From a virus: a stretch of 60,736 nucleotides of DNA. The translations under genes and the position numbers were made by a program. This document shows, in pieces, positions 1-60,736 of this stretch (position 1 is the first letter of the stretch; every line of letters starts with the position of its first letter). The notes under the pieces are model-generated. The model ran no database searches and was not told the origin of the DNA. It saw nothing but the letters and a program-made list of their open reading frames with translations. Where the stretch lies: positions 1 to 60,736 of the IMG/VR virus record IMGVR_UViG_3300017917_001558, one strand, 5' to 3'.

Positions 1-1170
1 GATCTCACCAACGTAGTCGCCAGCGTTGCCGAAGCTGCTAGCAGTGTTGGTCAATTCGATGTAACCATAACGTGTCATGAATGACACGACTGGTTCGAAT
101 GTTGATGGATCCAGAACAACACCGCTGCTCATCAATGGAATGTATGGGCAGTAGAATGCTGGAGCGTCAGCTTCGCTAGAACCTTTGTAGCCAACTAATA
201 CAGGTGTAGTGTCGCTAGCATAGCTGTCAACAAACACACGCATTGCGCCGTTCAATGTACCAACAAACTTGGTGTTGGTAGGAGCTTCAAAAGTACCTTC
301 TGTAGTACGTGCAAATGCAGAAGTAGTTGCAGATTGCAACACTGTCAATGCAGCACTAGATACAACAGCGTAGTTACCAGCGCCACGACGTGTACGTTGG
401 GCGATCAAGTTAGCAACACGGTTGATCAACACAGCCAAAGCAGCGTGTTCGTCACCAACGAATGTAGCAGTACCAGAAACGGTAGCTTGGTTGTATGTGA
501 ACTCAGTTGCAGCCAATGAACGTAGAGACAATAGAATCTCTTGGTCAATTTCAGCTGTAATTTCTTGAGCCAAAGCTGCCATGATTTCGGCTTCTACGTC
601 GATACCATGCATAGCTTGTGCATCTTGAGCACTTTCAAATGTCCAACGAGCTTGCAACTTACGTGTGCGAGCTTCGACGGCTTGCTTCAAGATTTGTACG
701 GAAATTTGCTTACCGCCAGTACCTTCCATAGTAGCTGTAGCACCGCCTGTGTAGTTGGTAGCTGAGCTAGTGGCTTGAGGAACTGTAGAGTATGCAGTAG
801 CGATCTTGAATGGGCTCAATGCTTCTTCACCAGCTGTAACGCTTGTAGCGGCAGCAGATGTGTCTGTCAATGATTGGGCATAACGCACACGTAGAGTGTG
901 GATTTGACCAACTGGGCCTGTCATTGGCTGAACGCCAACCAACTCGTTAGCAATAACTGTTGGCATAACACGACGGATAACTGGAAGAATCACGCGGTTC
1001 AATGTAGCAATGTTACCTGCTGCGGTAGAACCTGAACTTGCGTTTTCTTTCAAGTACTTACGAGTGTTTTCAAGGATAACACCCATGCTGTTGCGCTTGG
1101 TACCGTTCAGACCTTCAAGCAATGCTTCTTTGGTCTCGCCCCAGCGGCTTTCTAATAGTTCTTGTGACAT
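1..1170 (-). CDS. 23: Major capsid protein gp23-like (C-terminus off the window)
   Basis: This is the major head protein, which assembles around the scaffold and is normally trimmed by the gp21 protease. Reading minus from ATG at 1168-1170 the frame stays open for 390 codons to the left edge, so the C-terminus is missing; T4 gp23 has 521 residues. It starts MSQELLESRWGETKEALLEG and continues with the gp23-type stretch VIANELVGVQPMTGPVGQIH and the later MRVFVDSYA and LVGYKGSSEADAPAFYCPY. A GGAGA ribosome site lies 5 bases before the ATG. It follows gp22 by 19 bp, the T4 gene order. The family call is secure. Confidence 0.95.
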   Translation of the reverse strand, partial: MSQELLESRWGETKEALLEGLNGTKRNSMGVILENTRKYLKENASSGSTAAGNIATLNRVILPVIRRVMPTVIANELVGVQPMTGPVGQIHTLRVRYAQSLTDTSAAATSVTAGEEALSPFKIATAYSTVPQATSSATNYTGGATATMEGTGGKQISVQILKQAVEARTRKLQARWTFESAQDAQAMHGIDVEAEIMAALAQEITAEIDQEILLSLRSLAATEFTYNQATVSGTATFVGDEHAALAVLINRVANLIAQRTRRGAGNYAVVSSAALTVLQSATTSAFARTTEGTFEAPTNTKFVGTLNGAMRVFVDSYASDTTPVLVGYKGSSEADAPAFYCPYIPLMSSGVVLDPSTFEPVVSFMTRYGYIELTNTASSFGNAGDYVGEI

Positions 1171-1186
1171 TTAAGTCTCCTATAAA

Positions 1187-1194
1187 ATTTTATA
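1187..1194 (-). promoter_or_regulatory. Possible late promoter box for gp23
   Basis: The minus strand reads TATAAAAT, one base from T4 late TATAAATA, with 16 bases to the gp23 ATG and a GGAGA ribosome site between. It overlaps the gp22 stop codon. AT-rich sequence makes chance likely, so the call is moderate. Confidence 0.4.
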
Positions 1195-2278
1195 AACCTG
1201 CCAGGCGCTTGAGGTCGATCACATTGCTGCGTTCTTCCTGCTGACTGCTTGGAACAGTTTTATCTCCAGTTGCAACGGAAACGTTTTCTGTGATTACTTT
1301 AGGGGCTTTCACAGAGCGGTCTTCCAACACTGCTGGTAGATACTTTTCGAATGCGTTTTTCAAACGTGAAGTTTGTACGCTTTCAAGTAAATTACGCATG
1401 ACTTCTTGTTTGTCCTTGTTTAAAGGAGCTAACAACATTTCCATTGTGCTTTGACGCTCATTGGATTCTTTAATCATACGTATTTCACGTTCTTTGGACT
1501 CAACAACGACTTTCGCCTTTTCGGTGAGTTTAATGGCTTCGGCCAATTGACGATCTTTGGTTGCTAATTGATTATACAACTTGCGAACTTCTGCTTTCTC
1601 ATTTAAGTGAGTAGCACCAAATTCAGCTGCATACGCTTCAAAGATTCTACGACCAAAATTGTTCTCGCGAGCAACTTTGATATCTTCTTGCAATTGTGAA
1701 AGCTCTGTTTTCAAATGTTGGCTAACAGCGCGGCTCATCTTCTCAGCACTTTCTTTTACGAAACGTGCCTTGAGTGATTCAAGTTTGCTACGTGCTTCTT
1801 TGACCAAACGCACTTTGGTTTCCACCACGTCGCGCTTGTCTTTTGCAAATTCTTGAATTTCATGAGCTAGTGCATGTACCATGAAGTTCTCGAGTTTTTC
1901 AAGTCCTTCTGCATGCATCTTACGGTCTTTGCGCAACTCGCCAATTTCTTCAGCAAGTTTGGTCACTAAAAAGCTGTTAAACTTAGTAGCTGACTCTTTC
2001 ATCTTGCTTTGGAACTTAACGCGATCTTCAGCTAGTGAACGCTTTTCAGCGGCTACTGCTTGAATCTCTGCGGCCAAACCTTCTGTTACCATTTTGTCTA
2101 GGGCTTCCACCATCACTGTCTTGTCGTGCTCATAGCGTTGTGCAAACTCTTCGCGGAGTTCTGCACGGGCCTGTTCACGAGCTTCATTTAGCTTGGTTTC
2201 CCAAGCTTCATTGATCTCTTGACGAGTTTCCTCGGTGATCAGGTTACTATCCAGCAGTGGTTTGATAGCATCTAACAT
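1190..2278 (-). CDS. 22: Prohead core scaffold protein gp22-like
   Basis: This is the main internal scaffold of the prohead core, later degraded by the gp21 protease. The 362 residues are almost all charged, helix-forming sequence (long E/K/R/A heptad-like runs at about 20-320), as expected for a coiled-coil scaffold. The segment ENNFGRRIFEAYAAEF near residue 205 is typical of gp22 homologues. It is longer than T4 gp22 (269 aa). The start has AGGAG 7 bases upstream. It lies between gp21 (13 bp away) and gp23, the T4 order. The tail after about residue 325 (SVKAPKVITENV onward) is low complexity and may be a protease-cleaved end. Confidence 0.9.
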   Translation of the reverse strand: MLDAIKPLLDSNLITEETRQEINEAWETKLNEAREQARAELREEFAQRYEHDKTVMVEALDKMVTEGLAAEIQAVAAEKRSLAEDRVKFQSKMKESATKFNSFLVTKLAEEIGELRKDRKMHAEGLEKLENFMVHALAHEIQEFAKDKRDVVETKVRLVKEARSKLESLKARFVKESAEKMSRAVSQHLKTELSQLQEDIKVARENNFGRRIFEAYAAEFGATHLNEKAEVRKLYNQLATKDRQLAEAIKLTEKAKVVVESKEREIRMIKESNERQSTMEMLLAPLNKDKQEVMRNLLESVQTSRLKNAFEKYLPAVLEDRSVKAPKVITENVSVATGDKTVPSSQQEERSNVIDLKRLAGL

Positions 2279-2290
2279 GCCTGGTTCTCC

Positions 2291-2923
2291 TTATATTTTG
2301 AGATCCCGAATAAGTTTTACAACTTCATTCTTTAGGTATCTCTGTACCTTGTTGTCCTCACCAGCTTCCTTGGCAATCTCAAGAAGTCTGTGACCATATT
2401 TCATGTTCATCATGCCTTCGTAAATTGCTTTAGGGTATGCATTGGGTGCGCTGGGTTGGGCAACCACATCGATTGTGACGATTTCAAAGTCACTCACATG
2501 TCCTGTTCTGTCGTCTACGTTACCGCTACCGCGGCTTGAGACTCCTAGCTTAACGCCTGACTGCAACAAAGTCTTGATCAAGTTACCCATTGGAGTAGGC
2601 AAAATCTTGAGCTTGCCGCAGCCAGCATGTCCGTCCATCCACATTTCTTCAACGCTGTGGCACACACGGTCCAGATTAATTTTTAAATCATCGGGATGGT
2701 CCACTTCACCTAATACCGAGTTACCTTCTTTAATCTGTTGATTAATTGTGTTAACTGCCTTGGCGATTTCGTGCAATGGATAAACGCGGTCATTTGCATT
2801 GCGCTTGTCGCCTTCAATGCAAATGCCCTTTAGATAGAGATTCTTACCCCCGTTCATGTCGGATTCTTCCAGGACCTGTACATTGGCCTGTGTAAAAGTA
2901 AGTTGTTCTCTTAAGGTTTTCAT
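2291..2923 (-). CDS. 21: Prohead core protease gp21-like
   Basis: This serine protease of the herpesvirus-assemblin/T4 gp21 type matures the prohead by cleaving gp22, gp23 and core proteins. Its 210 aa match T4 gp21 (212 aa). Probable catalytic residues are visible: His76 in LGEVDHPDDL and a serine in GVSSRGSG (129-130), followed by FEIVTIDVVAQPSAPNA, a conserved strand and loop near the C-terminal half. The start is preceded only by a weak ribosome site, but the gene sits 7 bp after the acidic core protein and 12 bp before gp22, so coupled translation is likely. Confidence 0.93.
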   Translation of the reverse strand: MKTLREQLTFTQANVQVLEESDMNGGKNLYLKGICIEGDKRNANDRVYPLHEIAKAVNTINQQIKEGNSVLGEVDHPDDLKINLDRVCHSVEEMWMDGHAGCGKLKILPTPMGNLIKTLLQSGVKLGVSSRGSGNVDDRTGHVSDFEIVTIDVVAQPSAPNAYPKAIYEGMMNMKYGHRLLEIAKEAGEDNKVQRYLKNEVVKLIRDLKI

Positions 2924-2930
2924 CTAGTGA

Positions 2931-3785
2931 TTAACCTTTAGCAACTGGGCTCTTGGTGTTAACACCACTAGCTTGTCCCAAGTGTGGCTTGGTAGCTGGA
3001 CTTGGTTTTTGTGTGCTTTGTGCAGGAGTGTTACCAACTTTGCCAATCAAGTCTTTTGTTGTGTTTCTGTATGCAGCTGAGTCATGATGACCGCCCATTT
3101 CGCCACCAGCGTGAACTGGCTTTACAGAGTTACCGATTGGGCCTTTAGCACCTGCGTTTGCAGCTACAGTAGACTTCTTGTTGACGCCGCCTTCTTCAGA
3201 AGTCACTGGCTTTGGGGCTGCTTTTAAAGTCACAGCTTCCATCATGCCAACTTCGTCCATTTCTTCAGTGTCGTCCATTTCGATGGCATCGCCACCTTCT
3301 TCGTCACCAAAACCGTCACCGTCGCCACCCATGTCGTCGCCGCCATCTGGGTTCATAAGTGCATCAAAATCAGCCATTAGCTCGTCGATTTTGTCTTCAA
3401 GATTCAAAATGTCGTCTTTAGTAGCTGCTTCGCCGCTACCTTCTTCGTCGCCGCCGCCAAAATCGCCGCCCATGTCGTCTTCTTCGGCTTCCATGCTCAT
3501 GTCTTGCTCTTCGTCAGCTTCAATTTCGTCGATTAATTGGTCACTTGAGTCGCCGCCCATGTCACCTTCTTCGATTTCTTCTTCAGCTGCTTCGTCTAGC
3601 TCTTCTTCAGCTGCTTCGTCAAGTTCTTCTTCAGCAGCCTCATCAAGTTCTTCTTCAGCTTCTTCTGCCATGATGTTTTCATAAATCTGGCGTGACTTTT
3701 CTACAACGATGTCGTGGAAAAGTTCTCGAGCTTTTTGCTCTTCATCATTGATCACGTATTCGATCAATTGTTCAAATCTGTTCAT
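2931..3785 (-). CDS. Acidic prohead core protein (gp68-like N-terminus, repeat-rich)
   Basis: Residues 1-40 (MNRFEQLIEYVINDEEQKAR, then ELFHDIVVEKSRQIYENIM) resemble the N-terminus of gp68-type prohead core proteins of T4-like phages. The next part is extremely acidic, with tandem copies of EEELDEAA (about 42-72) and a D/E/G/M-rich stretch to about 180. The last 90 residues are neutral, Gly/Ala/Lys-rich. It sits between gp20 and gp21 where T4 has gp67 and gp68, so a core role is likely, perhaps combining both. At 284 aa it is about twice T4 gp68 (141 aa). AGGAG lies 7 bases before the start. The assignment rests on position and the N-terminus only. Confidence 0.7.
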   Translation of the reverse strand: MNRFEQLIEYVINDEEQKARELFHDIVVEKSRQIYENIMAEEAEEELDEAAEEELDEAAEEELDEAAEEEIEEGDMGGDSSDQLIDEIEADEEQDMSMEAEEDDMGGDFGGGDEEGSGEAATKDDILNLEDKIDELMADFDALMNPDGGDDMGGDGDGFGDEEGGDAIEMDDTEEMDEVGMMEAVTLKAAPKPVTSEEGGVNKKSTVAANAGAKGPIGNSVKPVHAGGEMGGHHDSAAYRNTTKDLIGKVGNTPAQSTQKPSPATKPHLGQASGVNTKSPVAKG

Positions 3786-3815
3786 AAGGAAACTCCTATA
3801 GGTAAAGTGTGCTGT

Positions 3816-3823
3816 TATTTAAC
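3816..3823 (-). promoter_or_regulatory. Possible late promoter box (GTTAAATA)
   Basis: In the 83-bp gap before the acidic core gene the minus strand has GTTAAATA, a variant of the late box, 30 bases before the ATG, with AGGAG between. The gap otherwise holds nothing recognisable. Confidence 0.45.
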
Positions 3824-3868
3824 ACACTGGCAAAAACTATAGTGTTTAAGGGGCAAAAATGGTAGAAA

Positions 3869-4087
3869 TTATACCGGAGGAGCAGGAGGTGGTGCGTATT
3901 GCTGACGCACTAGTTTGAGTTTGTCTTTGTACTCAACCATTCTCACATCATTCATTCGTCGTAGCTTGTTCAGTTGACGTAAGGTGAGATGAGTTTTGCG
4001 CAAATCGCCCAGCTCAGGTTGGCTGTTGTCTTTGCTCAGGTCCTGATAGGCTTCAGGGTCTTTGTTCCAAAACTCTTGTAATATCAT
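3869..4087 (-). CDS. Small conserved protein in the gp67 position
   Basis: A 72-residue basic protein starting MILQEFWNKDPEAYQDLSKD, with a helical centre (RKTHLTLRQLNKLRRMNDVR) and a proline-rich end (YAPPPAPPV). I recall similar short proteins next to gp20 in marine T4-like phages, but no function is known to me. Its place between portal and core genes suggests a role in prohead assembly (T4 has gp67 here), although T4 gp67 is acidic and this one is not. No ribosome site precedes the ATG. A late promoter box ends 5 bases upstream. Confidence 0.7.
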   Translation of the reverse strand: MILQEFWNKDPEAYQDLSKDNSQPELGDLRKTHLTLRQLNKLRRMNDVRMVEYKDKLKLVRQQYAPPPAPPV

Positions 4088-4092
4088 AGCAG

Positions 4093-4100
4093 TATTTATA
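4093..4100 (-). promoter_or_regulatory. Late promoter box TATAAATA
   Basis: A perfect T4 late consensus on the minus strand. Its TAA is also the stop codon of gp20. Only CTGCT separates it from the ATG of the next gene, so transcription would be expected to begin at or next to the start codon. Confidence 0.7.
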
Positions 4101-5874
4101 CTGTTGGGGCAGCTCCACCGGCCGGGGTAGGTGCCGGTGCTGCTCCAGCATCAGGCGCCGGAACTCCTGCTCCTGCAGTGGGTTCCATTTGCCCAATTTC
4201 TTCACCTGTGTTGATATCAGCTTCAAGTCCGCCAGGGGTAATGCCCACTGAACGCAAGTCTTGTCCTGACTGAGTCTTCAACTCAGGCTCATCGCGCTCT
4301 TCACGCCAGAGCTCTTCGTTTTCTTTGATTTCTTCTTCGGTCAAGCCCAAGAATCGTTCAAGCAAGAAACGCTTTGACATATAAGGCAGTGGTTCTAAGC
4401 TGGTAAATGCTTGAATACGTGTGGTATCCAATTCAGCTTGGCGATAGCTGGCAAAGTTTTGTGGTGGGTTGAACTTCAGTGAAAACAGGCCTGAGTCAAT
4501 GTTAAATCCACGCCACTTCAAGAACATCTTGAATTCGTCATCTAGCTTTTGTACAATCAATGCTTGCAAACGTTCGCAATACTGATTAAAACGATATTCT
4601 TGAATCAATGCTGTGCCTACTTTGCCATCACTGGTAACTCGATCTGAGTCATCAGGACCTGTGGGCAAATAGCTACTGGGCACACGCAAACCACGAGCCA
4701 TTTTGTTATTGAAGTACTTTAAGTCGTCAATCTCACCTAGGTTTTGTCCGCCTGGTAGTGTTTCAACTGAGCTACCACGGCCATCTTGGCCTTGGGGAAA
4801 GAAGTAATCTTCGTTGATGCTGAGTGGGTTGTAACTAGCATCCATCATGTTTTGTCCGCCACCTGTGATAGTAGGGATTCTACGTTGATGCATTTCGTTT
4901 TTGATACGTTCCACAAACGCCATGGCCAAGTGACTTGGCATATTACCTACGTCAATCTTGAAAATCCTGCGCTCTGGGGCACGTTGCACACGATAGATCA
5001 AAATAGCATCTTCAAGCAATTGCTTTTGCTTAAACACCATGAAAATTTGTTCTAATACACTGCGTCCAAAGGGCCAAAATACATCTAAGCCTTCGTTCAA
5101 GCTCATGTGAACCACGTGCTTGGCGTCAATACAGACTTCGTTCATGGCCTGCATAAAACGGCTGTTGCCCACACCACCACCAGTGCCACCGTTGGGCATG
5201 GTGTAATTTGCTGAACCAGATATTGTACCGGTTACAGGGTTAGTCATGTAATCAGTAGTGGTCTTCTGCGCCACGCTCATGTTTTGAAAATTAGGGTTGA
5301 TGTCACGAATGATGTACTGCTCAGGGCGCTTGCCTTCGCTTTCGTTTACAATCACACGAGCCACTTTGCTCATGTCAACCCACATCATTTCAAAAGTCTG
5401 TGGATCACGCACAAAAATTTGATCTCCGTACTTGATGGTATTACGGAATAATTTGAATATGCGCTGATCTAACTTGTTTAGTTTAACCCACTGCTGTACT
5501 TGTTTCTTGATGATATCAACTTCGTGATCAGTGGGAGTGTCGTTGTAGTTTACGTCAAATGGTGTGCCATTTGACTGATTCTGTTGTGTAGAGAACTCAG
5601 CAATGATGTCCAAACAAGCATTGATTTCTGAGTCCATGTCCATGTTTTCGTACTGATTGTAACGTTCAATACGATTGGGGTGGCCTGAGTAAACTTCGGG
5701 CAATCTGCTGGCATAGTTACGGAACACAAAGTCAGCTTGTACTCCACCAGTGCCATCGTTTTTTTGGTAACCCGGAAGACCAAAATTGTTACGTCCGTTG
5801 ATTGGACCCATCACACCAGAGGTGTCGGCTACTTTGAAGTATTTGCGCCAGCCTTGTTTGTTTTGATCTGCCAT
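4096..5874 (-). CDS. 20: Portal vertex protein gp20-like
   Basis: The dodecameric portal through which DNA is packaged and ejected, and the nucleus for prohead assembly. At 592 aa it is slightly longer than T4 gp20 (524 aa). Visible family features include NRIERYNQYENMDMDSEINA near residue 65, LIYRVQRAPERRIFKIDVGN near 295 and the stretch EDYFFPQGQDGRGSSVETLP near 360. The C-terminal 35 residues are Ala/Pro/Gly-rich and probably disordered. It is followed by core genes and preceded by a late promoter box 7 bases before the ATG, with no clear ribosome site. Confidence 0.95.
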   Translation of the reverse strand: MADQNKQGWRKYFKVADTSGVMGPINGRNNFGLPGYQKNDGTGGVQADFVFRNYASRLPEVYSGHPNRIERYNQYENMDMDSEINACLDIIAEFSTQQNQSNGTPFDVNYNDTPTDHEVDIIKKQVQQWVKLNKLDQRIFKLFRNTIKYGDQIFVRDPQTFEMMWVDMSKVARVIVNESEGKRPEQYIIRDINPNFQNMSVAQKTTTDYMTNPVTGTISGSANYTMPNGGTGGGVGNSRFMQAMNEVCIDAKHVVHMSLNEGLDVFWPFGRSVLEQIFMVFKQKQLLEDAILIYRVQRAPERRIFKIDVGNMPSHLAMAFVERIKNEMHQRRIPTITGGGQNMMDASYNPLSINEDYFFPQGQDGRGSSVETLPGGQNLGEIDDLKYFNNKMARGLRVPSSYLPTGPDDSDRVTSDGKVGTALIQEYRFNQYCERLQALIVQKLDDEFKMFLKWRGFNIDSGLFSLKFNPPQNFASYRQAELDTTRIQAFTSLEPLPYMSKRFLLERFLGLTEEEIKENEELWREERDEPELKTQSGQDLRSVGITPGGLEADINTGEEIGQMEPTAGAGVPAPDAGAAPAPTPAGGAAPTV

Positions 5875-5881
5875 AGTGTAT

Positions 5882-5889
5882 TATTTACC
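5882..5889 (-). promoter_or_regulatory. Late promoter box GGTAAATA before gp20
   Basis: In the 16-bp gap between the tape measure stop and gp20 the minus strand reads GGTAAATA then ATACACT then ATG. The same GGTAAATA octamer precedes two other structural transcription units (24954 and 52366). Confidence 0.6.
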
Positions 5890-5890
5890 G

Positions 5891-8800
5891 TTAAGTAGCA
5901 CGCTTCAACATCTTATTCTGTATGTCTACACTGCTCTTTTGGGCACGTACCAATTCATCTAGCATTGCTAACATTTGTTTGCTGTCAACTGCCATGTCTT
6001 CAAATATTTTTACAAAGTTTCCAGCGTTATTTTGTAGCGGAATCACAGCTTCGTTGCCATGCAATGTAGCTGGATATCCTGATTCTGGACCGTCAACAAC
6101 AGTACCCTCTTCAGCAGAAGTTTGCACATGGAAGTGTGGCCCAGTAGTGAATTGATTTCTATCACCAGCTGGTGGTTCAAAATATTCGTTCATGACCAAA
6201 CTAACGCCCGAAATCTCTTTTAGTTTGGCCTTGATGTCTTTGGCTTGATCAGCAGTGGGACTAAAACCTAATACAAAGTCCATGCCTTGCCCCACAGCAT
6301 GTTTACTTCTAGGATGCTTTTCTTGGTGATATTTGTCGTTAAGTCCAGTAAACATTCCAAAACCATCGATGCTGTTCTGGATTGTTTTTGCCACATTTAC
6401 CGCAGTATCAGTCAATGTGCCACCTTGGAAAACGTCTCCATAAGGGCGTACTTTGAGTCCAGCTTCTTTGACTTGATCGTACGGATTCTTTAGCCCCAGT
6501 CCCGATTTCTTTGATGTATCAATACCTTGACCTGTTGTTTCTCCTGAATGACTTCCTGCTAGAGGCTGTGATGATTGAGATGTTGCTGGACCCGGAATGT
6601 TTACTGAACCGCCGCCACTGCTTTGGCCGCCGCTGTATCCTCCACCACCCATGCCACCCATGCCGGACATTTTCATGCCCATGCCACCACCCATGCCACC
6701 AAAACCTGAGCCAAAACGCATGGTTTTCATTAACTGCGCAGCTCGTTCAGTACCTTGCTCTTTTTCAAGAGCACGAGTCATTTGTTCTAGTATTTCATCT
6801 TGATCTTCTAAGAACCCAAGTTCATCTTTTAAGAATTTTTCTTTGAGATCCATTGCTCGACGGAAATCGCCACTGTACTTTTCAGATCGCTTGGTGTCGG
6901 TTTCAGTTATCTTAGACAGCTTGGTATAGTCTTTCTCCATCGAACCCATTAGCTTTTTTACCTGTTGATCTGACTTTACTTTGTCATCTAGCATATCCGC
7001 AGTTTGTTCTAGTAACTGCGCAGACATTTGAGTCATTCTATCAACATCTGCGGTTGCGGTAATGTGTCCTGACATCGTGGGCGTAAACAATTCAGGTCCT
7101 TTTTCGCCAACAAGATATTGTTTTCCCTTAGCTACAGGGCCACCACCGGCTCGAGCACCAGTTACTTTTTGCCCAACATAGTCAACACCTGAACCTACCG
7201 CGCCACCAGCAAAATAGCCAGCTGCACCGCCTGCTAACCCACCAAGTATCGCCCCAACTACGTTGCCAACAATAGGAACAATACTACCAACAGCAGCGCC
7301 TGCAGCCGCACCTTTGAGCGCACCAGCGCCTGTGCCAACTGCTTTACCAGCAAGCTCAGTGCCACCAGAGCCAAAGAAACCTTTGGCACCTTCTTTGCTT
7401 GTGGCTTCAACCACGTCCATGGTCTTGCCTACTATCTTACTGATAGTAATCACTAGTTTTTCAAACAACGGTATTAGCTGACGAGTAATATCGGCCAAGG
7501 CTTCAAAAACTCTCCCAGCTTCCCCTGCAAGATCAGCCATGGCCAATGCTACTTTTTGTGCAGCACTGATGTTGCCAAACACAGCATCTTCCATCTGCTT
7601 GTTGACTTCTTGCTGACGCTTGATCAAGTCACCTTGCTGATCTGTGATTTCGTCAGCACCAGCCAGTTGTCTTTCTTGTTCTCTTTTGACTTTATCTTCT
7701 AGCTTGACACGGTCTTCTGCTGTCATTGTTGCTAGTTTAACTGCTTCGCTATATTTGACACCAGATTTTCCTGCTTCGCCAAGAGTTGCCAAGCTGTCAC
7801 CAGCTCCAGCCAAATAACGTTGAGTGGCTTTACCAGTTGCATCAAACGCTTCAGCAGCTTTCATTTGGCCGTTGGCAACTCGTTGTGTTGTAGCCAGTGC
7901 TTCGCCCTGGGTTGTAAACATCAGCTTTCTAGCGTTTTCATCACGCAAGTTTCCGTTGACCATGGCACGATAGCCACGCCCAACTTCGTCGCCCATGCTC
8001 TGATAGTAGATGTTTAGCTTTTGTAATTCTTCAGCTTCATCGTAACGCCTTTCTCGTTGTAACTGACGGACTTTGGCCAGGAACTGTTCTTCCATCAGCG
8101 CAGCTTCTCTGGCTTTTTGCTGATCTTTGACACTCATGCCTGTGAGTTTGGCCAGAGCATCTTGCTCTACCAAATAGTTTCTTGCACTGATTGCTAGCTG
8201 ATCTGTGGTCTGTTTCTGTGCATTGCCACTGCGTTGTTGCAGTCGCATGTAACCAACCATGCCTTCGTTCATCTGCTCCTGGGTAATGCCCATCTTGAAC
8301 AAACTAGCACGTTGTCCTTCCATGGCCTCGCCCATGTCTTCGATTTTCTTGCGACCGTCGTAAACTGTGCCGCCAAAAAGAGCTAGATCTTGACTGCTTT
8401 CATTGATCAGATTAACATACTGATCCAGTTCGTTCATGCTTAGACCCAGCTTTTTAGCACCTTTATAGACACCACTCATGCCATCGGCTGCTGCTGCACC
8501 TGAACCTGAAATCTTTGTATAGCTGTTATACAGCTTGTCTGCCATTTCGTTGGCAGCTTTGGTAACCCCTATTGTGGCGCCTGCTAGTGCAGTAAACGCC
8601 ATGATGATGCCCTTCATCAGCGGGCCGCCTGGCAGCAATATTGACAAAGCAACCCCTGCTGCTGTGGCAGCTTTGCTCATGCTGTCCAAGCTATCGTTGA
8701 AGGCTGCGGCACCTTTTTTGCCATCGTACATGGCTTTGGCAGTTTGTGCCACACCGGTTGCTAGACTTGTAACTGCTTCAATTGCGGATTTAGAACCCTT

Positions 8801-8953
8801 GGTAAAATCGTTGAGTCCGTACTTGGCTTTGACCAGCGCATCGGTTTTTTGGTTTTCAGTTTCTGTGGTCAGCTGGCCATAACGATATAACTCGTCATTG
8901 ATTTTTGCCATCAACTCGGCCATTTTTTGTGCTTCAAGATTTGCGTCTGCCAT
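5891..8953 (-). CDS. Tail tape measure protein with M15-like peptidase domain
   Basis: It sets tail length and fills the tube. At 1020 aa it shows the usual traits: helical N-terminus, Ala/Gly-rich hydrophobic stretches near 95-130 and 540-590 (AGAAVGSIVPIVGNVVGAIL), and the tape-measure phrases YLVGEKGPELFTPTMSGHI (about 610) and YPATLHGNEAVIPLQNNAG (about 960). A Gly/Met-rich linker lies at about 745-785. At about 880-945 SKHAVGQGMDF and GPHFHV form an SxHxxG...D...HxH pattern like zinc D,D-/L,D-peptidases of the M15 type, which could cut peptidoglycan on entry. T4 gp29, the counterpart by position, has 590 aa. The domain call is motif-based. Confidence 0.85.
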   Translation of the reverse strand: MADANLEAQKMAELMAKINDELYRYGQLTTETENQKTDALVKAKYGLNDFTKGSKSAIEAVTSLATGVAQTAKAMYDGKKGAAAFNDSLDSMSKAATAAGVALSILLPGGPLMKGIIMAFTALAGATIGVTKAANEMADKLYNSYTKISGSGAAAADGMSGVYKGAKKLGLSMNELDQYVNLINESSQDLALFGGTVYDGRKKIEDMGEAMEGQRASLFKMGITQEQMNEGMVGYMRLQQRSGNAQKQTTDQLAISARNYLVEQDALAKLTGMSVKDQQKAREAALMEEQFLAKVRQLQRERRYDEAEELQKLNIYYQSMGDEVGRGYRAMVNGNLRDENARKLMFTTQGEALATTQRVANGQMKAAEAFDATGKATQRYLAGAGDSLATLGEAGKSGVKYSEAVKLATMTAEDRVKLEDKVKREQERQLAGADEITDQQGDLIKRQQEVNKQMEDAVFGNISAAQKVALAMADLAGEAGRVFEALADITRQLIPLFEKLVITISKIVGKTMDVVEATSKEGAKGFFGSGGTELAGKAVGTGAGALKGAAAGAAVGSIVPIVGNVVGAILGGLAGGAAGYFAGGAVGSGVDYVGQKVTGARAGGGPVAKGKQYLVGEKGPELFTPTMSGHITATADVDRMTQMSAQLLEQTADMLDDKVKSDQQVKKLMGSMEKDYTKLSKITETDTKRSEKYSGDFRRAMDLKEKFLKDELGFLEDQDEILEQMTRALEKEQGTERAAQLMKTMRFGSGFGGMGGGMGMKMSGMGGMGGGGYSGGQSSGGGSVNIPGPATSQSSQPLAGSHSGETTGQGIDTSKKSGLGLKNPYDQVKEAGLKVRPYGDVFQGGTLTDTAVNVAKTIQNSIDGFGMFTGLNDKYHQEKHPRSKHAVGQGMDFVLGFSPTADQAKDIKAKLKEISGVSLVMNEYFEPPAGDRNQFTTGPHFHVQTSAEEGTVVDGPESGYPATLHGNEAVIPLQNNAGNFVKIFEDMAVDSKQMLAMLDELVRAQKSSVDIQNKMLKRAT

Positions 8954-8962
8954 GGATTAGTG

Positions 8963-8987
8963 CCTATAAGTAGCTTATATTTATAGG
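8963..8987. promoter_or_regulatory. Divergent late promoter pair on an inverted repeat
   Basis: The 40-bp gap between the tape measure and gp26-like genes contains CCTATAA...TTATAGG as a 7-bp inverted repeat. The minus strand reads TATAAATA (8985 to 8978) toward the tape measure. The plus strand reads TATAAGTA (8965-8972) toward gp26-like. The two late boxes face apart, so one short element can drive both units. Confidence 0.6.
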
Positions 8988-8993
8988 TGATTT

Positions 8994-9839
8994 ATGACCA
9001 AATCTGTTAACCCGCTGAAACAATATTTCAGACAACCTGCAATTTATTTGCAGTTGCCCAGCAAGGGTGAATTCTGGGCCGACGGCTCCCTGGCCTTGAC
9101 CGAAACTGGTGAACTACCAGTGTTGCCCATGACTGCTATCGACGAAATCACATATCGTACACCCGATGCATTGTTTAACGGACAAGCAGTTGTAAACGTA
9201 TTGCAAAGCTGTTTGCCCAATGTAAAAAATGCATGGGAAGCACCTGCTGTAGATGTCAATGCTATGTTGATTGGTATTCGAATTGCCAGCTACGGGCATG
9301 ACATGGATGTAGGCACTACTTGTCCAGAATGCAACACAGACGCTGAAATCACAATTGACTTGCGTGTAATGTTGGATGCGGTGAAAATGCCTGACTACAG
9401 CAAAACTATTCAGCACGGCGATTTGGAAATTACATTCCAGCCTATCACTTACAGAGATCAAAACAAAACAAACCAGTTGCAATTTGAAGCACAACGTCAA
9501 GTTCAGTCTATTACAATGAACGAAGTAATGCCTGACACAGAAAAAGTACTTGAACTCAACAAAGCTCTGGGACGTATTACAGAACTAACACTGGAAGCAC
9601 TGAAGTGGAGCATTGCCAGCATACGCACTCCACAGGCCATGGTAACCGAACCTGAGCACATTCAAGAGTTCTTGCAAAACTGTGATCGTAAACTGTTTAT
9701 GAGTATTCGTGATCGCATTGTTGAAATGCGTACCAATGCTGACTTGCCACCTATTGCTGTCAAATGTGAAAATTGTGGTCACGAATACGAACAATCTGTG
9801 CAATTGGACATGGCAAGTTTTTTCGAAGCCGCCTCCTAA
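8994..9839 (+). CDS. 26: Baseplate hub assembly protein, gp26-like
   Basis: A 281-aa protein resembling the T4 gp26 baseplate family, starting MTKSVNPLKQYFRQPAIYLQ, with LPSKGEFW and LPMTAIDEITYRTPDALFNG in the conserved N-terminal part. Two cysteine pairs, TTCPEC (about 104-107) and VKCENC (about 259-262), could together bind one zinc. It is longer than T4 gp26 (208 aa). A GGTGA ribosome site lies 3 bases before the ATG. The gp51-like gene follows, as hub-assembly genes do in related phages. The symbol is given by similarity only. Confidence 0.8.
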   Translation: MTKSVNPLKQYFRQPAIYLQLPSKGEFWADGSLALTETGELPVLPMTAIDEITYRTPDALFNGQAVVNVLQSCLPNVKNAWEAPAVDVNAMLIGIRIASYGHDMDVGTTCPECNTDAEITIDLRVMLDAVKMPDYSKTIQHGDLEITFQPITYRDQNKTNQLQFEAQRQVQSITMNEVMPDTEKVLELNKALGRITELTLEALKWSIASIRTPQAMVTEPEHIQEFLQNCDRKLFMSIRDRIVEMRTNADLPPIAVKCENCGHEYEQSVQLDMASFFEAAS

Positions 9840-9865
9840 CAGCCACCACCGAAGGTATTTCGGAG

Positions 9866-10054
9866 ATGGTAGATGAAATGGAGAAAGAGGCTAATGCAAT
9901 CCGTTCACAAAGTTTAAAAATGTCTTGGCACATGCGCGGGGGCGCAACCTACGAAGATGTTTTACAGATGAGCTTTAGAGAGCGTCAGATGATTGCTGAC
10001 CTAATCAAAGACAATTTAGAAACTACCAAGAACAGCAAACTACCTTTCTTCTAA
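9866..10054 (+). CDS. 51: Short gp51-like hub assembly protein
   Basis: Sixty-two residues starting MVDEMEKEANAIRSQSLKMS, with WHMRGGATYEDVLQMSFRER and the ending LETTKNSKLPFF. This pattern is familiar from short gp51-like proteins of marine T4-like phages, thought to help assemble the hub. T4 gp51 is 249 aa, so only the conserved end is matched. I chose ATG 9866 because GAAGG lies 10 bases upstream. The frame also opens from an ATG at 9773, inside gp26-like, but that extension looks out-of-frame in composition. The stop overlaps the next start (TAATG). Confidence 0.7.
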   Translation: MVDEMEKEANAIRSQSLKMSWHMRGGATYEDVLQMSFRERQMIADLIKDNLETTKNSKLPFF

Positions 10055-10557
10055 TGGAACTAGAACAAGTTAAAAAAGACATTGAATCATGGATAGAGAA
10101 CTTTTTAGAAGTTCCGCATCCGGCCTTGGGTGGATTCTCCCCTTGTCCTTATGCTCGTTCAGCAAGGATAAAGAACAGCTATGCAGTGTACCTTGGTGCT
10201 GATCCCTACTACGATCTTAAAAATCGCGGGCGCCAAGGCATGGGCGACAAAGAAGTTGTTATCTATGTGTATGACCCAAAGGAGTGGAATCACGATATGT
10301 TATCTAGCAGCATTGGATTAGTTAACAAAGAAGTGTTGTTGCCTAGAGACATGATTGCACTGGAAGATCATCCTGACGATGCGGAAATAGTCAACGGCGT
10401 GTGTATGAATCAAGGAACTTATGCTCTAGCATTGGTACAAAGTTTAAGTGACTTAGACGCCAAAGCAAAACTCATGGCCAGCAAAGGATTTTATCATACA
10501 TGGCCAGAAGAGTATTTGCAACAGTTGTTTCAACATAGACAAGACCCCAGACAATGA
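10054..10557 (+). CDS. Conserved unknown, FSPCPYA motif
   Basis: A 167-residue soluble protein with no membrane segment. The N-terminal region carries ALGGFSPCPYARSARIKNSY (about 24-43), a motif I associate with unassigned proteins of aquatic T4-like phages. The single cysteine there could bind a ligand. Later features are a VVIYVYDPKEWNHDML strand and an acidic helix. It overlaps the gp51-like stop by one base and the next start by four bases (ATGA), so it is translated as part of this operon. No function can be given. Confidence 0.65.
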   Translation: MELEQVKKDIESWIENFLEVPHPALGGFSPCPYARSARIKNSYAVYLGADPYYDLKNRGRQGMGDKEVVIYVYDPKEWNHDMLSSSIGLVNKEVLLPRDMIALEDHPDDAEIVNGVCMNQGTYALALVQSLSDLDAKAKLMASKGFYHTWPEEYLQQLFQHRQDPRQ

Positions 10558-10988
10558 GCTATCAATTTGCACGTATTGATCTAAGTCAAACAAACTACAC
10601 ACCCAGTGTGAAGTGGGAATATCTGCGCAATCCAGACATCAAAACACTCAACAGCATCTACAGAGACTACTGCAAGTACAAGCACTTTGCATCAGTGATG
10701 CCTATATTTGACAGTCGTTACACTGACCCCATGACTGATGTTATTGGATACTACGACCGAGACCGACTGGTAGCGTTTAGTTTGATCCGACGCTACGATG
10801 AACACAATGCTCTATGTGATCAATTTGCATGGAATTACAATAACCCAAAGTTACGTTTGGGAATCGAAACAATGAAAACAGAATGTGCTATCTATCGGGA
10901 ACGAGGATTCAAGTACTTGTATCTTGAGCAAGCACACTTGTATAAACAAAGCATAGACGGCTTTGAACTTTTGGGACCGCTGGAGTAA
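10554..10988 (+). CDS. GNAT-fold acyltransferase-like protein (ATE-like)
   Basis: A 144-aa protein whose C-terminal half, LRLGIETMKTECAIYRERGF then KYLYLEQAHLYK, resembles the last part of GNAT-type aminoacyl-tRNA-protein transferases, where the LG...E...A...G.KYLYLG pattern is common. The N-terminal half contains MPIFDSRYTDPMTDVIGYYD and a strand DRLVAFSLIRRY that fits the acyl-CoA/aa-tRNA fold. A transferase acting on a protein N-terminus or small amine is possible, but it lacks a recognisable cysteine-rich N-terminal domain. It is coupled to the gene before (ATGA) and lies 2 bp before the amidinotransferase gene. Confidence 0.5.
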   Translation: MSYQFARIDLSQTNYTPSVKWEYLRNPDIKTLNSIYRDYCKYKHFASVMPIFDSRYTDPMTDVIGYYDRDRLVAFSLIRRYDEHNALCDQFAWNYNNPKLRLGIETMKTECAIYRERGFKYLYLEQAHLYKQSIDGFELLGPLE

Positions 10989-10990
10989 TT

Positions 10991-12121
10991 ATGTTTAGTG
11001 TACATCAGCATTGGGATCCGCTGAAAGTTTGTGCTGTAGGTCGTAGTTATCCTCCTGAATTTTATTCTTGGATCACAGTACCACATGTTCGCGCTTTGTT
11101 TGAACGCATTGCGATCGAAACTGAAGAAGATTATCAAAATATAATAAAAAAATTACAAGAGTTTGGTGTAACTGTGTTAAGAACAAATTTACCCACTGAA
11201 ACTTTTAAGTTTGGACGTTTCGCTGCCCCACCTATGTGCCCACGAGATCACACTGTGATGATTGGGAATACATTTTATACTAGATTTGGCAACACCGACA
11301 TTGGCGTCAAAAATTTTTATACAAATGTCAAAGATCAAAGTTGGCCAGAATGCAACAGTTTAGAAGAATTCAACAATCTTCCTGCGCACATTCAAGAAGA
11401 GTGTAAGGTAATCCATGGTATCAACCAATATATCATCGATCCATATACTGATATTGTGAACTATGTTAAAGCTCAAGGAAACACTGTCAAATACACAAAC
11501 AGTTATCCAGTCAATGGTGCAATGATTGCACGAATAGGTAAAGATTTATATTTTGGTACTGAAAATTACGATCAAGATCAGCAAACGTATAAATCATTCA
11601 TTGATCAAGAATTCCCTGATCACAGGAACCATATTGTAAACACCGGGGGGCACAGTGACGGTGTGTATTGTCCAGTTTGTCCAGGATTAATTATAAGTCT
11701 GTTTGATGTTCCTACATATCAAGATACATTTCCAGACTGGGAAGTTGTTTTTTTACCTGGCCAAAGTTGGAACAAAGTCAACGGATTCTTACAACTTAAA
11801 CAAAAAAATGCAGGCAAATGGTGGATACCAGGGTTCGAACAAGATCAAGATGTTATCGACTTAGTCGAGTCTTGGCTAGGACATTGGACTGGCTATGTAG
11901 AAGAAACAGTGTTTGACGTCAACATGTTGATTGTTGATTCAAAAAATGTTATAGTATTCAATTACAACAAAACAGTTTTTGATGCACTGGAACGATATGG
12001 CATTACTCCACACATTGTACCGTTTAGGCACAGATATTTTTGGGACGGTGGCATACATTGTGTAACTAGTGATTTACATCGTGAAGGTTCTATGCAAGAT
12101 TATTTTCCAGAAAGAGGCTAA
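10991..12121 (+). CDS. Amidinotransferase / arginine deiminase superfamily enzyme
   Basis: The 376 residues carry all three catalytic blocks of the guanidino-group-modifying superfamily: CPRD (83-86, the Asp), GGHSDG (219-224, the His) and GGIHC (353-357, the Cys nucleophile), the last followed by VTSDLHREG. The length and the GGxHC-TxDLxR end fit glycine amidinotransferase-like enzymes better than short dimethylargininases. Such enzymes move an amidino group from arginine or hydrolyse it. The acceptor cannot be told from sequence. The gene lies in an accessory stretch of the plus operon after the GNAT-like gene and 1 bp before the DUF6614-like gene. No transferred-gene signature such as an adjacent integrase is seen. 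Confidence 0.85.
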   Translation: MFSVHQHWDPLKVCAVGRSYPPEFYSWITVPHVRALFERIAIETEEDYQNIIKKLQEFGVTVLRTNLPTETFKFGRFAAPPMCPRDHTVMIGNTFYTRFGNTDIGVKNFYTNVKDQSWPECNSLEEFNNLPAHIQEECKVIHGINQYIIDPYTDIVNYVKAQGNTVKYTNSYPVNGAMIARIGKDLYFGTENYDQDQQTYKSFIDQEFPDHRNHIVNTGGHSDGVYCPVCPGLIISLFDVPTYQDTFPDWEVVFLPGQSWNKVNGFLQLKQKNAGKWWIPGFEQDQDVIDLVESWLGHWTGYVEETVFDVNMLIVDSKNVIVFNYNKTVFDALERYGITPHIVPFRHRYFWDGGIHCVTSDLHREGSMQDYFPERG

Positions 12122-12122
12122 C

Positions 12123-12458
12123 ATGGCAGATTTATATACAATTTGGGCAGACAAAGAAGGCGACATCTCAGACATTGATTGGGTCAATGGCATGAAGAGT
12201 TTTTTTGATCATTTGATTTCAGAAGGCAAAATGCAGAGTTACAGAATCACAAGATGCAAGATGGGATTCCGTAGTATAGCAGACATGCCAGAATGGATGA
12301 TACTCATGGAGTTCCAGGACATGGCTCAAATGGAGCAGGCATTCAAACGAGTAGCACCGCAAGAAGGTGAGCTTGAAACCAAGCACAAGAGTTTTAATCA
12401 GTTTGTGTCAGGCAACATACAGCATGCGTTGTTTAGAGATTGGCCAGATACTTTTTAA
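12123..12458 (+). CDS. DUF6614-like small protein
   Basis: One hundred and eleven residues starting MADLYTIWADKEGDISDIDW. The order of elements (a first strand LYTIWAD, a helix, YRITRCKMGF, WMILMEFQDMAQMEQAF, and a final Asn/Phe-rich segment) resembles the DUF6614 family, predicted to form a small ferredoxin-like alpha/beta domain. Function is unknown. The start at 12123 is preferred over an in-frame ATG at 12069, which lies within the amidinotransferase gene; GAGGC lies 3 bases upstream. Its tight link to that enzyme suggests a shared pathway. The family name is from memory and should be treated as tentative. Confidence 0.55.
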   Translation: MADLYTIWADKEGDISDIDWVNGMKSFFDHLISEGKMQSYRITRCKMGFRSIADMPEWMILMEFQDMAQMEQAFKRVAPQEGELETKHKSFNQFVSGNIQHALFRDWPDTF

Positions 12459-12467
12459 AATAACTCT

Positions 12468-13511
12468 ATGATATTTTGCGTTTCAAGTATTCAATCTTTG
12501 GGTTGCACATTCTTAGATTGGAGCCTGCATTTTTTGTCTGGTCAGGATTATTTTTACTCAACTAAATCACAATCTTGGGTAGAGTTAAATCAAAATCCCT
12601 TGAGCGAGATCAACAGTCACGGTCACAAGAAAAATCATCCTTCAGGCTCTGCAAACAGTATCAAGTGTATTGAGCTACTAAATCAACTTGATTCTAACAA
12701 GTTGTATTCACTGTATCCTGTTCAGTTACACACCGACGCTGCGCTTGATAATTTAGGTTACACAATTGAGCAACTTGGAGACTCAGACGTCTATAACAAA
12801 GTAAAAATTTTTCAAAGTCAGGATTACTTAAAAACACTTAACCATTGTGTTGACAACAACATCAAAATAATATTTTTAGCAATGGCCCCAGAAGTAAGTT
12901 TGTATAGAATTAAAATTCGACAACTTGACAGATTTTGGACTAAAAATCAAAAACCAAGCTCAACTGATGATCTTGTTGAAGAACTACAAAAAATATTTTT
13001 TAGCAACAGCATCAACACTTGGAAAAATCTAGGCTTAACAAACATTTGGGACGTTAGAGAAAGAATCGCACTTGATTCGAGACCTTTTGACTGCCCACTA
13101 GATCCTGTTTTACCAATGCCACATCTACGAATAGACTGTAGAGATTGGTGGCTGCAAGGCCCTAAAGTAATCAACAAGGCTTTGACATTTTTAGGATTAA
13201 CAGTTGATGCAAACAGACTCAAACAGTGGCTTCCAATTTACTATCAATGGCAAGCCATACAAGCAGCAGCCGTAGAGTTTTGCTATTACCTTGATCACAT
13301 TGTAGATGCCATTGTTAAAAACATTTATTTTGAAATTAATTTGTCGTTTGAACAAGAAGCTGTGGTGCAGCACTGTTTGATTTACAAACACAACTTAAAT
13401 CTTAAAACTTGGGAACTTACAAAATTTCCCAGCAACACTCAAGATTTACATAAACTGCTGGAACCTAACATACATCCAGTTCAAGACATATACTCGAGAC
13501 TTACTGCGTAA
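12468..13511 (+). CDS. Unknown 347-aa protein, last gene of the plus operon
   Basis: It starts MIFCVSSIQSLGCTFLDWSL, a strand-turn-helix beginning similar to three unknown genes on the opposite strand (18249, 21284, 23085), which begin V.Y..GG.G or similar. That beginning recalls the nucleotide-binding start of sulfotransferase-like folds, but the usual PSTB motif is absent. A second block reads IIFLAMAPEVSLYRIKI near residue 135. The protein is Asn/Gln/Leu/Ile rich, without signal peptide or membrane segment. It follows the DUF6614-like gene by 9 bp and ends 11 bp before an 11-bp hairpin. No function is proposed. Confidence 0.6.
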   Translation: MIFCVSSIQSLGCTFLDWSLHFLSGQDYFYSTKSQSWVELNQNPLSEINSHGHKKNHPSGSANSIKCIELLNQLDSNKLYSLYPVQLHTDAALDNLGYTIEQLGDSDVYNKVKIFQSQDYLKTLNHCVDNNIKIIFLAMAPEVSLYRIKIRQLDRFWTKNQKPSSTDDLVEELQKIFFSNSINTWKNLGLTNIWDVRERIALDSRPFDCPLDPVLPMPHLRIDCRDWWLQGPKVINKALTFLGLTVDANRLKQWLPIYYQWQAIQAAAVEFCYYLDHIVDAIVKNIYFEINLSFEQEAVVQHCLIYKHNLNLKTWELTKFPSNTQDLHKLLEPNIHPVQDIYSRLTA

Positions 13512-13950
13512 GTCTATTAACTTCGCTATCGCTCGTTAATGTTATTGACTTCTAGAGCGAAGCGATTAAGTATTCATCCAGATCAATCAGTCACACTTTG
13601 CCCGCACAGGGCAAAAATGAATCTATGCTTCATCCGAGTCGCACAGTCACTAGCGTTAGAGCAATTACAGAGGCGGTTGTCCGGTACCTCGAGCTCAGTT
13701 CTTATCACAACGGCAATCGGCACAACATACGCTAACATATCGTACCGACCTGCTACCCCACGGTAGCGTCATTTTAGCTTTAGAAATTCTGTTCAAACAA
13801 TCAAACCGCAGCAATTCGCGATCTTCGTCCTGTCAAGGATAGTGATTGAGTGCTCACTGGCGCGGTGAGGCTTCGGATCCCTGCGACACTGGGTCCAGGT
13901 TTCTACTGTTCGGCACACGAAGTTGACCTGTGCGAGTCCTAACTGCCTGT
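13512..13950. other. Convergent non-coding region rich in hairpins (candidate structured RNA)
   Basis: About 440 bp between converging operons with no credible gene. I see six separate inverted repeats: TCGCTaTCGCTC/GAGCGAAGCGA (13523-13565, one bulged base), TTTGCCC/GGGCAAA (13597-13615), CGGTAC/GTACCG (13682-13747, enclosing 54 bases), GCTACC/GGTAGC (13752-13767), CTCAC/GTGAG (13854-13870) and GGATCC/GGGTCC (13874-13895). The last needs a U-G pair that works only if the plus strand is transcribed. GC looks higher than in flanking genes. No tRNA T-arm, tmRNA tag or U-rich terminator tail was found. It may be a large RNA or a set of transcription stops. Confidence 0.45.
13523..13565 (+). terminator. 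Hairpin just after the plus operon, possible transcription stop
   Basis: An 11-bp stem with one bulged A and a 21-base loop begins 12 bases after the stop of the last plus-strand gene. No run of T follows, so it may act as an mRNA 3'-end stabiliser, not as a classic intrinsic terminator. Confidence 0.3.
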
Positions 13951-14379
13951 TTAAATTTTGTTGATTATGTGACTGCCGTGGACGCGAACTTGAATGTGAC
14001 CGTTGTAGTAGTCTTTGCTTTCAAGCACACGCCGTGAAAATTGTTCTCTAGCTTCGATATAACTGCATTCTGCTTTTGATTTACAGTAATATAATATTTC
14101 TCGTTTGAAGTTTTCTTTGCCTAATGATTCAACGTCCTTGGTTAATTCTGGACTGGACCCGTAGTATTCTTGCCAGTCTGAATCCACCTTGGTGCGAATC
14201 TTCTTTTTCTTCTTGCTGCCGTTTTTGAGTTTAACTGTTCGTTGAGTTGTCTTTGAGAACTTTGCTAGTTTTTTGCCTATGTATTTGCGATCGTTTGCTG
14301 TATTAGTGATCATGTAGACAAAGCCCACGCAATCTTCTGGGAGAGTTTCCACTGGTTGATTTTCGTAAAGCCATGTCAT
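13951..14379 (-). CDS. GIY-YIG-like nuclease
   Basis: A 142-aa protein with the GIY half-motif in GFVYMIT (19-25) and the YIG half-motif in KYIGKK (33-38), then a basic loop with KKKKK, DWQEYYGSSPELTKDVESLG and YIEAREQF, which supplies the glutamate expected in this nuclease fold. Similar stand-alone proteins occur in T4-like phages, where some are homing endonucleases (Seg type) and others are uncharacterised. No intron or split gene is seen here. It is the last gene of the minus operon, 18 bp after a radical SAM gene, and is directly followed by the hairpin-rich region. Confidence 0.75.
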   Translation of the reverse strand: MTWLYENQPVETLPEDCVGFVYMITNTANDRKYIGKKLAKFSKTTQRTVKLKNGSKKKKKIRTKVDSDWQEYYGSSPELTKDVESLGKENFKREILYYCKSKAECSYIEAREQFSRRVLESKDYYNGHIQVRVHGSHIINKI

Positions 14380-14397
14380 GCAGCATAGTTATGACAC

Positions 14398-15408
14398 TTA
14401 CCAAGAAGTTGCATATTTTTCGTTAACTACGTCGTTTTTACATTTAGTCTGGCATTCTTGCCATTTAAATGTTTGAAACTCAGTATTCCAAAACGAATCT
14501 GCTAATACGTCTGTTAATGTTCTGTTGTTTAAATCAAAGTTGTTTGCTAGTTGCTGCCAGTCTGAATTGTGATTGTATCTGTTTGCTACCCAGCAGCAAG
14601 GGAATAACCTACCGCGGGCATCAATGTACAAACCTTTGTTGCCTATCTCGCACAACGGTGTGATACCGTTGCGACTTTTAGTTTGATTGAATAATTTGTT
14701 GTTTGTAAATGAGATTGATTGCCACCCGCCAGCGTCTGACAATGATGTAATCTCACGTTCAAAACGATGCGTATTGCTTATGTATTTTACACTGGGTTCC
14801 AATGGATCGTCGACTCCATAGGATGAATACACACTGCCAAACTTTGTGCTTTTGGTTAACTGAAATCGATCTACACCAAGTTGTTTGGCAAACTTTTCCA
14901 TGTATTCTAAATGTTCTTCGTTAAATTTGAATGCAATTGCTGCCCATACAATTTGACAACGGCTTGCGGATCTAAGTGTTTGCAACCCTGCAATAATGCT
15001 CTCAAAGTTGCTGTTTACCCGATACAAGTTGTTGCTGGCATTGTCGTAGCCGTCTATGCTAAAGTGAACGCTGTCGTTTTGATCCAATAGTTTGGCCAGT
15101 TGCAACCACCAAGATACCTTCTTGTGACTACCATTGGTAACGATGACAATTTCAACAGGCTTGATATTCTTAATGTACTCAATCACTGGAATTAAATCAT
15201 GTGCGTAGATAGGATCGCCATCGTCGCCACAAAACGTAATCTTCTCAACATTGGCTAATACGAATTCTGGAGTGAAGTTACGTTTGAAAAAATCTAGATT
15301 TAGTTCTGTGTTGATTAATCCGTTAGATACTTCTTGACGTGCGCAACGAGGGCAAGCAAGAGTGCATTTGCTTGAGATTTCAATATGAAAGTGCCAAGTC
15401 GCTAACAT
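14398..15408 (-). CDS. Radical SAM protein with SPASM-like C-terminus
   Basis: The 336-aa protein has the CX3CX2C iron-sulfur motif at Cys15, 19 and 22 (KCTLACPRC), followed by FCGDDGDP near residue 60 in place of the usual GGEP and IVTNGSHK near 93. C-terminal cysteines in PLCEIG, FPCCWV and CQTKC form a SPASM-like auxiliary cluster region. This layout is typical of peptide-modifying or anaerobic sulfatase-maturing type enzymes, but the substrate is unknown. Its start overlaps the stop of the small upstream gene (TAATG), so they are co-translated. It differs in domain order from the two radical SAM genes upstream. Confidence 0.88.
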   Translation of the reverse strand: MLATWHFHIEISSKCTLACPRCARQEVSNGLINTELNLDFFKRNFTPEFVLANVEKITFCGDDGDPIYAHDLIPVIEYIKNIKPVEIVIVTNGSHKKVSWWLQLAKLLDQNDSVHFSIDGYDNASNNLYRVNSNFESIIAGLQTLRSASRCQIVWAAIAFKFNEEHLEYMEKFAKQLGVDRFQLTKSTKFGSVYSSYGVDDPLEPSVKYISNTHRFEREITSLSDAGGWQSISFTNNKLFNQTKSRNGITPLCEIGNKGLYIDARGRLFPCCWVANRYNHNSDWQQLANNFDLNNRTLTDVLADSFWNTEFQTFKWQECQTKCKNDVVNEKYATSW

Positions 15409-15779
15409 TATGTTACATCCGGTTCAATTAGCCATCCAAAATTTAAAACTTTGTGCAACCAAGAAAACACAGGGTACTTGTAGTCAAGAGTCCAATTGCC
15501 GCCAGCAGCAATTACATGACTTTGATAACTTTGTCCAGTCGCATCGTTGAATGTACCAAAATAGCGAAGCTTTTCTTTACCCAAGGAAAACATTTCAATG
15601 CTTTCAATCTCTACAGACTGATCACTGTTGTGTTTTAACATCAATGTATTTTCTAATTGTGTTTCAAGTTGAATTCTATGTTTGTTGCCATCTGCTGGAA
15701 TAGTTGCAGCAAGATTATTGTTGTGATAGATGAGTACATCAATACCAATGTTGTTTAGCTTGATATCAACTATGTTCAT
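15408..15779 (-). CDS. Small unknown protein between radical SAM genes
   Basis: A 123-residue, probably beta-rich protein, MNIVDIKLNNIGIDVLIYHN onward, with VIAAGGNWTLDYKYPVF near the end. No cysteine, signal peptide or membrane segment is seen. I chose ATG 15779 because GAGGAG lies 7 bases upstream; the in-frame ATG at 15794 overlaps that ribosome site and would leave no site of its own. It overlaps the upstream radical SAM gene by 14 bp and the downstream one by a TAATG junction, so a partner or substrate role for those enzymes is possible but is only inferred from position. Confidence 0.6.
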   Translation of the reverse strand: MNIVDIKLNNIGIDVLIYHNNNLAATIPADGNKHRIQLETQLENTLMLKHNSDQSVEIESIEMFSLGKEKLRYFGTFNDATGQSYQSHVIAAGGNWTLDYKYPVFSWLHKVLNFGWLIEPDVT

Positions 15780-17013
15780 GAAAAAACTCCTCAAGGTCAG
15801 GATAGACTGAAATAAATGTTTGATCCCGATCTAACTTATTGTTGAACTGCACAAACTGTTGTCGCAGACTGTGTATGTCAGCAGGTTCTAACTCATTGAG
15901 CAAGGCCAACAAATGTTCAAGATGCTGTGTTAGCACACTGTTAAATTTTGTTTGATCTCTGAGATTTATAATAGTATCGTTGGGTACCAGCCACTTTGCA
16001 TATCGTTGCTTTAATTTTTCTGTTAATATATTTTTGTATGCTGTAGGCAACACCACTACACGTAAAAACTCTGGATGGGATAGATTGTTATTGTCGATAA
16101 TCAATTGATGTTTGATAGCAAAGTCAATTAGAGTATGATAGTCGCCAATACTCAATGCTTGCGGTACTGGTCGCAAAATAATTTTTAGTTGTTCTGATTG
16201 GTTATTCAAATACTGTTCAATGTTAGATTGTACATGTTGATGATCACTCCCAATCCTGATATAATTATTACTGGTTGAAAAATTTTCCACACTTACTTCA
16301 ATTTGAACAGAGTTAAATTTTTTTAACTTGTCAACAAGAGATTGATCATACCCTGTACAGTTGGTTACGAAATTTAAATCAAAGTTTGTATAGTCATTGC
16401 TGATACACCAATCAACAAATTCATAAAATCGATGATGTATCAAAGGCTCACCGCCCATGAAATGTATACTCAATAACTGTTTGTTGTCTTCTACCAAGTT
16501 TAAAAAACTCTTCCATAGTTCATCATCTGTAGTCCAGTCTAACAACGTAGGAGTATCAGTTGGTATCATGTTCAATCTCTTGCGTTGGTCAGACACTTTG
16601 CTGCTGTTAAAAGCATTGCACATTCTGCAGGCCAAATTGCATACATTGCCCAAACTCACATGTAAAAATGCAGGCTTGATAACGTTTACAGAATTCAATC
16701 TAGATTGAATGGGACTTTGTTTAAAACTGTCTTCAAACCATTGATCATGTATAGCAGCTTGCAAATTTCTCTTTTGTCTGGCACTAGGTAATCCAAATTG
16801 TTCCTGGTGCTGGCAAAGTTCGCAGCTAGGCAAAACATCACCAGTTAGTATTTGTGCTCTATGCTGCCCTAGTTTGCTGTCGTTGTTAAACCATTGAATA
16901 AAATTTGTAGGTTTTGTAAATCGTTGATGACTTGAGTGACAATAGCGAACACTACCGTCAACATCGATACGAACTTCATACCAAGGGCTTGCGCAAAAAT
17001 TTTTAGAGTCCAT
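15766..17013 (-). CDS. Radical SAM protein, N-terminal auxiliary cysteines
   Basis: A 415-aa protein with the CX3CX2C motif at Cys125, 129 and 132 (VCNLACRMCNA) and FMGGEPLIH near 190, the SAM-binding GGEP. Before the core domain lies a four-cysteine set, Cys7, 25, 64 and 67 (FCASPWYEVRIDVDGSVRYC and SCELC), as in twitch/SPASM auxiliary iron-sulfur domains, here placed at the N-terminus. VTNCTGYD (about 226) is the beta-5 region. It is a paralogue of the gene upstream (17003-18283), which shares length, cysteine spacing and C-terminal helices. The two overlap by 11 bp. The substrate is unknown. Confidence 0.88.
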   Translation of the reverse strand: MDSKNFCASPWYEVRIDVDGSVRYCHSSHQRFTKPTNFIQWFNNDSKLGQHRAQILTGDVLPSCELCQHQEQFGLPSARQKRNLQAAIHDQWFEDSFKQSPIQSRLNSVNVIKPAFLHVSLGNVCNLACRMCNAFNSSKVSDQRKRLNMIPTDTPTLLDWTTDDELWKSFLNLVEDNKQLLSIHFMGGEPLIHHRFYEFVDWCISNDYTNFDLNFVTNCTGYDQSLVDKLKKFNSVQIEVSVENFSTSNNYIRIGSDHQHVQSNIEQYLNNQSEQLKIILRPVPQALSIGDYHTLIDFAIKHQLIIDNNNLSHPEFLRVVVLPTAYKNILTEKLKQRYAKWLVPNDTIINLRDQTKFNSVLTQHLEHLLALLNELEPADIHSLRQQFVQFNNKLDRDQTFISVYPDLEEFFHEHS

Positions 17014-18283
17014 ATGCTTTATAAAATTCTACCAAATGCGGGAATGTTTTAGCAAAGTCAGTGCCCAGCATGCGATCATGGTCCTTGGTATGTTGCACAA
17101 ACGTTTTTCTAAGATCTTCGATATCATCTGGTTCGGGTTGATCTAACCAAATACATACTTTTTTAATACCGTTTGCGATACTTGTATTAGTGACATTTGC
17201 ATACCTCTGTCTAAGGAACTCACTGGTTCGTGCTTTTACTTCTGGTGGCAAAATTTCTAATTTTAAAAATCTCTGCGGATGTATAGTTGTAATCCATGAC
17301 TGTAAATCATATTCAACACAGATATCTAAAAATGTATGAACTTTTTCTACTGTATACACCATTGGGGTAGGGTGCGCTCCTACTATAAGTCTGCCAGGAA
17401 TTTGGTGTTCAAGAAACTTAAAAAAGTTTTTGCAAACAGATTGATAGTCTGCACCAACTCGAACATAGTCGTTGACTGGGTCAATGGCTTCTATGCTGAT
17501 ATCTATATAACAGTGGTCAAATTTTTGAAGTTTGTTTATGAGAGTTTGATCAAACACAGTACAGTTAGTGCTAAAACTAATTTTGATATCGGTGCGGTTG
17601 TGCTTGATCAACTGGTCAATTAGTTCATAAAATTTTGGAGTTACCATAGGCTCTCCTCCGTTGATGACTAACTGATGAAGATCTCGATTGTTTAAAACAA
17701 AAGATAAAAAATCTTCCCAACGTGCTTGATCCTGGGTCCAGTCCAGGTCGCTTGGCAAATCTCTAGTGCCAGGTAGAGCCGAAATAGTGTCTTGATAATT
17801 GTGCTGATCGTAAATTTTTGCTAACTTATTGCTGCCAGTGCGGAAACAATGTCTACAACTCATGTTGCATTGATTGCCAAAGATTACAAAAACAAAGTGA
17901 GGATTTAAATTTTTAGATCCTAGCCTTGACATTACAGTACTTTGTTGTACGCTCTCATGAAAAAATTCATTATCCACTATTGCAGCACGTAAATTTTCAC
18001 TTTTGCGATAAGCACCATTCACTGTTACTTCTTCAGGAACACATCGATTACAACCAGCAGGAAATTTTCCATCAAGCATGGATTCCCTGGCCTCCATCAG
18101 CAGAGTTGAGTTATTAAAGAAGTCATGAAGAGACCCACTAGGCTGTTCCCAGACATCTGTTGCCCTTGAACAATAACTTGCTGTTCCATTGGCAGTGATG
18201 CGTAAGTAATACCAAGGGTTAACACAAAATGTATTTGGGCTTATGTTTTTAATTTCGATTTTTTTCGTACCAGATAACGCCAT
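17003..18283 (-). CDS. Radical SAM protein, paralogue of the next gene
   Basis: A 426-aa protein with CX3CX2C at Cys139, 143 and 146 (QCNMSCRHCFR) and VINGGEPMVTPKFYELID near 210. The N-terminal set Cys20, 38, 78 and 81 has the same spacing as in the adjacent paralogue (CX17C, then CX2C). STNCTVFDQTLINKLQKF aligns with the corresponding VTNCTGYD segment. The C-terminal part (LRQRYAN, EDIRD-like helices) also aligns, so the pair arose by tandem duplication and has diverged widely. It overlaps the upstream unknown gene by 35 bp. No substrate can be read from sequence. Confidence 0.88.
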   Translation of the reverse strand: MALSGTKKIEIKNISPNTFCVNPWYYLRITANGTASYCSRATDVWEQPSGSLHDFFNNSTLLMEARESMLDGKFPAGCNRCVPEEVTVNGAYRKSENLRAAIVDNEFFHESVQQSTVMSRLGSKNLNPHFVFVIFGNQCNMSCRHCFRTGSNKLAKIYDQHNYQDTISALPGTRDLPSDLDWTQDQARWEDFLSFVLNNRDLHQLVINGGEPMVTPKFYELIDQLIKHNRTDIKISFSTNCTVFDQTLINKLQKFDHCYIDISIEAIDPVNDYVRVGADYQSVCKNFFKFLEHQIPGRLIVGAHPTPMVYTVEKVHTFLDICVEYDLQSWITTIHPQRFLKLEILPPEVKARTSEFLRQRYANVTNTSIANGIKKVCIWLDQPEPDDIEDLRKTFVQHTKDHDRMLGTDFAKTFPHLVEFYKAYGL

Positions 18284-18959
18284 GATTTTGTAACCAATCC
18301 ATTGTGCTAAGTTTGTAACTTATTTGTTCTTTGACCTGTGCAACAGTAAAATCGGTTTGTTTTGGCAACCAATGCTGATGATTTTGCTGTAGACATTTGA
18401 TATTCTGTGCCCATCCTTGTGATTCCAAGCTGTTTGCAAAATCTGGATTGAATAAGTTATCAAAGTTTAATTGTTGTCCTGCACTGCTGATTCTATGCAG
18501 CATATCTTGTTTTGAACGTTTGTAAGCAAAGTCAAACCAGACATGTGCTGCTTTGTCAAACTGTTCTTTAAGACATAGGTTCTGAATAAGTTTAAAGAAG
18601 GTGCCACTGTCCACAGCGATTCTTAATCTCTGCAACCATAGCTGTCTATTTATTACACGATCAAAAACGTCTGAATCGTGAATTACTATGCTAACACGAT
18701 TGTTAGGCAACTCATCAAACAAGTGAGTACTAATGTATTGATATGGCAAAGATCCACAAACTTTCTCAAGCGTGGTCTCACCGTTTCTTATTTGATCATC
18801 ATAATTTTTTATGCTGTAGAGTGTGTTAACTACTGCAATGTTGTTGCCAGCACCGTAGTCTTGGTCAGCCAATATTAAACCGTTGCAAGAGGCAGCAAAC
18901 ATATCTCCTCCACTGCCTCCGTGATAGCTAACAAAAATACGATTATCCAATTTCAACAT
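18249..18959 (-). CDS. Unknown protein with GGSGG loop
   Basis: Residues 1-20 of the chosen start (MLKLDNRIFVSYHGGSGGDM) give a hydrophobic strand followed by GGSGG and a helix, like the start of two other unknowns in this operon and of sulfotransferase-like folds. No further motif confirms that fold. I chose ATG 18959 because it places the strand at the N-terminus as in the relatives; in-frame ATGs at 19031 and 18983 give longer proteins deep inside gp46, and none has a strong ribosome site. It overlaps gp46 by 17 bp and the next radical SAM gene by 35 bp. No function is proposed. Confidence 0.55.
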   Translation of the reverse strand: MLKLDNRIFVSYHGGSGGDMFAASCNGLILADQDYGAGNNIAVVNTLYSIKNYDDQIRNGETTLEKVCGSLPYQYISTHLFDELPNNRVSIVIHDSDVFDRVINRQLWLQRLRIAVDSGTFFKLIQNLCLKEQFDKAAHVWFDFAYKRSKQDMLHRISSAGQQLNFDNLFNPDFANSLESQGWAQNIKCLQQNHQHWLPKQTDFTVAQVKEQISYKLSTMDWLQNHGVIWYEKNRN

Positions 18960-20706
18960 CTGTGTTGTAACTTGTAAACCCATTTTCTTTGATAACTTTG
19001 AGTATGTTTTCGACTCGCCCAGCAAGTTCATCTCTATGAGACACTAGCCAAATTGACTTGTTACGTTCTCGAGTCATCTTCTTCAGCAAGCTCAGTGCAT
19101 TCTCCACACCTTGGGTATCCAAACCATTGTCAATGAGTTCGTCAATAAACAGCAAGTTGATAGGATGGTATAAACTTTCCCACACATCACGGAATGCCCA
19201 GCTCATGCTTAGAATCAATCTGTTGCGTTCGCCTCGACTCAAGTTATCAAAGTCAAGCTCACGGCCTAGCTCTTCAATAGAGACTGTGAGATCGTTTTGG
19301 AACTTAACTGTGTGCGGAAGTCCAATACGATCCAAGTAATGTGTTAGACGTTGGTTCAAGTAGCTCAAGTTTTGATCAATAATCTTTTTACGAACAAAGC
19401 TGTCCTTGCTTGTTAACAACTTGAGTAAAAAGTCTTGGTGTTCTTGCAAACGTACCAATTCGTTTAATGCTTCGTAACTGACTTCTTGCAAAGCCTGTGC
19501 TTGCATGTCGGTAATTTGTTCAGTGTACGGGTCAACATCTTGTTGTCTATTAGATAAATCCTTGCGCAAAGTTTCTACTGAGTTTCGATGATTTAATGCT
19601 TGCTCTAATGTGTCATAAAACACAGTGGGCGCAGTGCCAATAGGTTCAATTTTGGCAATAGTATCTATGTGTTCGTTGCGTTGAGTATCGTTAGCCAAAA
19701 GTTGCAACGCAGTTTCTTGTAGCAATGCTTGTTTGGCCTGCTTCAGTTCATCTTGTTTGTTATCATGCAAGTCCTGTCCGCAACTATGACATTTGTGATT
19801 GTCCAGTGCTTCAAGCTCTTTTTTGAGCTTCTCCAACAACTTATTTTGCTTGATATCATCTGCATCAATTTGACGAATGTACCTGCCTGCTTCTTCAACT
19901 GCTTTTTTCTTTTGATGGTACACATCAAGATCTCTATGCGACTGAACCTCGGCGTCAATATCAATATGTTCAAGATCAACTATGGCTTGAGATAGCTTGC
20001 CTACGTCTTCATCTCTTTTGGCAACCCAAAGGCGTTGTCGTTTGCGCAGACTTTCAATTTGCTCTTCGATGCGCTTGTTGGCTTCTTGCACAGCTCGAAT
20101 ACGAAATTCTTCTTGTGAAATAGCATCTTTGGTAGATTTGTTTAATTCTTTGATACGATCAGCACGCTCACTTAACAAAGTGATGCCCAGTAACTGTTCA
20201 ATAATAACACGTTGATCGTTTGCTTTCAAGCTCAGAAACGGTTCTGTGTAAGTATTCAATGCCAAGATATGCTTGAACATGTCATGACTCATACCAAACA
20301 CACGCTCTATGGCGTCTTGTGTTTCTCTTGAATCGCCTTGCGCTTCATCTGTCGCTGACTTCTCTTCGTTGTTGACATAAAACTTCAGCACGTTGGGTTT
20401 GCGTCCACGCTCAATTCGATATTCCTGCCCGCCAACAATAAAGTCTAAACTGACCAACATACCTTTGCCATTGGTTTTGTTTACCAAATTGTCTTTGCGG
20501 ATGTTGCTTAATGCTTGTCCATACAGTGCATAGCTCAGTGCATTGATAATTGTAGTTTTACCAGTACCATTGCGACTGCCATCTCCACCCATGTCTAAAT
20601 TTTCGCCCAACACCAAGGTCAGGTCATTACGGTCAAAGTCAATGCCTTGTGTGGCATTGCCCACACTCATAAAGTTTTTGACAGTGAGATTTTTAATATG
20701 AATCAT
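18943..20706 (-). CDS. 46: Recombination endonuclease subunit gp46 (Rad50/SbcC-like)
   Basis: The ATPase subunit that with gp47 resects DNA ends for recombination-dependent replication. The 587 aa (T4 gp46: 560) hold the Walker A motif GSRNGTGKTT at 43-52, long coiled-coil arms, a zinc-hook CHSCG at about 305, the signature-like LSRGERNRLILSMSWAF near 488 and Walker B LLFIDELIDNGLD near 520, ending with the LVSHRDEL switch region. All parts of a complete protein are present. Its start overlaps the oxygenase gene stop by 4 bp (ATGA). Confidence 0.95.
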   Translation of the reverse strand: MIHIKNLTVKNFMSVGNATQGIDFDRNDLTLVLGENLDMGGDGSRNGTGKTTIINALSYALYGQALSNIRKDNLVNKTNGKGMLVSLDFIVGGQEYRIERGRKPNVLKFYVNNEEKSATDEAQGDSRETQDAIERVFGMSHDMFKHILALNTYTEPFLSLKANDQRVIIEQLLGITLLSERADRIKELNKSTKDAISQEEFRIRAVQEANKRIEEQIESLRKRQRLWVAKRDEDVGKLSQAIVDLEHIDIDAEVQSHRDLDVYHQKKKAVEEAGRYIRQIDADDIKQNKLLEKLKKELEALDNHKCHSCGQDLHDNKQDELKQAKQALLQETALQLLANDTQRNEHIDTIAKIEPIGTAPTVFYDTLEQALNHRNSVETLRKDLSNRQQDVDPYTEQITDMQAQALQEVSYEALNELVRLQEHQDFLLKLLTSKDSFVRKKIIDQNLSYLNQRLTHYLDRIGLPHTVKFQNDLTVSIEELGRELDFDNLSRGERNRLILSMSWAFRDVWESLYHPINLLFIDELIDNGLDTQGVENALSLLKKMTRERNKSIWLVSHRDELAGRVENILKVIKENGFTSYNTDVEIG

Positions 20707-21287
20707 CGATATTCCAAAACGTGTAAAATAAAACTAAGTCTGCTGTGATCATGAGCAACAACAGGTGCAATACTGTGATAACAATTTTCCATGATCAGTA
20801 GTTGCCCGGGACAAATAGGTATTTGGCTGTGCTCTGTTAATTGTTTGTTGTGTTCAGCATACAGCACAAACTCTCCGCCCCACTGTAGATCCCACTCATG
20901 GTTAAGATTACATATTACACTAATTGCACGAGAAAATCTAGTGGTATCTCCCCCAGGACTCCAAGGATCTTTGTCACGATGCAGAGGCGTACCAGTTGAC
21001 AATGGTGGAGTTATTTTTAAATCAATCCAATGAACATAGTGTTTGGGAAGAAGTTTGGCAATCTTGTCATACAACGTTTCCCATTCTGGCGGAGTAGAAT
21101 CCAACCATCTAGCCGAGTCCCAGTCACCTTTCCACTGATAATGTTGATACAAATCCTTTGAAAAATATTTGATGTTTCTTATTGACGGACCTGGAGTCCA
21201 ACCGTTTGGCATCAGTTGTTGATAAAAATCAATCTCCTGACTGGATAAAAATGTATCATCTCTCAGTAAAATATTTGGTTCAATCAT
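20703..21287 (-). CDS. 2-oxoglutarate/Fe(II) oxygenase
   Basis: A 194-aa dioxygenase of the prolyl-hydroxylase-like type. The iron ligands are His103 and Asp105 (PLHRDKDPW) and His171 (ENCYHSIAPV), and Arg183 (HSRLSFILHV) probably binds 2-oxoglutarate. The WGGEFVLY strand (136-143) is also typical. All key residues are present, so it is probably active; the substrate (protein, nucleobase or small molecule) is unknown. It sits between gp46 and gp47-side genes with 4-bp overlaps on both sides, so it is made together with the recombination proteins. Such oxygenases are common in aquatic T4-like phages. Confidence 0.88.
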   Translation of the reverse strand: MIEPNILLRDDTFLSSQEIDFYQQLMPNGWTPGPSIRNIKYFSKDLYQHYQWKGDWDSARWLDSTPPEWETLYDKIAKLLPKHYVHWIDLKITPPLSTGTPLHRDKDPWSPGGDTTRFSRAISVICNLNHEWDLQWGGEFVLYAEHNKQLTEHSQIPICPGQLLIMENCYHSIAPVVAHDHSRLSFILHVLEYR

Positions 21288-22078
21288 AGTAATGTTGCAA
21301 GACGATCTGTAGAATCTATCCAGTTAGCAAAGTCATTGTGTGGAACTTCAATGTTGAACCACAACCAAAAGTAATAGTAAATCACTGCCTGTTCCCAGAT
21401 ATCAGTTACATGTCGCAGATCAAATGTTTGTTGATGCTGTATGCGTTGCATAGCTACACTAGCAGTTTCAACTGGATCAATGTATTTGGCATTAGCTGCT
21501 CGCCATTGCTGCCATAAATCTTCAAAACAATCTACAGTTTCAAATTTGTTTAGTACATGATGAAAAGTGTTGTAATCGAACAAGTATTCAACATTTATAA
21601 AACTTTCTTTGTCAGACCGCCAGGCATGTCGCAGTGGATGATCTCGTAAAAACAAAAAATACTTTTCACGTTTAGCCCAGGGTTCATCAGTGTCCCAGTT
21701 GTTGATAGGTAATTGTTCTTCGATACTGCTTTTCATGGCTTTGTCAATCATGGCACGAGCAACCACAGGCCAACTCCAATCAGTGTAACAAATTTTGATT
21801 ACCGTAGCATTGGGAAACTTAGATTTAAAGTGATCGGTTTCGTTGTTTATACCGTTATCTACCAACACAGAATAGTTTTTGTTTTTGTCAAATTCAAACT
21901 CATATGGCCAGCAGTCTTGATAATACTTTGGAACAACAACGTCAAGATTGTGGCTATTGCCATTAGATGAAAAATCCAATGTACCTTTGGGACGCACAAA
22001 ATTGTCACCATGCAAACTCAACACAGCGTTGACAAAGTGCCCAAACCCGCCACTGGGATACCATACACAATATATCAT
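21284..22078 (-). CDS. Unknown protein, sulfotransferase-like fold suspected
   Basis: A 264-aa protein starting MIYCVWYPSGGFGHFVNAVL: a strand then SGGFGHF, a phosphate-loop-like turn, then a helix. Later segments include TVIKICYTDWSW near residue 92 and FLFLRDHPLRHAW near 140, reminiscent of sulfotransferase-like proteins in phages, but the PAPS-binding residues cannot be confirmed. It shares its N-terminal pattern with the unknown at 23085-23969. It is fused to its neighbours by 4-bp overlaps on both sides, between the oxygenase and gp47. Function unknown. Confidence 0.5.
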   Translation of the reverse strand: MIYCVWYPSGGFGHFVNAVLSLHGDNFVRPKGTLDFSSNGNSHNLDVVVPKYYQDCWPYEFEFDKNKNYSVLVDNGINNETDHFKSKFPNATVIKICYTDWSWPVVARAMIDKAMKSSIEEQLPINNWDTDEPWAKREKYFLFLRDHPLRHAWRSDKESFINVEYLFDYNTFHHVLNKFETVDCFEDLWQQWRAANAKYIDPVETASVAMQRIQHQQTFDLRHVTDIWEQAVIYYYFWLWFNIEVPHNDFANWIDSTDRLATLL

Positions 22079-23088
22079 AGTGTTTGGTAGATCCTTAGTA
22101 ATAGTTTGTTATCGTAGAATTCACTTTCAATATTGGTGATTTGATCTGTGACAATTTGATCCACTGATTCAAATTTGATTTCGCCAGGCGCCATATCAGT
22201 GTCTACGCCGGCAGTCTTATTAGGGATCAATGACATCTCACGTAGATCATATGTCTTGATAAAAGTTTCTTTGATGAAGTTAGCTTCCTCATAACTTATT
22301 TCGATATCAAGATTGACTCTAACGTGCATCTTGGGTCGAAGAAGAGATGCAGCGTTGTCGATAAGATTTGCCAAACCGTAGACACGATATGTTGGTTGAG
22401 CAGGCCAAGCATGAAATTCAGCCTCTCTTCCCCACTCCAGTATAGTAAGTCCTCGTTCGTCGTCACCAGCATCTGCATAATTGTGAGGGAACGCATTACC
22501 GATGTAGGTAATATTTTTCTTAGTTTGACGCTTGTGGAAGTGTCCGGTGAAAACGTGCTCAAACCCAGATAAATGTTCTCGTTGTATTTCTCCATGATCC
22601 GGCATCTCCACCATTGCATTCATCAAGTACCCAGGCAGTTCAAAGTGCCCAAACAAGTACTGTCCACTTAATTTAGCCAAGCGTTTATGGTCGTCGCCCA
22701 CAAGCCAAGGAGCGATAACCACGCCGCCATCAGAGAACCAATCATTACATATCTTGACATTGGGTAAGTGTTTTGCCCACTCCACAGATTGTATGTCCCG
22801 CTTGTCGCGATAATACAGATCATGGTTGCCAGGAATAAAATAAACAGTTTCGAAATTAGCATTTAGGTGCTCCAGTGCTTGTAGGCTGTAGTTTAATGTG
22901 ACAATGTTTAGGCTAGCACGATTGTTATGCCAGTCGCCTAAGAACAAACAAGTCTCGCAACCTTCCTCTCGGGCTTTTTGAGTAGCCCAACGGATAAATG
23001 CCAAACAATCCTCGTTGTGGAGAATACTGTTTGACTTGAGGCCAAAGTGAATGTCAGTGAAAATGGCAGCTTTTTTAAATAAGTTCAT
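22075..23088 (-). CDS. 47: Recombination endonuclease subunit gp47 (Mre11/SbcD-like)
   Basis: The nuclease partner of gp46. The 337 aa (T4 gp47: 339) carry the full set of calcineurin-type metal-binding motifs: Asp12 and His14 (FTDIHFG), LGDWHNN (50-56), GNHD (87-90), GHFE (147-150) and TGHFHKR (181-187). GNAFPHNYADAGDDERG near 195 is also conserved. A complete, probably active enzyme. Two accessory genes separate it from gp46, and the start overlaps the preceding gene by 4 bp. Confidence 0.95.
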   Translation of the reverse strand: MNLFKKAAIFTDIHFGLKSNSILHNEDCLAFIRWATQKAREEGCETCLFLGDWHNNRASLNIVTLNYSLQALEHLNANFETVYFIPGNHDLYYRDKRDIQSVEWAKHLPNVKICNDWFSDGGVVIAPWLVGDDHKRLAKLSGQYLFGHFELPGYLMNAMVEMPDHGEIQREHLSGFEHVFTGHFHKRQTKKNITYIGNAFPHNYADAGDDERGLTILEWGREAEFHAWPAQPTYRVYGLANLIDNAASLLRPKMHVRVNLDIEISYEEANFIKETFIKTYDLREMSLIPNKTAGVDTDMAPGEIKFESVDQIVTDQITNIESEFYDNKLLLRIYQTL

Positions 23089-23969
23089 ATAGGATAAAGT
23101 AGTTCTTTTAATTGTACACTACTTGTAGGGAACGTGTCAAGCCCGTGACACCTTATTTCAAACCCTAATTCTCTCAATTGGTATTGTATCCAACATTCGC
23201 TGACCAATGACAAAGGTTCCCAAACCAATTCTTGATCGTTCGTCACAGCGTTAATAATGTCCTTGGTCAGTTTGTCATGAGTTAGGTACGTTTGCTGAGA
23301 TAAATTTTGAGCATGATATGGTGCCAAGTCACTGACTGGTCTAGCAAAGTTTAAATTGCAAAACTCCTTGATGTTATTTAATGTTTGCTCAAAATTACAA
23401 AGCAAGTCTGTAACAGACACCACTAATCCATTTGGTTGTTGCCAGGCATTGGGATCATGCCATTCCAATGTGGTAAAGTAACCATTGATTAGTTGATAGC
23501 TTAAAAATTCTCGACGAATCCAAATTGGAATATCATCAATGCTAGTTCCAGAATTGATTGGCCAATTGTTAAACAGACGACTGACAAAATCTGGGTTATT
23601 CCTACAAGTAACCCCCCACCAATCACGACGGATTTTTGTGTAAGAGTTATTAAGACACAATACAACAGAGTTAGAATCTGGACGTAAGTGTATCACAAAC
23701 TCCGCTTCATTGCAAAGTTGATTTAAGTGATCAGTGATTGAATCTTTGGAATAAATTTTGGGATGGAGCCTTACAAACTGCGCCGACCTACCTTTGCTAC
23801 GAAATTTTTGCCAGCCACGGAAATCGTAAAGATGCTTACCAATATAACCGTGACTGTTTCCGGCTCTTTTAAAAGGAGACACTATGTCGTTTTTACTACA
23901 CAGTGTGGTCAGGCACCATTCAAGATATGTGCCATAGGCCCCGGCGCTGTACGCTATTGCAACAGTCAT
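23085..23969 (-). CDS. Unknown protein, sulfotransferase-like fold suspected
   Basis: A 294-aa protein starting MTVAIAYSAGAYGTYLEWCL, a strand-turn-helix like the phosphate-binding start of sulfotransferase-like folds. EFVIHLRPDSNSVVLCLNNS near residue 90 may be the second conserved strand, and VVSVTDLLCNFEQTLNNIKE near 183 matches the C-terminal helix typical of that fold. Catalytic residues cannot be assigned. It is placed between gp55 and gp47 with 4-bp overlaps on both sides. It is related in layout to the genes at 21284 and 18249, but sequence identity outside the first 20 residues looks low. Confidence 0.5.
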   Translation of the reverse strand: MTVAIAYSAGAYGTYLEWCLTTLCSKNDIVSPFKRAGNSHGYIGKHLYDFRGWQKFRSKGRSAQFVRLHPKIYSKDSITDHLNQLCNEAEFVIHLRPDSNSVVLCLNNSYTKIRRDWWGVTCRNNPDFVSRLFNNWPINSGTSIDDIPIWIRREFLSYQLINGYFTTLEWHDPNAWQQPNGLVVSVTDLLCNFEQTLNNIKEFCNLNFARPVSDLAPYHAQNLSQQTYLTHDKLTKDIINAVTNDQELVWEPLSLVSECWIQYQLRELGFEIRCHGLDTFPTSSVQLKELLYPI

Positions 23970-24865
23970 TCTTCGTAAGTGGTAGTAACAGGTCCGCTAA
24001 GTGCAGCCATACCAGCTTTGCCAGAGTTCTGACGAGTCCAGCTAGGATTCAATCCGTTCATCTCAAGGATGTCGTCTCGGATATTTTGATTTTTCTTTTC
24101 GATGTTAAGAATTCGTGTAAAGCTATTAGTAATGGCGGCAGTATAATAAGCGAAGGGATTCTGTGATTTTGATTCATCAAATTGCAAACCAATTTGAGAC
24201 AGTTGTAATAGAGCTTGTCCACGCATTTCCTCATTGTAAGTGTAGCCACGCCAGTTGCTACGTGTAGCATAGCGTTCGCATAATTTCATAAACATCAAGG
24301 CAAGTTTCTTGGTCATGTTGCCATGCTCTCTACAGAACTCGCCTGTTTCTAAGTCACCTTTCCAGTGACTGCGCCCCACAATATAAGGCTTCTTGTCTTC
24401 GTCAATGCGAAAGTGTTCAAACGGCGGAAAGTTCAATCTCACATGGTTCAAATCCAACACCGGTTCTTCTACTAAGTCTGCCAAGGGATCATCTTCAGTG
24501 GCATCATCCAAGTCCAAAATATCTTCCAGCTTTCTGCGTTTGGCTTCGGCCTTGGTAATTTTTTTAGGTGCTTTGGGAATATGGTCCCAGCATGTAATAC
24601 GAAACACTAGATCTGTGTTAGGGATCTTCTTTTGATCAATAATTTCGCCTGTTTCGCGCTTGATACGGTCAGCACGATTGCGTCTTGCTTCTGCAATGGT
24701 GCGTTGATTGATTTTGTCCAGGTTAGGTAAGATCAAATCGTACTGATGATCGTTTACACGATCTCGGTACCAACAGTAAGTGTTTTTGCTGTGGTGTATC
24801 TCTTTCAAGATGTCTCTGTTGTTTAAGTAGTTGACGCGGGGCGCCGCTTTTGGTAGTAAACTCAT
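23966..24865 (-). CDS. 55: Late-transcription sigma factor, gp55-like
   Basis: It should direct host RNA polymerase to the TATAAATA-type late promoters. The C-terminal part holds the conserved sigma region-2-like block: GNMTKKLALMFMKLCERYA near 182, NWRGYTYNEEMRGQALLQL near 205 and SKSQNPFAYYTAAITNSFTR near 233, then LNIEKKNQNIRDDILEMNG. This matches gp55-like proteins of aquatic T4-like phages more than T4 gp55 itself (185 aa). The 299 residues include about 150 extra N-terminal residues with a charged, partly acidic linker. It is first in its operon and has a sigma70-like promoter, consistent with being made before late genes. Confidence 0.78.
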   Translation of the reverse strand: MSLLPKAAPRVNYLNNRDILKEIHHSKNTYCWYRDRVNDHQYDLILPNLDKINQRTIAEARRNRADRIKRETGEIIDQKKIPNTDLVFRITCWDHIPKAPKKITKAEAKRRKLEDILDLDDATEDDPLADLVEEPVLDLNHVRLNFPPFEHFRIDEDKKPYIVGRSHWKGDLETGEFCREHGNMTKKLALMFMKLCERYATRSNWRGYTYNEEMRGQALLQLSQIGLQFDESKSQNPFAYYTAAITNSFTRILNIEKKNQNIRDDILEMNGLNPSWTRQNSGKAGMAALSGPVTTTYEE

Positions 24866-24893
24866 GATTGAGTAGGTCTCCTAATGAGTACTT

Positions 24894-24921
24894 ATTGTAG
24901 CAAAAAAACAACATTTGTCAA
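24894..24921 (-). promoter_or_regulatory. Sigma70-like promoter for the gp55 operon
   Basis: The minus strand has TTGACA (24921-24916), a 16-base spacer and TACAAT (24899-24894), a perfect -35 and a 5/6 -10. The expected start of transcription is about 24887, with AGGAG before the gp55 ATG at 24865. It would allow host polymerase to transcribe the minus operon before late genes are on. Confidence 0.7.
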
Positions 24922-24953
24922 CCTTTTTCATTAAAGACGCCGATAAAAATTTG

Positions 24954-24961
24954 GGTAAATA
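24954..24961 (+). promoter_or_regulatory. Late promoter box GGTAAATA before the baseplate operon
   Basis: GGTAAATA ends 18 bases before the ATG at 24980, with AGGA between. The rest of the 114-bp gap holds the opposing sigma70-like promoter, so late and earlier units diverge here. Confidence 0.6.
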
Positions 24962-24979
24962 AGGTATAGGAAAAATAAC

Positions 24980-26131
24980 ATGGCCGACATTACAGAAAAC
25001 GCAGCCCCAGTTCCACCACAGGACATTAACCCAGTAGCCTACGATGACGAAGGTAACCTGTTGCCTGGCTACGAATTAAATGAAAACGGCGACCCTGTTT
25101 TTGTTGGTAATATTCCAACAGCCACGGTTTTTAGTCCCCAACCAGTGCTGCCGTCTGGCGCTGGTCCTGTTGGAACCCCATACGATGATGATGGCAATTT
25201 GAACCCTGGTTGGACTCTTGACGAAGACGGCAACCCTGTGTATGTTGGGGGTACATTTGTCGAACCAGCCACAGCCGAAAGCGCAGAAGCCAGCAGGCTA
25301 GCTGCCATGAAGCTTCGTGCGCAAAGCCAAGCTACATTACAAAGCAGATTTAAAACACCTGGTGATCAAGATTGGCGAGTTCGAATTCAGCTCAGCCCAA
25401 ATTCAGATTATCTGTACAATGACAGCAACCCGGGCATATTAGCACCATTGCGTGCCACAAATGGTGTGCTGTTTCCATACGTTCCGCAGATCACCACAGC
25501 CTATCAAGCCAACTATGATCAGTATGACTTGACACATTCTAACTATCGAGGTATTTTTTATAAAAATTCCAGAGTAAACGACATTCAGATACGTGGAACG
25601 TTTACAGCACAGGATACCAAAGAAGCAGAATACCTGTTGGCAGTGATACACTTCTTCCGCTCAGTAACCAAAATGTTCTATGGGCAAGATTGGCAACGTG
25701 GTACACCACCGCCCATGGTGTTCTTAAGCGGTTTTGGTAACTTCCAATTCAACGGACACCCATGTGTGGTCAGCACGTTTAATTACACCTTGCCCAACGA
25801 TGTTGACTACATACGTGCAACTAACTTTAACAACTATGGCACTAACTTACTTAATCGTAGAACAGCACCACAAAGCTCTCCTGGGGGTATCAATGCTGCT
25901 GGCGCAATACGTTTAGCAAATGCGTTGTTGCCAAAAGGTGCATTGCCAAATATTCCAGCAACTGGACCAGTAAATGGCACAGTGACAAACACACAGTCTA
26001 GCACTTATGTTCCTACTAAGTTAGAAATTGATCTTACATTGATTCCTGTGCAAACCCGCAGTCAAATCAGCAAGCAATTTAGTGCAAAAGAATTTGCCAA
26101 CGGTAACTTAATTAGAGGAGGGTTCTGGTAA
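24980..26131 (+). CDS. Baseplate tail-tube cap/initiator, gp48/gp54-like
   Basis: A 383-aa structural protein (T4 gp48: 364) from the centre of the baseplate where the tail tube begins. The recognisable core runs from about 130: DWRVRIQLSPNSDYLYN, ILAPLRATNGVLFPYVPQIT, YDLTHSNYRGIFYKNSRVND and YLLAVIHFFRSVTKMFYGQD, all familiar from baseplate proteins of aquatic T4-like phages. Residues 19-42 and 62-85 are two copies of a YDD.GNL.PG..L.E.G.PV.VG repeat, absent in T4. gp48 and gp54 are themselves related, so I leave the symbol empty. It is first in the operon and joins gp53 by TAATG. Confidence 0.75.
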   Translation: MADITENAAPVPPQDINPVAYDDEGNLLPGYELNENGDPVFVGNIPTATVFSPQPVLPSGAGPVGTPYDDDGNLNPGWTLDEDGNPVYVGGTFVEPATAESAEASRLAAMKLRAQSQATLQSRFKTPGDQDWRVRIQLSPNSDYLYNDSNPGILAPLRATNGVLFPYVPQITTAYQANYDQYDLTHSNYRGIFYKNSRVNDIQIRGTFTAQDTKEAEYLLAVIHFFRSVTKMFYGQDWQRGTPPPMVFLSGFGNFQFNGHPCVVSTFNYTLPNDVDYIRATNFNNYGTNLLNRRTAPQSSPGGINAAGAIRLANALLPKGALPNIPATGPVNGTVTNTQSSTYVPTKLEIDLTLIPVQTRSQISKQFSAKEFANGNLIRGGFW

Positions 26132-26430
26132 TGGCACAATATAATTCAACCAGTCCTTACTTTGAAACTGGTTACAGTCAATTTTTTCTTGACGTCATGG
26201 TCAACAGACCTATACCCAAGCAAGATGACGATCTTACGTTTACAATTAACACTACCTATCAGTATAGACCTGATTTGTTGGCCTATGACTTGTATGGTAC
26301 TGGTGGATTGTGGTGGGTGTTCTATCAACGAAATCCCAACACGCTGACTGCTCCACCACTGGACTTTACTGTTGGGACTACAATTTTCTTGCCAAAAGTT
26401 TCTACGCTGAAATCAGCACTGGGATTTTAA
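26131..26430 (+). CDS. 53: Baseplate wedge protein gp53-like
   Basis: Ninety-nine residues, about half of T4 gp53 (196 aa), with the family core YQYRPDLLAYDLYGTGGLWW, then VFYQRNPNTLTAPPLDFTVG and the ending TTIFLPK. This part resembles a LysM-like domain. It takes part in joining wedges to the baseplate hub. AGGAGGG lies shortly upstream of the ATG, which overlaps the preceding stop. It is probably complete and simply shorter than in T4. Confidence 0.85.
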   Translation: MAQYNSTSPYFETGYSQFFLDVMVNRPIPKQDDDLTFTINTTYQYRPDLLAYDLYGTGGLWWVFYQRNPNTLTAPPLDFTVGTTIFLPKVSTLKSALGF

Positions 26431-26433
26431 AGT

Positions 26434-29400
26434 ATGGCCTGGATAATCAATCAGGATAGAAATACCGGCGGCTGGTATGTTGAAAATACTGACACAAGTA
26501 AAAAATACTATGCTGGTGACCCAGGCGCAGCTATTAGTGATGCCATACGAGAAGGCGACATGCCTGCATCGCTTAGAAGCACGTTGTTAGCAGAAGCTCG
26601 AGCAGTTACTAACGCACAAACTGCTACACAGCCTGCACCGCCTGCTACAGCATCACAAACAGTGCAAGACGATGCATCGCAGGGACCCAACAAACCTGCT
26701 GCACAAGTAGTAAACGCTAATGGTAGAGTAGTTACACCTCCTAGCGTAACACCACCAACCAATGCTGACAATGTTGCCACGCAGACAACTGGTGACGTTG
26801 ACAGAGGTACGGCTGCACCAACAAGAACAATTGAACAAACTCAGGCAACCAATGGCTATGACGGGACCACAGGCATTAACATTAGAGCAGAAGATGGTAC
26901 ATTATCAAATCTAAGAAGAAACCCTGAAACTGGCGAGTTATATGATGCATCAGGTATACCCGGGGGTGTTGACTTAAAAACTGAGCCAGGACAAGGCGCA
27001 CCCAGCGATGATCGAGGAACACCAACAGCACAAACCACACAAGATGAGTCAAATGCAGCTAGAAACACAATTATCAAAGTTGTGCCACAGCCTAATGTTC
27101 TTGACAAATATGCTAGTTACAGCTATGTGGCGTCAGTATATCTTGTAACAGATGTACAATACAAACGATTGCTCACTAGTCAAAGCAAGAAAATTGACGG
27201 TTATCAACTGTTGTTTCAAAGTGGTGGCGCTCCAAACAACGTTGGAGGAGTGCGGCAACCACCACCAGCACCAGTAGAACTTACAGAAAATGATGGCACA
27301 AAATCCTCATACACTCCTGAGTCTCCAACTTATCCTGACGGTGGTCGCAACCCATTTTTTGACACTGACTTTTACATTGACTCAATTACCTTAGACACTT
27401 CACCCATTGGCAAAGGTTCTGGTGCTGCTCACATGACAGCTGGTTTAAAATTCACTGTGATTGAACCCATGGGAATTACCTTGATTGACCGGTTGTATGA
27501 TGCTGTGCAAAACGCTTCACAAAAAGATGAGCAAGGTCGTCCTGTAAACTATACCGCAGCAACTTACTTGATGGTGATACGTTTTTATGGTTATGATGAG
27601 GATGGCAACCAAGTGGTACCAATCAAAGGCAGCATCATTGATGAAGATGGCAAAAGTGATCCTTTGGCAGTAGTAGAAAAATTTATTCCGTTTCAAGTAG
27701 CAAGTATTAACTGGAGTGTAGGATCTAAACTTGTAACATATGAGTGGGATTGTGTGCCCCAAGGTCAAATTGTTGGCGGCTACAGCGCACGTGGCACAAT
27801 TCCATTTGATGTGCAGTTGGTAGATTCTACTGTGGGCGGCTTGTTATCCGGTGATGCAAAATATGCTTCTGCTGCTGCACCAGCTGATAACCCAGGTAAA
27901 TCAACAACCACACAGCCTGGCGGAGGACGTGGCAGCTCCAATGACCCTCGACGCACTGATGCTGCTAGTACACAAGCACCTTCCAAGGCCAATGCTGCGC
28001 CCACAGATAAAAAAACAGTGACACAGGGTCTCATGGGAGCCATGAATGACTTCCAAGCAGAACTTGTTAAAAAAGGTGTGTACGAAGTAGCAGATGAATA
28101 CAGTATAGAGTTTTTAGGCATTGAAGGTGTAGGCGCTGAAAAAATACGTGACGCCAAACTGCAATTGCCAAATACCAAAATAGACAAAGCAAAAACTGCC
28201 TCGGGTAAGCCAGCTACTGAAGACCCCAAAGGTGTAGACCCTAAACGCCAGCAAGTTGATTCAGTAAGTCGCAGCTTTAGTATTGTTGCCGGTCAACAGC
28301 TATTGCAAGCCATTGAGTTGGCTATTCGCAATTCTGCTTACATTACTGATCAAAGTTTGGTAATTGTGAACCCTGACGGAACACAACAGCCAAACCCTGG
28401 TGCAAGTGGAAAACCCATGACATGGTTCAGCATCAGCATGACTGCTGAACCTATCAAGTATGACTATTTGCGCAACGACAAAGCCTACAAAATCAAATAC
28501 ACAGTGGCACCGTTTATTGTGAAAAATTTCAACAGTAAATATTTTCCTGTCAGCAAATTTTCAGGTGTACACAAAAGTTATCCTTACTGGTTTACTGGAA
28601 AGAATACTGCGGTGCTGGACTACAGTGAAACACTCAACGCCTTGTATAGCTTAACAGTCAGCGGTGGTGATAGCAAAAACAGCTTGGCAGCAGAAACACG
28701 CAAGCGAGTAACTTCCAGCATGCGTGATATTATCAAGTACAACTATGATCCTCGCAGTACGCAGTCAAGCCAAGGTGCAGATGGTAAAAGTTATGAACCC
28801 AACGCCAACGCTGCTGAAATACTGTACAGCCCTGGAGACTTGGCTGAAACCAAAGTTAAAATTTTAGGTGACCCTGCTTGGATACAACAAGGCAGTTTGT
28901 TCAAAGACGTCACCGATGCCACGTTCAAAGGTGAAGTTGTTAGCTCAGGATTTAACCCTGACGGCAGCATTGCGTTTGACACTCAAGACATTTTGTTTGA
29001 AGTTGTTTGGCAGCGCCCAGAAGATTATGATCTTGTTACTGGTGTCGCAGACCCTTACAGCCGTACACAAAAAAATGCAGCCTACAAGCGAGAGCCAATT
29101 CAAAGTCGTGTGTACTATTGTACCAAGGTAATTAGTGAATTCCGCCAAGGTCGATTTGAACAAACCTTGCACGGATCACTGTACCTATTCCCCAAACAAG
29201 ATGGGTCCAACACTGCTGACGCAGCGGCAGCAGCTTCTTCGTCATCTGAAGCTGACGCAGAATTGTTACGCGAAAGTCGCAGGGGCAATGCCAGCGCAGC
29301 CGCCAAGCCAGCAACTCAGGCAAGTATACGAGCTGTTGACAATGCTATTGACGCTGGAACAAAATCTTTTGCTGCAACAGATCCACGACGGTTAGACATT

Positions 29401-29787
29401 GGCGATGGCGGCAAAGCAGCTATTGTTGGTAGCCAGCAAGCACAAGTATCTGGTGCTAGAGAATTTGCCAGCAATGGCGGTGGTGCAGCATTTGGTAATC
29501 CAAACTTAACACGACAAGGTGTTGCAGCAAACTCACAACTTGCTCCAGCCGGTAGTCCAGGCAACCCAACAAGTGGTGCAGCCACTGGCAGCGCAGCTGG
29601 CGGGGCAACAGGAGAAAATATCAGCGAAGTGGACACAGCAGTGGTGTCAGCACCTCCTAAATTACCTAGCAGACCAATCGCGCCAGGAAGTTTGAGAGAT
29701 ATTCAAAGACAGCGCCAGGCTCAAGCTAGCGGAAGCCCGACTAGCACAACCGAGCCTCAAAATCAACAAATAGTCATAGAAAGATAA
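26434..29787 (+). CDS. Large baseplate-region structural protein, unassigned
   Basis: An 1117-residue protein between gp53 and gp5. Residues about 30-215 and 920-1117 are Ala/Gln/Thr/Ser/Pro-rich, probably disordered. Ordered blocks include KYASYSYVASVYLVTDVQYK near 224, FFDTDFYIDSITLDTSPIGK near 305, LKFTVIEPMGITLIDRLYDA near 330 and WFSISMTAEPIKYDYLRNDK near 660. I recall large proteins at this position in cyanophage genomes (sometimes labelled VrlC), but no role is established. Its position suggests a hub or central baseplate component, possibly standing in for T4 gp27-type function, which is inference. No ribosome site is clear; the start is 3 bp after gp53. Confidence 0.65.
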   Translation: MAWIINQDRNTGGWYVENTDTSKKYYAGDPGAAISDAIREGDMPASLRSTLLAEARAVTNAQTATQPAPPATASQTVQDDASQGPNKPAAQVVNANGRVVTPPSVTPPTNADNVATQTTGDVDRGTAAPTRTIEQTQATNGYDGTTGINIRAEDGTLSNLRRNPETGELYDASGIPGGVDLKTEPGQGAPSDDRGTPTAQTTQDESNAARNTIIKVVPQPNVLDKYASYSYVASVYLVTDVQYKRLLTSQSKKIDGYQLLFQSGGAPNNVGGVRQPPPAPVELTENDGTKSSYTPESPTYPDGGRNPFFDTDFYIDSITLDTSPIGKGSGAAHMTAGLKFTVIEPMGITLIDRLYDAVQNASQKDEQGRPVNYTAATYLMVIRFYGYDEDGNQVVPIKGSIIDEDGKSDPLAVVEKFIPFQVASINWSVGSKLVTYEWDCVPQGQIVGGYSARGTIPFDVQLVDSTVGGLLSGDAKYASAAAPADNPGKSTTTQPGGGRGSSNDPRRTDAASTQAPSKANAAPTDKKTVTQGLMGAMNDFQAELVKKGVYEVADEYSIEFLGIEGVGAEKIRDAKLQLPNTKIDKAKTASGKPATEDPKGVDPKRQQVDSVSRSFSIVAGQQLLQAIELAIRNSAYITDQSLVIVNPDGTQQPNPGASGKPMTWFSISMTAEPIKYDYLRNDKAYKIKYTVAPFIVKNFNSKYFPVSKFSGVHKSYPYWFTGKNTAVLDYSETLNALYSLTVSGGDSKNSLAAETRKRVTSSMRDIIKYNYDPRSTQSSQGADGKSYEPNANAAEILYSPGDLAETKVKILGDPAWIQQGSLFKDVTDATFKGEVVSSGFNPDGSIAFDTQDILFEVVWQRPEDYDLVTGVADPYSRTQKNAAYKREPIQSRVYYCTKVISEFRQGRFEQTLHGSLYLFPKQDGSNTADAAAAASSSSEADAELLRESRRGNASAAAKPATQASIRAVDNAIDAGTKSFAATDPRRLDIGDGGKAAIVGSQQAQVSGAREFASNGGGAAFGNPNLTRQGVAANSQLAPAGSPGNPTSGAATGSAAGGATGENISEVDTAVVSAPPKLPSRPIAPGSLRDIQRQRQAQASGSPTSTTEPQNQQIVIER

Positions 29788-29796
29788 GGAACAAGC

Positions 29797-31314
29797 ATGG
29801 CAGAAAGTGTACAACGCAGTAGTGGACGTCCGCAAAATTATAAGATGGATCGCGGTGGCGTTCCAGCAGAATTTGGCCCGTTTACTGGCGTAGTAATGAG
29901 CACCGTAGATCCCACGAGATCGGGCCGCCTGCGTGTCTATATTGAAGCATTTTCTGATGGTGGTCCTGCTGCCATGGATGACGAGTCAAAGTGGACTACA
30001 GTAAGTTACATGCAGCCATTTGGCGGATCAACCCCGTTGTCCACAACTGATGGTCAAACTGACAACTATGGTGCTTACCCAGGAAATCCCAACAGCTATG
30101 GCATGTGGTTTACTCCTCCTGACGTTGGGGTAACTGTAGTTTGTATTTTCATCAACGGCGACAGAAGTCAAGGTTTTTATATTGGTGTTATTCCTGCACA
30201 AGGACTAGGCAATATGTATCCTGCAATTGCTGCCAGTACCCGCTATGAGGTTGGCAACGCTAACCAAGAAGCATATTTTGCCAAAGCAACAAGATTACCT
30301 GTCACTGAAATTAACGTCAACAACGACGGCGTGTTTAATGATCCAAGATTTTTTGAACAGACTAAACCAGTGCATGGTTATCTAGCACAAGCCCTGTTTC
30401 AGCAAGGACTTATTGAAGATATAGAGCGCGGCACAATACGTAGTTCAAGTCAGCGAGAATCGCCCAGTGCAGTATTTGGAGTCAATACCCCTGGCATTCC
30501 AATTTATCAAGGTGGCATGAATCCCAATGACATACGTACCAAACTTGATGCTGGAGAAATTAAGCCAAGTGATGCCAAAGTAATTGGGCGTGTAGGTGGA
30601 CACAGCTTTGTCATGGACGATGGAGATCTAGACGGCGATAATGCCATGGTACGATTACGTACCAGTCTAGGACATCAAATCACAATGAGTGACACAGGGA
30701 ATTTTTTCTATATTATTCATGCCAATGGACAAACTTGGTTAGAGTTTGGAGTTGAAGGTACAGTAGATGTCTACGCCACTAACTCCGTAAACGTGCGCAC
30801 CAAAGGAGATATTAACTTACATGCTGATAGAGATCTAAACATGTTTGCAGGGCGCAATATAAAAATGAAAAGCATGGAAGCCATGCAACTTGAAAGTGCA
30901 ACGTCTATTACTATGTACTCACAAGCAGAGCTTAAGATGTATAGCAAGGCTGCAATTTCTGTCAAAGCAGACGGATCTCTAGCATTAGACAGTGCCAGCG
31001 GAAGTTGGAATGGCGGCAGCGCAATAACCCTCAGTGCTGGCAGTATTGATCTCAATGGTCCTGCAGCCGCCAAAGTGTCTGCTCCTAATCCAATAACAAA
31101 AACAATATTAGATGATACAGAGTTTGATACTAGCAAAGGCTGGCAAGTCAAACCTGATGGTTTGGAAAGTGTGGTCAGCAGAGCTCCTACGCACGAACCT
31201 TATCCGTATCACAACAAAGGAGTTGATTCTAAAACTGCCTTTGAAGATGGAAAACCAAGTCCCCCACCTGGTGCAGTTCCTGTGCCACCCGGGGTAGAAA
31301 TACAGGCCAAATAA
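29797..31314 (+). CDS. 5: Baseplate hub spike protein gp5-like, no lysozyme domain seen
   Basis: The central needle under the tail tube. The 505 aa (T4 gp5: 575) contain an OB-fold: FTGVVMSTVDPTRSGRLRVY near 29, WFTPPDVGVTVVCIFINGDR near 107 and GFYIGVIPAQ. A middle part includes VGGHSFVMDDGDLDGDN near 268, then strand-rich repeats near 325-430 (VNVRTKGDINLHADRDLNMF) that would form the beta-helix needle. The T4 lysozyme domain (catalytic E..D..T) is not recognisable. AAGGAA precedes the start by 5 bases. It lies between two large structural genes. Confidence 0.88.
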   Translation: MAESVQRSSGRPQNYKMDRGGVPAEFGPFTGVVMSTVDPTRSGRLRVYIEAFSDGGPAAMDDESKWTTVSYMQPFGGSTPLSTTDGQTDNYGAYPGNPNSYGMWFTPPDVGVTVVCIFINGDRSQGFYIGVIPAQGLGNMYPAIAASTRYEVGNANQEAYFAKATRLPVTEINVNNDGVFNDPRFFEQTKPVHGYLAQALFQQGLIEDIERGTIRSSSQRESPSAVFGVNTPGIPIYQGGMNPNDIRTKLDAGEIKPSDAKVIGRVGGHSFVMDDGDLDGDNAMVRLRTSLGHQITMSDTGNFFYIIHANGQTWLEFGVEGTVDVYATNSVNVRTKGDINLHADRDLNMFAGRNIKMKSMEAMQLESATSITMYSQAELKMYSKAAISVKADGSLALDSASGSWNGGSAITLSAGSIDLNGPAAAKVSAPNPITKTILDDTEFDTSKGWQVKPDGLESVVSRAPTHEPYPYHNKGVDSKTAFEDGKPSPPPGAVPVPPGVEIQAK

Positions 31315-31315
31315 C

Positions 31316-33172
31316 ATGGGTTCATTTACATTCAATCTTGATAGCATTAAGTCTACTGCAAGCACCACAGTTGATCGTGGTCTATATGCATCTACTAAAG
31401 ATGAAGACTTAAATTATATTGGCAATGATACAATTGTTTGGGACCGTATCAATGGTGAACGTCTTCGTAGAGGGTTAGCAAGTTTAACTGAACTTGGCAC
31501 ACCTCGTCCAGATGAGAACACACCTGCTACAGCCGCTGAAGCAACTAATCCCGATGGCACAGCAAAAACATTTGTTATTAACGGTCCTCCAGGCATGACC
31601 TTTGAGCAGGCCAAAGCTATTTTTGAAAAGCAAGCTAAAACTGGTGGCCTAGTAGGATTCAAGCCTGGTGATGCGCTAAGTGCTGCAACTCAGGCAGCAG
31701 ACGGATTACCATCAGCTCAAGCAGCGTTGGCTCAAGCACAATCAGGTGTGTCAGGTGCATTTGGCAGTATACCAGGTGCGGCTGCTGCCTTGGGAGGTAT
31801 AAGCAAAAGTCTAGGCCCAGCTGGTGGTGCATTGGGCGGAAGCCTTGCAGGTACCGCAGCAGGTTTAACAGGCGCAGTTGGTCCCGCGGTATCTGCGGTT
31901 TCCGGGGCACTGTCATCAGTAAACAGTGCAGTTAGATCAATTGGATCAGCGTTATCTTCAGGTATTGCAGGAACAGGCGCAGCACTTGTTGGTGCTGCTG
32001 GAACTATTGGTTCGGTAGCCACCACAGCCATTCAAACAATCAATCGAGCAATCACAGGAACACCAGTTACTTCACCAATTAACACAGCAAATTTTGTCAA
32101 GACAGACAGTGCTGTGGCGCCAATTGCTAGTTTGTCTGTGCCACAAGTCACTGCTACCATGGCTGCTGCCAAAAATCTTGTGGGCCAAGCATCAAGTGCA
32201 ATAAGCAATACCAAAGGCGTTGGGTCTTTTGGTTTTGATGTCAGTCAGCTTGAAACTGCTGGTTTAGTCAAACCAGGCACAAACGCATTCATTGCTGCCG
32301 GAGCGTCATTAACCAGTGTGCTAAAAGCTCCCAGCGTATGGTCTGGAAAAGGCGGCATCAGTAGTCTTGACTCACTGCTCAAGAGCCCAATGGCACAAAG
32401 TTTAACACAACAGGATTTAATGACCAAAGGTGTAGCTGGCATGGCTGCTGTGGGCATACCAGTTAAAAATCTGTCAGCACAAGGACTGTCGGGCATGGCA
32501 CTAAATGCTGCAAAAAGCCTGCCTAATACCGAGGCGTTTGCCAAAGGACTGCCTATCCCTGGTGACGCCACAGGGACAATAACAGCATCTTTTAATCAAA
32601 ACGTTAGAGATGCTGCTTTTGGGGTAAACTTAGCTGATGCTAAAATTCCAGCACCATTCAAGGCCATTGATATTCCAATACCTAAAAATAACACAGTGAA
32701 TCGAGCCACAGTGGATGCGGCCAGCACTCGTATTGCTGGAAACGACAAGATTCCGCCGCCTAATTATGGACCAAGAGAAGATGCCAATACTGACGTTGCA
32801 GATTTAACTGTTATCCAAGGAAAACTAAGAGAATTGGTCACTCTGGTAAACAAGGCTGCTATCGCCTTGGCCAATGTCAACGAAAAACTAACAGCACTTG
32901 AAAATCAACAAACTATCACCAGTGACGCTTGGGCAGCAATTGAAGCTGAGTATCAAGCCGCACGAGAAGTTTACAACGTTCAAGGGCCTGCTCTAGCAGG
33001 TGAGTACAACAGTTTGCGCGATCGTGCTAGCACCAATGTGCAATTAGTAACAACAAATGATACAAAAACTCTGCAAGAAGTAGTCAAAACATTGGTGGGA
33101 AGAAGCAGAGATATCAAGTCAAGAATTTCTCAGTTATCTAGCAAGATTGAAGGAAGGGGCGAGGGCGAATAA
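31316..33172 (+). CDS. Ala/Gly-rich baseplate-associated protein, unassigned
   Basis: A 618-aa protein starting MGSFTFNLDSIKSTASTTVD. It contains a short conserved-looking block, VINGPPGMTFEQAKAIFEKQ near 88 followed by TGGLVGFKPGD, that I associate with proteins next to gp5 in aquatic T4-like phages. Residues about 140-260 are rich in Ala, Gly and Ser with long hydrophobic stretches that could be helical, though not clearly membrane segments. The C-terminal 100 residues look helical and charged (LAGEYNSLRDRASTNVQ). It starts 1 bp after gp5 and probably forms part of the baseplate or tail tip. Function is not known. Confidence 0.6.
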   Translation: MGSFTFNLDSIKSTASTTVDRGLYASTKDEDLNYIGNDTIVWDRINGERLRRGLASLTELGTPRPDENTPATAAEATNPDGTAKTFVINGPPGMTFEQAKAIFEKQAKTGGLVGFKPGDALSAATQAADGLPSAQAALAQAQSGVSGAFGSIPGAAAALGGISKSLGPAGGALGGSLAGTAAGLTGAVGPAVSAVSGALSSVNSAVRSIGSALSSGIAGTGAALVGAAGTIGSVATTAIQTINRAITGTPVTSPINTANFVKTDSAVAPIASLSVPQVTATMAAAKNLVGQASSAISNTKGVGSFGFDVSQLETAGLVKPGTNAFIAAGASLTSVLKAPSVWSGKGGISSLDSLLKSPMAQSLTQQDLMTKGVAGMAAVGIPVKNLSAQGLSGMALNAAKSLPNTEAFAKGLPIPGDATGTITASFNQNVRDAAFGVNLADAKIPAPFKAIDIPIPKNNTVNRATVDAASTRIAGNDKIPPPNYGPREDANTDVADLTVIQGKLRELVTLVNKAAIALANVNEKLTALENQQTITSDAWAAIEAEYQAAREVYNVQGPALAGEYNSLRDRASTNVQLVTTNDTKTLQEVVKTLVGRSRDIKSRISQLSSKIEGRGEGE

Positions 33173-33176
33173 CCCT

Positions 33177-33184
33177 GCTAAATA
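33177..33184 (+). promoter_or_regulatory. Late promoter box GCTAAATA before gp25
   Basis: The octamer GCTAAATA is followed by TTTCT then the gp25 ATG, exactly the same 5-base distance as the box at 4093-4100. No ribosome site lies in between. Confidence 0.5.
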
Positions 33185-33189
33185 TTTCT

Positions 33190-33567
33190 ATGGCACAAAC
33201 ATTCATTGGCTTTAACACACAAGGGCAGTACAAAAAGTTTACATTGACAGACTTTCCCTTGATCAAACGCGACTTGCTAAATGCTTTTAACATTCGCCAA
33301 GGTCAGCTGCCTGGCCGCCCTGAGTATGGTACTGTGATATGGGACTTTTTGTTTGAAGCACAGCTAGAAGAATTACAAGCAGCAATACGCCGAGAAATAC
33401 AACGTGTAGCTGGAGGTGATCCTCGATTTTATATCAATGATATTCAATCTTTCCCCCAAGACAACGGCATACTTTGCCAAATTGAGATCACAGTTGTGCC
33501 TAGCACAAATTCTGAAATACTGGCGATATTCTTTGATCAAGTACAACGAAACGCTTCCTATGTATAA
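33190..33567 (+). CDS. 25: Baseplate wedge protein gp25-like
   Basis: A 125-aa sheath-initiating wedge protein (T4 gp25: 132 aa; GPW/gp25 family). Family elements are present: DFPLIKRDLLNAFNIRQGQL near 21, PEYGTVIWDFLFEAQLEE, an amphipathic helix EELQAAIRREIQRV and the strand CQIEITVVPSTN near the end. It is complete. There is no ribosome site between the late box and the ATG, so its translation may be leaderless or coupled. Confidence 0.93.
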   Translation: MAQTFIGFNTQGQYKKFTLTDFPLIKRDLLNAFNIRQGQLPGRPEYGTVIWDFLFEAQLEELQAAIRREIQRVAGGDPRFYINDIQSFPQDNGILCQIEITVVPSTNSEILAIFFDQVQRNASYV

Positions 33568-33586
33568 CTAAGCCGTTTTTAGTCTC

Positions 33587-33594
33587 GATAAATA
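33587..33594 (+). promoter_or_regulatory. Late promoter box GATAAATA before gp6
   Basis: GATAAATA ends 18 bases before the gp6 ATG, with AAGAGG in between as ribosome site. This is a conventional spacing, unlike the box before gp25. Confidence 0.65.
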
Positions 33595-33612
33595 AAAGAA
33601 GAGGCTTAAAGA

Positions 33613-36600
33613 ATGGCAACCACAACAAGACAAACAGCAATATTTGGAGTTGAAGACTGGAAACAGATCTATCAAACTTACCGCGAAGCTGACTTCCAAA
33701 GCTACGATTTTGAAACACTGCGTAAGAGTTTCATTGATTATTTGCGTTTGTATTACCCTGAAACATTCAATGACTACATTGAATCTAGTGAATTTATTGC
33801 GCTGTTGGACGTTATTGCGTTCATGGGCCAAGCACTGGCTTTCCGTACAGATTTAAACACTCGTGAAAACTACATGGACACAGCAGAACGTAGAGATTCT
33901 GTTGTTCGTCTTGCCAATCTTGTAAGCTATACCCCTAAACGAAACACAGCCGCACAGGGTTTGCTCAAAGTATTCAACGTTACTACAACCGAAAACGTTA
34001 TTGACTACAACGGTGTTAACTTGAGCAACGTTACTGTTGATTGGGCCGATCCCACAAATCCTGACTGGCAAGAACAGTTTACAGCAATTATCAATGCTAG
34101 CTTGGTGGACACACAAAAAGTTGGCCGTCCTGGTAACCGTCAAACTTTGTTGGGTGTGCGCACAGATGAATATGCTATTAACTTGGTGCCTGGCTACTTG
34201 CCAGTGGTGCCTTACACTGCCACAGTGGATGGCGTCAGTATGCCATTTGAAGCAATGACTTCTACCAGCGTGGGACAAGACTATTTGTACGAACCTAGCC
34301 CACAGCCAAACCAACCTTTCAACATTTTATTCCGTAACGATCAACTTGGCTTTCAAAGTGCCAACACTGGTTACTTCTTCATGTTCAAACAAGGCGTTTT
34401 GCAAAACCAAGATTTTAACTTGGCAGAACGTTTGTCTAACCGCACTGTGAACATCAATATTGAAGGTGTAAACAACGAAGACCGTTGGCTGTTCCAACTA
34501 GACAACGTGGGCAACATCAGCCGCGAATGGCAGTTCACTGAAAACGTTTACTCGGCTGCTGCCGAACAACTTGGAACTACACTAAGACCAATTTTCTCAG
34601 TTGACAGTCGTGTCAACGATCAAATCACATTGGTGTTTGGCGATGGTGTATTCAGTGAAATCCCAGTGGGAACTTTCCGTGCCTATGTACGTGCAAGCAA
34701 CGGCTTGCAGTATATCATCAACCCAGAGGAAATGCAATCTGTTCAAATACCTATCAGCTACATCAGCCGTAGCGGTAATCTTGAAACTATTACATTTACT
34801 TGTGGTATTACTCGTCCTGTCAGTAACTCACAGGCACGTGAAGGTATTGATGCAATCAAACAACGTGCGCCTGCTCGTTACTACACACAGAACCGTATGG
34901 TCAATGGCGAAGACTATAACCTCTTTCCATATACACAATACAACAGCATTGTTAAATCAAAAGCATTGAACCGCAGCAGTATTGGTACCAGCCGCTATTT
35001 GGATTTGGTAGACAACACTGGCAAGTATAGTTCAACAAATACTTTTGGTAGTGATGGTGGTTTGTGGGAGACAAACATTTTGCCAACAATTTTGTTTAGT
35101 TGGCTCACACGTAACGAAATTGCTGATGCAGTTACAAATCAAGTACAACCGCAAATTGGTGAAAGCACCATGCGTCAGTTTTACTACGCTAATTTCCCTC
35201 GACAATCAGTTAACACAGGAACCACAGCAGGAAGTCTGTGGCATCAAAGCACGACCCTGGCAAATGAAACAACTGGCTATTTTACCAATGCTGCGGGCAC
35301 ACCAATACCAATTGGAAATACAGTTACCTCGGTTTTCAAATATGCAGTGGTCGGTAGTTTGATTAAGTTTGTTGCACCAACAGGTTACTACTTTGATAAC
35401 AACAACAAACTTCAAGTTGGATCTCCAACACGAGTCAATGAGCGTACAGAAATTTGGGCCAGCCCCTTGACAGTTACTGGTGACGGTAACAATCAAGGAC
35501 TAGGTAACTTGAGCTCAGGTTCAGGACCAGTTACCCTTAATAACTATGTGCCAACTGGTGCTATTGTTGACACAATTATTCCTTTGTTTGTTACAGATTT
35601 GCCCTTGGAATTAGAACAAGCAATGGCTGAACAAATATTGCTATATCGCAATTTTGGTATTGGCTACGACAATGATGGTACTATTACCGGAACACCGTAT
35701 TCTTGGTATATCATTACCAGTACAAACTTAGATCAAGATGCTACATTTAGTCTTGCCAACGCTGGATCAACCAGCGGTACAAATCAAGATGCAAGCTGGT
35801 TAGTACAATTTGTAACTGAAAATCAAAGTTATACAATTACATTCCGGGGCCTTGCATACTCGTTTGGATCAGTGTTGCAAACACGCTTCTTCTACTACGA
35901 TGGCGCAGCAGTGTACGACAGTCGTACAGGTACAGTGATCAAAGACTATATCAACATCTTAGCAGTAAACACACAGCCAGATTCTACAGAGTCATTGCCA
36001 GGCGATATCTATACAACTATCACTGGACAACCTGTGGAAAGCGATGGATACGTTGATGATTTCCAAGTGCTTGTTGGATTCCGTGACAGTGACAACGACG
36101 GTGTACCAGATAATCCTGATTTCTTTGACGAAGTTGTTGCGCCAGATGTCAATTCTAATCAAAAGCTAGTCTTTTTACAACAAACTGTTGACTTTGATAA
36201 CTTACAACGTTACCTATTAGTTGAAAGTGGACGTGTAAACAGCGACTACGCTACGTTGGACGAGATTGAATTAGTTAAAACTGAGTGGAGTCCCGGTCAA
36301 GTATTCTACGCTTACCAAGAAGAATTGTTTTATGAGTTGAGTATCAGCAACTCTGGTGTGCGCACCTTGGTTGAAGTAAGCGGTTGGATTGCTAGAACTG
36401 GTCGTCAAGACTTGTACTATCAGTATCGTCATAACTCACCACTGACCAATCGTATTGACCCAGGCACAACAAACATCATTGATTTGTATGTTGTGACCTT
36501 GGCCTATTATACTGCATACCAAAATTGGATTCGCGACACCACAGGAACTGTGGTGGAACCTGACATGCCTACAATTGATGAGTTAAGTACTGCATACCAA

Positions 36601-37044
36601 GGTTTGCAAAATTACAAAATGCTCAGCGACAATATTATTCTTAACTCAGTAACCTTCAAACCATTGTTTGGAGAGAAAGCGGCCGCCAGTTTGCGAGCAA
36701 CTATTAAAGTTATACGTGCCAGCAATTCAACAGCCAGCACCAGTGAAATTAAATCATCGGTTGTGGCTGTGATGAACGATTACTTTTCAATTGACAAGTG
36801 GAACTTTGGTGACACTTTCTATTTCTCAGAGTTGGCAGCATATTTGCATAGCCAACTTGGTACCATTATTAGTTCTGTAGTCTTGGTACCACTTAATACA
36901 CAAAAGAGTTTTGGTGACCTGTACGAAATACGTTCAGCACCAAATGAAATTTTTGTCAATGGTGCTACAATCAACAACATTGAAGTTATTGAAGCATTGA
37001 CCAGTACCAACTTGCGTACTGCACCTGGTAGCGGAGTTATCTAA
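33613..37044 (+). CDS. 6: Baseplate wedge protein gp6-like
   Basis: Main ring component of the baseplate (Baseplate_J-related). The 1143 aa are well above T4 gp6 (660 aa). The N-terminal part is typical: DFETLRKSFIDYLRLYYPET near 31, SSEFIALLDVIAFMGQALAF, then TPKRNTAAQGLLKVFNVTTT near 106. The C-terminal part carries FYFSELAAYLHSQLGTIISS and NNIEVIEALTSTNLRT. The added length lies mainly in the middle (about 550-950), with beta-rich sequence and DSDNDGVPDNPDFFDE near 830, a calcium-binding-like DxDxDG stretch. The stop overlaps the giant gene start (TAATG). Confidence 0.92.
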   Translation: MATTTRQTAIFGVEDWKQIYQTYREADFQSYDFETLRKSFIDYLRLYYPETFNDYIESSEFIALLDVIAFMGQALAFRTDLNTRENYMDTAERRDSVVRLANLVSYTPKRNTAAQGLLKVFNVTTTENVIDYNGVNLSNVTVDWADPTNPDWQEQFTAIINASLVDTQKVGRPGNRQTLLGVRTDEYAINLVPGYLPVVPYTATVDGVSMPFEAMTSTSVGQDYLYEPSPQPNQPFNILFRNDQLGFQSANTGYFFMFKQGVLQNQDFNLAERLSNRTVNINIEGVNNEDRWLFQLDNVGNISREWQFTENVYSAAAEQLGTTLRPIFSVDSRVNDQITLVFGDGVFSEIPVGTFRAYVRASNGLQYIINPEEMQSVQIPISYISRSGNLETITFTCGITRPVSNSQAREGIDAIKQRAPARYYTQNRMVNGEDYNLFPYTQYNSIVKSKALNRSSIGTSRYLDLVDNTGKYSSTNTFGSDGGLWETNILPTILFSWLTRNEIADAVTNQVQPQIGESTMRQFYYANFPRQSVNTGTTAGSLWHQSTTLANETTGYFTNAAGTPIPIGNTVTSVFKYAVVGSLIKFVAPTGYYFDNNNKLQVGSPTRVNERTEIWASPLTVTGDGNNQGLGNLSSGSGPVTLNNYVPTGAIVDTIIPLFVTDLPLELEQAMAEQILLYRNFGIGYDNDGTITGTPYSWYIITSTNLDQDATFSLANAGSTSGTNQDASWLVQFVTENQSYTITFRGLAYSFGSVLQTRFFYYDGAAVYDSRTGTVIKDYINILAVNTQPDSTESLPGDIYTTITGQPVESDGYVDDFQVLVGFRDSDNDGVPDNPDFFDEVVAPDVNSNQKLVFLQQTVDFDNLQRYLLVESGRVNSDYATLDEIELVKTEWSPGQVFYAYQEELFYELSISNSGVRTLVEVSGWIARTGRQDLYYQYRHNSPLTNRIDPGTTNIIDLYVVTLAYYTAYQNWIRDTTGTVVEPDMPTIDELSTAYQGLQNYKMLSDNIILNSVTFKPLFGEKAAASLRATIKVIRASNSTASTSEIKSSVVAVMNDYFSIDKWNFGDTFYFSELAAYLHSQLGTIISSVVLVPLNTQKSFGDLYEIRSAPNEIFVNGATINNIEVIEALTSTNLRTAPGSGVI

Positions 37045-40000
37045 TGGCAACTGTACGAAGTGTTGACTTTCTTCCTGAAATTTTTCAAACTGATGCAAAC
37101 AAACAATTTTTGCGAGCAACCTTGGATCAACTGATCCAAGAACCTCAGTTTAAGAAAACACAAGGATTTATTGGACGTACAGTAGGACCTGGCGTAAACC
37201 CCAATGACAAATATGTTATTGAACCAAACAAAACTCGTGCAGTTTATCAACTTGAACCGGGAGTTGTAAGTCTAGAACCTGATACCGACAACATCAAAGA
37301 TGTGCTGACTTATCCAGGACTCAATGATGCAATCGGCTTCCAAGGCGGCAACCAAAATCGTCCTGATCGTTTGTATTCAAGTGAATACTATGCTTGGGAT
37401 TCATTTGTTGACTTTGATGCATTTGTAAACTTCAGTCAGTATTTTTGGGTCCCTGGTGGTCCTCAAGTTGTTGATGTTGCAGCCACGGCTGTGCCTGCCA
37501 CTGGCAACTTTGTGGTCACACGTGAAAACGGAGTTTATACATTCTCTGGCATCAGCGGTGAAAATCCTGTTATTGAATTGGTGCGTGGCGGCAGCTATAC
37601 TTTCCAAGTAGCGCAAAACAACAAAGAAACTGTTAACTATCGTGTTCGCAATCAAGGTAATAGTGCGTATGTAATTGACTTTGCTAACAATCCAACGTTG
37701 ACGTTACAACGTGGCAACACCTATGTGTTCAACTTAACACTGAGTGATGTATATCCTTTTTGGATCAAGACAGCCCCCACAACTGGATTATCAGATGTTT
37801 ACAGTTCGGGTGTACAACGCAATGGCGCCACAACTGGACTAGTTACATTTACAGTTCCGCAAAATGCACCTGATACACTGTATTATGCTGCTGAAAACCA
37901 AAGCAACATGCACGGAACGTTAAACATTATTGACGGTGTTCCTGGCACCGGCCCTGGCTTTTGGTTCCAAGCGGCACCAGGTGTTGCAGGTGTTATGCCA
38001 GCAACCCCAAACATTAGCAGTCGCGATGTATATGGTGTAGAGAACAACGGTGAAGATCTTGGAACAATTGTATTCAATGTTCCATACAAAACTGCACAGA
38101 GTTTTTATTACAATCTCAACAATATTGGTAGCATTGATTTGATTACCGATATGAAGTTCAATGAGATCAACAATCAATCTGTGGCTGCATTTATTGCACA
38201 GCATGGTGGCATTGATGGTATCACCAACCTTAACGGTCGTACTTTAGTGTTTACTAACCCAGTCACTGATATCGAAGATGGTGGTTGGTTACGCACATTC
38301 CCGTATGATCCCTTGGTTCAGGATCCTGCAAACAATGGACTTCCTGGCAGTTTTGATTCTGGTGCCACAAACTTTGACGCTTGGTCATTTGATGCCGCAG
38401 TAGAGATTCCACCAGAACAACACTATCAAAAGTGGCAAATTACCTACGTGAATGTTGCCGGGCAAGATTTTATCAATCTAAGTAAAATTGCAGATATTGC
38501 CGAACTTGACAAATTTACTATTGGGTACGGTACTCAATACAGCAACACTCAATGGTACAAAAACAATGTTGGCACATTTGAACAAGTACCTTTGCTGACA
38601 GCTATTCAAGATACATTGTACTATCAAGATGGTACTGATCCTGAAATTTTTGGTAGAATCAAACTGTTAGATCAAACTGGATCCAGCACAATTTTCATCG
38701 AAGAGATACTGGGCCAAACCAACTATACCAGCCCCAACGGTGTGGTGTTCACTAACGGCCTCAAAGTGCGCTTTCAAGGCGATGTTGAGCCAGCTAGTTA
38801 TGCCTCAGGAACAGCTACAATAACTTGCACTGCTACTGAAGCAGGAACAAATTATATCAGTTCATCAGATGCTACCAACTTATATGTTGGTCAACAAATT
38901 TCTTTTAGCAGCCCCACTCTTGGTGGAATTGAAGCTGGCCAAACATACTATGTTAGAAGTATTGCTGCCAATGGGTTGAAATTTACAATCAGCGCCGTTG
39001 AAGGTGGTCCAGCAGTAACATTGGCTTACGGCACTGGTACAATGACTGCTACTACTATCAGCAATCGTGAATATTATGTTGCAGGCGTAGGATCAAGCAT
39101 AGAACTCTTGCCGACTACAAATTTTGTTACTCCAGAAAGTTACGTAGTTGACTTCAATGACAGCACCATTGTTACTGAACCTGCAGACTTAGATTATCTT
39201 ACCATTAGTAGAGCCAGCAAAGATCTCAATGCCTGGACTCGCAGTAATCGTTGGTTCCATATTGATGTTATCAATGCCGCAGCAAGTTATAACAACACAA
39301 CAGCAGTGTTAGACAATAACTATCGTGCCAAGCGTCCAATTATTCAATTCCGTCCAGGAATTCGTTTGTGGAACATGGGTACTGAAGGCAAAGCACCAGT
39401 TGACATCATTGACTTTGAAGAAACTGATGCATTCAGCAACATTGAAGGCTCAACAAGTTACAGCGTTGATGGCTATACTTTTGTTGAAGGTACCCGTGTA
39501 ATTTTTGCTGCTGATACAGACGCTGATGTGCGAGATAAAATTTATATTGTAAGTTTTGTTACACCAGACACTGTAGAACCATTGATTGCTCAACCAATTA
39601 TTACACTGACTTTGGCCAGCGACGGGGTTATCTCTACTGATCAAAGTGTAGTGTGTCTTGATGGCAATGATTTAGCTGGTTTAACTTTTTGGTACAATGG
39701 CACTGAATGGATCGAAGCACAACAAAAGACCAGCATACAACAAGCCCCGTTGTTCAACATTTATGATGTTGACGGTGTAAGTTTTGGCGACGAAACCAAA
39801 TATCAATCAACAACTTTTGCTGGATCTAAGTTGTTTTCTTACGCAGCCAGTGATACAACAATCATTGACCCTGTACTGCAATTTCCATTAAAGTACTTGA
39901 ACATTAACAACGTTGGTGATATTGTTTTTGACAACAACTTGTATGTTGACACATTCTTATACGTTGTGGACAACGTCAGTGTGACCTCAGATATCAGCTC

Positions 40001-43000
40001 AGGGTCAGCACGCGAATACAGCAACAGAACAACTTATCAAAAGTTGATTGGTTGGCAAACAGCCATTGTTGAACAACAAATTTATCAACAATTTAAGTTC
40101 ACTTACACTGGCGCCACTCTCAAACTTGATGTGGCAGTAAACAATCAAACTGCAAGCGCAGTGCCTGTGATAAAAATTTATGTAGGCAGCGAATTCCAAG
40201 ATCCAAGTCTGTACTCTTACACTACCACAGCAGATAGCACAACTATTACGTTGACTAAAACTTATCTGCCTACGGACATTATTGAAGTGCTTGCGCTAAG
40301 TGATCAAACTAGCCAAGTGGCGTTTTATCAAGTTCCAAATAACTTGGAAAGCAACCCATTAAATGCAAACAGCCCAGAGTTTACGCTAGGAACAATTCGT
40401 ACACACTATCAAAGCATTTGTGAAAACTTGTTGACACTAAGCGGACCAGTCAACGGTGCTAACAACACACGTGACCTTGGCAATATTGTTCCTTACGGTC
40501 TTGTAATTTTACAACAAAGTGCCCCGTTGACACTGGCTGGGTACTTTATGCGAGCACCCGAATACAATATTTTTGCGTCGCTACAATACAACAGTCGCGA
40601 ATACATAAAGTACAAAGCACAAATGTTGGATGCTGTACTAACACAGAACATTGGTTTTAATACCACAGCTCAAGTACTAGATACAGCAATCCAAGATATT
40701 ACCTTGGGTAAGATTGATACACAGCCTTTTTACTGGAGCGACATGCTGCCAAGCGGTGCAGTGTACATCAGTAATTCATACACAGTTAGTTTCATCACTA
40801 CCAATGTATTTGATACTATAAATGTCTATAACTACACTTCTGCAAACTATCTTGGGTTATTGGTCTACATCAACGATCAACTGCTGACACGCGGAGTTGA
40901 CTATACTGTAGCAGTTGATGGTCCACGTATCACAATCCTAACAACGTTGAATATCGGCGACGTTGTAACCATCAATGAATACGCTAGTACTGCTGGCAGC
41001 TTTGTGCCAAACACACCTACCAAATTGGGTTTGTATCCTGCTTTCCAACCTGAAATTATAACACAGGTAACCAGTAATGGCGAGGAAACTGCAATTCTAG
41101 GGCACGACGGTAGTATTACAAAAACATTTGGCGACATTCGAGACGAAGTGTTGCTTGAGTTTGAAACACGTATCTACAACAACTTAAAACTTGATGGCAA
41201 CCCAGTACCGTTGTCAGTGTACAATGTTTTACCAGGTCAGTTCCGCGACACTGGTTTTACATACGAAGAAATTAATCAAATTTTTGGTAGTGATCTTTTA
41301 AGCTATTGTGGTTGGAACAAACTAGATTACAAGGCACAAACTTACAGTGCTGCCAATGAGTTTACCTACAACTACAGTTCAGCAGTAAACAAACTCAATG
41401 GTGAAAATCTACTGGGTGCCTGGCGTGGTATCTATCGTTATTTCTACGATACTCAACAACCTAGTTACACTCCTTGGGAGATGTTGGGATTCAGTACTGA
41501 ACCTACTTGGTGGGCAAGCACATACGGTCCAGCACCATACACCAGCGATAACTTGGTGTTGTGGGACGACCTTGAAGCTGGTTATGTAAGAGACCCAATT
41601 GCACCTTACACACTGACAGAATTTGCACGTCCTGGATTGACACAAGTTATTCCTACTGGAACAGAAGGTCAACTATTAAGTCCTTTAGACAGCGTGGTCA
41701 ACAACTACGATGATACACAATGGAAAAAATCTTGGGCACTAGGCGATGGTGGCCCAGTTGAAGCATCATGGTGGAACAGCAGCGGATATCCATTCTCAGT
41801 GATGCATGTCTTAGCAGTGACTCGTCCTGCTAAGTTCTTTGCATTGTTTGCAGACCGCGATCGTTATAAGTTTAATGAAGATTATCAACAGTATTTGTAC
41901 GATAATCGTTATCGACTAGATGCCAACGGCGTTGAAGTTTACGGTAACGGCACAAGCAAAGCCAGTTATATTAACTGGATCGTTGATTACAATCGTCAAA
42001 CTGGTTTGAATTCAACTGACACACTCACTGCCGATTTGAAGAGTCTTGATGTACGACTATGCTATCGCATGGCCAGCTTCAGTGACAAACAATATATTAA
42101 GTTATACACAGAAAAGTCAAGTCCTAACAGCACTAACACAGCATTGTTGATTCCAGATGAGAGCTACAATATTTTGTTGTACAAGAATCAACCTTTTGAT
42201 CGTACCAGCTACAGCTCGGTAGTGGTACAACGTGTAGACACTGGCTATGCTGTATTTGGATATGGTACCAACCAACCTTACTTTAATATTTTGCAAAGCC
42301 AGTCAGCAGGCAAATTGCAAACTATCACTATTCCTGGTGTATCTATCAAAGTTCCAACCTTCTATACTGATACTGTTGTGCAAGTTCCTTATGGTTTTGT
42401 CTTCAGTAACGAAACCAGTGTTGCTGACTTCTTGTTGAGTTACGGAAAGTTCTTGGAACGCCAGGGCTTGAGTTTTGACAACATTAGCGACGGCTATGTG
42501 CTTGACTGGAATCAAATGGTACAGGAATTTCTGTATTGGAGTCAACAAGGCTGGGGCACAGACGCACTTATTAACCTCAATCCCTTGGCAAAACGATTGA
42601 CAATCACAAGAGAGCAGGCAATAGTTGACAATCTGTTGGCACAAACCAGCGAAAACTTGTTGTTGGATCAAAACAGTAGATCATTTGCACCTAGAAATTT
42701 AAACATTGTGCGCCTTGGTGACACATTTAGTATTGAACCGTTGGACACACAAAATATCAGTTATATCGATTTGCGTTACACCACATATGAACACATGATT
42801 GTGTTGAACAATCAAAGTGTGTTTGGTGATTTAATTTATGATCCAGTTACTGGTGCTCGTCAAAGCCGTTTAAATCTCATAGCCGTAACTAGTACGGGCT
42901 GGGATGGAAACGTCAATGCACCAGGTTTCATCTTGAATCGAGACAATGTTGAAGAATGGACTGGCCTGCGCACATACAGTAAAGGCGAAATTGTCAAATA

Positions 43001-46000
43001 CAAAAATGTCTATTGGTCAGCACTGACTATTGTACAACCTAGCGATAAATTTGATTTCAATGTGTGGACACAAAGTGATTACACACAGATTGAACTAGGA
43101 TTGCTGCCAAACATTTCTAACAAAGCCAATCAATTGGCCAACAGCTACAATATCAATACTGCAAATATTGAAAGTGACAATGACTTATTGAGTTATGGTT
43201 TAATCGGATTCCGCCCACGCCAATATCTTGCTGCATTGAATTTGAATGATGTTAGCCAACTCAATGTGTATAGACAATTCCTTGGAACAAAAGGCACTAT
43301 ACTTGCTACAGAACTGTTCAAACAAGCCAACCTTGGTAAAGAATCTGCCGAGTATGACATTTACGAAAACTGGGCAGTACAGCGCTCAGTTTATGGCGCC
43401 AATGCTAACCGTAGTTTTGTTGAATTGCGTTTAAATCGTGCGTTGTTAAGTTCTAACCCAAGTTTGGTACAGGTAGTATTGCCACAAGAAAGCAGTCTAG
43501 CAGACCAACAAATATTACTAGAAAACGTTTGGCGTCAAAGCTATAAGCTAACCAGTCCAGACTTTTTGCCTACAACAACTACATTGCCCACAGACATTGG
43601 ATTGCCAACTGCGGGCTATGTAAATCTTGATGATGCTGATATCACAGTGTTTGACATAACTGACACAGCAAGCCTTGATGCAAATATTGATAACATTGAA
43701 GTTGGTACCAGCATCTGGGTTGCTAAGATCAACAACTACGACTGGAACATTTACAGAGCACAGCCTGTGCCTGGCACAATACAGCACGTTTGTGATAACT
43801 TAAATGGCACAAGCCGTGTAATATTTTCAGCACAGCATGGTTTAAGTGCTGGTGACAAGTTAATCATTAATTTCTTTGACATTGAAGTCAACGGAGTTTA
43901 CCAAGTGTTGTCGGTGCCTAACTTAACAACTGTAAACATTGCGTTCCAATTCACTGGCGACAGAACAGTGGCCAATGGGTTAGGACTAGGCTTTACATTG
44001 CAAACCATGCGTGTAGCGCAGGCCAGCGATGTCGTTAATTTACCTTATGCCAATGATATCTTACCGGGTGCTAAAGTATGGGTAGACGACAACGGTTCAG
44101 GATTGTGGGAAGTACTTGAGAAGAATCAAGTATTCTCTGAAGTAACTTCTTTGGTTCCGTATGAACTTGATGCCGGTGAACAATACGGTGCCAGCGTTGC
44201 ACAGGCACAAAACAGATTGGCGGCACTGGTTGGTTCTCCCAAGTACGGCTTTGGAACCGGCACTGAAAAAGGTGCAGTATACGTCTACGTCAAAAACTAC
44301 AGCGATCAATACACACCAATAAGTCCTACTGATGGCGGCGATGCTATTCTAACATTGGACGCAACTGGTGTTCGTGGATATGGCAATGCTGTGGACTTTG
44401 GTAATCAAACCTGGGCCGTTGCTGGTGCAAGTGCAAGTCTTGGCACAGCAAGTTTGGCCAATGTTGGATACGCTGCGGTAATTTATCGTGACCCAGCCTT
44501 GGGGCAACCCGGTGCCATTCCCTATGCACAATGGCAATTGTTAACTCCACCCACAGTAGGCGATCGTGCAACAGCAGGTGAGTTTGGTTACAGCGTTGCC
44601 ATGAGTCTTGATGAGCGTTGGATGTATATTGGCGCCCCAGGCGTTAACAAAGTTCATGCCTATGGCCGCGTTGATTGGCAAGATCAGTTTGTTCGTGCTC
44701 GCGGCGATGGAGTTACTACAAGTTATTCTATCAGTGATAAGATACAAATTGATGCTGACACACAACTCAAGGTAACACTTGATGGTCGTATTTTGTCGTT
44801 GAATACAGATTACACTGTAAACAATTTTAACACAGTGGTATTTGCTACTGCGCCAGATGTAGATGTGTTGATTGATATACAACGCATATATATTCAACAG
44901 TTGGACGCAGGAACTTATTACGATGTAACACAAACATCTACATCAGGTGCAGGTGTTGGTGCTAAGTTTACTATTGTTCGTGTGCGAAATCAAGTGGGTC
45001 AACCAGGCGCTACATCAGGCACAGTTGGTGTAACCACTGCTGGTTCTGGCTATAGTGCTGGAAACACTATTACGTTTGCAGCTTCAAAGTTTGGTGGCCA
45101 GGCCAACTTGGTGTTAACAATTACCAGCGTAGACGGTTCAGGTGGTGTAGTAGAATTCACTATTGCTTACACACCAGTCAGTTTAACTACAGTATTTTCA
45201 TTAAATGAATACTTCTTTACTGTTGACAACATTTACTCGTTTAGCATCATTGTTGACGGAGTGTTGTATCGTCCAAACTTTGACTATACATTTGACACTG
45301 TTACAAAAGACATTACATTTACAACAGTACCGGCGGCTGGTACTACCATTGTTGTAGAAGCTCAAAGCTATTTTGAATATGTTGATTCTATTACTACAAC
45401 TGGCTTAACAGCTGGAGATCGCTTTGGTGAATCAGTTGCATGTACAACTGACGGTCGACAAGTAATTGTTGGCACCCCTGACAAAACTGTTGGCGGAGCA
45501 ATTGTCACATTTAGCAGTACAGGAACATCGGTTAGCGGAACAGGTTCTTATGCCCGTGTTGTGCAAAACAGTACATCAGGCAGCGGATACGGCGCGGTAT
45601 TCTCAGTTAGCCGTTCAAACAATACCTACACTGTTACACTAGTTGAAGCCGGTCAAGATTATGCTGTTGATGATACAATTACAATTTCAGGTTCAGTGCT
45701 TGGCGGAACAACTTCCACAAACGATTTAACAATCACTGTAGCAACATTAACTAGCTATGTTGAAGCTGGTTCAGTGTATGTGTTTGATAGAAACGTGCAA
45801 AGTTTTATCTATGGAACTGACAGTTCAAGCGTAAACTTCACAGTACTTGGTACAGTTACTGGTCCAGTAAGTGTGTTAGTTGACAATCAATTCTTAATTA
45901 ACGAAGAAGATAGTACCACAACCGCATCTAATACGTTTGTATGGAATGGTGCCAACACTATCACATTAAACACAGATTTGCAAACTGGTGATATTGTTGA

Positions 46001-49000
46001 AATTGAAACAAATCAATTTAATTTGGTACAAGAAATTACTCAAGAAACATTTGCACAGTTCTGTAACTTTGGCACAGCAGTTGATATCTGTTCTTACAAT
46101 TGCAGTTTGTATGTGGGTGAACCACAAAGCTCTGTGCAAATTTACAAAGGTGGCGCAGTTGAGCGCAGTGTAAATCAAAGTCGTATCTACGGAACTATCA
46201 CTGCTACTGTAGCAAACCCTAGTTTAGACAACGGAGATACCTTGCGTGTCAACAACATTGACGTTGTTGTACCTGGCGCTTGGTCTAGCTTGTCAACTTA
46301 CAGTGCAAATGTAGTAGTTTACAACACCGATGGCACTACTACAACAATTTACAAAGCAGTACAAAATGTACCAGCAGCCACTGCATTAACCAATACATCA
46401 TATTGGACCGTAGTTACAACTACTACACAAACAGATAGTGCTAGGGTACGAGGCTTGGCTGCACAAATTAACATTGATATTCCCAATGCCAACGCCACTG
46501 TTAATGATTTGGGATACCTAACAATATCAGTAAAAAATAGCGACGCAGCACCGCAATTTGACAAACTGCAAGTTGCTCCAGGATCTATTGGAACTACTTT
46601 TGCTGATTTGGGATTTGAAACATTTGTCTGGACACAAACTATTACAAGCCCATATCCTGTTGAAATGGCTGGATTTGGGTCAAGTATCAGCATCGATGAC
46701 TCTGCAGTCAACCTTGTGGTTGGCGCCCCACGCGGTACATTGTACTTGATCACAATATTTGACGAAGGTACAACAATATTTGATGTAGGAAGCACAACGT
46801 TCTTTACTAGCGTAAATCAAAGTGGTGCTATCTACACATATGATTATTTGCCAAGCTCAACATTGTCAGTGACTAATCCTGGTAAGTTTGTTTTTGGTGA
46901 CCAAGTCAGCAGCTCATTGGTTCAGTCACTAGATCAATACGGTGCAGCAGTTAACTACACCAGCGGCGTGCTAATGGTTGGAGCTCCTAAAAATGACTAT
47001 GGTGATTCCACAGCAGACTATGGTTCAGTGTTTGTATACGAGAATCCAACACGCACACCAGCGTGGACAATACTGCGTGAACAACAACCAGTGGTAGATG
47101 TACGCTTGTTGAATAGCGTGTTCTTGTATGATCGTATTACCAGCGCAACTACAGAATTCTTAGACTTTATCAATCCATTACAAGGCAAGATTCTTGGAGC
47201 AGCTCGTGCAAATATTGATTACATTGGCGCAGTTGATCCAGCGGCATACAACGTAGGTCCTGTTAATATTCGTGGCACAACTTGGAACTTGGATCATGTT
47301 GGGGAAATCTGGTGGGACATTAGCTCAGTGCGATTTATTGACCCTAACCAAGACAACATCACTTATGCAAGTCGACGCTGGAGCCAGCTATTCCCAGGAT
47401 CAACTGTTGATGTGTATCAATGGATAGTGAGCAATACTCCCCCAGCATCATATACTGGTGAAGGAACTCCGCTCAATAATCTAAGCTATACTGTAAACAC
47501 TCGCCTCAGCAAAGATGGAACATTTGCAACTGAATATTATTTCTGGGTGCGCGGCATTACAAGTACATCTACTAAACTTGGAAAAACATTACCCCCAAGT
47601 ACTGTAGCCAATTACATTGCTGATCCAAGAGCCAGTGGTATTCCGTATATTGCAGCTATTAATGGCAGTACAATTGCCTTGTACAATAGTGTTGATTATA
47701 TTGAAGCTGAAGATACCATCATTAATATTGAGTTTGATCGCGAGTTAACCAATGACAATGTCCACGTTGAATACGAATTGATTCCGCAAGATCGTGCAGA
47801 CGGATTCTTGAGTACCAATTTGTATCGCAAGTTACAAGACAGTTTCTGCGGGGTCGACACATACGGTAACAAAGTGCCTGATCCTAACTTAGGACCAGCC
47901 GAACGTTACGGAGTACAGTTCCGTCCACGTCAGTCAATGTTTGTGGACCGCTTTGAAGCATTGCGCAACTACTTTACCCGAGCTAACAACGTGCTTGCTC
48001 AGTACACCATCAGCGAAAACAGAAGTTTTGCATTGTTAAATTCAAGCGAGCCCGAGCCAAGTGCTGCAAGTACAAGTGATCCATGGAACATGAGAGTTGC
48101 TAACTTGGAGATATTAGGCTTTCAGAATATCTATGCAGTGCCGTTGGGATACAAATATCTAGTGGTAACTGACAGTAATAATCGTGGACTTTGGACAATT
48201 TATACTGTAGCAGCTAGCCTAACTGAGTTAGGTGCAAGAGAATTGGTGCTGACTCGAGTACAGTTGTACTATACTCCAGACTACTGGAGCTACATTGATT
48301 GGTATCGCCTAGGTTATAACTCAAGCACAAAGGTAGTAGCAGAAGTTCCAACCTACAGCTCACTTGGCACGCTAACTGTGCCAGTTGGCAGCAGTGTTAA
48401 GGTCACAGCAAACGCACAAGGCAAGTGGGAAATTTACCTGTTGGAAGACACTGGCTGGAGTCGCGTAGGGCTGCAAGATGGTACTATTGAAATTTCAGCA
48501 GAACTGTGGAATTACTCATTGGGACGTTTTGGGTTTGACGTTGAAGTATTTGATGCGCAATACTATGACCAAGAACCTGTGATTGAAACTCGTAAAATTA
48601 TTCAAGCCATCAATGAAGAGTTGTTCATTGATGATTTAGCAATTGAACGTAACAAAGCCTTGGTATTGATGTTCAACTACATCCTTAGTGAATTTTCTGC
48701 ACCTGAATGGTTGGTTAAAACTAGTTTGGTCGACGTTGATCATAGAATCCGTGACCTGGTTCCTTACCAGAACTACATTCGCGACAATCAAGAGTTCGTA
48801 TCTGACTACATTCAAGAAGTTAAACCATATCACGTACAAATTCGTGAGTTTAACTTGAAGTACACCGGTTTTGATGAGTTCTTTGGCGACTTAACAGACT
48901 TTGATGTTCCTGCTTACTATAACACAACATTGCAAATTCCTCAGTACACAAGTCCTATCTTGTTGCCGTATGACCATGGAACTGCATTTAACAGTCCATC

Positions 49001-52000
49001 AAATACACTAAGTGATTTGCCAGCGTCAAGCACAGTCTGGGAATCATGGCCATATAACCAATGGTACAGTAACTATTTGCTACAGCTTGATTCTGTAACT
49101 GTAGTTGAAGGTGGTATAGGCTATACTGAACCACCAGTGATTATTATCAGCGGCGAAGCTACTGAGCCAGCTGAAGCCACAGCAGTAATTAACAGTCTCG
49201 GACAAGTTGTTGCAATCAATGTTACCAATGCAGGTTCTGGATATCGCTCAACACCAACTGTAGTGTTTGATGGCGGCAACGGCACAGGTGCAAGAGCCTA
49301 TGCAGTAATGGCCAGCGACTTGGTACGCAGTTTCCGCACAGTAATTAAGTATGACAGATTCCAGTATGTCTCAAGTGTGCAAACCTGGAGTCCAAACGGC
49401 ACATATCAAGATGGTATGCTAGTACGTTATGATGATCGTGTATGGCAAGCATCCAGCGCCGACTCTACAGCAGTGGTAGGTCCAACATTTGATCTTGAAA
49501 ATTGGACCTTGGTCAATGCTGGAACGTACAACGGTGGTGTAGGGTTGACTGGTGTTGATCGCACCATGGGCTTGTACGTCCCGGGTGTTAACCAACCTGG
49601 TTTAGAACTGCCACTGTTAATTGACGGTGTTGATTATCCAGGCGTACAAGTCTACGGTGACTATTTCTTGGGTAATCCAGCAAGTATTGATGCCACTTAC
49701 GAAAGTTCGTTTACTGACACTACATTAGGTGAAACGTTTACCAGTGTCAATGTTGATGGGGGCGAGTTTGTTGGTCTTGCAGAAGGCCATGCTCCTGAGG
49801 AACTAGTTAATGGTGCAGAATTTGATACGTTAGATATGCGTATCTATACACGTCCAGGCGCTGACTGGAATCGTGATGGCCATGGATTCCAAATTGGAAC
49901 CATTCGCTACACTTACGAGACAGCAATTACTGATACATTTAGTTGGGCCGGAGTGGTTGACCATCCAGTTCAAGTACTTGTTAGCAATTTAAGCACTGGT
50001 CAAGATCTAATTCTTGATATTGATTATACCATTGACTGGGATGACCAAACAATAACCTTGTTGAATAATGTTGACAACGGTGAAATTATCAATATCACAG
50101 TATATGAGCTAGGTGGCGGCAGTCAACTGTATCGTGCAAACTACACTGGTGCAGAAGCAGGAGACAGTGTTATTATTCCTGTGAATGCAGCCGAGATCAA
50201 CAACATTGCACTGTTTGTAAACGGTGAAAATGTCACAAGTCCAACTTGGGTCGCTTACGCTGAATCAGAAACTTGGAATATTTTAAATTCCTATACCAAA
50301 CTAGATATTGTCAATGACGGTCCTACTTACTACCGTGCAATTCAAAATGTTCCAACCGGCATTGCAATTACCAACACAGCATATTGGTTTGAATTTGTTC
50401 CTACGCTATTATCACAAGTTACTTTTGCTGAAACATATGGGCCAAACCAGGGCATTGCACTGGTGGCATTTGGAACTACTACACCTATTCAGTATAGCTG
50501 GAGTACTCCACAAGTTCAATATGTTATTGCTGATGGCACATTGGCCACTACTAAAACCATTGCGTTGACCAACAGCTTGCAAGGCACAAACCCTGCAAAC
50601 TTGATTGTTGAACGTAATGGATATCGTTTACGACCAGCTGAAGGCATTGAGTGGATTGGCGACGACTCTAGTGTGAGTTTTGGCTTACCACAGCGCGGCG
50701 GTTATGAACAGGCATTGATCAATGCCCCACAAGACGTAACAGTCTGGGTAGACAATGTATTACAAACTCAAGCATCGGGTGCAACACCTGGCAGTTATTC
50801 AGTATCTAACTGGACTGGTTCAAACACCCCGGGACGCCAAGTGGTGTTTACAACACCTCCAGCTGCTGGTGCTAGAATTCTAATCAGTGTTGACACTGCG
50901 GCTGATTATGCAGTGGCAGGAACTAACTTAGAATTGATAACCACAGTCAATATTGGCGATGTATTCTCAATTACAACATGGAATGACACAGCACAGCAAA
51001 ATATTTTGACTTTGGTATTCCAAGGACCTGTAATTACTGGCTTAACAGTTGAAGAGCCATATGACAGTACTGTATATGACTTGGCCACAGTATCAGAAAC
51101 ACCAGGTTCTTACGACTATGCAACTGGCACATCAATTTCCAACAATGATTTCTACTTAGAACGCGGTGGCGTTGAAGCTGGGCGCCTATGGGTAACATTG
51201 GATGGTCAACGCTTGTTTGAAGGTGTAGACTTCACAGTTGAAGGTGAATACTTAATATTGAGTTCTGGACCAATTGGTACAGCTCAAGTATTAGCAGTTA
51301 CTGAATTTACAGAGAGCACTGTGCCCGAGTCTATGGCATTCCGTATTTTCCAAGACATGCGTGGCGTACAGGCAACTTATAGAATTACAGCAGCAACCAC
51401 AACAACTCTTGCTCAAGATTTGAGTGCAACAGCTGATGTTGCTTATGTTACCAATGCGGCTGCGTTGAGCGAGCCAAATCTTGAAATTGGTATTTTTGGT
51501 GTTGTCACAATTGATGGCGAACGCATTATGTACCGTGAAAGAGACACTGCCCTCAACACTATCAGCGGACTGCGTCGCGGAACTGCTGGCACAGGTGCAG
51601 CAGCTCACAGCGCCGGCGCAGAAGTATATGACATTGGGCGAGGTAACTTGCTACCAGAAGAGTATCAAGATTATTATGTAAGTGATACCAGCGTAGGCGA
51701 TGGGTCAACCACAGTGTTCTATGCGCCTAGCATCACTATTGACAACTTCCTAGACTCCAGCAGTGAAAAAGGTGCTATAGAAGTTTACGTAGGAGGCGTA
51801 CGACAGTATGCATACGCAGATACTACAGTGGCAATTGAGCCGGGACAATATCGTTGGTTTGTAACTGATGCTGATCCAGTTGCTATTGATTTTGTAACCA
51901 GCGGCACATACCCAGAATTGGTTGCTCCTCCTCCTGGGGTAGAAGTAACAATTCGTGTGCGTCAGGGCACAAGCTGGTACCAGACAGGCCCAGTGCTAAA

Positions 52001-52361
52001 TGCTGGTGAATTTGTTGTAGGAGAACAGTACATTATTATCACTGTTGGCACTACTGACTTTACTGCAATTGGTGCAAGCTCTAACCACATTGGAGTTACA
52101 TTTACTGCAACTGGATCTGGGTTAGTTGCTGCTGGCAACTTTGTGGTTGGAAAATCTTATACAATTAGCAGTGTAGGAACCACAGACTTTACCACAATTG
52201 GCGCAGCAGCTAATACATTAGGTACTACATTTACAGCAACAGGTACTGGATCAGGAACAGGTACTGCAACGCAAGGATCAGGAACTGCTGGAACATGTAG
52301 CAACGGGGTGGCTTTGCAAGACACAGAAACTGTGCCTGCAAGGTTCTTACGTGGGTTATAA
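37044..52361 (+). CDS. Giant baseplate/adhesin-like protein (gp7 position), 5105 aa
   Basis: One uninterrupted frame. The N-terminus (MATVRSVDFLPEIFQTDANK, then YYAWDSFVDFDAFVNFSQYF near 115) is typical of large wedge-associated proteins next to gp6 in aquatic T4-like phages, where T4 has gp7 (1032 aa). Modules seen: a cupredoxin-like domain (about 205-297), seven FG-GAP-like repeats (2382-3320), four short W...Y..G..V.Y carbohydrate-binding-like repeats (about 1975, 3080, 4112, 4410), many V.VDG..L..G.DYTV beta-sandwich units, and two tandem VGTTDFT repeats at 4989-5070. It is probably peripheral baseplate with a surface-binding role. There is no cleavage site that I can recognise. Confidence 0.75.
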   Translation: MATVRSVDFLPEIFQTDANKQFLRATLDQLIQEPQFKKTQGFIGRTVGPGVNPNDKYVIEPNKTRAVYQLEPGVVSLEPDTDNIKDVLTYPGLNDAIGFQGGNQNRPDRLYSSEYYAWDSFVDFDAFVNFSQYFWVPGGPQVVDVAATAVPATGNFVVTRENGVYTFSGISGENPVIELVRGGSYTFQVAQNNKETVNYRVRNQGNSAYVIDFANNPTLTLQRGNTYVFNLTLSDVYPFWIKTAPTTGLSDVYSSGVQRNGATTGLVTFTVPQNAPDTLYYAAENQSNMHGTLNIIDGVPGTGPGFWFQAAPGVAGVMPATPNISSRDVYGVENNGEDLGTIVFNVPYKTAQSFYYNLNNIGSIDLITDMKFNEINNQSVAAFIAQHGGIDGITNLNGRTLVFTNPVTDIEDGGWLRTFPYDPLVQDPANNGLPGSFDSGATNFDAWSFDAAVEIPPEQHYQKWQITYVNVAGQDFINLSKIADIAELDKFTIGYGTQYSNTQWYKNNVGTFEQVPLLTAIQDTLYYQDGTDPEIFGRIKLLDQTGSSTIFIEEILGQTNYTSPNGVVFTNGLKVRFQGDVEPASYASGTATITCTATEAGTNYISSSDATNLYVGQQISFSSPTLGGIEAGQTYYVRSIAANGLKFTISAVEGGPAVTLAYGTGTMTATTISNREYYVAGVGSSIELLPTTNFVTPESYVVDFNDSTIVTEPADLDYLTISRASKDLNAWTRSNRWFHIDVINAAASYNNTTAVLDNNYRAKRPIIQFRPGIRLWNMGTEGKAPVDIIDFEETDAFSNIEGSTSYSVDGYTFVEGTRVIFAADTDADVRDKIYIVSFVTPDTVEPLIAQPIITLTLASDGVISTDQSVVCLDGNDLAGLTFWYNGTEWIEAQQKTSIQQAPLFNIYDVDGVSFGDETKYQSTTFAGSKLFSYAASDTTIIDPVLQFPLKYLNINNVGDIVFDNNLYVDTFLYVVDNVSVTSDISSGSAREYSNRTTYQKLIGWQTAIVEQQIYQQFKFTYTGATLKLDVAVNNQTASAVPVIKIYVGSEFQDPSLYSYTTTADSTTITLTKTYLPTDIIEVLALSDQTSQVAFYQVPNNLESNPLNANSPEFTLGTIRTHYQSICENLLTLSGPVNGANNTRDLGNIVPYGLVILQQSAPLTLAGYFMRAPEYNIFASLQYNSREYIKYKAQMLDAVLTQNIGFNTTAQVLDTAIQDITLGKIDTQPFYWSDMLPSGAVYISNSYTVSFITTNVFDTINVYNYTSANYLGLLVYINDQLLTRGVDYTVAVDGPRITILTTLNIGDVVTINEYASTAGSFVPNTPTKLGLYPAFQPEIITQVTSNGEETAILGHDGSITKTFGDIRDEVLLEFETRIYNNLKLDGNPVPLSVYNVLPGQFRDTGFTYEEINQIFGSDLLSYCGWNKLDYKAQTYSAANEFTYNYSSAVNKLNGENLLGAWRGIYRYFYDTQQPSYTPWEMLGFSTEPTWWASTYGPAPYTSDNLVLWDDLEAGYVRDPIAPYTLTEFARPGLTQVIPTGTEGQLLSPLDSVVNNYDDTQWKKSWALGDGGPVEASWWNSSGYPFSVMHVLAVTRPAKFFALFADRDRYKFNEDYQQYLYDNRYRLDANGVEVYGNGTSKASYINWIVDYNRQTGLNSTDTLTADLKSLDVRLCYRMASFSDKQYIKLYTEKSSPNSTNTALLIPDESYNILLYKNQPFDRTSYSSVVVQRVDTGYAVFGYGTNQPYFNILQSQSAGKLQTITIPGVSIKVPTFYTDTVVQVPYGFVFSNETSVADFLLSYGKFLERQGLSFDNISDGYVLDWNQMVQEFLYWSQQGWGTDALINLNPLAKRLTITREQAIVDNLLAQTSENLLLDQNSRSFAPRNLNIVRLGDTFSIEPLDTQNISYIDLRYTTYEHMIVLNNQSVFGDLIYDPVTGARQSRLNLIAVTSTGWDGNVNAPGFILNRDNVEEWTGLRTYSKGEIVKYKNVYWSALTIVQPSDKFDFNVWTQSDYTQIELGLLPNISNKANQLANSYNINTANIESDNDLLSYGLIGFRPRQYLAALNLNDVSQLNVYRQFLGTKGTILATELFKQANLGKESAEYDIYENWAVQRSVYGANANRSFVELRLNRALLSSNPSLVQVVLPQESSLADQQILLENVWRQSYKLTSPDFLPTTTTLPTDIGLPTAGYVNLDDADITVFDITDTASLDANIDNIEVGTSIWVAKINNYDWNIYRAQPVPGTIQHVCDNLNGTSRVIFSAQHGLSAGDKLIINFFDIEVNGVYQVLSVPNLTTVNIAFQFTGDRTVANGLGLGFTLQTMRVAQASDVVNLPYANDILPGAKVWVDDNGSGLWEVLEKNQVFSEVTSLVPYELDAGEQYGASVAQAQNRLAALVGSPKYGFGTGTEKGAVYVYVKNYSDQYTPISPTDGGDAILTLDATGVRGYGNAVDFGNQTWAVAGASASLGTASLANVGYAAVIYRDPALGQPGAIPYAQWQLLTPPTVGDRATAGEFGYSVAMSLDERWMYIGAPGVNKVHAYGRVDWQDQFVRARGDGVTTSYSISDKIQIDADTQLKVTLDGRILSLNTDYTVNNFNTVVFATAPDVDVLIDIQRIYIQQLDAGTYYDVTQTSTSGAGVGAKFTIVRVRNQVGQPGATSGTVGVTTAGSGYSAGNTITFAASKFGGQANLVLTITSVDGSGGVVEFTIAYTPVSLTTVFSLNEYFFTVDNIYSFSIIVDGVLYRPNFDYTFDTVTKDITFTTVPAAGTTIVVEAQSYFEYVDSITTTGLTAGDRFGESVACTTDGRQVIVGTPDKTVGGAIVTFSSTGTSVSGTGSYARVVQNSTSGSGYGAVFSVSRSNNTYTVTLVEAGQDYAVDDTITISGSVLGGTTSTNDLTITVATLTSYVEAGSVYVFDRNVQSFIYGTDSSSVNFTVLGTVTGPVSVLVDNQFLINEEDSTTTASNTFVWNGANTITLNTDLQTGDIVEIETNQFNLVQEITQETFAQFCNFGTAVDICSYNCSLYVGEPQSSVQIYKGGAVERSVNQSRIYGTITATVANPSLDNGDTLRVNNIDVVVPGAWSSLSTYSANVVVYNTDGTTTTIYKAVQNVPAATALTNTSYWTVVTTTTQTDSARVRGLAAQINIDIPNANATVNDLGYLTISVKNSDAAPQFDKLQVAPGSIGTTFADLGFETFVWTQTITSPYPVEMAGFGSSISIDDSAVNLVVGAPRGTLYLITIFDEGTTIFDVGSTTFFTSVNQSGAIYTYDYLPSSTLSVTNPGKFVFGDQVSSSLVQSLDQYGAAVNYTSGVLMVGAPKNDYGDSTADYGSVFVYENPTRTPAWTILREQQPVVDVRLLNSVFLYDRITSATTEFLDFINPLQGKILGAARANIDYIGAVDPAAYNVGPVNIRGTTWNLDHVGEIWWDISSVRFIDPNQDNITYASRRWSQLFPGSTVDVYQWIVSNTPPASYTGEGTPLNNLSYTVNTRLSKDGTFATEYYFWVRGITSTSTKLGKTLPPSTVANYIADPRASGIPYIAAINGSTIALYNSVDYIEAEDTIINIEFDRELTNDNVHVEYELIPQDRADGFLSTNLYRKLQDSFCGVDTYGNKVPDPNLGPAERYGVQFRPRQSMFVDRFEALRNYFTRANNVLAQYTISENRSFALLNSSEPEPSAASTSDPWNMRVANLEILGFQNIYAVPLGYKYLVVTDSNNRGLWTIYTVAASLTELGARELVLTRVQLYYTPDYWSYIDWYRLGYNSSTKVVAEVPTYSSLGTLTVPVGSSVKVTANAQGKWEIYLLEDTGWSRVGLQDGTIEISAELWNYSLGRFGFDVEVFDAQYYDQEPVIETRKIIQAINEELFIDDLAIERNKALVLMFNYILSEFSAPEWLVKTSLVDVDHRIRDLVPYQNYIRDNQEFVSDYIQEVKPYHVQIREFNLKYTGFDEFFGDLTDFDVPAYYNTTLQIPQYTSPILLPYDHGTAFNSPSNTLSDLPASSTVWESWPYNQWYSNYLLQLDSVTVVEGGIGYTEPPVIIISGEATEPAEATAVINSLGQVVAINVTNAGSGYRSTPTVVFDGGNGTGARAYAVMASDLVRSFRTVIKYDRFQYVSSVQTWSPNGTYQDGMLVRYDDRVWQASSADSTAVVGPTFDLENWTLVNAGTYNGGVGLTGVDRTMGLYVPGVNQPGLELPLLIDGVDYPGVQVYGDYFLGNPASIDATYESSFTDTTLGETFTSVNVDGGEFVGLAEGHAPEELVNGAEFDTLDMRIYTRPGADWNRDGHGFQIGTIRYTYETAITDTFSWAGVVDHPVQVLVSNLSTGQDLILDIDYTIDWDDQTITLLNNVDNGEIINITVYELGGGSQLYRANYTGAEAGDSVIIPVNAAEINNIALFVNGENVTSPTWVAYAESETWNILNSYTKLDIVNDGPTYYRAIQNVPTGIAITNTAYWFEFVPTLLSQVTFAETYGPNQGIALVAFGTTTPIQYSWSTPQVQYVIADGTLATTKTIALTNSLQGTNPANLIVERNGYRLRPAEGIEWIGDDSSVSFGLPQRGGYEQALINAPQDVTVWVDNVLQTQASGATPGSYSVSNWTGSNTPGRQVVFTTPPAAGARILISVDTAADYAVAGTNLELITTVNIGDVFSITTWNDTAQQNILTLVFQGPVITGLTVEEPYDSTVYDLATVSETPGSYDYATGTSISNNDFYLERGGVEAGRLWVTLDGQRLFEGVDFTVEGEYLILSSGPIGTAQVLAVTEFTESTVPESMAFRIFQDMRGVQATYRITAATTTTLAQDLSATADVAYVTNAAALSEPNLEIGIFGVVTIDGERIMYRERDTALNTISGLRRGTAGTGAAAHSAGAEVYDIGRGNLLPEEYQDYYVSDTSVGDGSTTVFYAPSITIDNFLDSSSEKGAIEVYVGGVRQYAYADTTVAIEPGQYRWFVTDADPVAIDFVTSGTYPELVAPPPGVEVTIRVRQGTSWYQTGPVLNAGEFVVGEQYIIITVGTTDFTAIGASSNHIGVTFTATGSGLVAAGNFVVGKSYTISSVGTTDFTTIGAAANTLGTTFTATGTGSGTGTATQGSGTAGTCSNGVALQDTETVPARFLRGL
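44186..47060 (+). repeat. Seven FG-GAP-like protein repeats (beta-propeller candidate)
   Basis: Inside the giant gene, seven segments follow the pattern YG.SVA.......VGAP......G.VYVY: start points near residues 2382 (YGASVAQAQNRLAALVGSP), 2444 (YGNAVDFGNQTWAVAGAS), 2514 (FGYSVAMSLDERWMYIGAP), 2794 (FGESVACTTDGRQVIVGTP), 3008 (FGTAVDICSYNCSLYVGEP), 3208 (FGSSISIDDSAVNLVVGAP) and 3299 (YGAAVNYTSGVLMVGAP). Seven is the blade number of integrin-type propellers. Large insertions lie between units 3 and 4 and units 4 and 5. Confidence 0.6.
52009..52280 (+). repeat. Tandem VGTTDFT repeat at the end of the giant protein
   Basis: Two copies of about 43 residues: FVVGEQYIIITVGTTDFTAI then GASSNHIGVTFTATGSG, and FVVGKSYTISSVGTTDFTTI then GAAANTLGTTFTATGTG. 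Similar repeats occur in many phage structural proteins. Confidence 0.75.
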
Positions 52362-52365
52362 ACTA

Positions 52366-52373
52366 GGTAAATA
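52366..52373 (+). promoter_or_regulatory. Late promoter box GGTAAATA after the giant gene
   Basis: GGTAAATA is followed by AAAGACC then the ATG of the 49-aa gene, without a ribosome site. The predicted leader is about 2 bases. Confidence 0.55.
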
Positions 52374-52380
52374 AAAGACC

Positions 52381-52530
52381 ATGTCAAATACACAGTCAAA
52401 ACAAACAGTTGAACCCAAAAAAGACGAAAAGCCACGCCGTCCCAACGAAACTGGAACAATTTCAGTGCAAGCTCATATGCGCATCTTTGATCCAAAAACT
52501 CAGAAAACTTATGTGGAGGGACGAGCATGA
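52381..52530 (+). CDS. Small basic protein, 49 aa
   Basis: ATG at 52381 to TGA at 52528-52530 encodes MSNTQSKQTVEPKKDEKPRR, then PNETGTISVQAHMRIFDPKT and QKTYVEGRA. The end, V.A.MRIFDP.T, resembles the beginning of the following protein (IEGFVKIHDPVTGEILVDK), suggesting a duplicated first strand pair. It overlaps the next gene by 4 bp (ATGA), and a late promoter box precedes it. Similar short genes, to my recollection, lie at this place in other aquatic T4-like phages. The role is unknown, probably structural. Confidence 0.7.
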   Translation: MSNTQSKQTVEPKKDEKPRRPNETGTISVQAHMRIFDPKTQKTYVEGRA

Positions 52531-53132
52531 TTACGCCCGGACTGTGCAAAATTGAAGGGTTTGTGAAAATACACGACCCTGTTACAGGTGAAATTTTAGT
52601 GGACAAAAAGAACGCTATCCACTACGAAAACATCTCAGTGGCCATGGCCCAAACACTGAGCGATCGTGGCTTGGGCTACATCTATCAAATGGCATTTGGT
52701 AATGGTGGAAGCTCTGTAGATCCCACAGGAGTTATCACGTATTTGCCCCCAAACACCACAGGTCAAAACGCAGACTTGTACAATCAAACCTATCAAAAAG
52801 TTGTCAACGATAATTCAGCAGCAGATACTGACCCTGAAAACAACAAAATGACAGTGTTGCACACTTCGGGCAATGTGTATACCGATATTCTAGTAACTTG
52901 TTTGCTAGACTATGGCGAGCCGCCCGAACAACAGGCTTTTGACAACAGCACCAACTTTAACGGTGAATATGTGTTTGATGAATTGGGTTTGAAAACATGG
53001 AACGGGTCAGCGGACGATTTGCGACTGATTACACATGTGATTTTTCACCCCGTACAAAAGAGTTTGAATCGTCAGATTCAAATTGATTACACACTGCGAA
53101 TCCAGACATTGAGCAACATCAATGCTGTATAA
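52527..53132 (+). CDS. Conserved structural protein downstream of the giant gene
   Basis: A 201-aa protein starting MITPGLCKIEGFVKIHDPVT, then GEILVDKKNAIHYENISVAM, and ending NRQIQIDYTLRIQTLSNINA. It is beta-rich, with YIYQMAFGNGGSSVDPTG near 51. I recognise this as a conserved virion protein of aquatic T4-like phages at the gp8 position of the baseplate cluster, but it does not show clear T4 gp8 similarity (334 aa). The start overlaps the small gene before it, and a ribosome site (GGAGGGACGAGC) lies just upstream. A TATAAATA late box overlaps its stop codon. Confidence 0.65.
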   Translation: MITPGLCKIEGFVKIHDPVTGEILVDKKNAIHYENISVAMAQTLSDRGLGYIYQMAFGNGGSSVDPTGVITYLPPNTTGQNADLYNQTYQKVVNDNSAADTDPENNKMTVLHTSGNVYTDILVTCLLDYGEPPEQQAFDNSTNFNGEYVFDELGLKTWNGSADDLRLITHVIFHPVQKSLNRQIQIDYTLRIQTLSNINAV

Positions 53133-53135
53133 ATA
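53128..53135 (+). promoter_or_regulatory. Late promoter box TATAAATA before the fibre gene
   Basis: A perfect late consensus, overlapping the stop codon of the preceding gene. It ends 22 bases before the fibre gene ATG, with AGGAA between. Confidence 0.7.
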
Positions 53136-53157
53136 TTGAAAACAGGAACAGACTGAC

Positions 53158-54945
53158 ATGGCATATACAATTACTCTAACTGACGGTACAACATTTGCAA
53201 CCGTTAATGACGGTACCGTTAACACTACTAGCTCAATGACGCTGGTTGGTAAAAACTACGCTGGCTACGGTGCATTTTTGGACACCAACTTTGTGCGATT
53301 GCTGGAAAACGCCAGCAACACAACAGCACCCGGTAGTCCACTAACTGGTCAATTGTGGTGGGACAAAACCAACACATTGCTCAAAGTTTACTCTGGTGCA
53401 GGTGGTTGGAAAACCATCAGTGCTGCAACAGCCAGTGCTTCGCAACCAGCATCAAACGTTGCTGGCGATTTGTGGTATGATAGCACTAACCAGCAGTTGA
53501 AAGTGTACACAGGCTCAAGCTACATTGTTGTTGGTCCCGCATTTACAAGTTCACAAGGCACAACTGGTGCTGTTCCTGAAACCATTAACGATTCTGGTGC
53601 AACACCGCACTTTGTTACCACTTTGTATGTTAACAACACTCGTGTAGCTATTGTCAGTAAAGATGCAAGTTTTACACCTGCGGCACCTATTGTTTCAACA
53701 TTCCCCACAATTTACAACGGTATCACATTGTGGAACAGCGGTAGTCCAGTGTTTGCTGGTTCAGCAACCAACGCACAAACACTTGACAGCTTGGATAGCA
53801 CACAATTCATGCGTTCAGATGCTAACACAGCAACAACAGGTCGCTTGCAAGTCAACAACGCCAATGGTATCTATATTGGTACATCCAACGTTGTTAACAT
53901 CAGTCAAAGCACCAACGATGGTTTGATCACTGGACAAGTGTCTGGTGGTAACTTGATTATGCAGGCCAACGTTGGCGGAACAACATTTGTTGTTGCTACA
54001 GCCCAAGGAGCAACCGGTAACTTTGCAATTGCCAACGCTGCCACAGTTGGAACTACATTGGTAGTAACCGGCAACGCCACAGGCGGTAACATTAACACAG
54101 GTGGCCTAGTAAGTGCTACTGGCAACGTCCGTGGCGGCAATATTGTTTCCGTAGCCGCAGTTTCAGGTGTGAGTGTTGTTGCAACCGGTAACGTTGATGG
54201 TGGTAACTTGCGTACAGCTGGTTTGATCAGTGCTACCGGCAATATCACATCAGCAGCCAACGTTGCTGGCACATACTTTATTGGTAACGGTTCACAACTA
54301 ACAGGCTTGAGCTTGGGTGTTAGCGTTACTAAATTTGTCAATGGCACATCAGAAGGTAACATCGGCACCAGCGGCGGCAACATCAACTTTGACGTTGGCG
54401 GAACTGCGAACGTAGTTGTTATTGACACAAGTACATTGTACGTAAACACTGCTAACGTGGCAAGTATTGCCAAGAGCGGCACCAACGCTGTGGGCAATAT
54501 TGGTAGCTCTACCAACTACTTTAACCGTGTGTTTGCCACTGCTACAACAGCCTTGTACGCTGACGTTGCAGAACGTTTTGAAGCAGATGAATTGCTGGCT
54601 CCAGGTACAGTTGTTGAACTTGGCGGCACAAAAGAAATTACAAAATCTCGTATGGAACTAAGCGAATCTGTGTTTGGTGTGATAAGTACAAGACCAGCAT
54701 TTACCATGAACGGTGGCGCTGGTGAAGACGATACCCACCCAGCAGTTGCTATGACTGGACGTGTACCTGTTAAAGTAACAGGCTACGTCAAGAAAGGTGA
54801 CCGATTGGTTTCAGCAGGCGACGGCATTGCCCGTGCAGCACAGCGTAGCGAATTAACTGCTTTCAACGTTATTGGGCGAAGCCTGGTTGACAAGAATACC
54901 CCTGAAGTAGGTACAATTGAAGCTATCGTCACAATTAAGAACTAA
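53158..54945 (+). CDS. Tail fibre-like virion protein with C-terminal chaperone-like domain
   Basis: A 595-aa protein. The N-terminus (MAYTITLTDGTTFATVNDGT, LVGKNYAGYGAFLDTNFVRL, GQLWWDKTNTLLKVYSG) is shared by many fibre-like proteins of aquatic phages. Residues about 295-380 are short Gly/Asn-rich repeats around ATGN..GGN, likely a fibrous shaft. The last 130 residues start YADVAERFEADELLAPGTVV and continue with MTGRVPVKVTGYVKKGDRLV, a layout like C-terminal intramolecular-chaperone domains of fibres; autocleavage cannot be judged. It is preceded by a TATAAATA late box. Confidence 0.75.
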   Translation: MAYTITLTDGTTFATVNDGTVNTTSSMTLVGKNYAGYGAFLDTNFVRLLENASNTTAPGSPLTGQLWWDKTNTLLKVYSGAGGWKTISAATASASQPASNVAGDLWYDSTNQQLKVYTGSSYIVVGPAFTSSQGTTGAVPETINDSGATPHFVTTLYVNNTRVAIVSKDASFTPAAPIVSTFPTIYNGITLWNSGSPVFAGSATNAQTLDSLDSTQFMRSDANTATTGRLQVNNANGIYIGTSNVVNISQSTNDGLITGQVSGGNLIMQANVGGTTFVVATAQGATGNFAIANAATVGTTLVVTGNATGGNINTGGLVSATGNVRGGNIVSVAAVSGVSVVATGNVDGGNLRTAGLISATGNITSAANVAGTYFIGNGSQLTGLSLGVSVTKFVNGTSEGNIGTSGGNINFDVGGTANVVVIDTSTLYVNTANVASIAKSGTNAVGNIGSSTNYFNRVFATATTALYADVAERFEADELLAPGTVVELGGTKEITKSRMELSESVFGVISTRPAFTMNGGAGEDDTHPAVAMTGRVPVKVTGYVKKGDRLVSAGDGIARAAQRSELTAFNVIGRSLVDKNTPEVGTIEAIVTIKN

Positions 54946-54960
54946 AACAGGACACAGACA

Positions 54961-55926
54961 ATGGCATATTCAGCAGGTGGTTTAATTGAAGCGACCGACT
55001 ATAACGGTTTTGTTAGTACGACCGCGGGCGCTAACATTAATGCTACATGGAGTACAGGCACTACCAGTGCAGGATATGGCCAAACTGCATTGGCCACTGT
55101 AAGTAGTGCTGGCACTGTGACAGCCACACAGTGGGCTTCGCTAGTAAACACTATTTCCAGCATGGCCAGTCATCAAGGCACAACCATTACAGCACGTACA
55201 GCACCAGTTGTGGGCAATACCATTGCAATTCTAGCTGCGGTCAACACTGACATCACTAGTTGCTACAACAACCGTGGAAATGCTGTGGCCAACGGTACTC
55301 AATACACCGGTTGGACTGGTACGAACTCAAAGACCACCGCTACATCCGGTGCCACCTGGTCCATTACATTTGTCAACACAGTGACATTTGCTGATGCAAA
55401 TTCTGCACGTTATTTCTTTAATGCCGGCGGAAGGATCAAACTTGACGTTGCAAAATCAGCTACTGGTGCCACAGGCGATCCTGAATGGAACGACTTGGCC
55501 ACTACTTTGTGCGGAGACATCTATTTCACCGGTGGTGCTTACAGTCAGACCATTGCAGGCACAGCCTATACTGGAACAACCAAAATTGGTGGCACTGGTA
55601 CTCCCAACACACTGACAACTACCACTGGTTATTTTGACTTGACTGCAGGTGGTGCTGCCACTATTATCTACAAACAGTTTGCTGACACAGCGCCATATAC
55701 AGCCAACTTTATTCAACACAGTGTTGCATTGAATGCGTCATCAAACGTATTGACATTTACCACTCTTTGGTCAGCCAGTGACGGTGACCCAATTTCAGGC
55801 GGTACCGCTGCATCGGGGGCTACAGCAGGCACAGCACCTTGCACTATTTGTACCTATTTCCCACCTAGCACAACATACCTAACCAATACTTGGGGTACAC
55901 CCACTGTAGCGGCTACAACAACTTAA
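54961..55926 (+). CDS. Thr/Ala-rich virion protein, possible fibre component
   Basis: A 321-residue protein starting MAYSAGGLIEATDYNGFVST, composed of Thr/Ala/Gly-rich beta sequence without charged clusters. FADANSARYFFNAGGRIKLD near 144 is a recurring stretch in structural proteins of aquatic T4-like phages. No catalytic motif is seen. It follows the fibre gene by 15 bp with AGGA before the ATG, and is the last gene before a strong hairpin. A role in the distal fibre or tail tip is inferred from company only. Confidence 0.6.
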   Translation: MAYSAGGLIEATDYNGFVSTTAGANINATWSTGTTSAGYGQTALATVSSAGTVTATQWASLVNTISSMASHQGTTITARTAPVVGNTIAILAAVNTDITSCYNNRGNAVANGTQYTGWTGTNSKTTATSGATWSITFVNTVTFADANSARYFFNAGGRIKLDVAKSATGATGDPEWNDLATTLCGDIYFTGGAYSQTIAGTAYTGTTKIGGTGTPNTLTTTTGYFDLTAGGAATIIYKQFADTAPYTANFIQHSVALNASSNVLTFTTLWSASDGDPISGGTAASGATAGTAPCTICTYFPPSTTYLTNTWGTPTVAATTT

Positions 55927-55929
55927 CCA

Positions 55930-55949
55930 AAAGGGGCTGTTGCCCCTTT
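55930..55949 (+). terminator. Intrinsic terminator-like hairpin
   Basis: AAAGGGGC and GCCCCTTT form a perfect 8-bp stem with a TGTT loop, directly after the last structural gene. The tail (ACCTTTCCC) is only partly T-rich, so efficiency is uncertain. Confidence 0.65.
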
Positions 55950-55977
55950 ACCTTTCCCGCAATTTCATTTATAATAT
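55947..55977 (+). promoter_or_regulatory. Promoter for the right-hand accessory operon
   Basis: TTTACC (55947-55952), 17 bases, then TATAAT (55970-55975) makes a sigma70-like promoter. The overlapping TATAATAT is also close to a late box. The ATG follows 3 bases after it, so a leaderless or near-leaderless message is predicted in either case. Confidence 0.5.
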
Positions 55978-55980
55978 AGC

Positions 55981-56286
55981 ATGGATACAGATGCACTAAT
56001 TGCTCACGCACGAGCACGTTTTGATCATGCGGCTGCACGCCGCGTACTCAAAGAAAAATACGAAGCACGATTGATATTTGCCTACAACGGTGGAATGTTT
56101 AGAGCCGCACCTGAACTGCTGGCCTTTGTACAATCTTGGCCCATCGATGAGTTATATCTCAAAGACTTGTATGACAATCCCGTTGAAGTTGACAAACAAG
56201 TGTTTTTGGTAAAGCTACAACAACACTATCATGAGCAAATGAATGCGTGGCACAACGAATACACAGAGATGCAGAAAAAACGATGA
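55981..56286 (+). CDS. Conserved unknown, 101 aa
   Basis: A helical, charged protein starting MDTDALIAHARARFDHAAAR, with KYEARLIFAYNGGMFRAAPE near 26 and LKDLYDNPVEVDKQVFL near 60. I recall close relatives as unassigned proteins in many aquatic T4-like phages, so it is probably a core gene of this group rather than a recent gain. No metal or nucleotide-binding motif is visible. Its stop overlaps the start of the first glycosyltransferase-like gene (ATGA). Confidence 0.65.
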   Translation: MDTDALIAHARARFDHAAARRVLKEKYEARLIFAYNGGMFRAAPELLAFVQSWPIDELYLKDLYDNPVEVDKQVFLVKLQQHYHEQMNAWHNEYTEMQKKR

Positions 56287-57089
56287 CCACAGGTGCGCTG
56301 ATATTTGCCTTCAACAATGAACAAACCGACTACATTCGCATGGCTGAGTGGTGTGCTGAAAACGTGCGCAGGCACCTCGCCATCCCGGTTGCTGTTGTCA
56401 CCGACTGCGACCCAGGAGACCCAAAGGTTAGCAGCTTTGATAGAGTCATTACGGCCGTACCTGACACCGGAGGAACACGTTATTTCGAGGATTATGAAAA
56501 AACTGTTACGTGGCACAACGCAGGTAGAGTGGACGCCTATAGCCTTACACCTTGGGACAGAACATTGGTCTTGGACGCAGACTTCGTTGTCGCTTCCAGT
56601 GACTTACAAGTGGTACTCAACGCAGATAGTGATTTCATGTGCTTCAGAGAAGCAGTAAATCTAGCAACTGGTTATCCACTAAAGGGTTTGAATGTATTTG
56701 GGCGTCATGATCTGCCTATGTCATGGGCCACTGTAATGATGTTTCGTCGAAGCAACACTGCACAGTATATTTTTGACTGCATGAACATGATCCGTGATAA
56801 CTGGCAACACTACAGAGACTTGTACGGTATTGATCGTGCCACTTATAGAAATGACTTTGCGTTGAGCATTGCTATTGGTATAGTAAGTGGACACACTGGC
56901 AGCGTGGACCATATCCCTTGGCCTTTGTTGAGCGCACTGCCAGACACTGCGCTGAGTCAAGTCGAAACAGATCACTATGCTGTACACTATGTTGACAGTG
57001 AAAATAAACCCAAGACCATGAGCTGGGCAGGCATGGATTTTCATGCCATGGGCAAACGTTACTTGGAGAACATAATTGCGTCCCATTGA
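56283..57089 (+). CDS. Glycosyltransferase-like protein with DAD motif
   Basis: A 268-aa GT-A-type protein, starting MTTGALIFAFNNEQTDYIRM. Features are the N-terminal A.N.E..DY segment, HLAIPVAVVTD near 31 and LVLDADFVV near 95, where D-A-D would bind the metal and sugar nucleotide. The overall layout resembles GT8-like transferases. ATG 56283 is chosen because it overlaps the previous stop; an in-frame ATG at 56247 would start within the previous gene. The next gene is a paralogue. The acceptor may be a surface glycan, virion protein or DNA base. Confidence 0.65.
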   Translation: MTTGALIFAFNNEQTDYIRMAEWCAENVRRHLAIPVAVVTDCDPGDPKVSSFDRVITAVPDTGGTRYFEDYEKTVTWHNAGRVDAYSLTPWDRTLVLDADFVVASSDLQVVLNADSDFMCFREAVNLATGYPLKGLNVFGRHDLPMSWATVMMFRRSNTAQYIFDCMNMIRDNWQHYRDLYGIDRATYRNDFALSIAIGIVSGHTGSVDHIPWPLLSALPDTALSQVETDHYAVHYVDSENKPKTMSWAGMDFHAMGKRYLENIIASH

Positions 57090-57846
57090 TGAAAAAGGTT
57101 ATGTAATCTTGGCCATCAATTCTGACCAAGTTGATTATTTGGACTGTGCCCGCACCTTGACCAAAACCATCAAGACCTGGGATCCAAGTGCGCAAGTGTG
57201 TTTGATCACAGACAGTGCGCAAAGCAATGATCCCATATACGATCATTATCGTGTGATTGACAATGTGGACTACACGAACCCTTGGGCCAATGACTGGCGT
57301 GTGTTCAAGAACTCCCCGTTTAGGGAAACCATCAAACTAGAAGCAGACATGTTGATTGTGAGTGATATCTCACACTGGTGGAACATGTTTAGACATCGTG
57401 ATGTTGTTGTGAGCACAGGCTGTAGAAACTGGAAAGACCAAGAGAGCACAGCCAGAAACTACAGATCAGTGTTTGATCACAATCAGCTGCCTGATGTGTA
57501 CAACGCTGTAACCTACTGGCGTCTAAGCGAAACTGCCAAAGAGTTTTTTGGTCTAGTGCGTGATATATTTTTAAACTGGACAGAGTTTAGACGCTTGTTG
57601 AAGTTTCCGCCAGACACCGCAGACACTGATTTGGTGTACGCCATGGCAGCACAAATCATGGGAGCCGAGCGTGTGACCATGCCGTTTGCCACATACCCCA
57701 AAATAACACACATGAAACGACACCATGCTGGTACTGAAACCGAACACTGGGGCCGCGAACTGGTCTGGGAATATTCAGACTGGAAGTTACGCATTGACAC
57801 AGTGTCACAGTGGGGTGCGTTTCACTACGGACGAGGATGGAGATGA
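57076..57846 (+). CDS. Glycosyltransferase-like paralogue with TTG start
   Basis: A 256-aa protein, start (L/M)RPIDEKGYVILAINSDQ, aligning with its neighbour over the first strand, A.NSDQVDY, and the block AQVCLITD. The metal-binding motif is altered: IKLEADMLIV (E-A-D) replaces D-A-D, so activity may differ. No ATG occurs in frame until residue 92, but GGAGA lies 7 bases before TTG 57076, which supports a TTG start. It overlaps the preceding gene by 14 bp. MKRHHAG near 213 may give C-terminal ligands. Confidence 0.6.
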   Translation: MRPIDEKGYVILAINSDQVDYLDCARTLTKTIKTWDPSAQVCLITDSAQSNDPIYDHYRVIDNVDYTNPWANDWRVFKNSPFRETIKLEADMLIVSDISHWWNMFRHRDVVVSTGCRNWKDQESTARNYRSVFDHNQLPDVYNAVTYWRLSETAKEFFGLVRDIFLNWTEFRRLLKFPPDTADTDLVYAMAAQIMGAERVTMPFATYPKITHMKRHHAGTETEHWGRELVWEYSDWKLRIDTVSQWGAFHYGRGWR

Positions 57847-58172
57847 CCCCAGAAGAATTTTTTGGCGCTGTGACCAACATGCCCGAGCCTGAGCCAGTAT
57901 TTTACAGACTGTATCATGATGAAACTGGTCATCCACTATTCTACAGCATGGAAAGCCTACCAGGTACATATATTGAAATTGATCAAGAAACTTTTAGCCG
58001 TAGTCCAACCAACGTGCGTGTGCGGGACGGCAAACTTGTGGAAGTAACTTGGAAAACCACACAAAAGATCAAACCCAGTGATTCAGGCACCATGTGTCAT
58101 GAACACGATGTTGCTGTTGTGGTCAAACAGCACGGAACTTATTGGAGCAAACACACTTATGAAACAGATTGA
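57843..58172 (+). CDS. Conserved unknown, 109 aa
   Basis: A small protein starting MTPEEFFGAVTNMPEPEPVF, with HPLFYSMESLPGTYIEIDQE near 30, VRVRDGKLVEV near 60 and CHEHDVAVVVKQ near 84. Its single cysteine and two nearby histidines are the only possible metal ligands. Relatives are familiar as unassigned proteins of aquatic T4-like phages. ATG 57843 is preferred over in-frame starts at 57810 and 57837 because it forms the ATGA junction with the previous gene and has GAGG 6 bases upstream. Confidence 0.6.
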   Translation: MTPEEFFGAVTNMPEPEPVFYRLYHDETGHPLFYSMESLPGTYIEIDQETFSRSPTNVRVRDGKLVEVTWKTTQKIKPSDSGTMCHEHDVAVVVKQHGTYWSKHTYETD

Positions 58173-59082
58173 CATAGCAGACTTAGACTGTATTTTTTTA
58201 ACTTATGACGAACCTCAAAAGGAAGAATTTTGGACAAAGATTAAGAACATGGTTCCTTGGGCCCGTCGGGTCGATGGTGTTAAAGGAAGCGATGCGGCAC
58301 ACAAAGCCGCAGCCATGGCTTCTGACACAGAAAGATTTATTCTCATTGATGGAGACAATATCCCCGATCCGGCGTTTTTTAATCAGACACTTGTTCTTTC
58401 TAATGAAGAATATGAGAGAGCTGTTTTTCGTTGGCGGGCTCGCAATCACATTAATGGACTGATGTATGGCAATGGTGGACTTAGTTCTTGGACCAAAACG
58501 TTTGTGATGAATATGCAAACGCATGAAAATACCGACGGGCGCACAGAAACCGAAGTGGAGTTTTGCTTTGATCCACTGTACTGGGCTATGTACGACTGCT
58601 ATAGTAATACGTATCCCAACGGATCACCTTTCCAAGCCTGGCGTGCAGGTTTCCGTGAAGGAGTTAAGATGTGTTTGCAACGTGGTCGAAAGCCCACCGT
58701 GGACGAATTCAAACAACAGGTACTGCGCAACTTAGACAACTTGACTATCTGGCACAACATTGGATCAGATGTTGAGCACGGTGAGTGGGCCATGGCCGGC
58801 GCACGGCAAGGCACTTACATGACCATGCTCACAAACTGGGATCACATACAGGTACAGAACTTTGATGCTCTTGCAGAGCTGTGGGAAACGGTCAAAAACG
58901 ACAACCCTAGATTGTTGAGCAATAGACTGGGGCCCGAACTGGGTACACAATTAGACTTGCCCATGGCCATATTGGAAGCAGAACAATCAGCGTTTTTTAA
59001 ATATCACTATCGCAGCAATTGGCAGAATCGTGGCATCATGACACGAGAGATTGATGTAATTCGTCAGCAAGAAGGCTGGTAA
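58159..59082 (+). CDS. Glycosyltransferase-like protein with DGDN motif
   Basis: A 307-aa protein starting MKQIDIADLDCIFLTYDEPQ, with FILIDGDNIPDPAFF near 62; DGDN is a metal and sugar-nucleotide-binding variant of DxD found in phage transferase-like proteins. FRWRARNHINGLMYGNGGLS near 91 and QAWRAGFREGVKMCLQRGRK near 162 are other candidate conserved blocks. ATG 58159, overlapping the previous gene by 14 bp, matches where the protein-like sequence begins; an ATG at 58078 is in frame but its extra residues look like a shadow of the gene before. The acceptor is unknown. Confidence 0.6.
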   Translation: MKQIDIADLDCIFLTYDEPQKEEFWTKIKNMVPWARRVDGVKGSDAAHKAAAMASDTERFILIDGDNIPDPAFFNQTLVLSNEEYERAVFRWRARNHINGLMYGNGGLSSWTKTFVMNMQTHENTDGRTETEVEFCFDPLYWAMYDCYSNTYPNGSPFQAWRAGFREGVKMCLQRGRKPTVDEFKQQVLRNLDNLTIWHNIGSDVEHGEWAMAGARQGTYMTMLTNWDHIQVQNFDALAELWETVKNDNPRLLSNRLGPELGTQLDLPMAILEAEQSAFFKYHYRSNWQNRGIMTREIDVIRQQEGW

Positions 59083-59083
59083 C

Positions 59084-59728
59084 ATGCTAGACAAAATAAT
59101 TCAAACAGCTCGAGATACAAACAAGCAAATATTAATTCTTGCGGCACCAAGAACAGGCACCCATGCGTTGGGGCAAGAGATTGCTGTTGTATCTAAGGCA
59201 AAGAATTTTAGAGAAATTTGTATGACTGGTCATTGTGATGACCCATGGCAGGACATACACAGTCTGATAGATTGCAAAGTGTTTGCTGTGGGGCATGTTG
59301 TTCAACTTACTCCAAAAATAGTATTGGCAGAAAATGTTGAAAAAATAAAAAAACGATGTGTATTGGTCAATATCAAACGCAAAGACCTAGTATTGCAGTT
59401 TGCTAGTTGGATGTATTTTAGAGTTTTAGATCCCACAAGCCTTCACGGTTGGCACAATCATAGTAAACAAAAAACCAGAATACAGCCCGGCCAAATAGTT
59501 GCCAAAAAGGAAGATATTGATCAATTTAAACTCGAGCAAATGTTAGACGAATATTTTTTGCCTGACTTTAGATTATGTTATGAGACTATGAATTTTGGTC
59601 AACAGAAATTATATCAAAAAAATCAATTCAGTTTTCCGCTGCCGCAGATGTTTTCAAATTTAGATTTTGTACAACAACAATTAGGCACTTGGAAATTCAC
59701 ATCAGCGCATTTAGGACAAAATGAATAA
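59084..59728 (+). CDS. Sulfotransferase-like protein
   Basis: A 214-aa protein starting MLDKIIQTARDTNKQILILA. The first strand and loop, ILILAAPRTGTHALGQEIA (about 16-34), match the 5'-phosphosulfate-binding PRxGTH loop of sulfotransferases. LVNIKRKDLVLQFASWMYFR near 93 could contain the 3'-phosphate-binding Arg/Ser region. It is short for a full sulfotransferase. It may sulfate a glycan or peptide made by neighbouring gene products. It starts 1 bp after the glycosyltransferase-like gene, and its stop overlaps the next gene by 8 bp. Confidence 0.65.
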   Translation: MLDKIIQTARDTNKQILILAAPRTGTHALGQEIAVVSKAKNFREICMTGHCDDPWQDIHSLIDCKVFAVGHVVQLTPKIVLAENVEKIKKRCVLVNIKRKDLVLQFASWMYFRVLDPTSLHGWHNHSKQKTRIQPGQIVAKKEDIDQFKLEQMLDEYFLPDFRLCYETMNFGQQKLYQKNQFSFPLPQMFSNLDFVQQQLGTWKFTSAHLGQNE

Positions 59729-60736
59729 CAAAGGCGATGAGTCAGTGGGGACGCAAAGCAAGTTCCTAAGTGCGGCGCAACGCATGAAAACTCAATTGGG
59801 GCCCGCCTTGTGTCTAGCTAAATGGAAACAGGTAAGTCTGCATCTGCCCACTGGACTGAACAATAGTTGTTATCATCCTCCACTGCATAAAATTGACACA
59901 AACGATCTTGCAACCAACCCTGCTGCGTTACATAATACTGCTCACAAAAAACAGCAACGGGTCCTAATGCTCAAGAATGAACGTCCTACAGAATGTCAAT
60001 ACTGCTGGAACATGGAAGACCTGGGCAAGATGTCAGATCGCCACTACAGATCTGGGGAACCTTGGGCCGCTGTGGACTTTGAAAAAATCAAGAATTCAAC
60101 CGGAGAAGAAACAGATGTCATACCTTCATACGTTGAGGTTAATTTTAATAACGCTTGTAACCTTAAGTGCTCTTATTGTAGTCCCCAGTTTAGCTCTAGC
60201 TGGGGAGATGAAGCTAATCGTTGTGGCGCTTATCCTACTGCTACACCACACAATAGTCCTGAACATTTTACTGGGGCTAGACGTGTCATTCCCGCTAGGG
60301 AACATAATCCCTATGTTGAAGCATTTTGGCAGTGGTGGCCAACACTTTACCCTGAGCTCAGACACTTTAGAATGACCGGTGGGGAACCGTTATTAGACAA
60401 AAACACATACAGAGTATTTGATTATGTTCTAGAACACCCCAAGCCAGACTTACACTTAAACGTAACATCAAACTTCTCAGTAGATCAAAAGTCATGGGAG
60501 AAATATCTTGACTATGTCAAACGCTTGTGCCAAGCGGGTAACCTTGAACACTTCATGCAGTATGTCAGTTTAGATGGCTGGGGTGCGCAAGCAGAATACA
60601 TGCGCCACGGCATGGACTTTGATCTAGTATGGGATAGAGTAAATCAATACCTAGCAGAAGTGCCCAGTTACAACAGTTTAACTTTTATTGTTACAATGAA
60701 CAATCTTTCAGTGCCTAGCTTGGAAAACTTGTTTGC
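59721..60736 (+). CDS. Radical SAM protein (cut by right edge)
   Basis: From ATG 59721 the frame is open to the window end (338 codons seen). It has CX3CX2C at Cys146, 150 and 153 (ACNLKCSYC), FRMTGGEPLLDKNTY near 213 and LNVTSNFS near 247. N-terminal cysteines 31, 50, 92 and 95 (CX18C, CX2C) repeat the layout of the two paralogous radical SAM genes at 15766 and 17003, though sequence similarity is low. The C-terminus is missing. It lies directly after the sulfotransferase-like gene and overlaps it by 8 bp. The substrate is unknown. Confidence 0.85.
   Translation, partial: MNNKGDESVGTQSKFLSAAQRMKTQLGPALCLAKWKQVSLHLPTGLNNSCYHPPLHKIDTNDLATNPAALHNTAHKKQQRVLMLKNERPTECQYCWNMEDLGKMSDRHYRSGEPWAAVDFEKIKNSTGEETDVIPSYVEVNFNNACNLKCSYCSPQFSSSWGDEANRCGAYPTATPHNSPEHFTGARRVIPAREHNPYVEAFWQWWPTLYPELRHFRMTGGEPLLDKNTYRVFDYVLEHPKPDLHLNVTSNFSVDQKSWEKYLDYVKRLCQAGNLEHFMQYVSLDGWGAQAEYMRHGMDFDLVWDRVNQYLAEVPSYNSLTFIVTMNNLSVPSLENLF

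Follow-up and report, generated by a model that had tools for sequence, protein, structure and literature searches.

A recurrent pairing of a small protein with an N-twitch radical SAM enzyme, a candidate two-gene module of uncultured phages

In a 60.7-kb virus record from an uncultured T4-like phage (a virus of bacteria; all 60,736 nucleotides were analysed and are called the window here), the gene for rSAM2, a radical SAM enzyme with an N-terminal twitch, overlaps a downstream gene that encodes a protein of 123 aa. Such an overlapping small gene accompanies dozens of distant relatives of rSAM2 and encodes a nearly unchanging tail, so that both proteins very probably cooperate. It is established for this pair that gene order and overlap are conserved, that both genes share their descent, that the small gene is under purifying selection, that the Fe-S cysteines are intact and that the association is specific to one clade. 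From these comparisons of sequences we propose, giving the idea an even chance, that the two genes form a portable module in which the N-twitch enzyme would have a dedicated partner that docks by its tail.

Results

Organization of the locus

The window carries T4-like markers, namely the late sigma factor gp55 (23966-24865, minus strand), SbcD/gp47, SbcC/gp46, a baseplate-hub protein and very long structural genes. The order on the minus strand is gp55 - 23085 - gp47 - 21284 - 2OG oxygenase - gp46 - g18249 - rSAM1 - rSAM2 - small gene - rSAM3 - SegE. Nearly every junction of this operon overlaps, and a Polynucleobacter-1 RNA (RF01718; 13795-13938, minus strand; 89.8 bits for a gathering score of 37) comes next, 3′ of the operon; it is a neighbour and lies outside the rSAM2-small module. 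The slot that holds the radical SAM genes is bordered upstream by gp46 (18943-20706, minus strand; phrog_77, 342 bits) and downstream by a SegE-like GIY-YIG protein (13951-14379, minus strand; PF19835, 1e-34), which adjoins rSAM3 in 75 of 76 loci.

The first gene of the inserted block is the accessory gene g18249 (18249-18980, minus strand; 243 aa), whose product has a glycine-rich loop near its N-terminus and found no family match in profile searches of Pfam, NCBIfam and PHROGs. It is followed on the same strand by rSAM1 (17003-18283, 426 aa), rSAM2 (15766-17013, 415 aa), the small gene (15408-15779, 123 aa) and rSAM3 (14398-15408, 336 aa), arranged head to tail with successive overlaps of 35, 11, 14 and 1 nt. 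The positions that a sequence-only reading had assigned to the last four genes, and the overlapping junctions that it described, are all correct. GC3 is 0.31-0.34 from g18249 to the small gene versus 0.40-0.45 in gp55, gp47, gp46 and rSAM3, as expected if the block is inserted cargo.

Two N-twitch enzymes and a third radical SAM enzyme

All three enzymes, already recognized as radical SAM proteins by the sequence-only reading, score above the cut-off of Pfam Radical_SAM (PF04055). The cysteines of rSAM1 and rSAM2 are arranged as CX12GX4C, which is the usual twitch spacing, then a CX2C pair and then CX3CX2C. The first of these motifs is the N-terminal C-X17-C set that had been called unusual; the set is present and the description holds, but it belongs to an already named family, since both enzymes pass NF033640 (NCBIfam N_Twi_rSAM) over their full length (227 bits for rSAM1 and 263 for rSAM2, with a curated cut-off of 170). 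In rSAM2, C7, C25, C64, C67, C125, C129 and C132 are kept in 46-47 of 47 non-redundant pairs, and all seven cluster cysteines, invariant in a separate alignment, are retained in rSAM1. The two genes had also been described as tandem paralogues: they are adjacent and of the same family, but the nearest relatives of rSAM2 sit in other phages and do not include rSAM1. N-twitch enzymes are abundant in this phage lineage, a single 320-kb contig having as many as 19 matches. The family has the cysteine spacing of rSAM1 and rSAM2, but its name indicates neither partner nor function, and no function is given by the family record or by the papers found.

The third enzyme combines CX3CX2C with a C-terminal CX12GX4C...CX3C (C253, C271, C319, C323), bearing out the earlier description of its C-terminus as SPASM-like. 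This C-terminal twitch has the same spacing as the N-terminal one of rSAM1 and rSAM2; no match to NF033640 is found among the 25 families listed for rSAM3, and no N-terminal twitch. Its structure model (pLDDT 75) gave fold-level matches only, with BlsE as the top Foldseek match. A viperin identity was considered for rSAM3 and rejected; the three enzymes score 29, 30 and 41 bits for a cut-off of 180, with only weak matches to pVip. Viperin, pVip (PADLOC, NF038283) and BlsE resemble rSAM3 in the radical SAM barrel, with weak profile matches, whereas rSAM3 reaches 29 of the 180 bits required of viperin and has an additional C-terminal module of four cysteines.

The small protein belongs to a family with a near-invariant tail

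A Shine-Dalgarno-like GAGGAG lies 7 nt upstream of the ATG of the small ORF, and only in the ORF's own frame does the codon usage agree with that of the phage genes (+0.26 versus -0.24 and -0.43). Translation more probably starts at this ATG (15779) than at a TTG that would give a longer version of 128 aa (15408-15794). The gene is under purifying selection, with dN/dS of 0.08-0.16 in the four closest pairs. Modelled alone, the protein gave an unreliable structure (pLDDT 45).

Single-sequence searches with the small protein returned nothing in IMG/VR, INPHARED, Pfam, NCBIfam or PHROGs, and neither did single-sequence scans of viral contigs with the small protein, rSAM2 or rSAM1 as queries. Pairwise shuffle tests against the small proteins of loci L063 and L122 gave no signal, and the family profile later united these proteins. 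A 207-kb contig of the RNA-selected set described below (L148) has the order gp46 - rSAM3-like - N-twitch rSAM - 156-aa protein - SegE, and its 156-aa protein matches that of the window (phmmer E 1.6e-4). In L246, whose N-twitch enzyme was the nearest relative of rSAM2 before the wider clade scan (275 bits versus 231 for rSAM1), the enzyme is followed by an overlapping family member of 150 aa, whose match to the window protein has an E of 5.8e-6. A profile of five such proteins retrieved four more members (5.7e-9 to 2.4e-6) and, after them, the protein of the window (8.7e-4). Pfam, PHROGs and the PDB contain no match to the family as a whole; two members that were tried found none in 50,697 phage records, and neither Campylobacter phage CP220 nor Pelagibacter phage Mosig has a member.

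Partners range from 98 to 161 aa and share a near-invariant signature, P.F.W.H....LGW, that lies a few residues from the C-terminus and is far more conserved than the remainder. In the small proteins of all 47 pairs P103 and G115 are unchanged, and conservation is at least 96% at W107, H109 and W116. The tail of the window protein is GNWTLDYKYPVFSWLHKVLNFGWLI. The best two relatives of rSAM2 (L254 and L255; 47 and 45%) have small proteins of ~100 aa, which end in WTIEYTYPVFSYLHKLLKHGWLI and WTLKYEYPIFSWLHKILQHGWLL, respectively, and that of the window in WTLDYKYPVFSWLHKVLNFGWLI. The window protein is shortened and devoid of an NK...D motif found in most members. The LGW(I/L)Y end, or close variants of it, occurs only in members paired with N-twitch enzymes, not in those beside B12-binding radical SAM enzymes or without a radical SAM neighbour. 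On the other hand, the G.W.L.F..P.F.W part that precedes it is also found in members without such a neighbour and is hence at least partly fold core.

The small gene is tied to the rSAM2 clade

The decisive scan searched IMG/VR with an alignment of rSAM2, rSAM1 and the enzymes of L246 and L148, and yielded 80 loci, 76 of them complete. A small homologue lies directly downstream and overlaps the enzyme gene in 65 of the 76 (58 recognized by profile at E<0.01, and 7 more once the tail was inspected or the start re-set); the other 11 have no small gene, and SegE is mostly directly next. The small gene is thus not absent beside these enzymes in relatives, a finding that the sequence-only reading had named as one that would speak against it. 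As controls, 36 loci that carry 50 other N-twitch-like ORFs contained no member by the family profile, and 80 rSAM3 loci contained one. The small protein, earlier associated with the radical SAM enzymes at large, hence goes with the rSAM2 clade (65/76 loci) but not with rSAM3 (79 of 80 close loci without it), and among the N-twitch enzymes sampled it is confined to one clade. Pairs that are non-redundant number 47, with enzyme identities down to 25%, and the distances between enzymes and between small proteins correlate at 0.78 (permutation maximum 0.24), which shows joint inheritance and not contact.

In a maximum-likelihood tree, the paired enzymes, ten enzymes without small gene and rSAM1 fall in one clade (97/92), where rSAM2 groups with the L254 and L255 enzymes (99/90). 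Mapping the small gene on this tree requires three changes, the simplest account being a single gain and two losses. All ten enzymes that lack it form one nested clade (100/100), so the small gene is not indispensable in every lineage. rSAM1 has a long branch within the paired clade; it is a diverged extra copy of this clade and may share the partner.

A recurrent cargo slot

The sequence-only reading had considered this set of genes unusual inside a phage recombination operon. Junction occupancy and contigs chosen through the RNA show instead that the location is a recurrent cargo slot. Cargo is present in 16/45 loci at gp55/gp47, 43/64 at gp47/gp46 and 40/76 at gp46/rSAM3, and at rSAM3/SegE in only 1/76. 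The best 80 of 300 rSAM3 relatives in viral contigs (73-83% identity) have the same position, between gp46 and SegE wherever both borders are present on the contig. Because all of these 80 loci were picked via rSAM3 itself, a second, independent sample was drawn from contigs that exactly match an 18-base motif in the adjacent RNA. It gave 53 contigs with gp46 and SegE, in which the rSAM3 orthologue is close (66-82%) in 15 and distant (36-48%) in 12; 7 have only a weak match, to another radical SAM enzyme, and 19 have none. The idea of rSAM3 as a core gene (80/80 loci) was dropped, given the 19 of 53 independently chosen contigs with no rSAM3-like match in the slot. rSAM3 is thus a common but optional resident.

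Sixteen contigs share the order gp46 - rSAM3-like - rSAM2-like - small gene - SegE, one of which breaks off before reaching gp46. The gene preceding the rSAM2-clade enzyme, usually with an overlap of a few bases, is another radical SAM gene in 27 loci (mostly rSAM3-like and in the gp46-SegE slot), ClpP in 20 and a tail-fibre-like gene in 10. Distant members of the small family lie beside B12-binding radical SAM enzymes in several phages, beside one without N-terminal twitch in L241, and in some cases beside none. Neighbours in related phages include glycosyltransferase-like genes, a NodU-type carbamoyltransferase and five syntenic N-twitch enzymes, and the neighbours of radical SAM genes in Pelagibacter phage Mosig and Campylobacter phage CP220 also loosely suggest surface or glycan chemistry. 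Four of the largest contigs encode A-type Fe-S carriers, as has been reported for marine T4-like phages (PMC5332604); a search of 15 contigs for a ferredoxin gene (PF00111) returned none.

Discussion

The rSAM2 pair recalls RiPP clusters with SPASM/twitch maturases (PqqE-PqqD, SuiB, EpeE, SkfB), in which an enzyme with an auxiliary cluster likewise lies beside a small protein with a conserved part, and the conserved pairing of maturase and candidate precursor expected of such clusters is found in 65/76 loci. Here, in contrast, the twitch is N-terminal, the partner exceeds the usual precursor size, and its family also occurs without radical SAM enzymes. Neither the enzymes nor the small protein have a Pfam match to an RRE (PqqD-like) domain. 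The comparison with peptide maturation made in the sequence-only reading hence stays tentative, as there is no RRE match and no precursor-like short peptide, and relatives of the small protein also occur with other enzyme types or none. Radical SAM clusters have been described in Campylobacter phages CP220/CPt10 (PMC2853527), in marine T4-like genomes with up to 12 such enzymes (PMC5332604) and in cassettes of pelagimyophages (PMC7029224). As here, they hold multiple radical SAM genes with amidinotransferase, glycosyltransferase or Fe-S assembly genes; the available sections of these papers describe no conserved pair with a small gene. Our search of the open-licence literature found no paper on the rSAM2-small pair.

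Three other explanations of the pair have to be weighed. The small protein could be the substrate, whose aromatic and His-rich C-terminal tail rSAM2 would modify, for instance by cross-linking, epimerisation or oxidation, as in radical-SAM-matured proteins that have a folded leader domain. Twitch/SPASM radical SAM enzymes commonly act on peptides, the tail is close to the C-terminus and stands out by its conservation from the rest of the protein, and the fact that only members paired with N-twitch enzymes have the LGW(I/L)Y end keeps this explanation viable. However, G.W.L.F..P.F.W in relatives without radical SAM enzyme would be fold core at least in part, translation from overlapping genes suggests that the small protein is made in amounts equal to the enzyme and not in excess of it, and no constant set of RRE, protease or transporter accompanies the pair, ClpP preceding it in only 20 loci. 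We regard a substrate, the main rival explanation, as possible but rather unlikely; a partner accords better with the translational coupling and with the family members that lack a radical SAM neighbour.

The two genes could also be neighbours that are transferred together and act in one shared pathway, such as glycan decoration, with the operon rather than direct contact keeping them side by side. The many unrelated tailoring genes of the slot and the existence of family members without radical SAM enzyme are in line with this, but the pair, its order and its overlap stay constant across at least three contexts while other neighbours change, and other N-twitch clades of the same phages were never seen with the small gene, which makes such a bystander relationship improbable. 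Least of all do we believe in a lineage-specific ORF without ties to the enzymes: the empty single-sequence searches and the low GC3 of the block had spoken for such orphan cargo, and it was overturned by the profile searches that recovered the family, the pairing in 65/76 loci and the controls.

For the preferred explanation, a dedicated partner, we envisage that translational coupling would supply rSAM2 and the small protein in similar amounts. The partner, probably a small all-beta domain, would dock on rSAM2 through P.F.W.H....LGW, and either present a bound substrate or complete the active site. Homologues of the small protein beside other types of radical SAM enzyme speak for such a partner, whereas the ten rSAM2 relatives without small gene, the family members with no radical SAM neighbour and the shortened window protein speak against it. 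rSAM3 would be a distinct enzyme that occupies the slot too and is more widespread. The outcome would probably be a modified surface structure of the phage or of its host, since related radical SAM clusters of these and other T4-like phages adjoin glycosyltransferases, carbamoyl- or amidinotransferases and tail-fibre-like genes; this is the weakest step of the proposal.

The near-invariant tail of the rSAM2 partner offers a first handle on what the N-twitch enzyme family acts on, and a dedicated partner turns the function of these enzymes into a directly testable question. Somewhat more tentatively than the module itself, we suggest that the pair represents a new class, in which an N-twitch enzyme would modify, or work through, the C-terminal tail of a cognate folded protein from a new family, borne as a portable two-gene cassette that has so far been seen in uncultured phages only. 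If so, this would be the first substrate or subunit assigned to the N_Twi_rSAM family, and, should a phage protein be what the pair modifies, a virus would itself be making a radical-based post-translational modification.

Partners of the small-protein family

Homologues of the 123-aa protein are not confined to the N-twitch radical SAM enzymes (rSAMs). In 11 of the relatives' loci (L063, L122, L129, L136, L149, L151, L163, L198, L240, L248 and L250), family members adjoin B12-binding-type rSAMs, which is a second recurrent pairing, and the C-terminal tail of the small protein differs in members paired in this way. One of these loci, L122, lies on a genome contig binned as Flavobacterium (JAIXHM010000126.1), where N-twitch rSAM genes occur together with a member of the small-protein family and a relative of rSAM3; this is probably a phage contig inside a bacterial bin. 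Other members occur without any rSAM, in contigs of 260-345 kb (L242, L243, L251 and L253), where they are flanked by a 122-aa beta-rich protein, possibly a virion protein, and on the other side by a nucleotidyltransferase-like gene.

Radical SAM genes beside tail genes

At ten further loci (L259-L262, L265, L266, L274, L279, L321 and L325), a tail-fibre-like gene is followed directly by the rSAM-small pair, in an operon whose tailoring genes include an amidinotransferase-like one. The window has an amidinotransferase-like gene too (10991-12121, plus strand); it has no Pfam match and occupies another cargo site between conserved genes. This recalls Campylobacter phage CP220, whose rSAM cluster includes a putative glycine amidinotransferase.

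At 59721-60734 (plus strand) the window itself stops inside an N-twitch rSAM cluster, with syntenic counterparts in L115-L120. This cluster of five N-twitch rSAMs adjoins tail genes and is accompanied by glycosyltransferase-like genes, an SGNH-like hydrolase and a NodU-type carbamoyltransferase. Large contigs of the same phage lineage have up to 19 N-twitch matches each.

A Polynucleobacter-1 RNA beside SegE

A Polynucleobacter-1 RNA (RF01718; 13795-13938, minus strand) lies 3′ of SegE, the GIY-YIG protein gene. Its published listing comprises Burkholderiales and fresh water/estuary (PMC2864571). We found its exact core motif in 105 viral contigs; among 80 contigs examined, SegE was present in the locus in 73, and in 59 it ended about 150 nt or less upstream of the RNA, on the same strand. 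Polynucleobacter-1 RNA looks like a conserved phage RNA.
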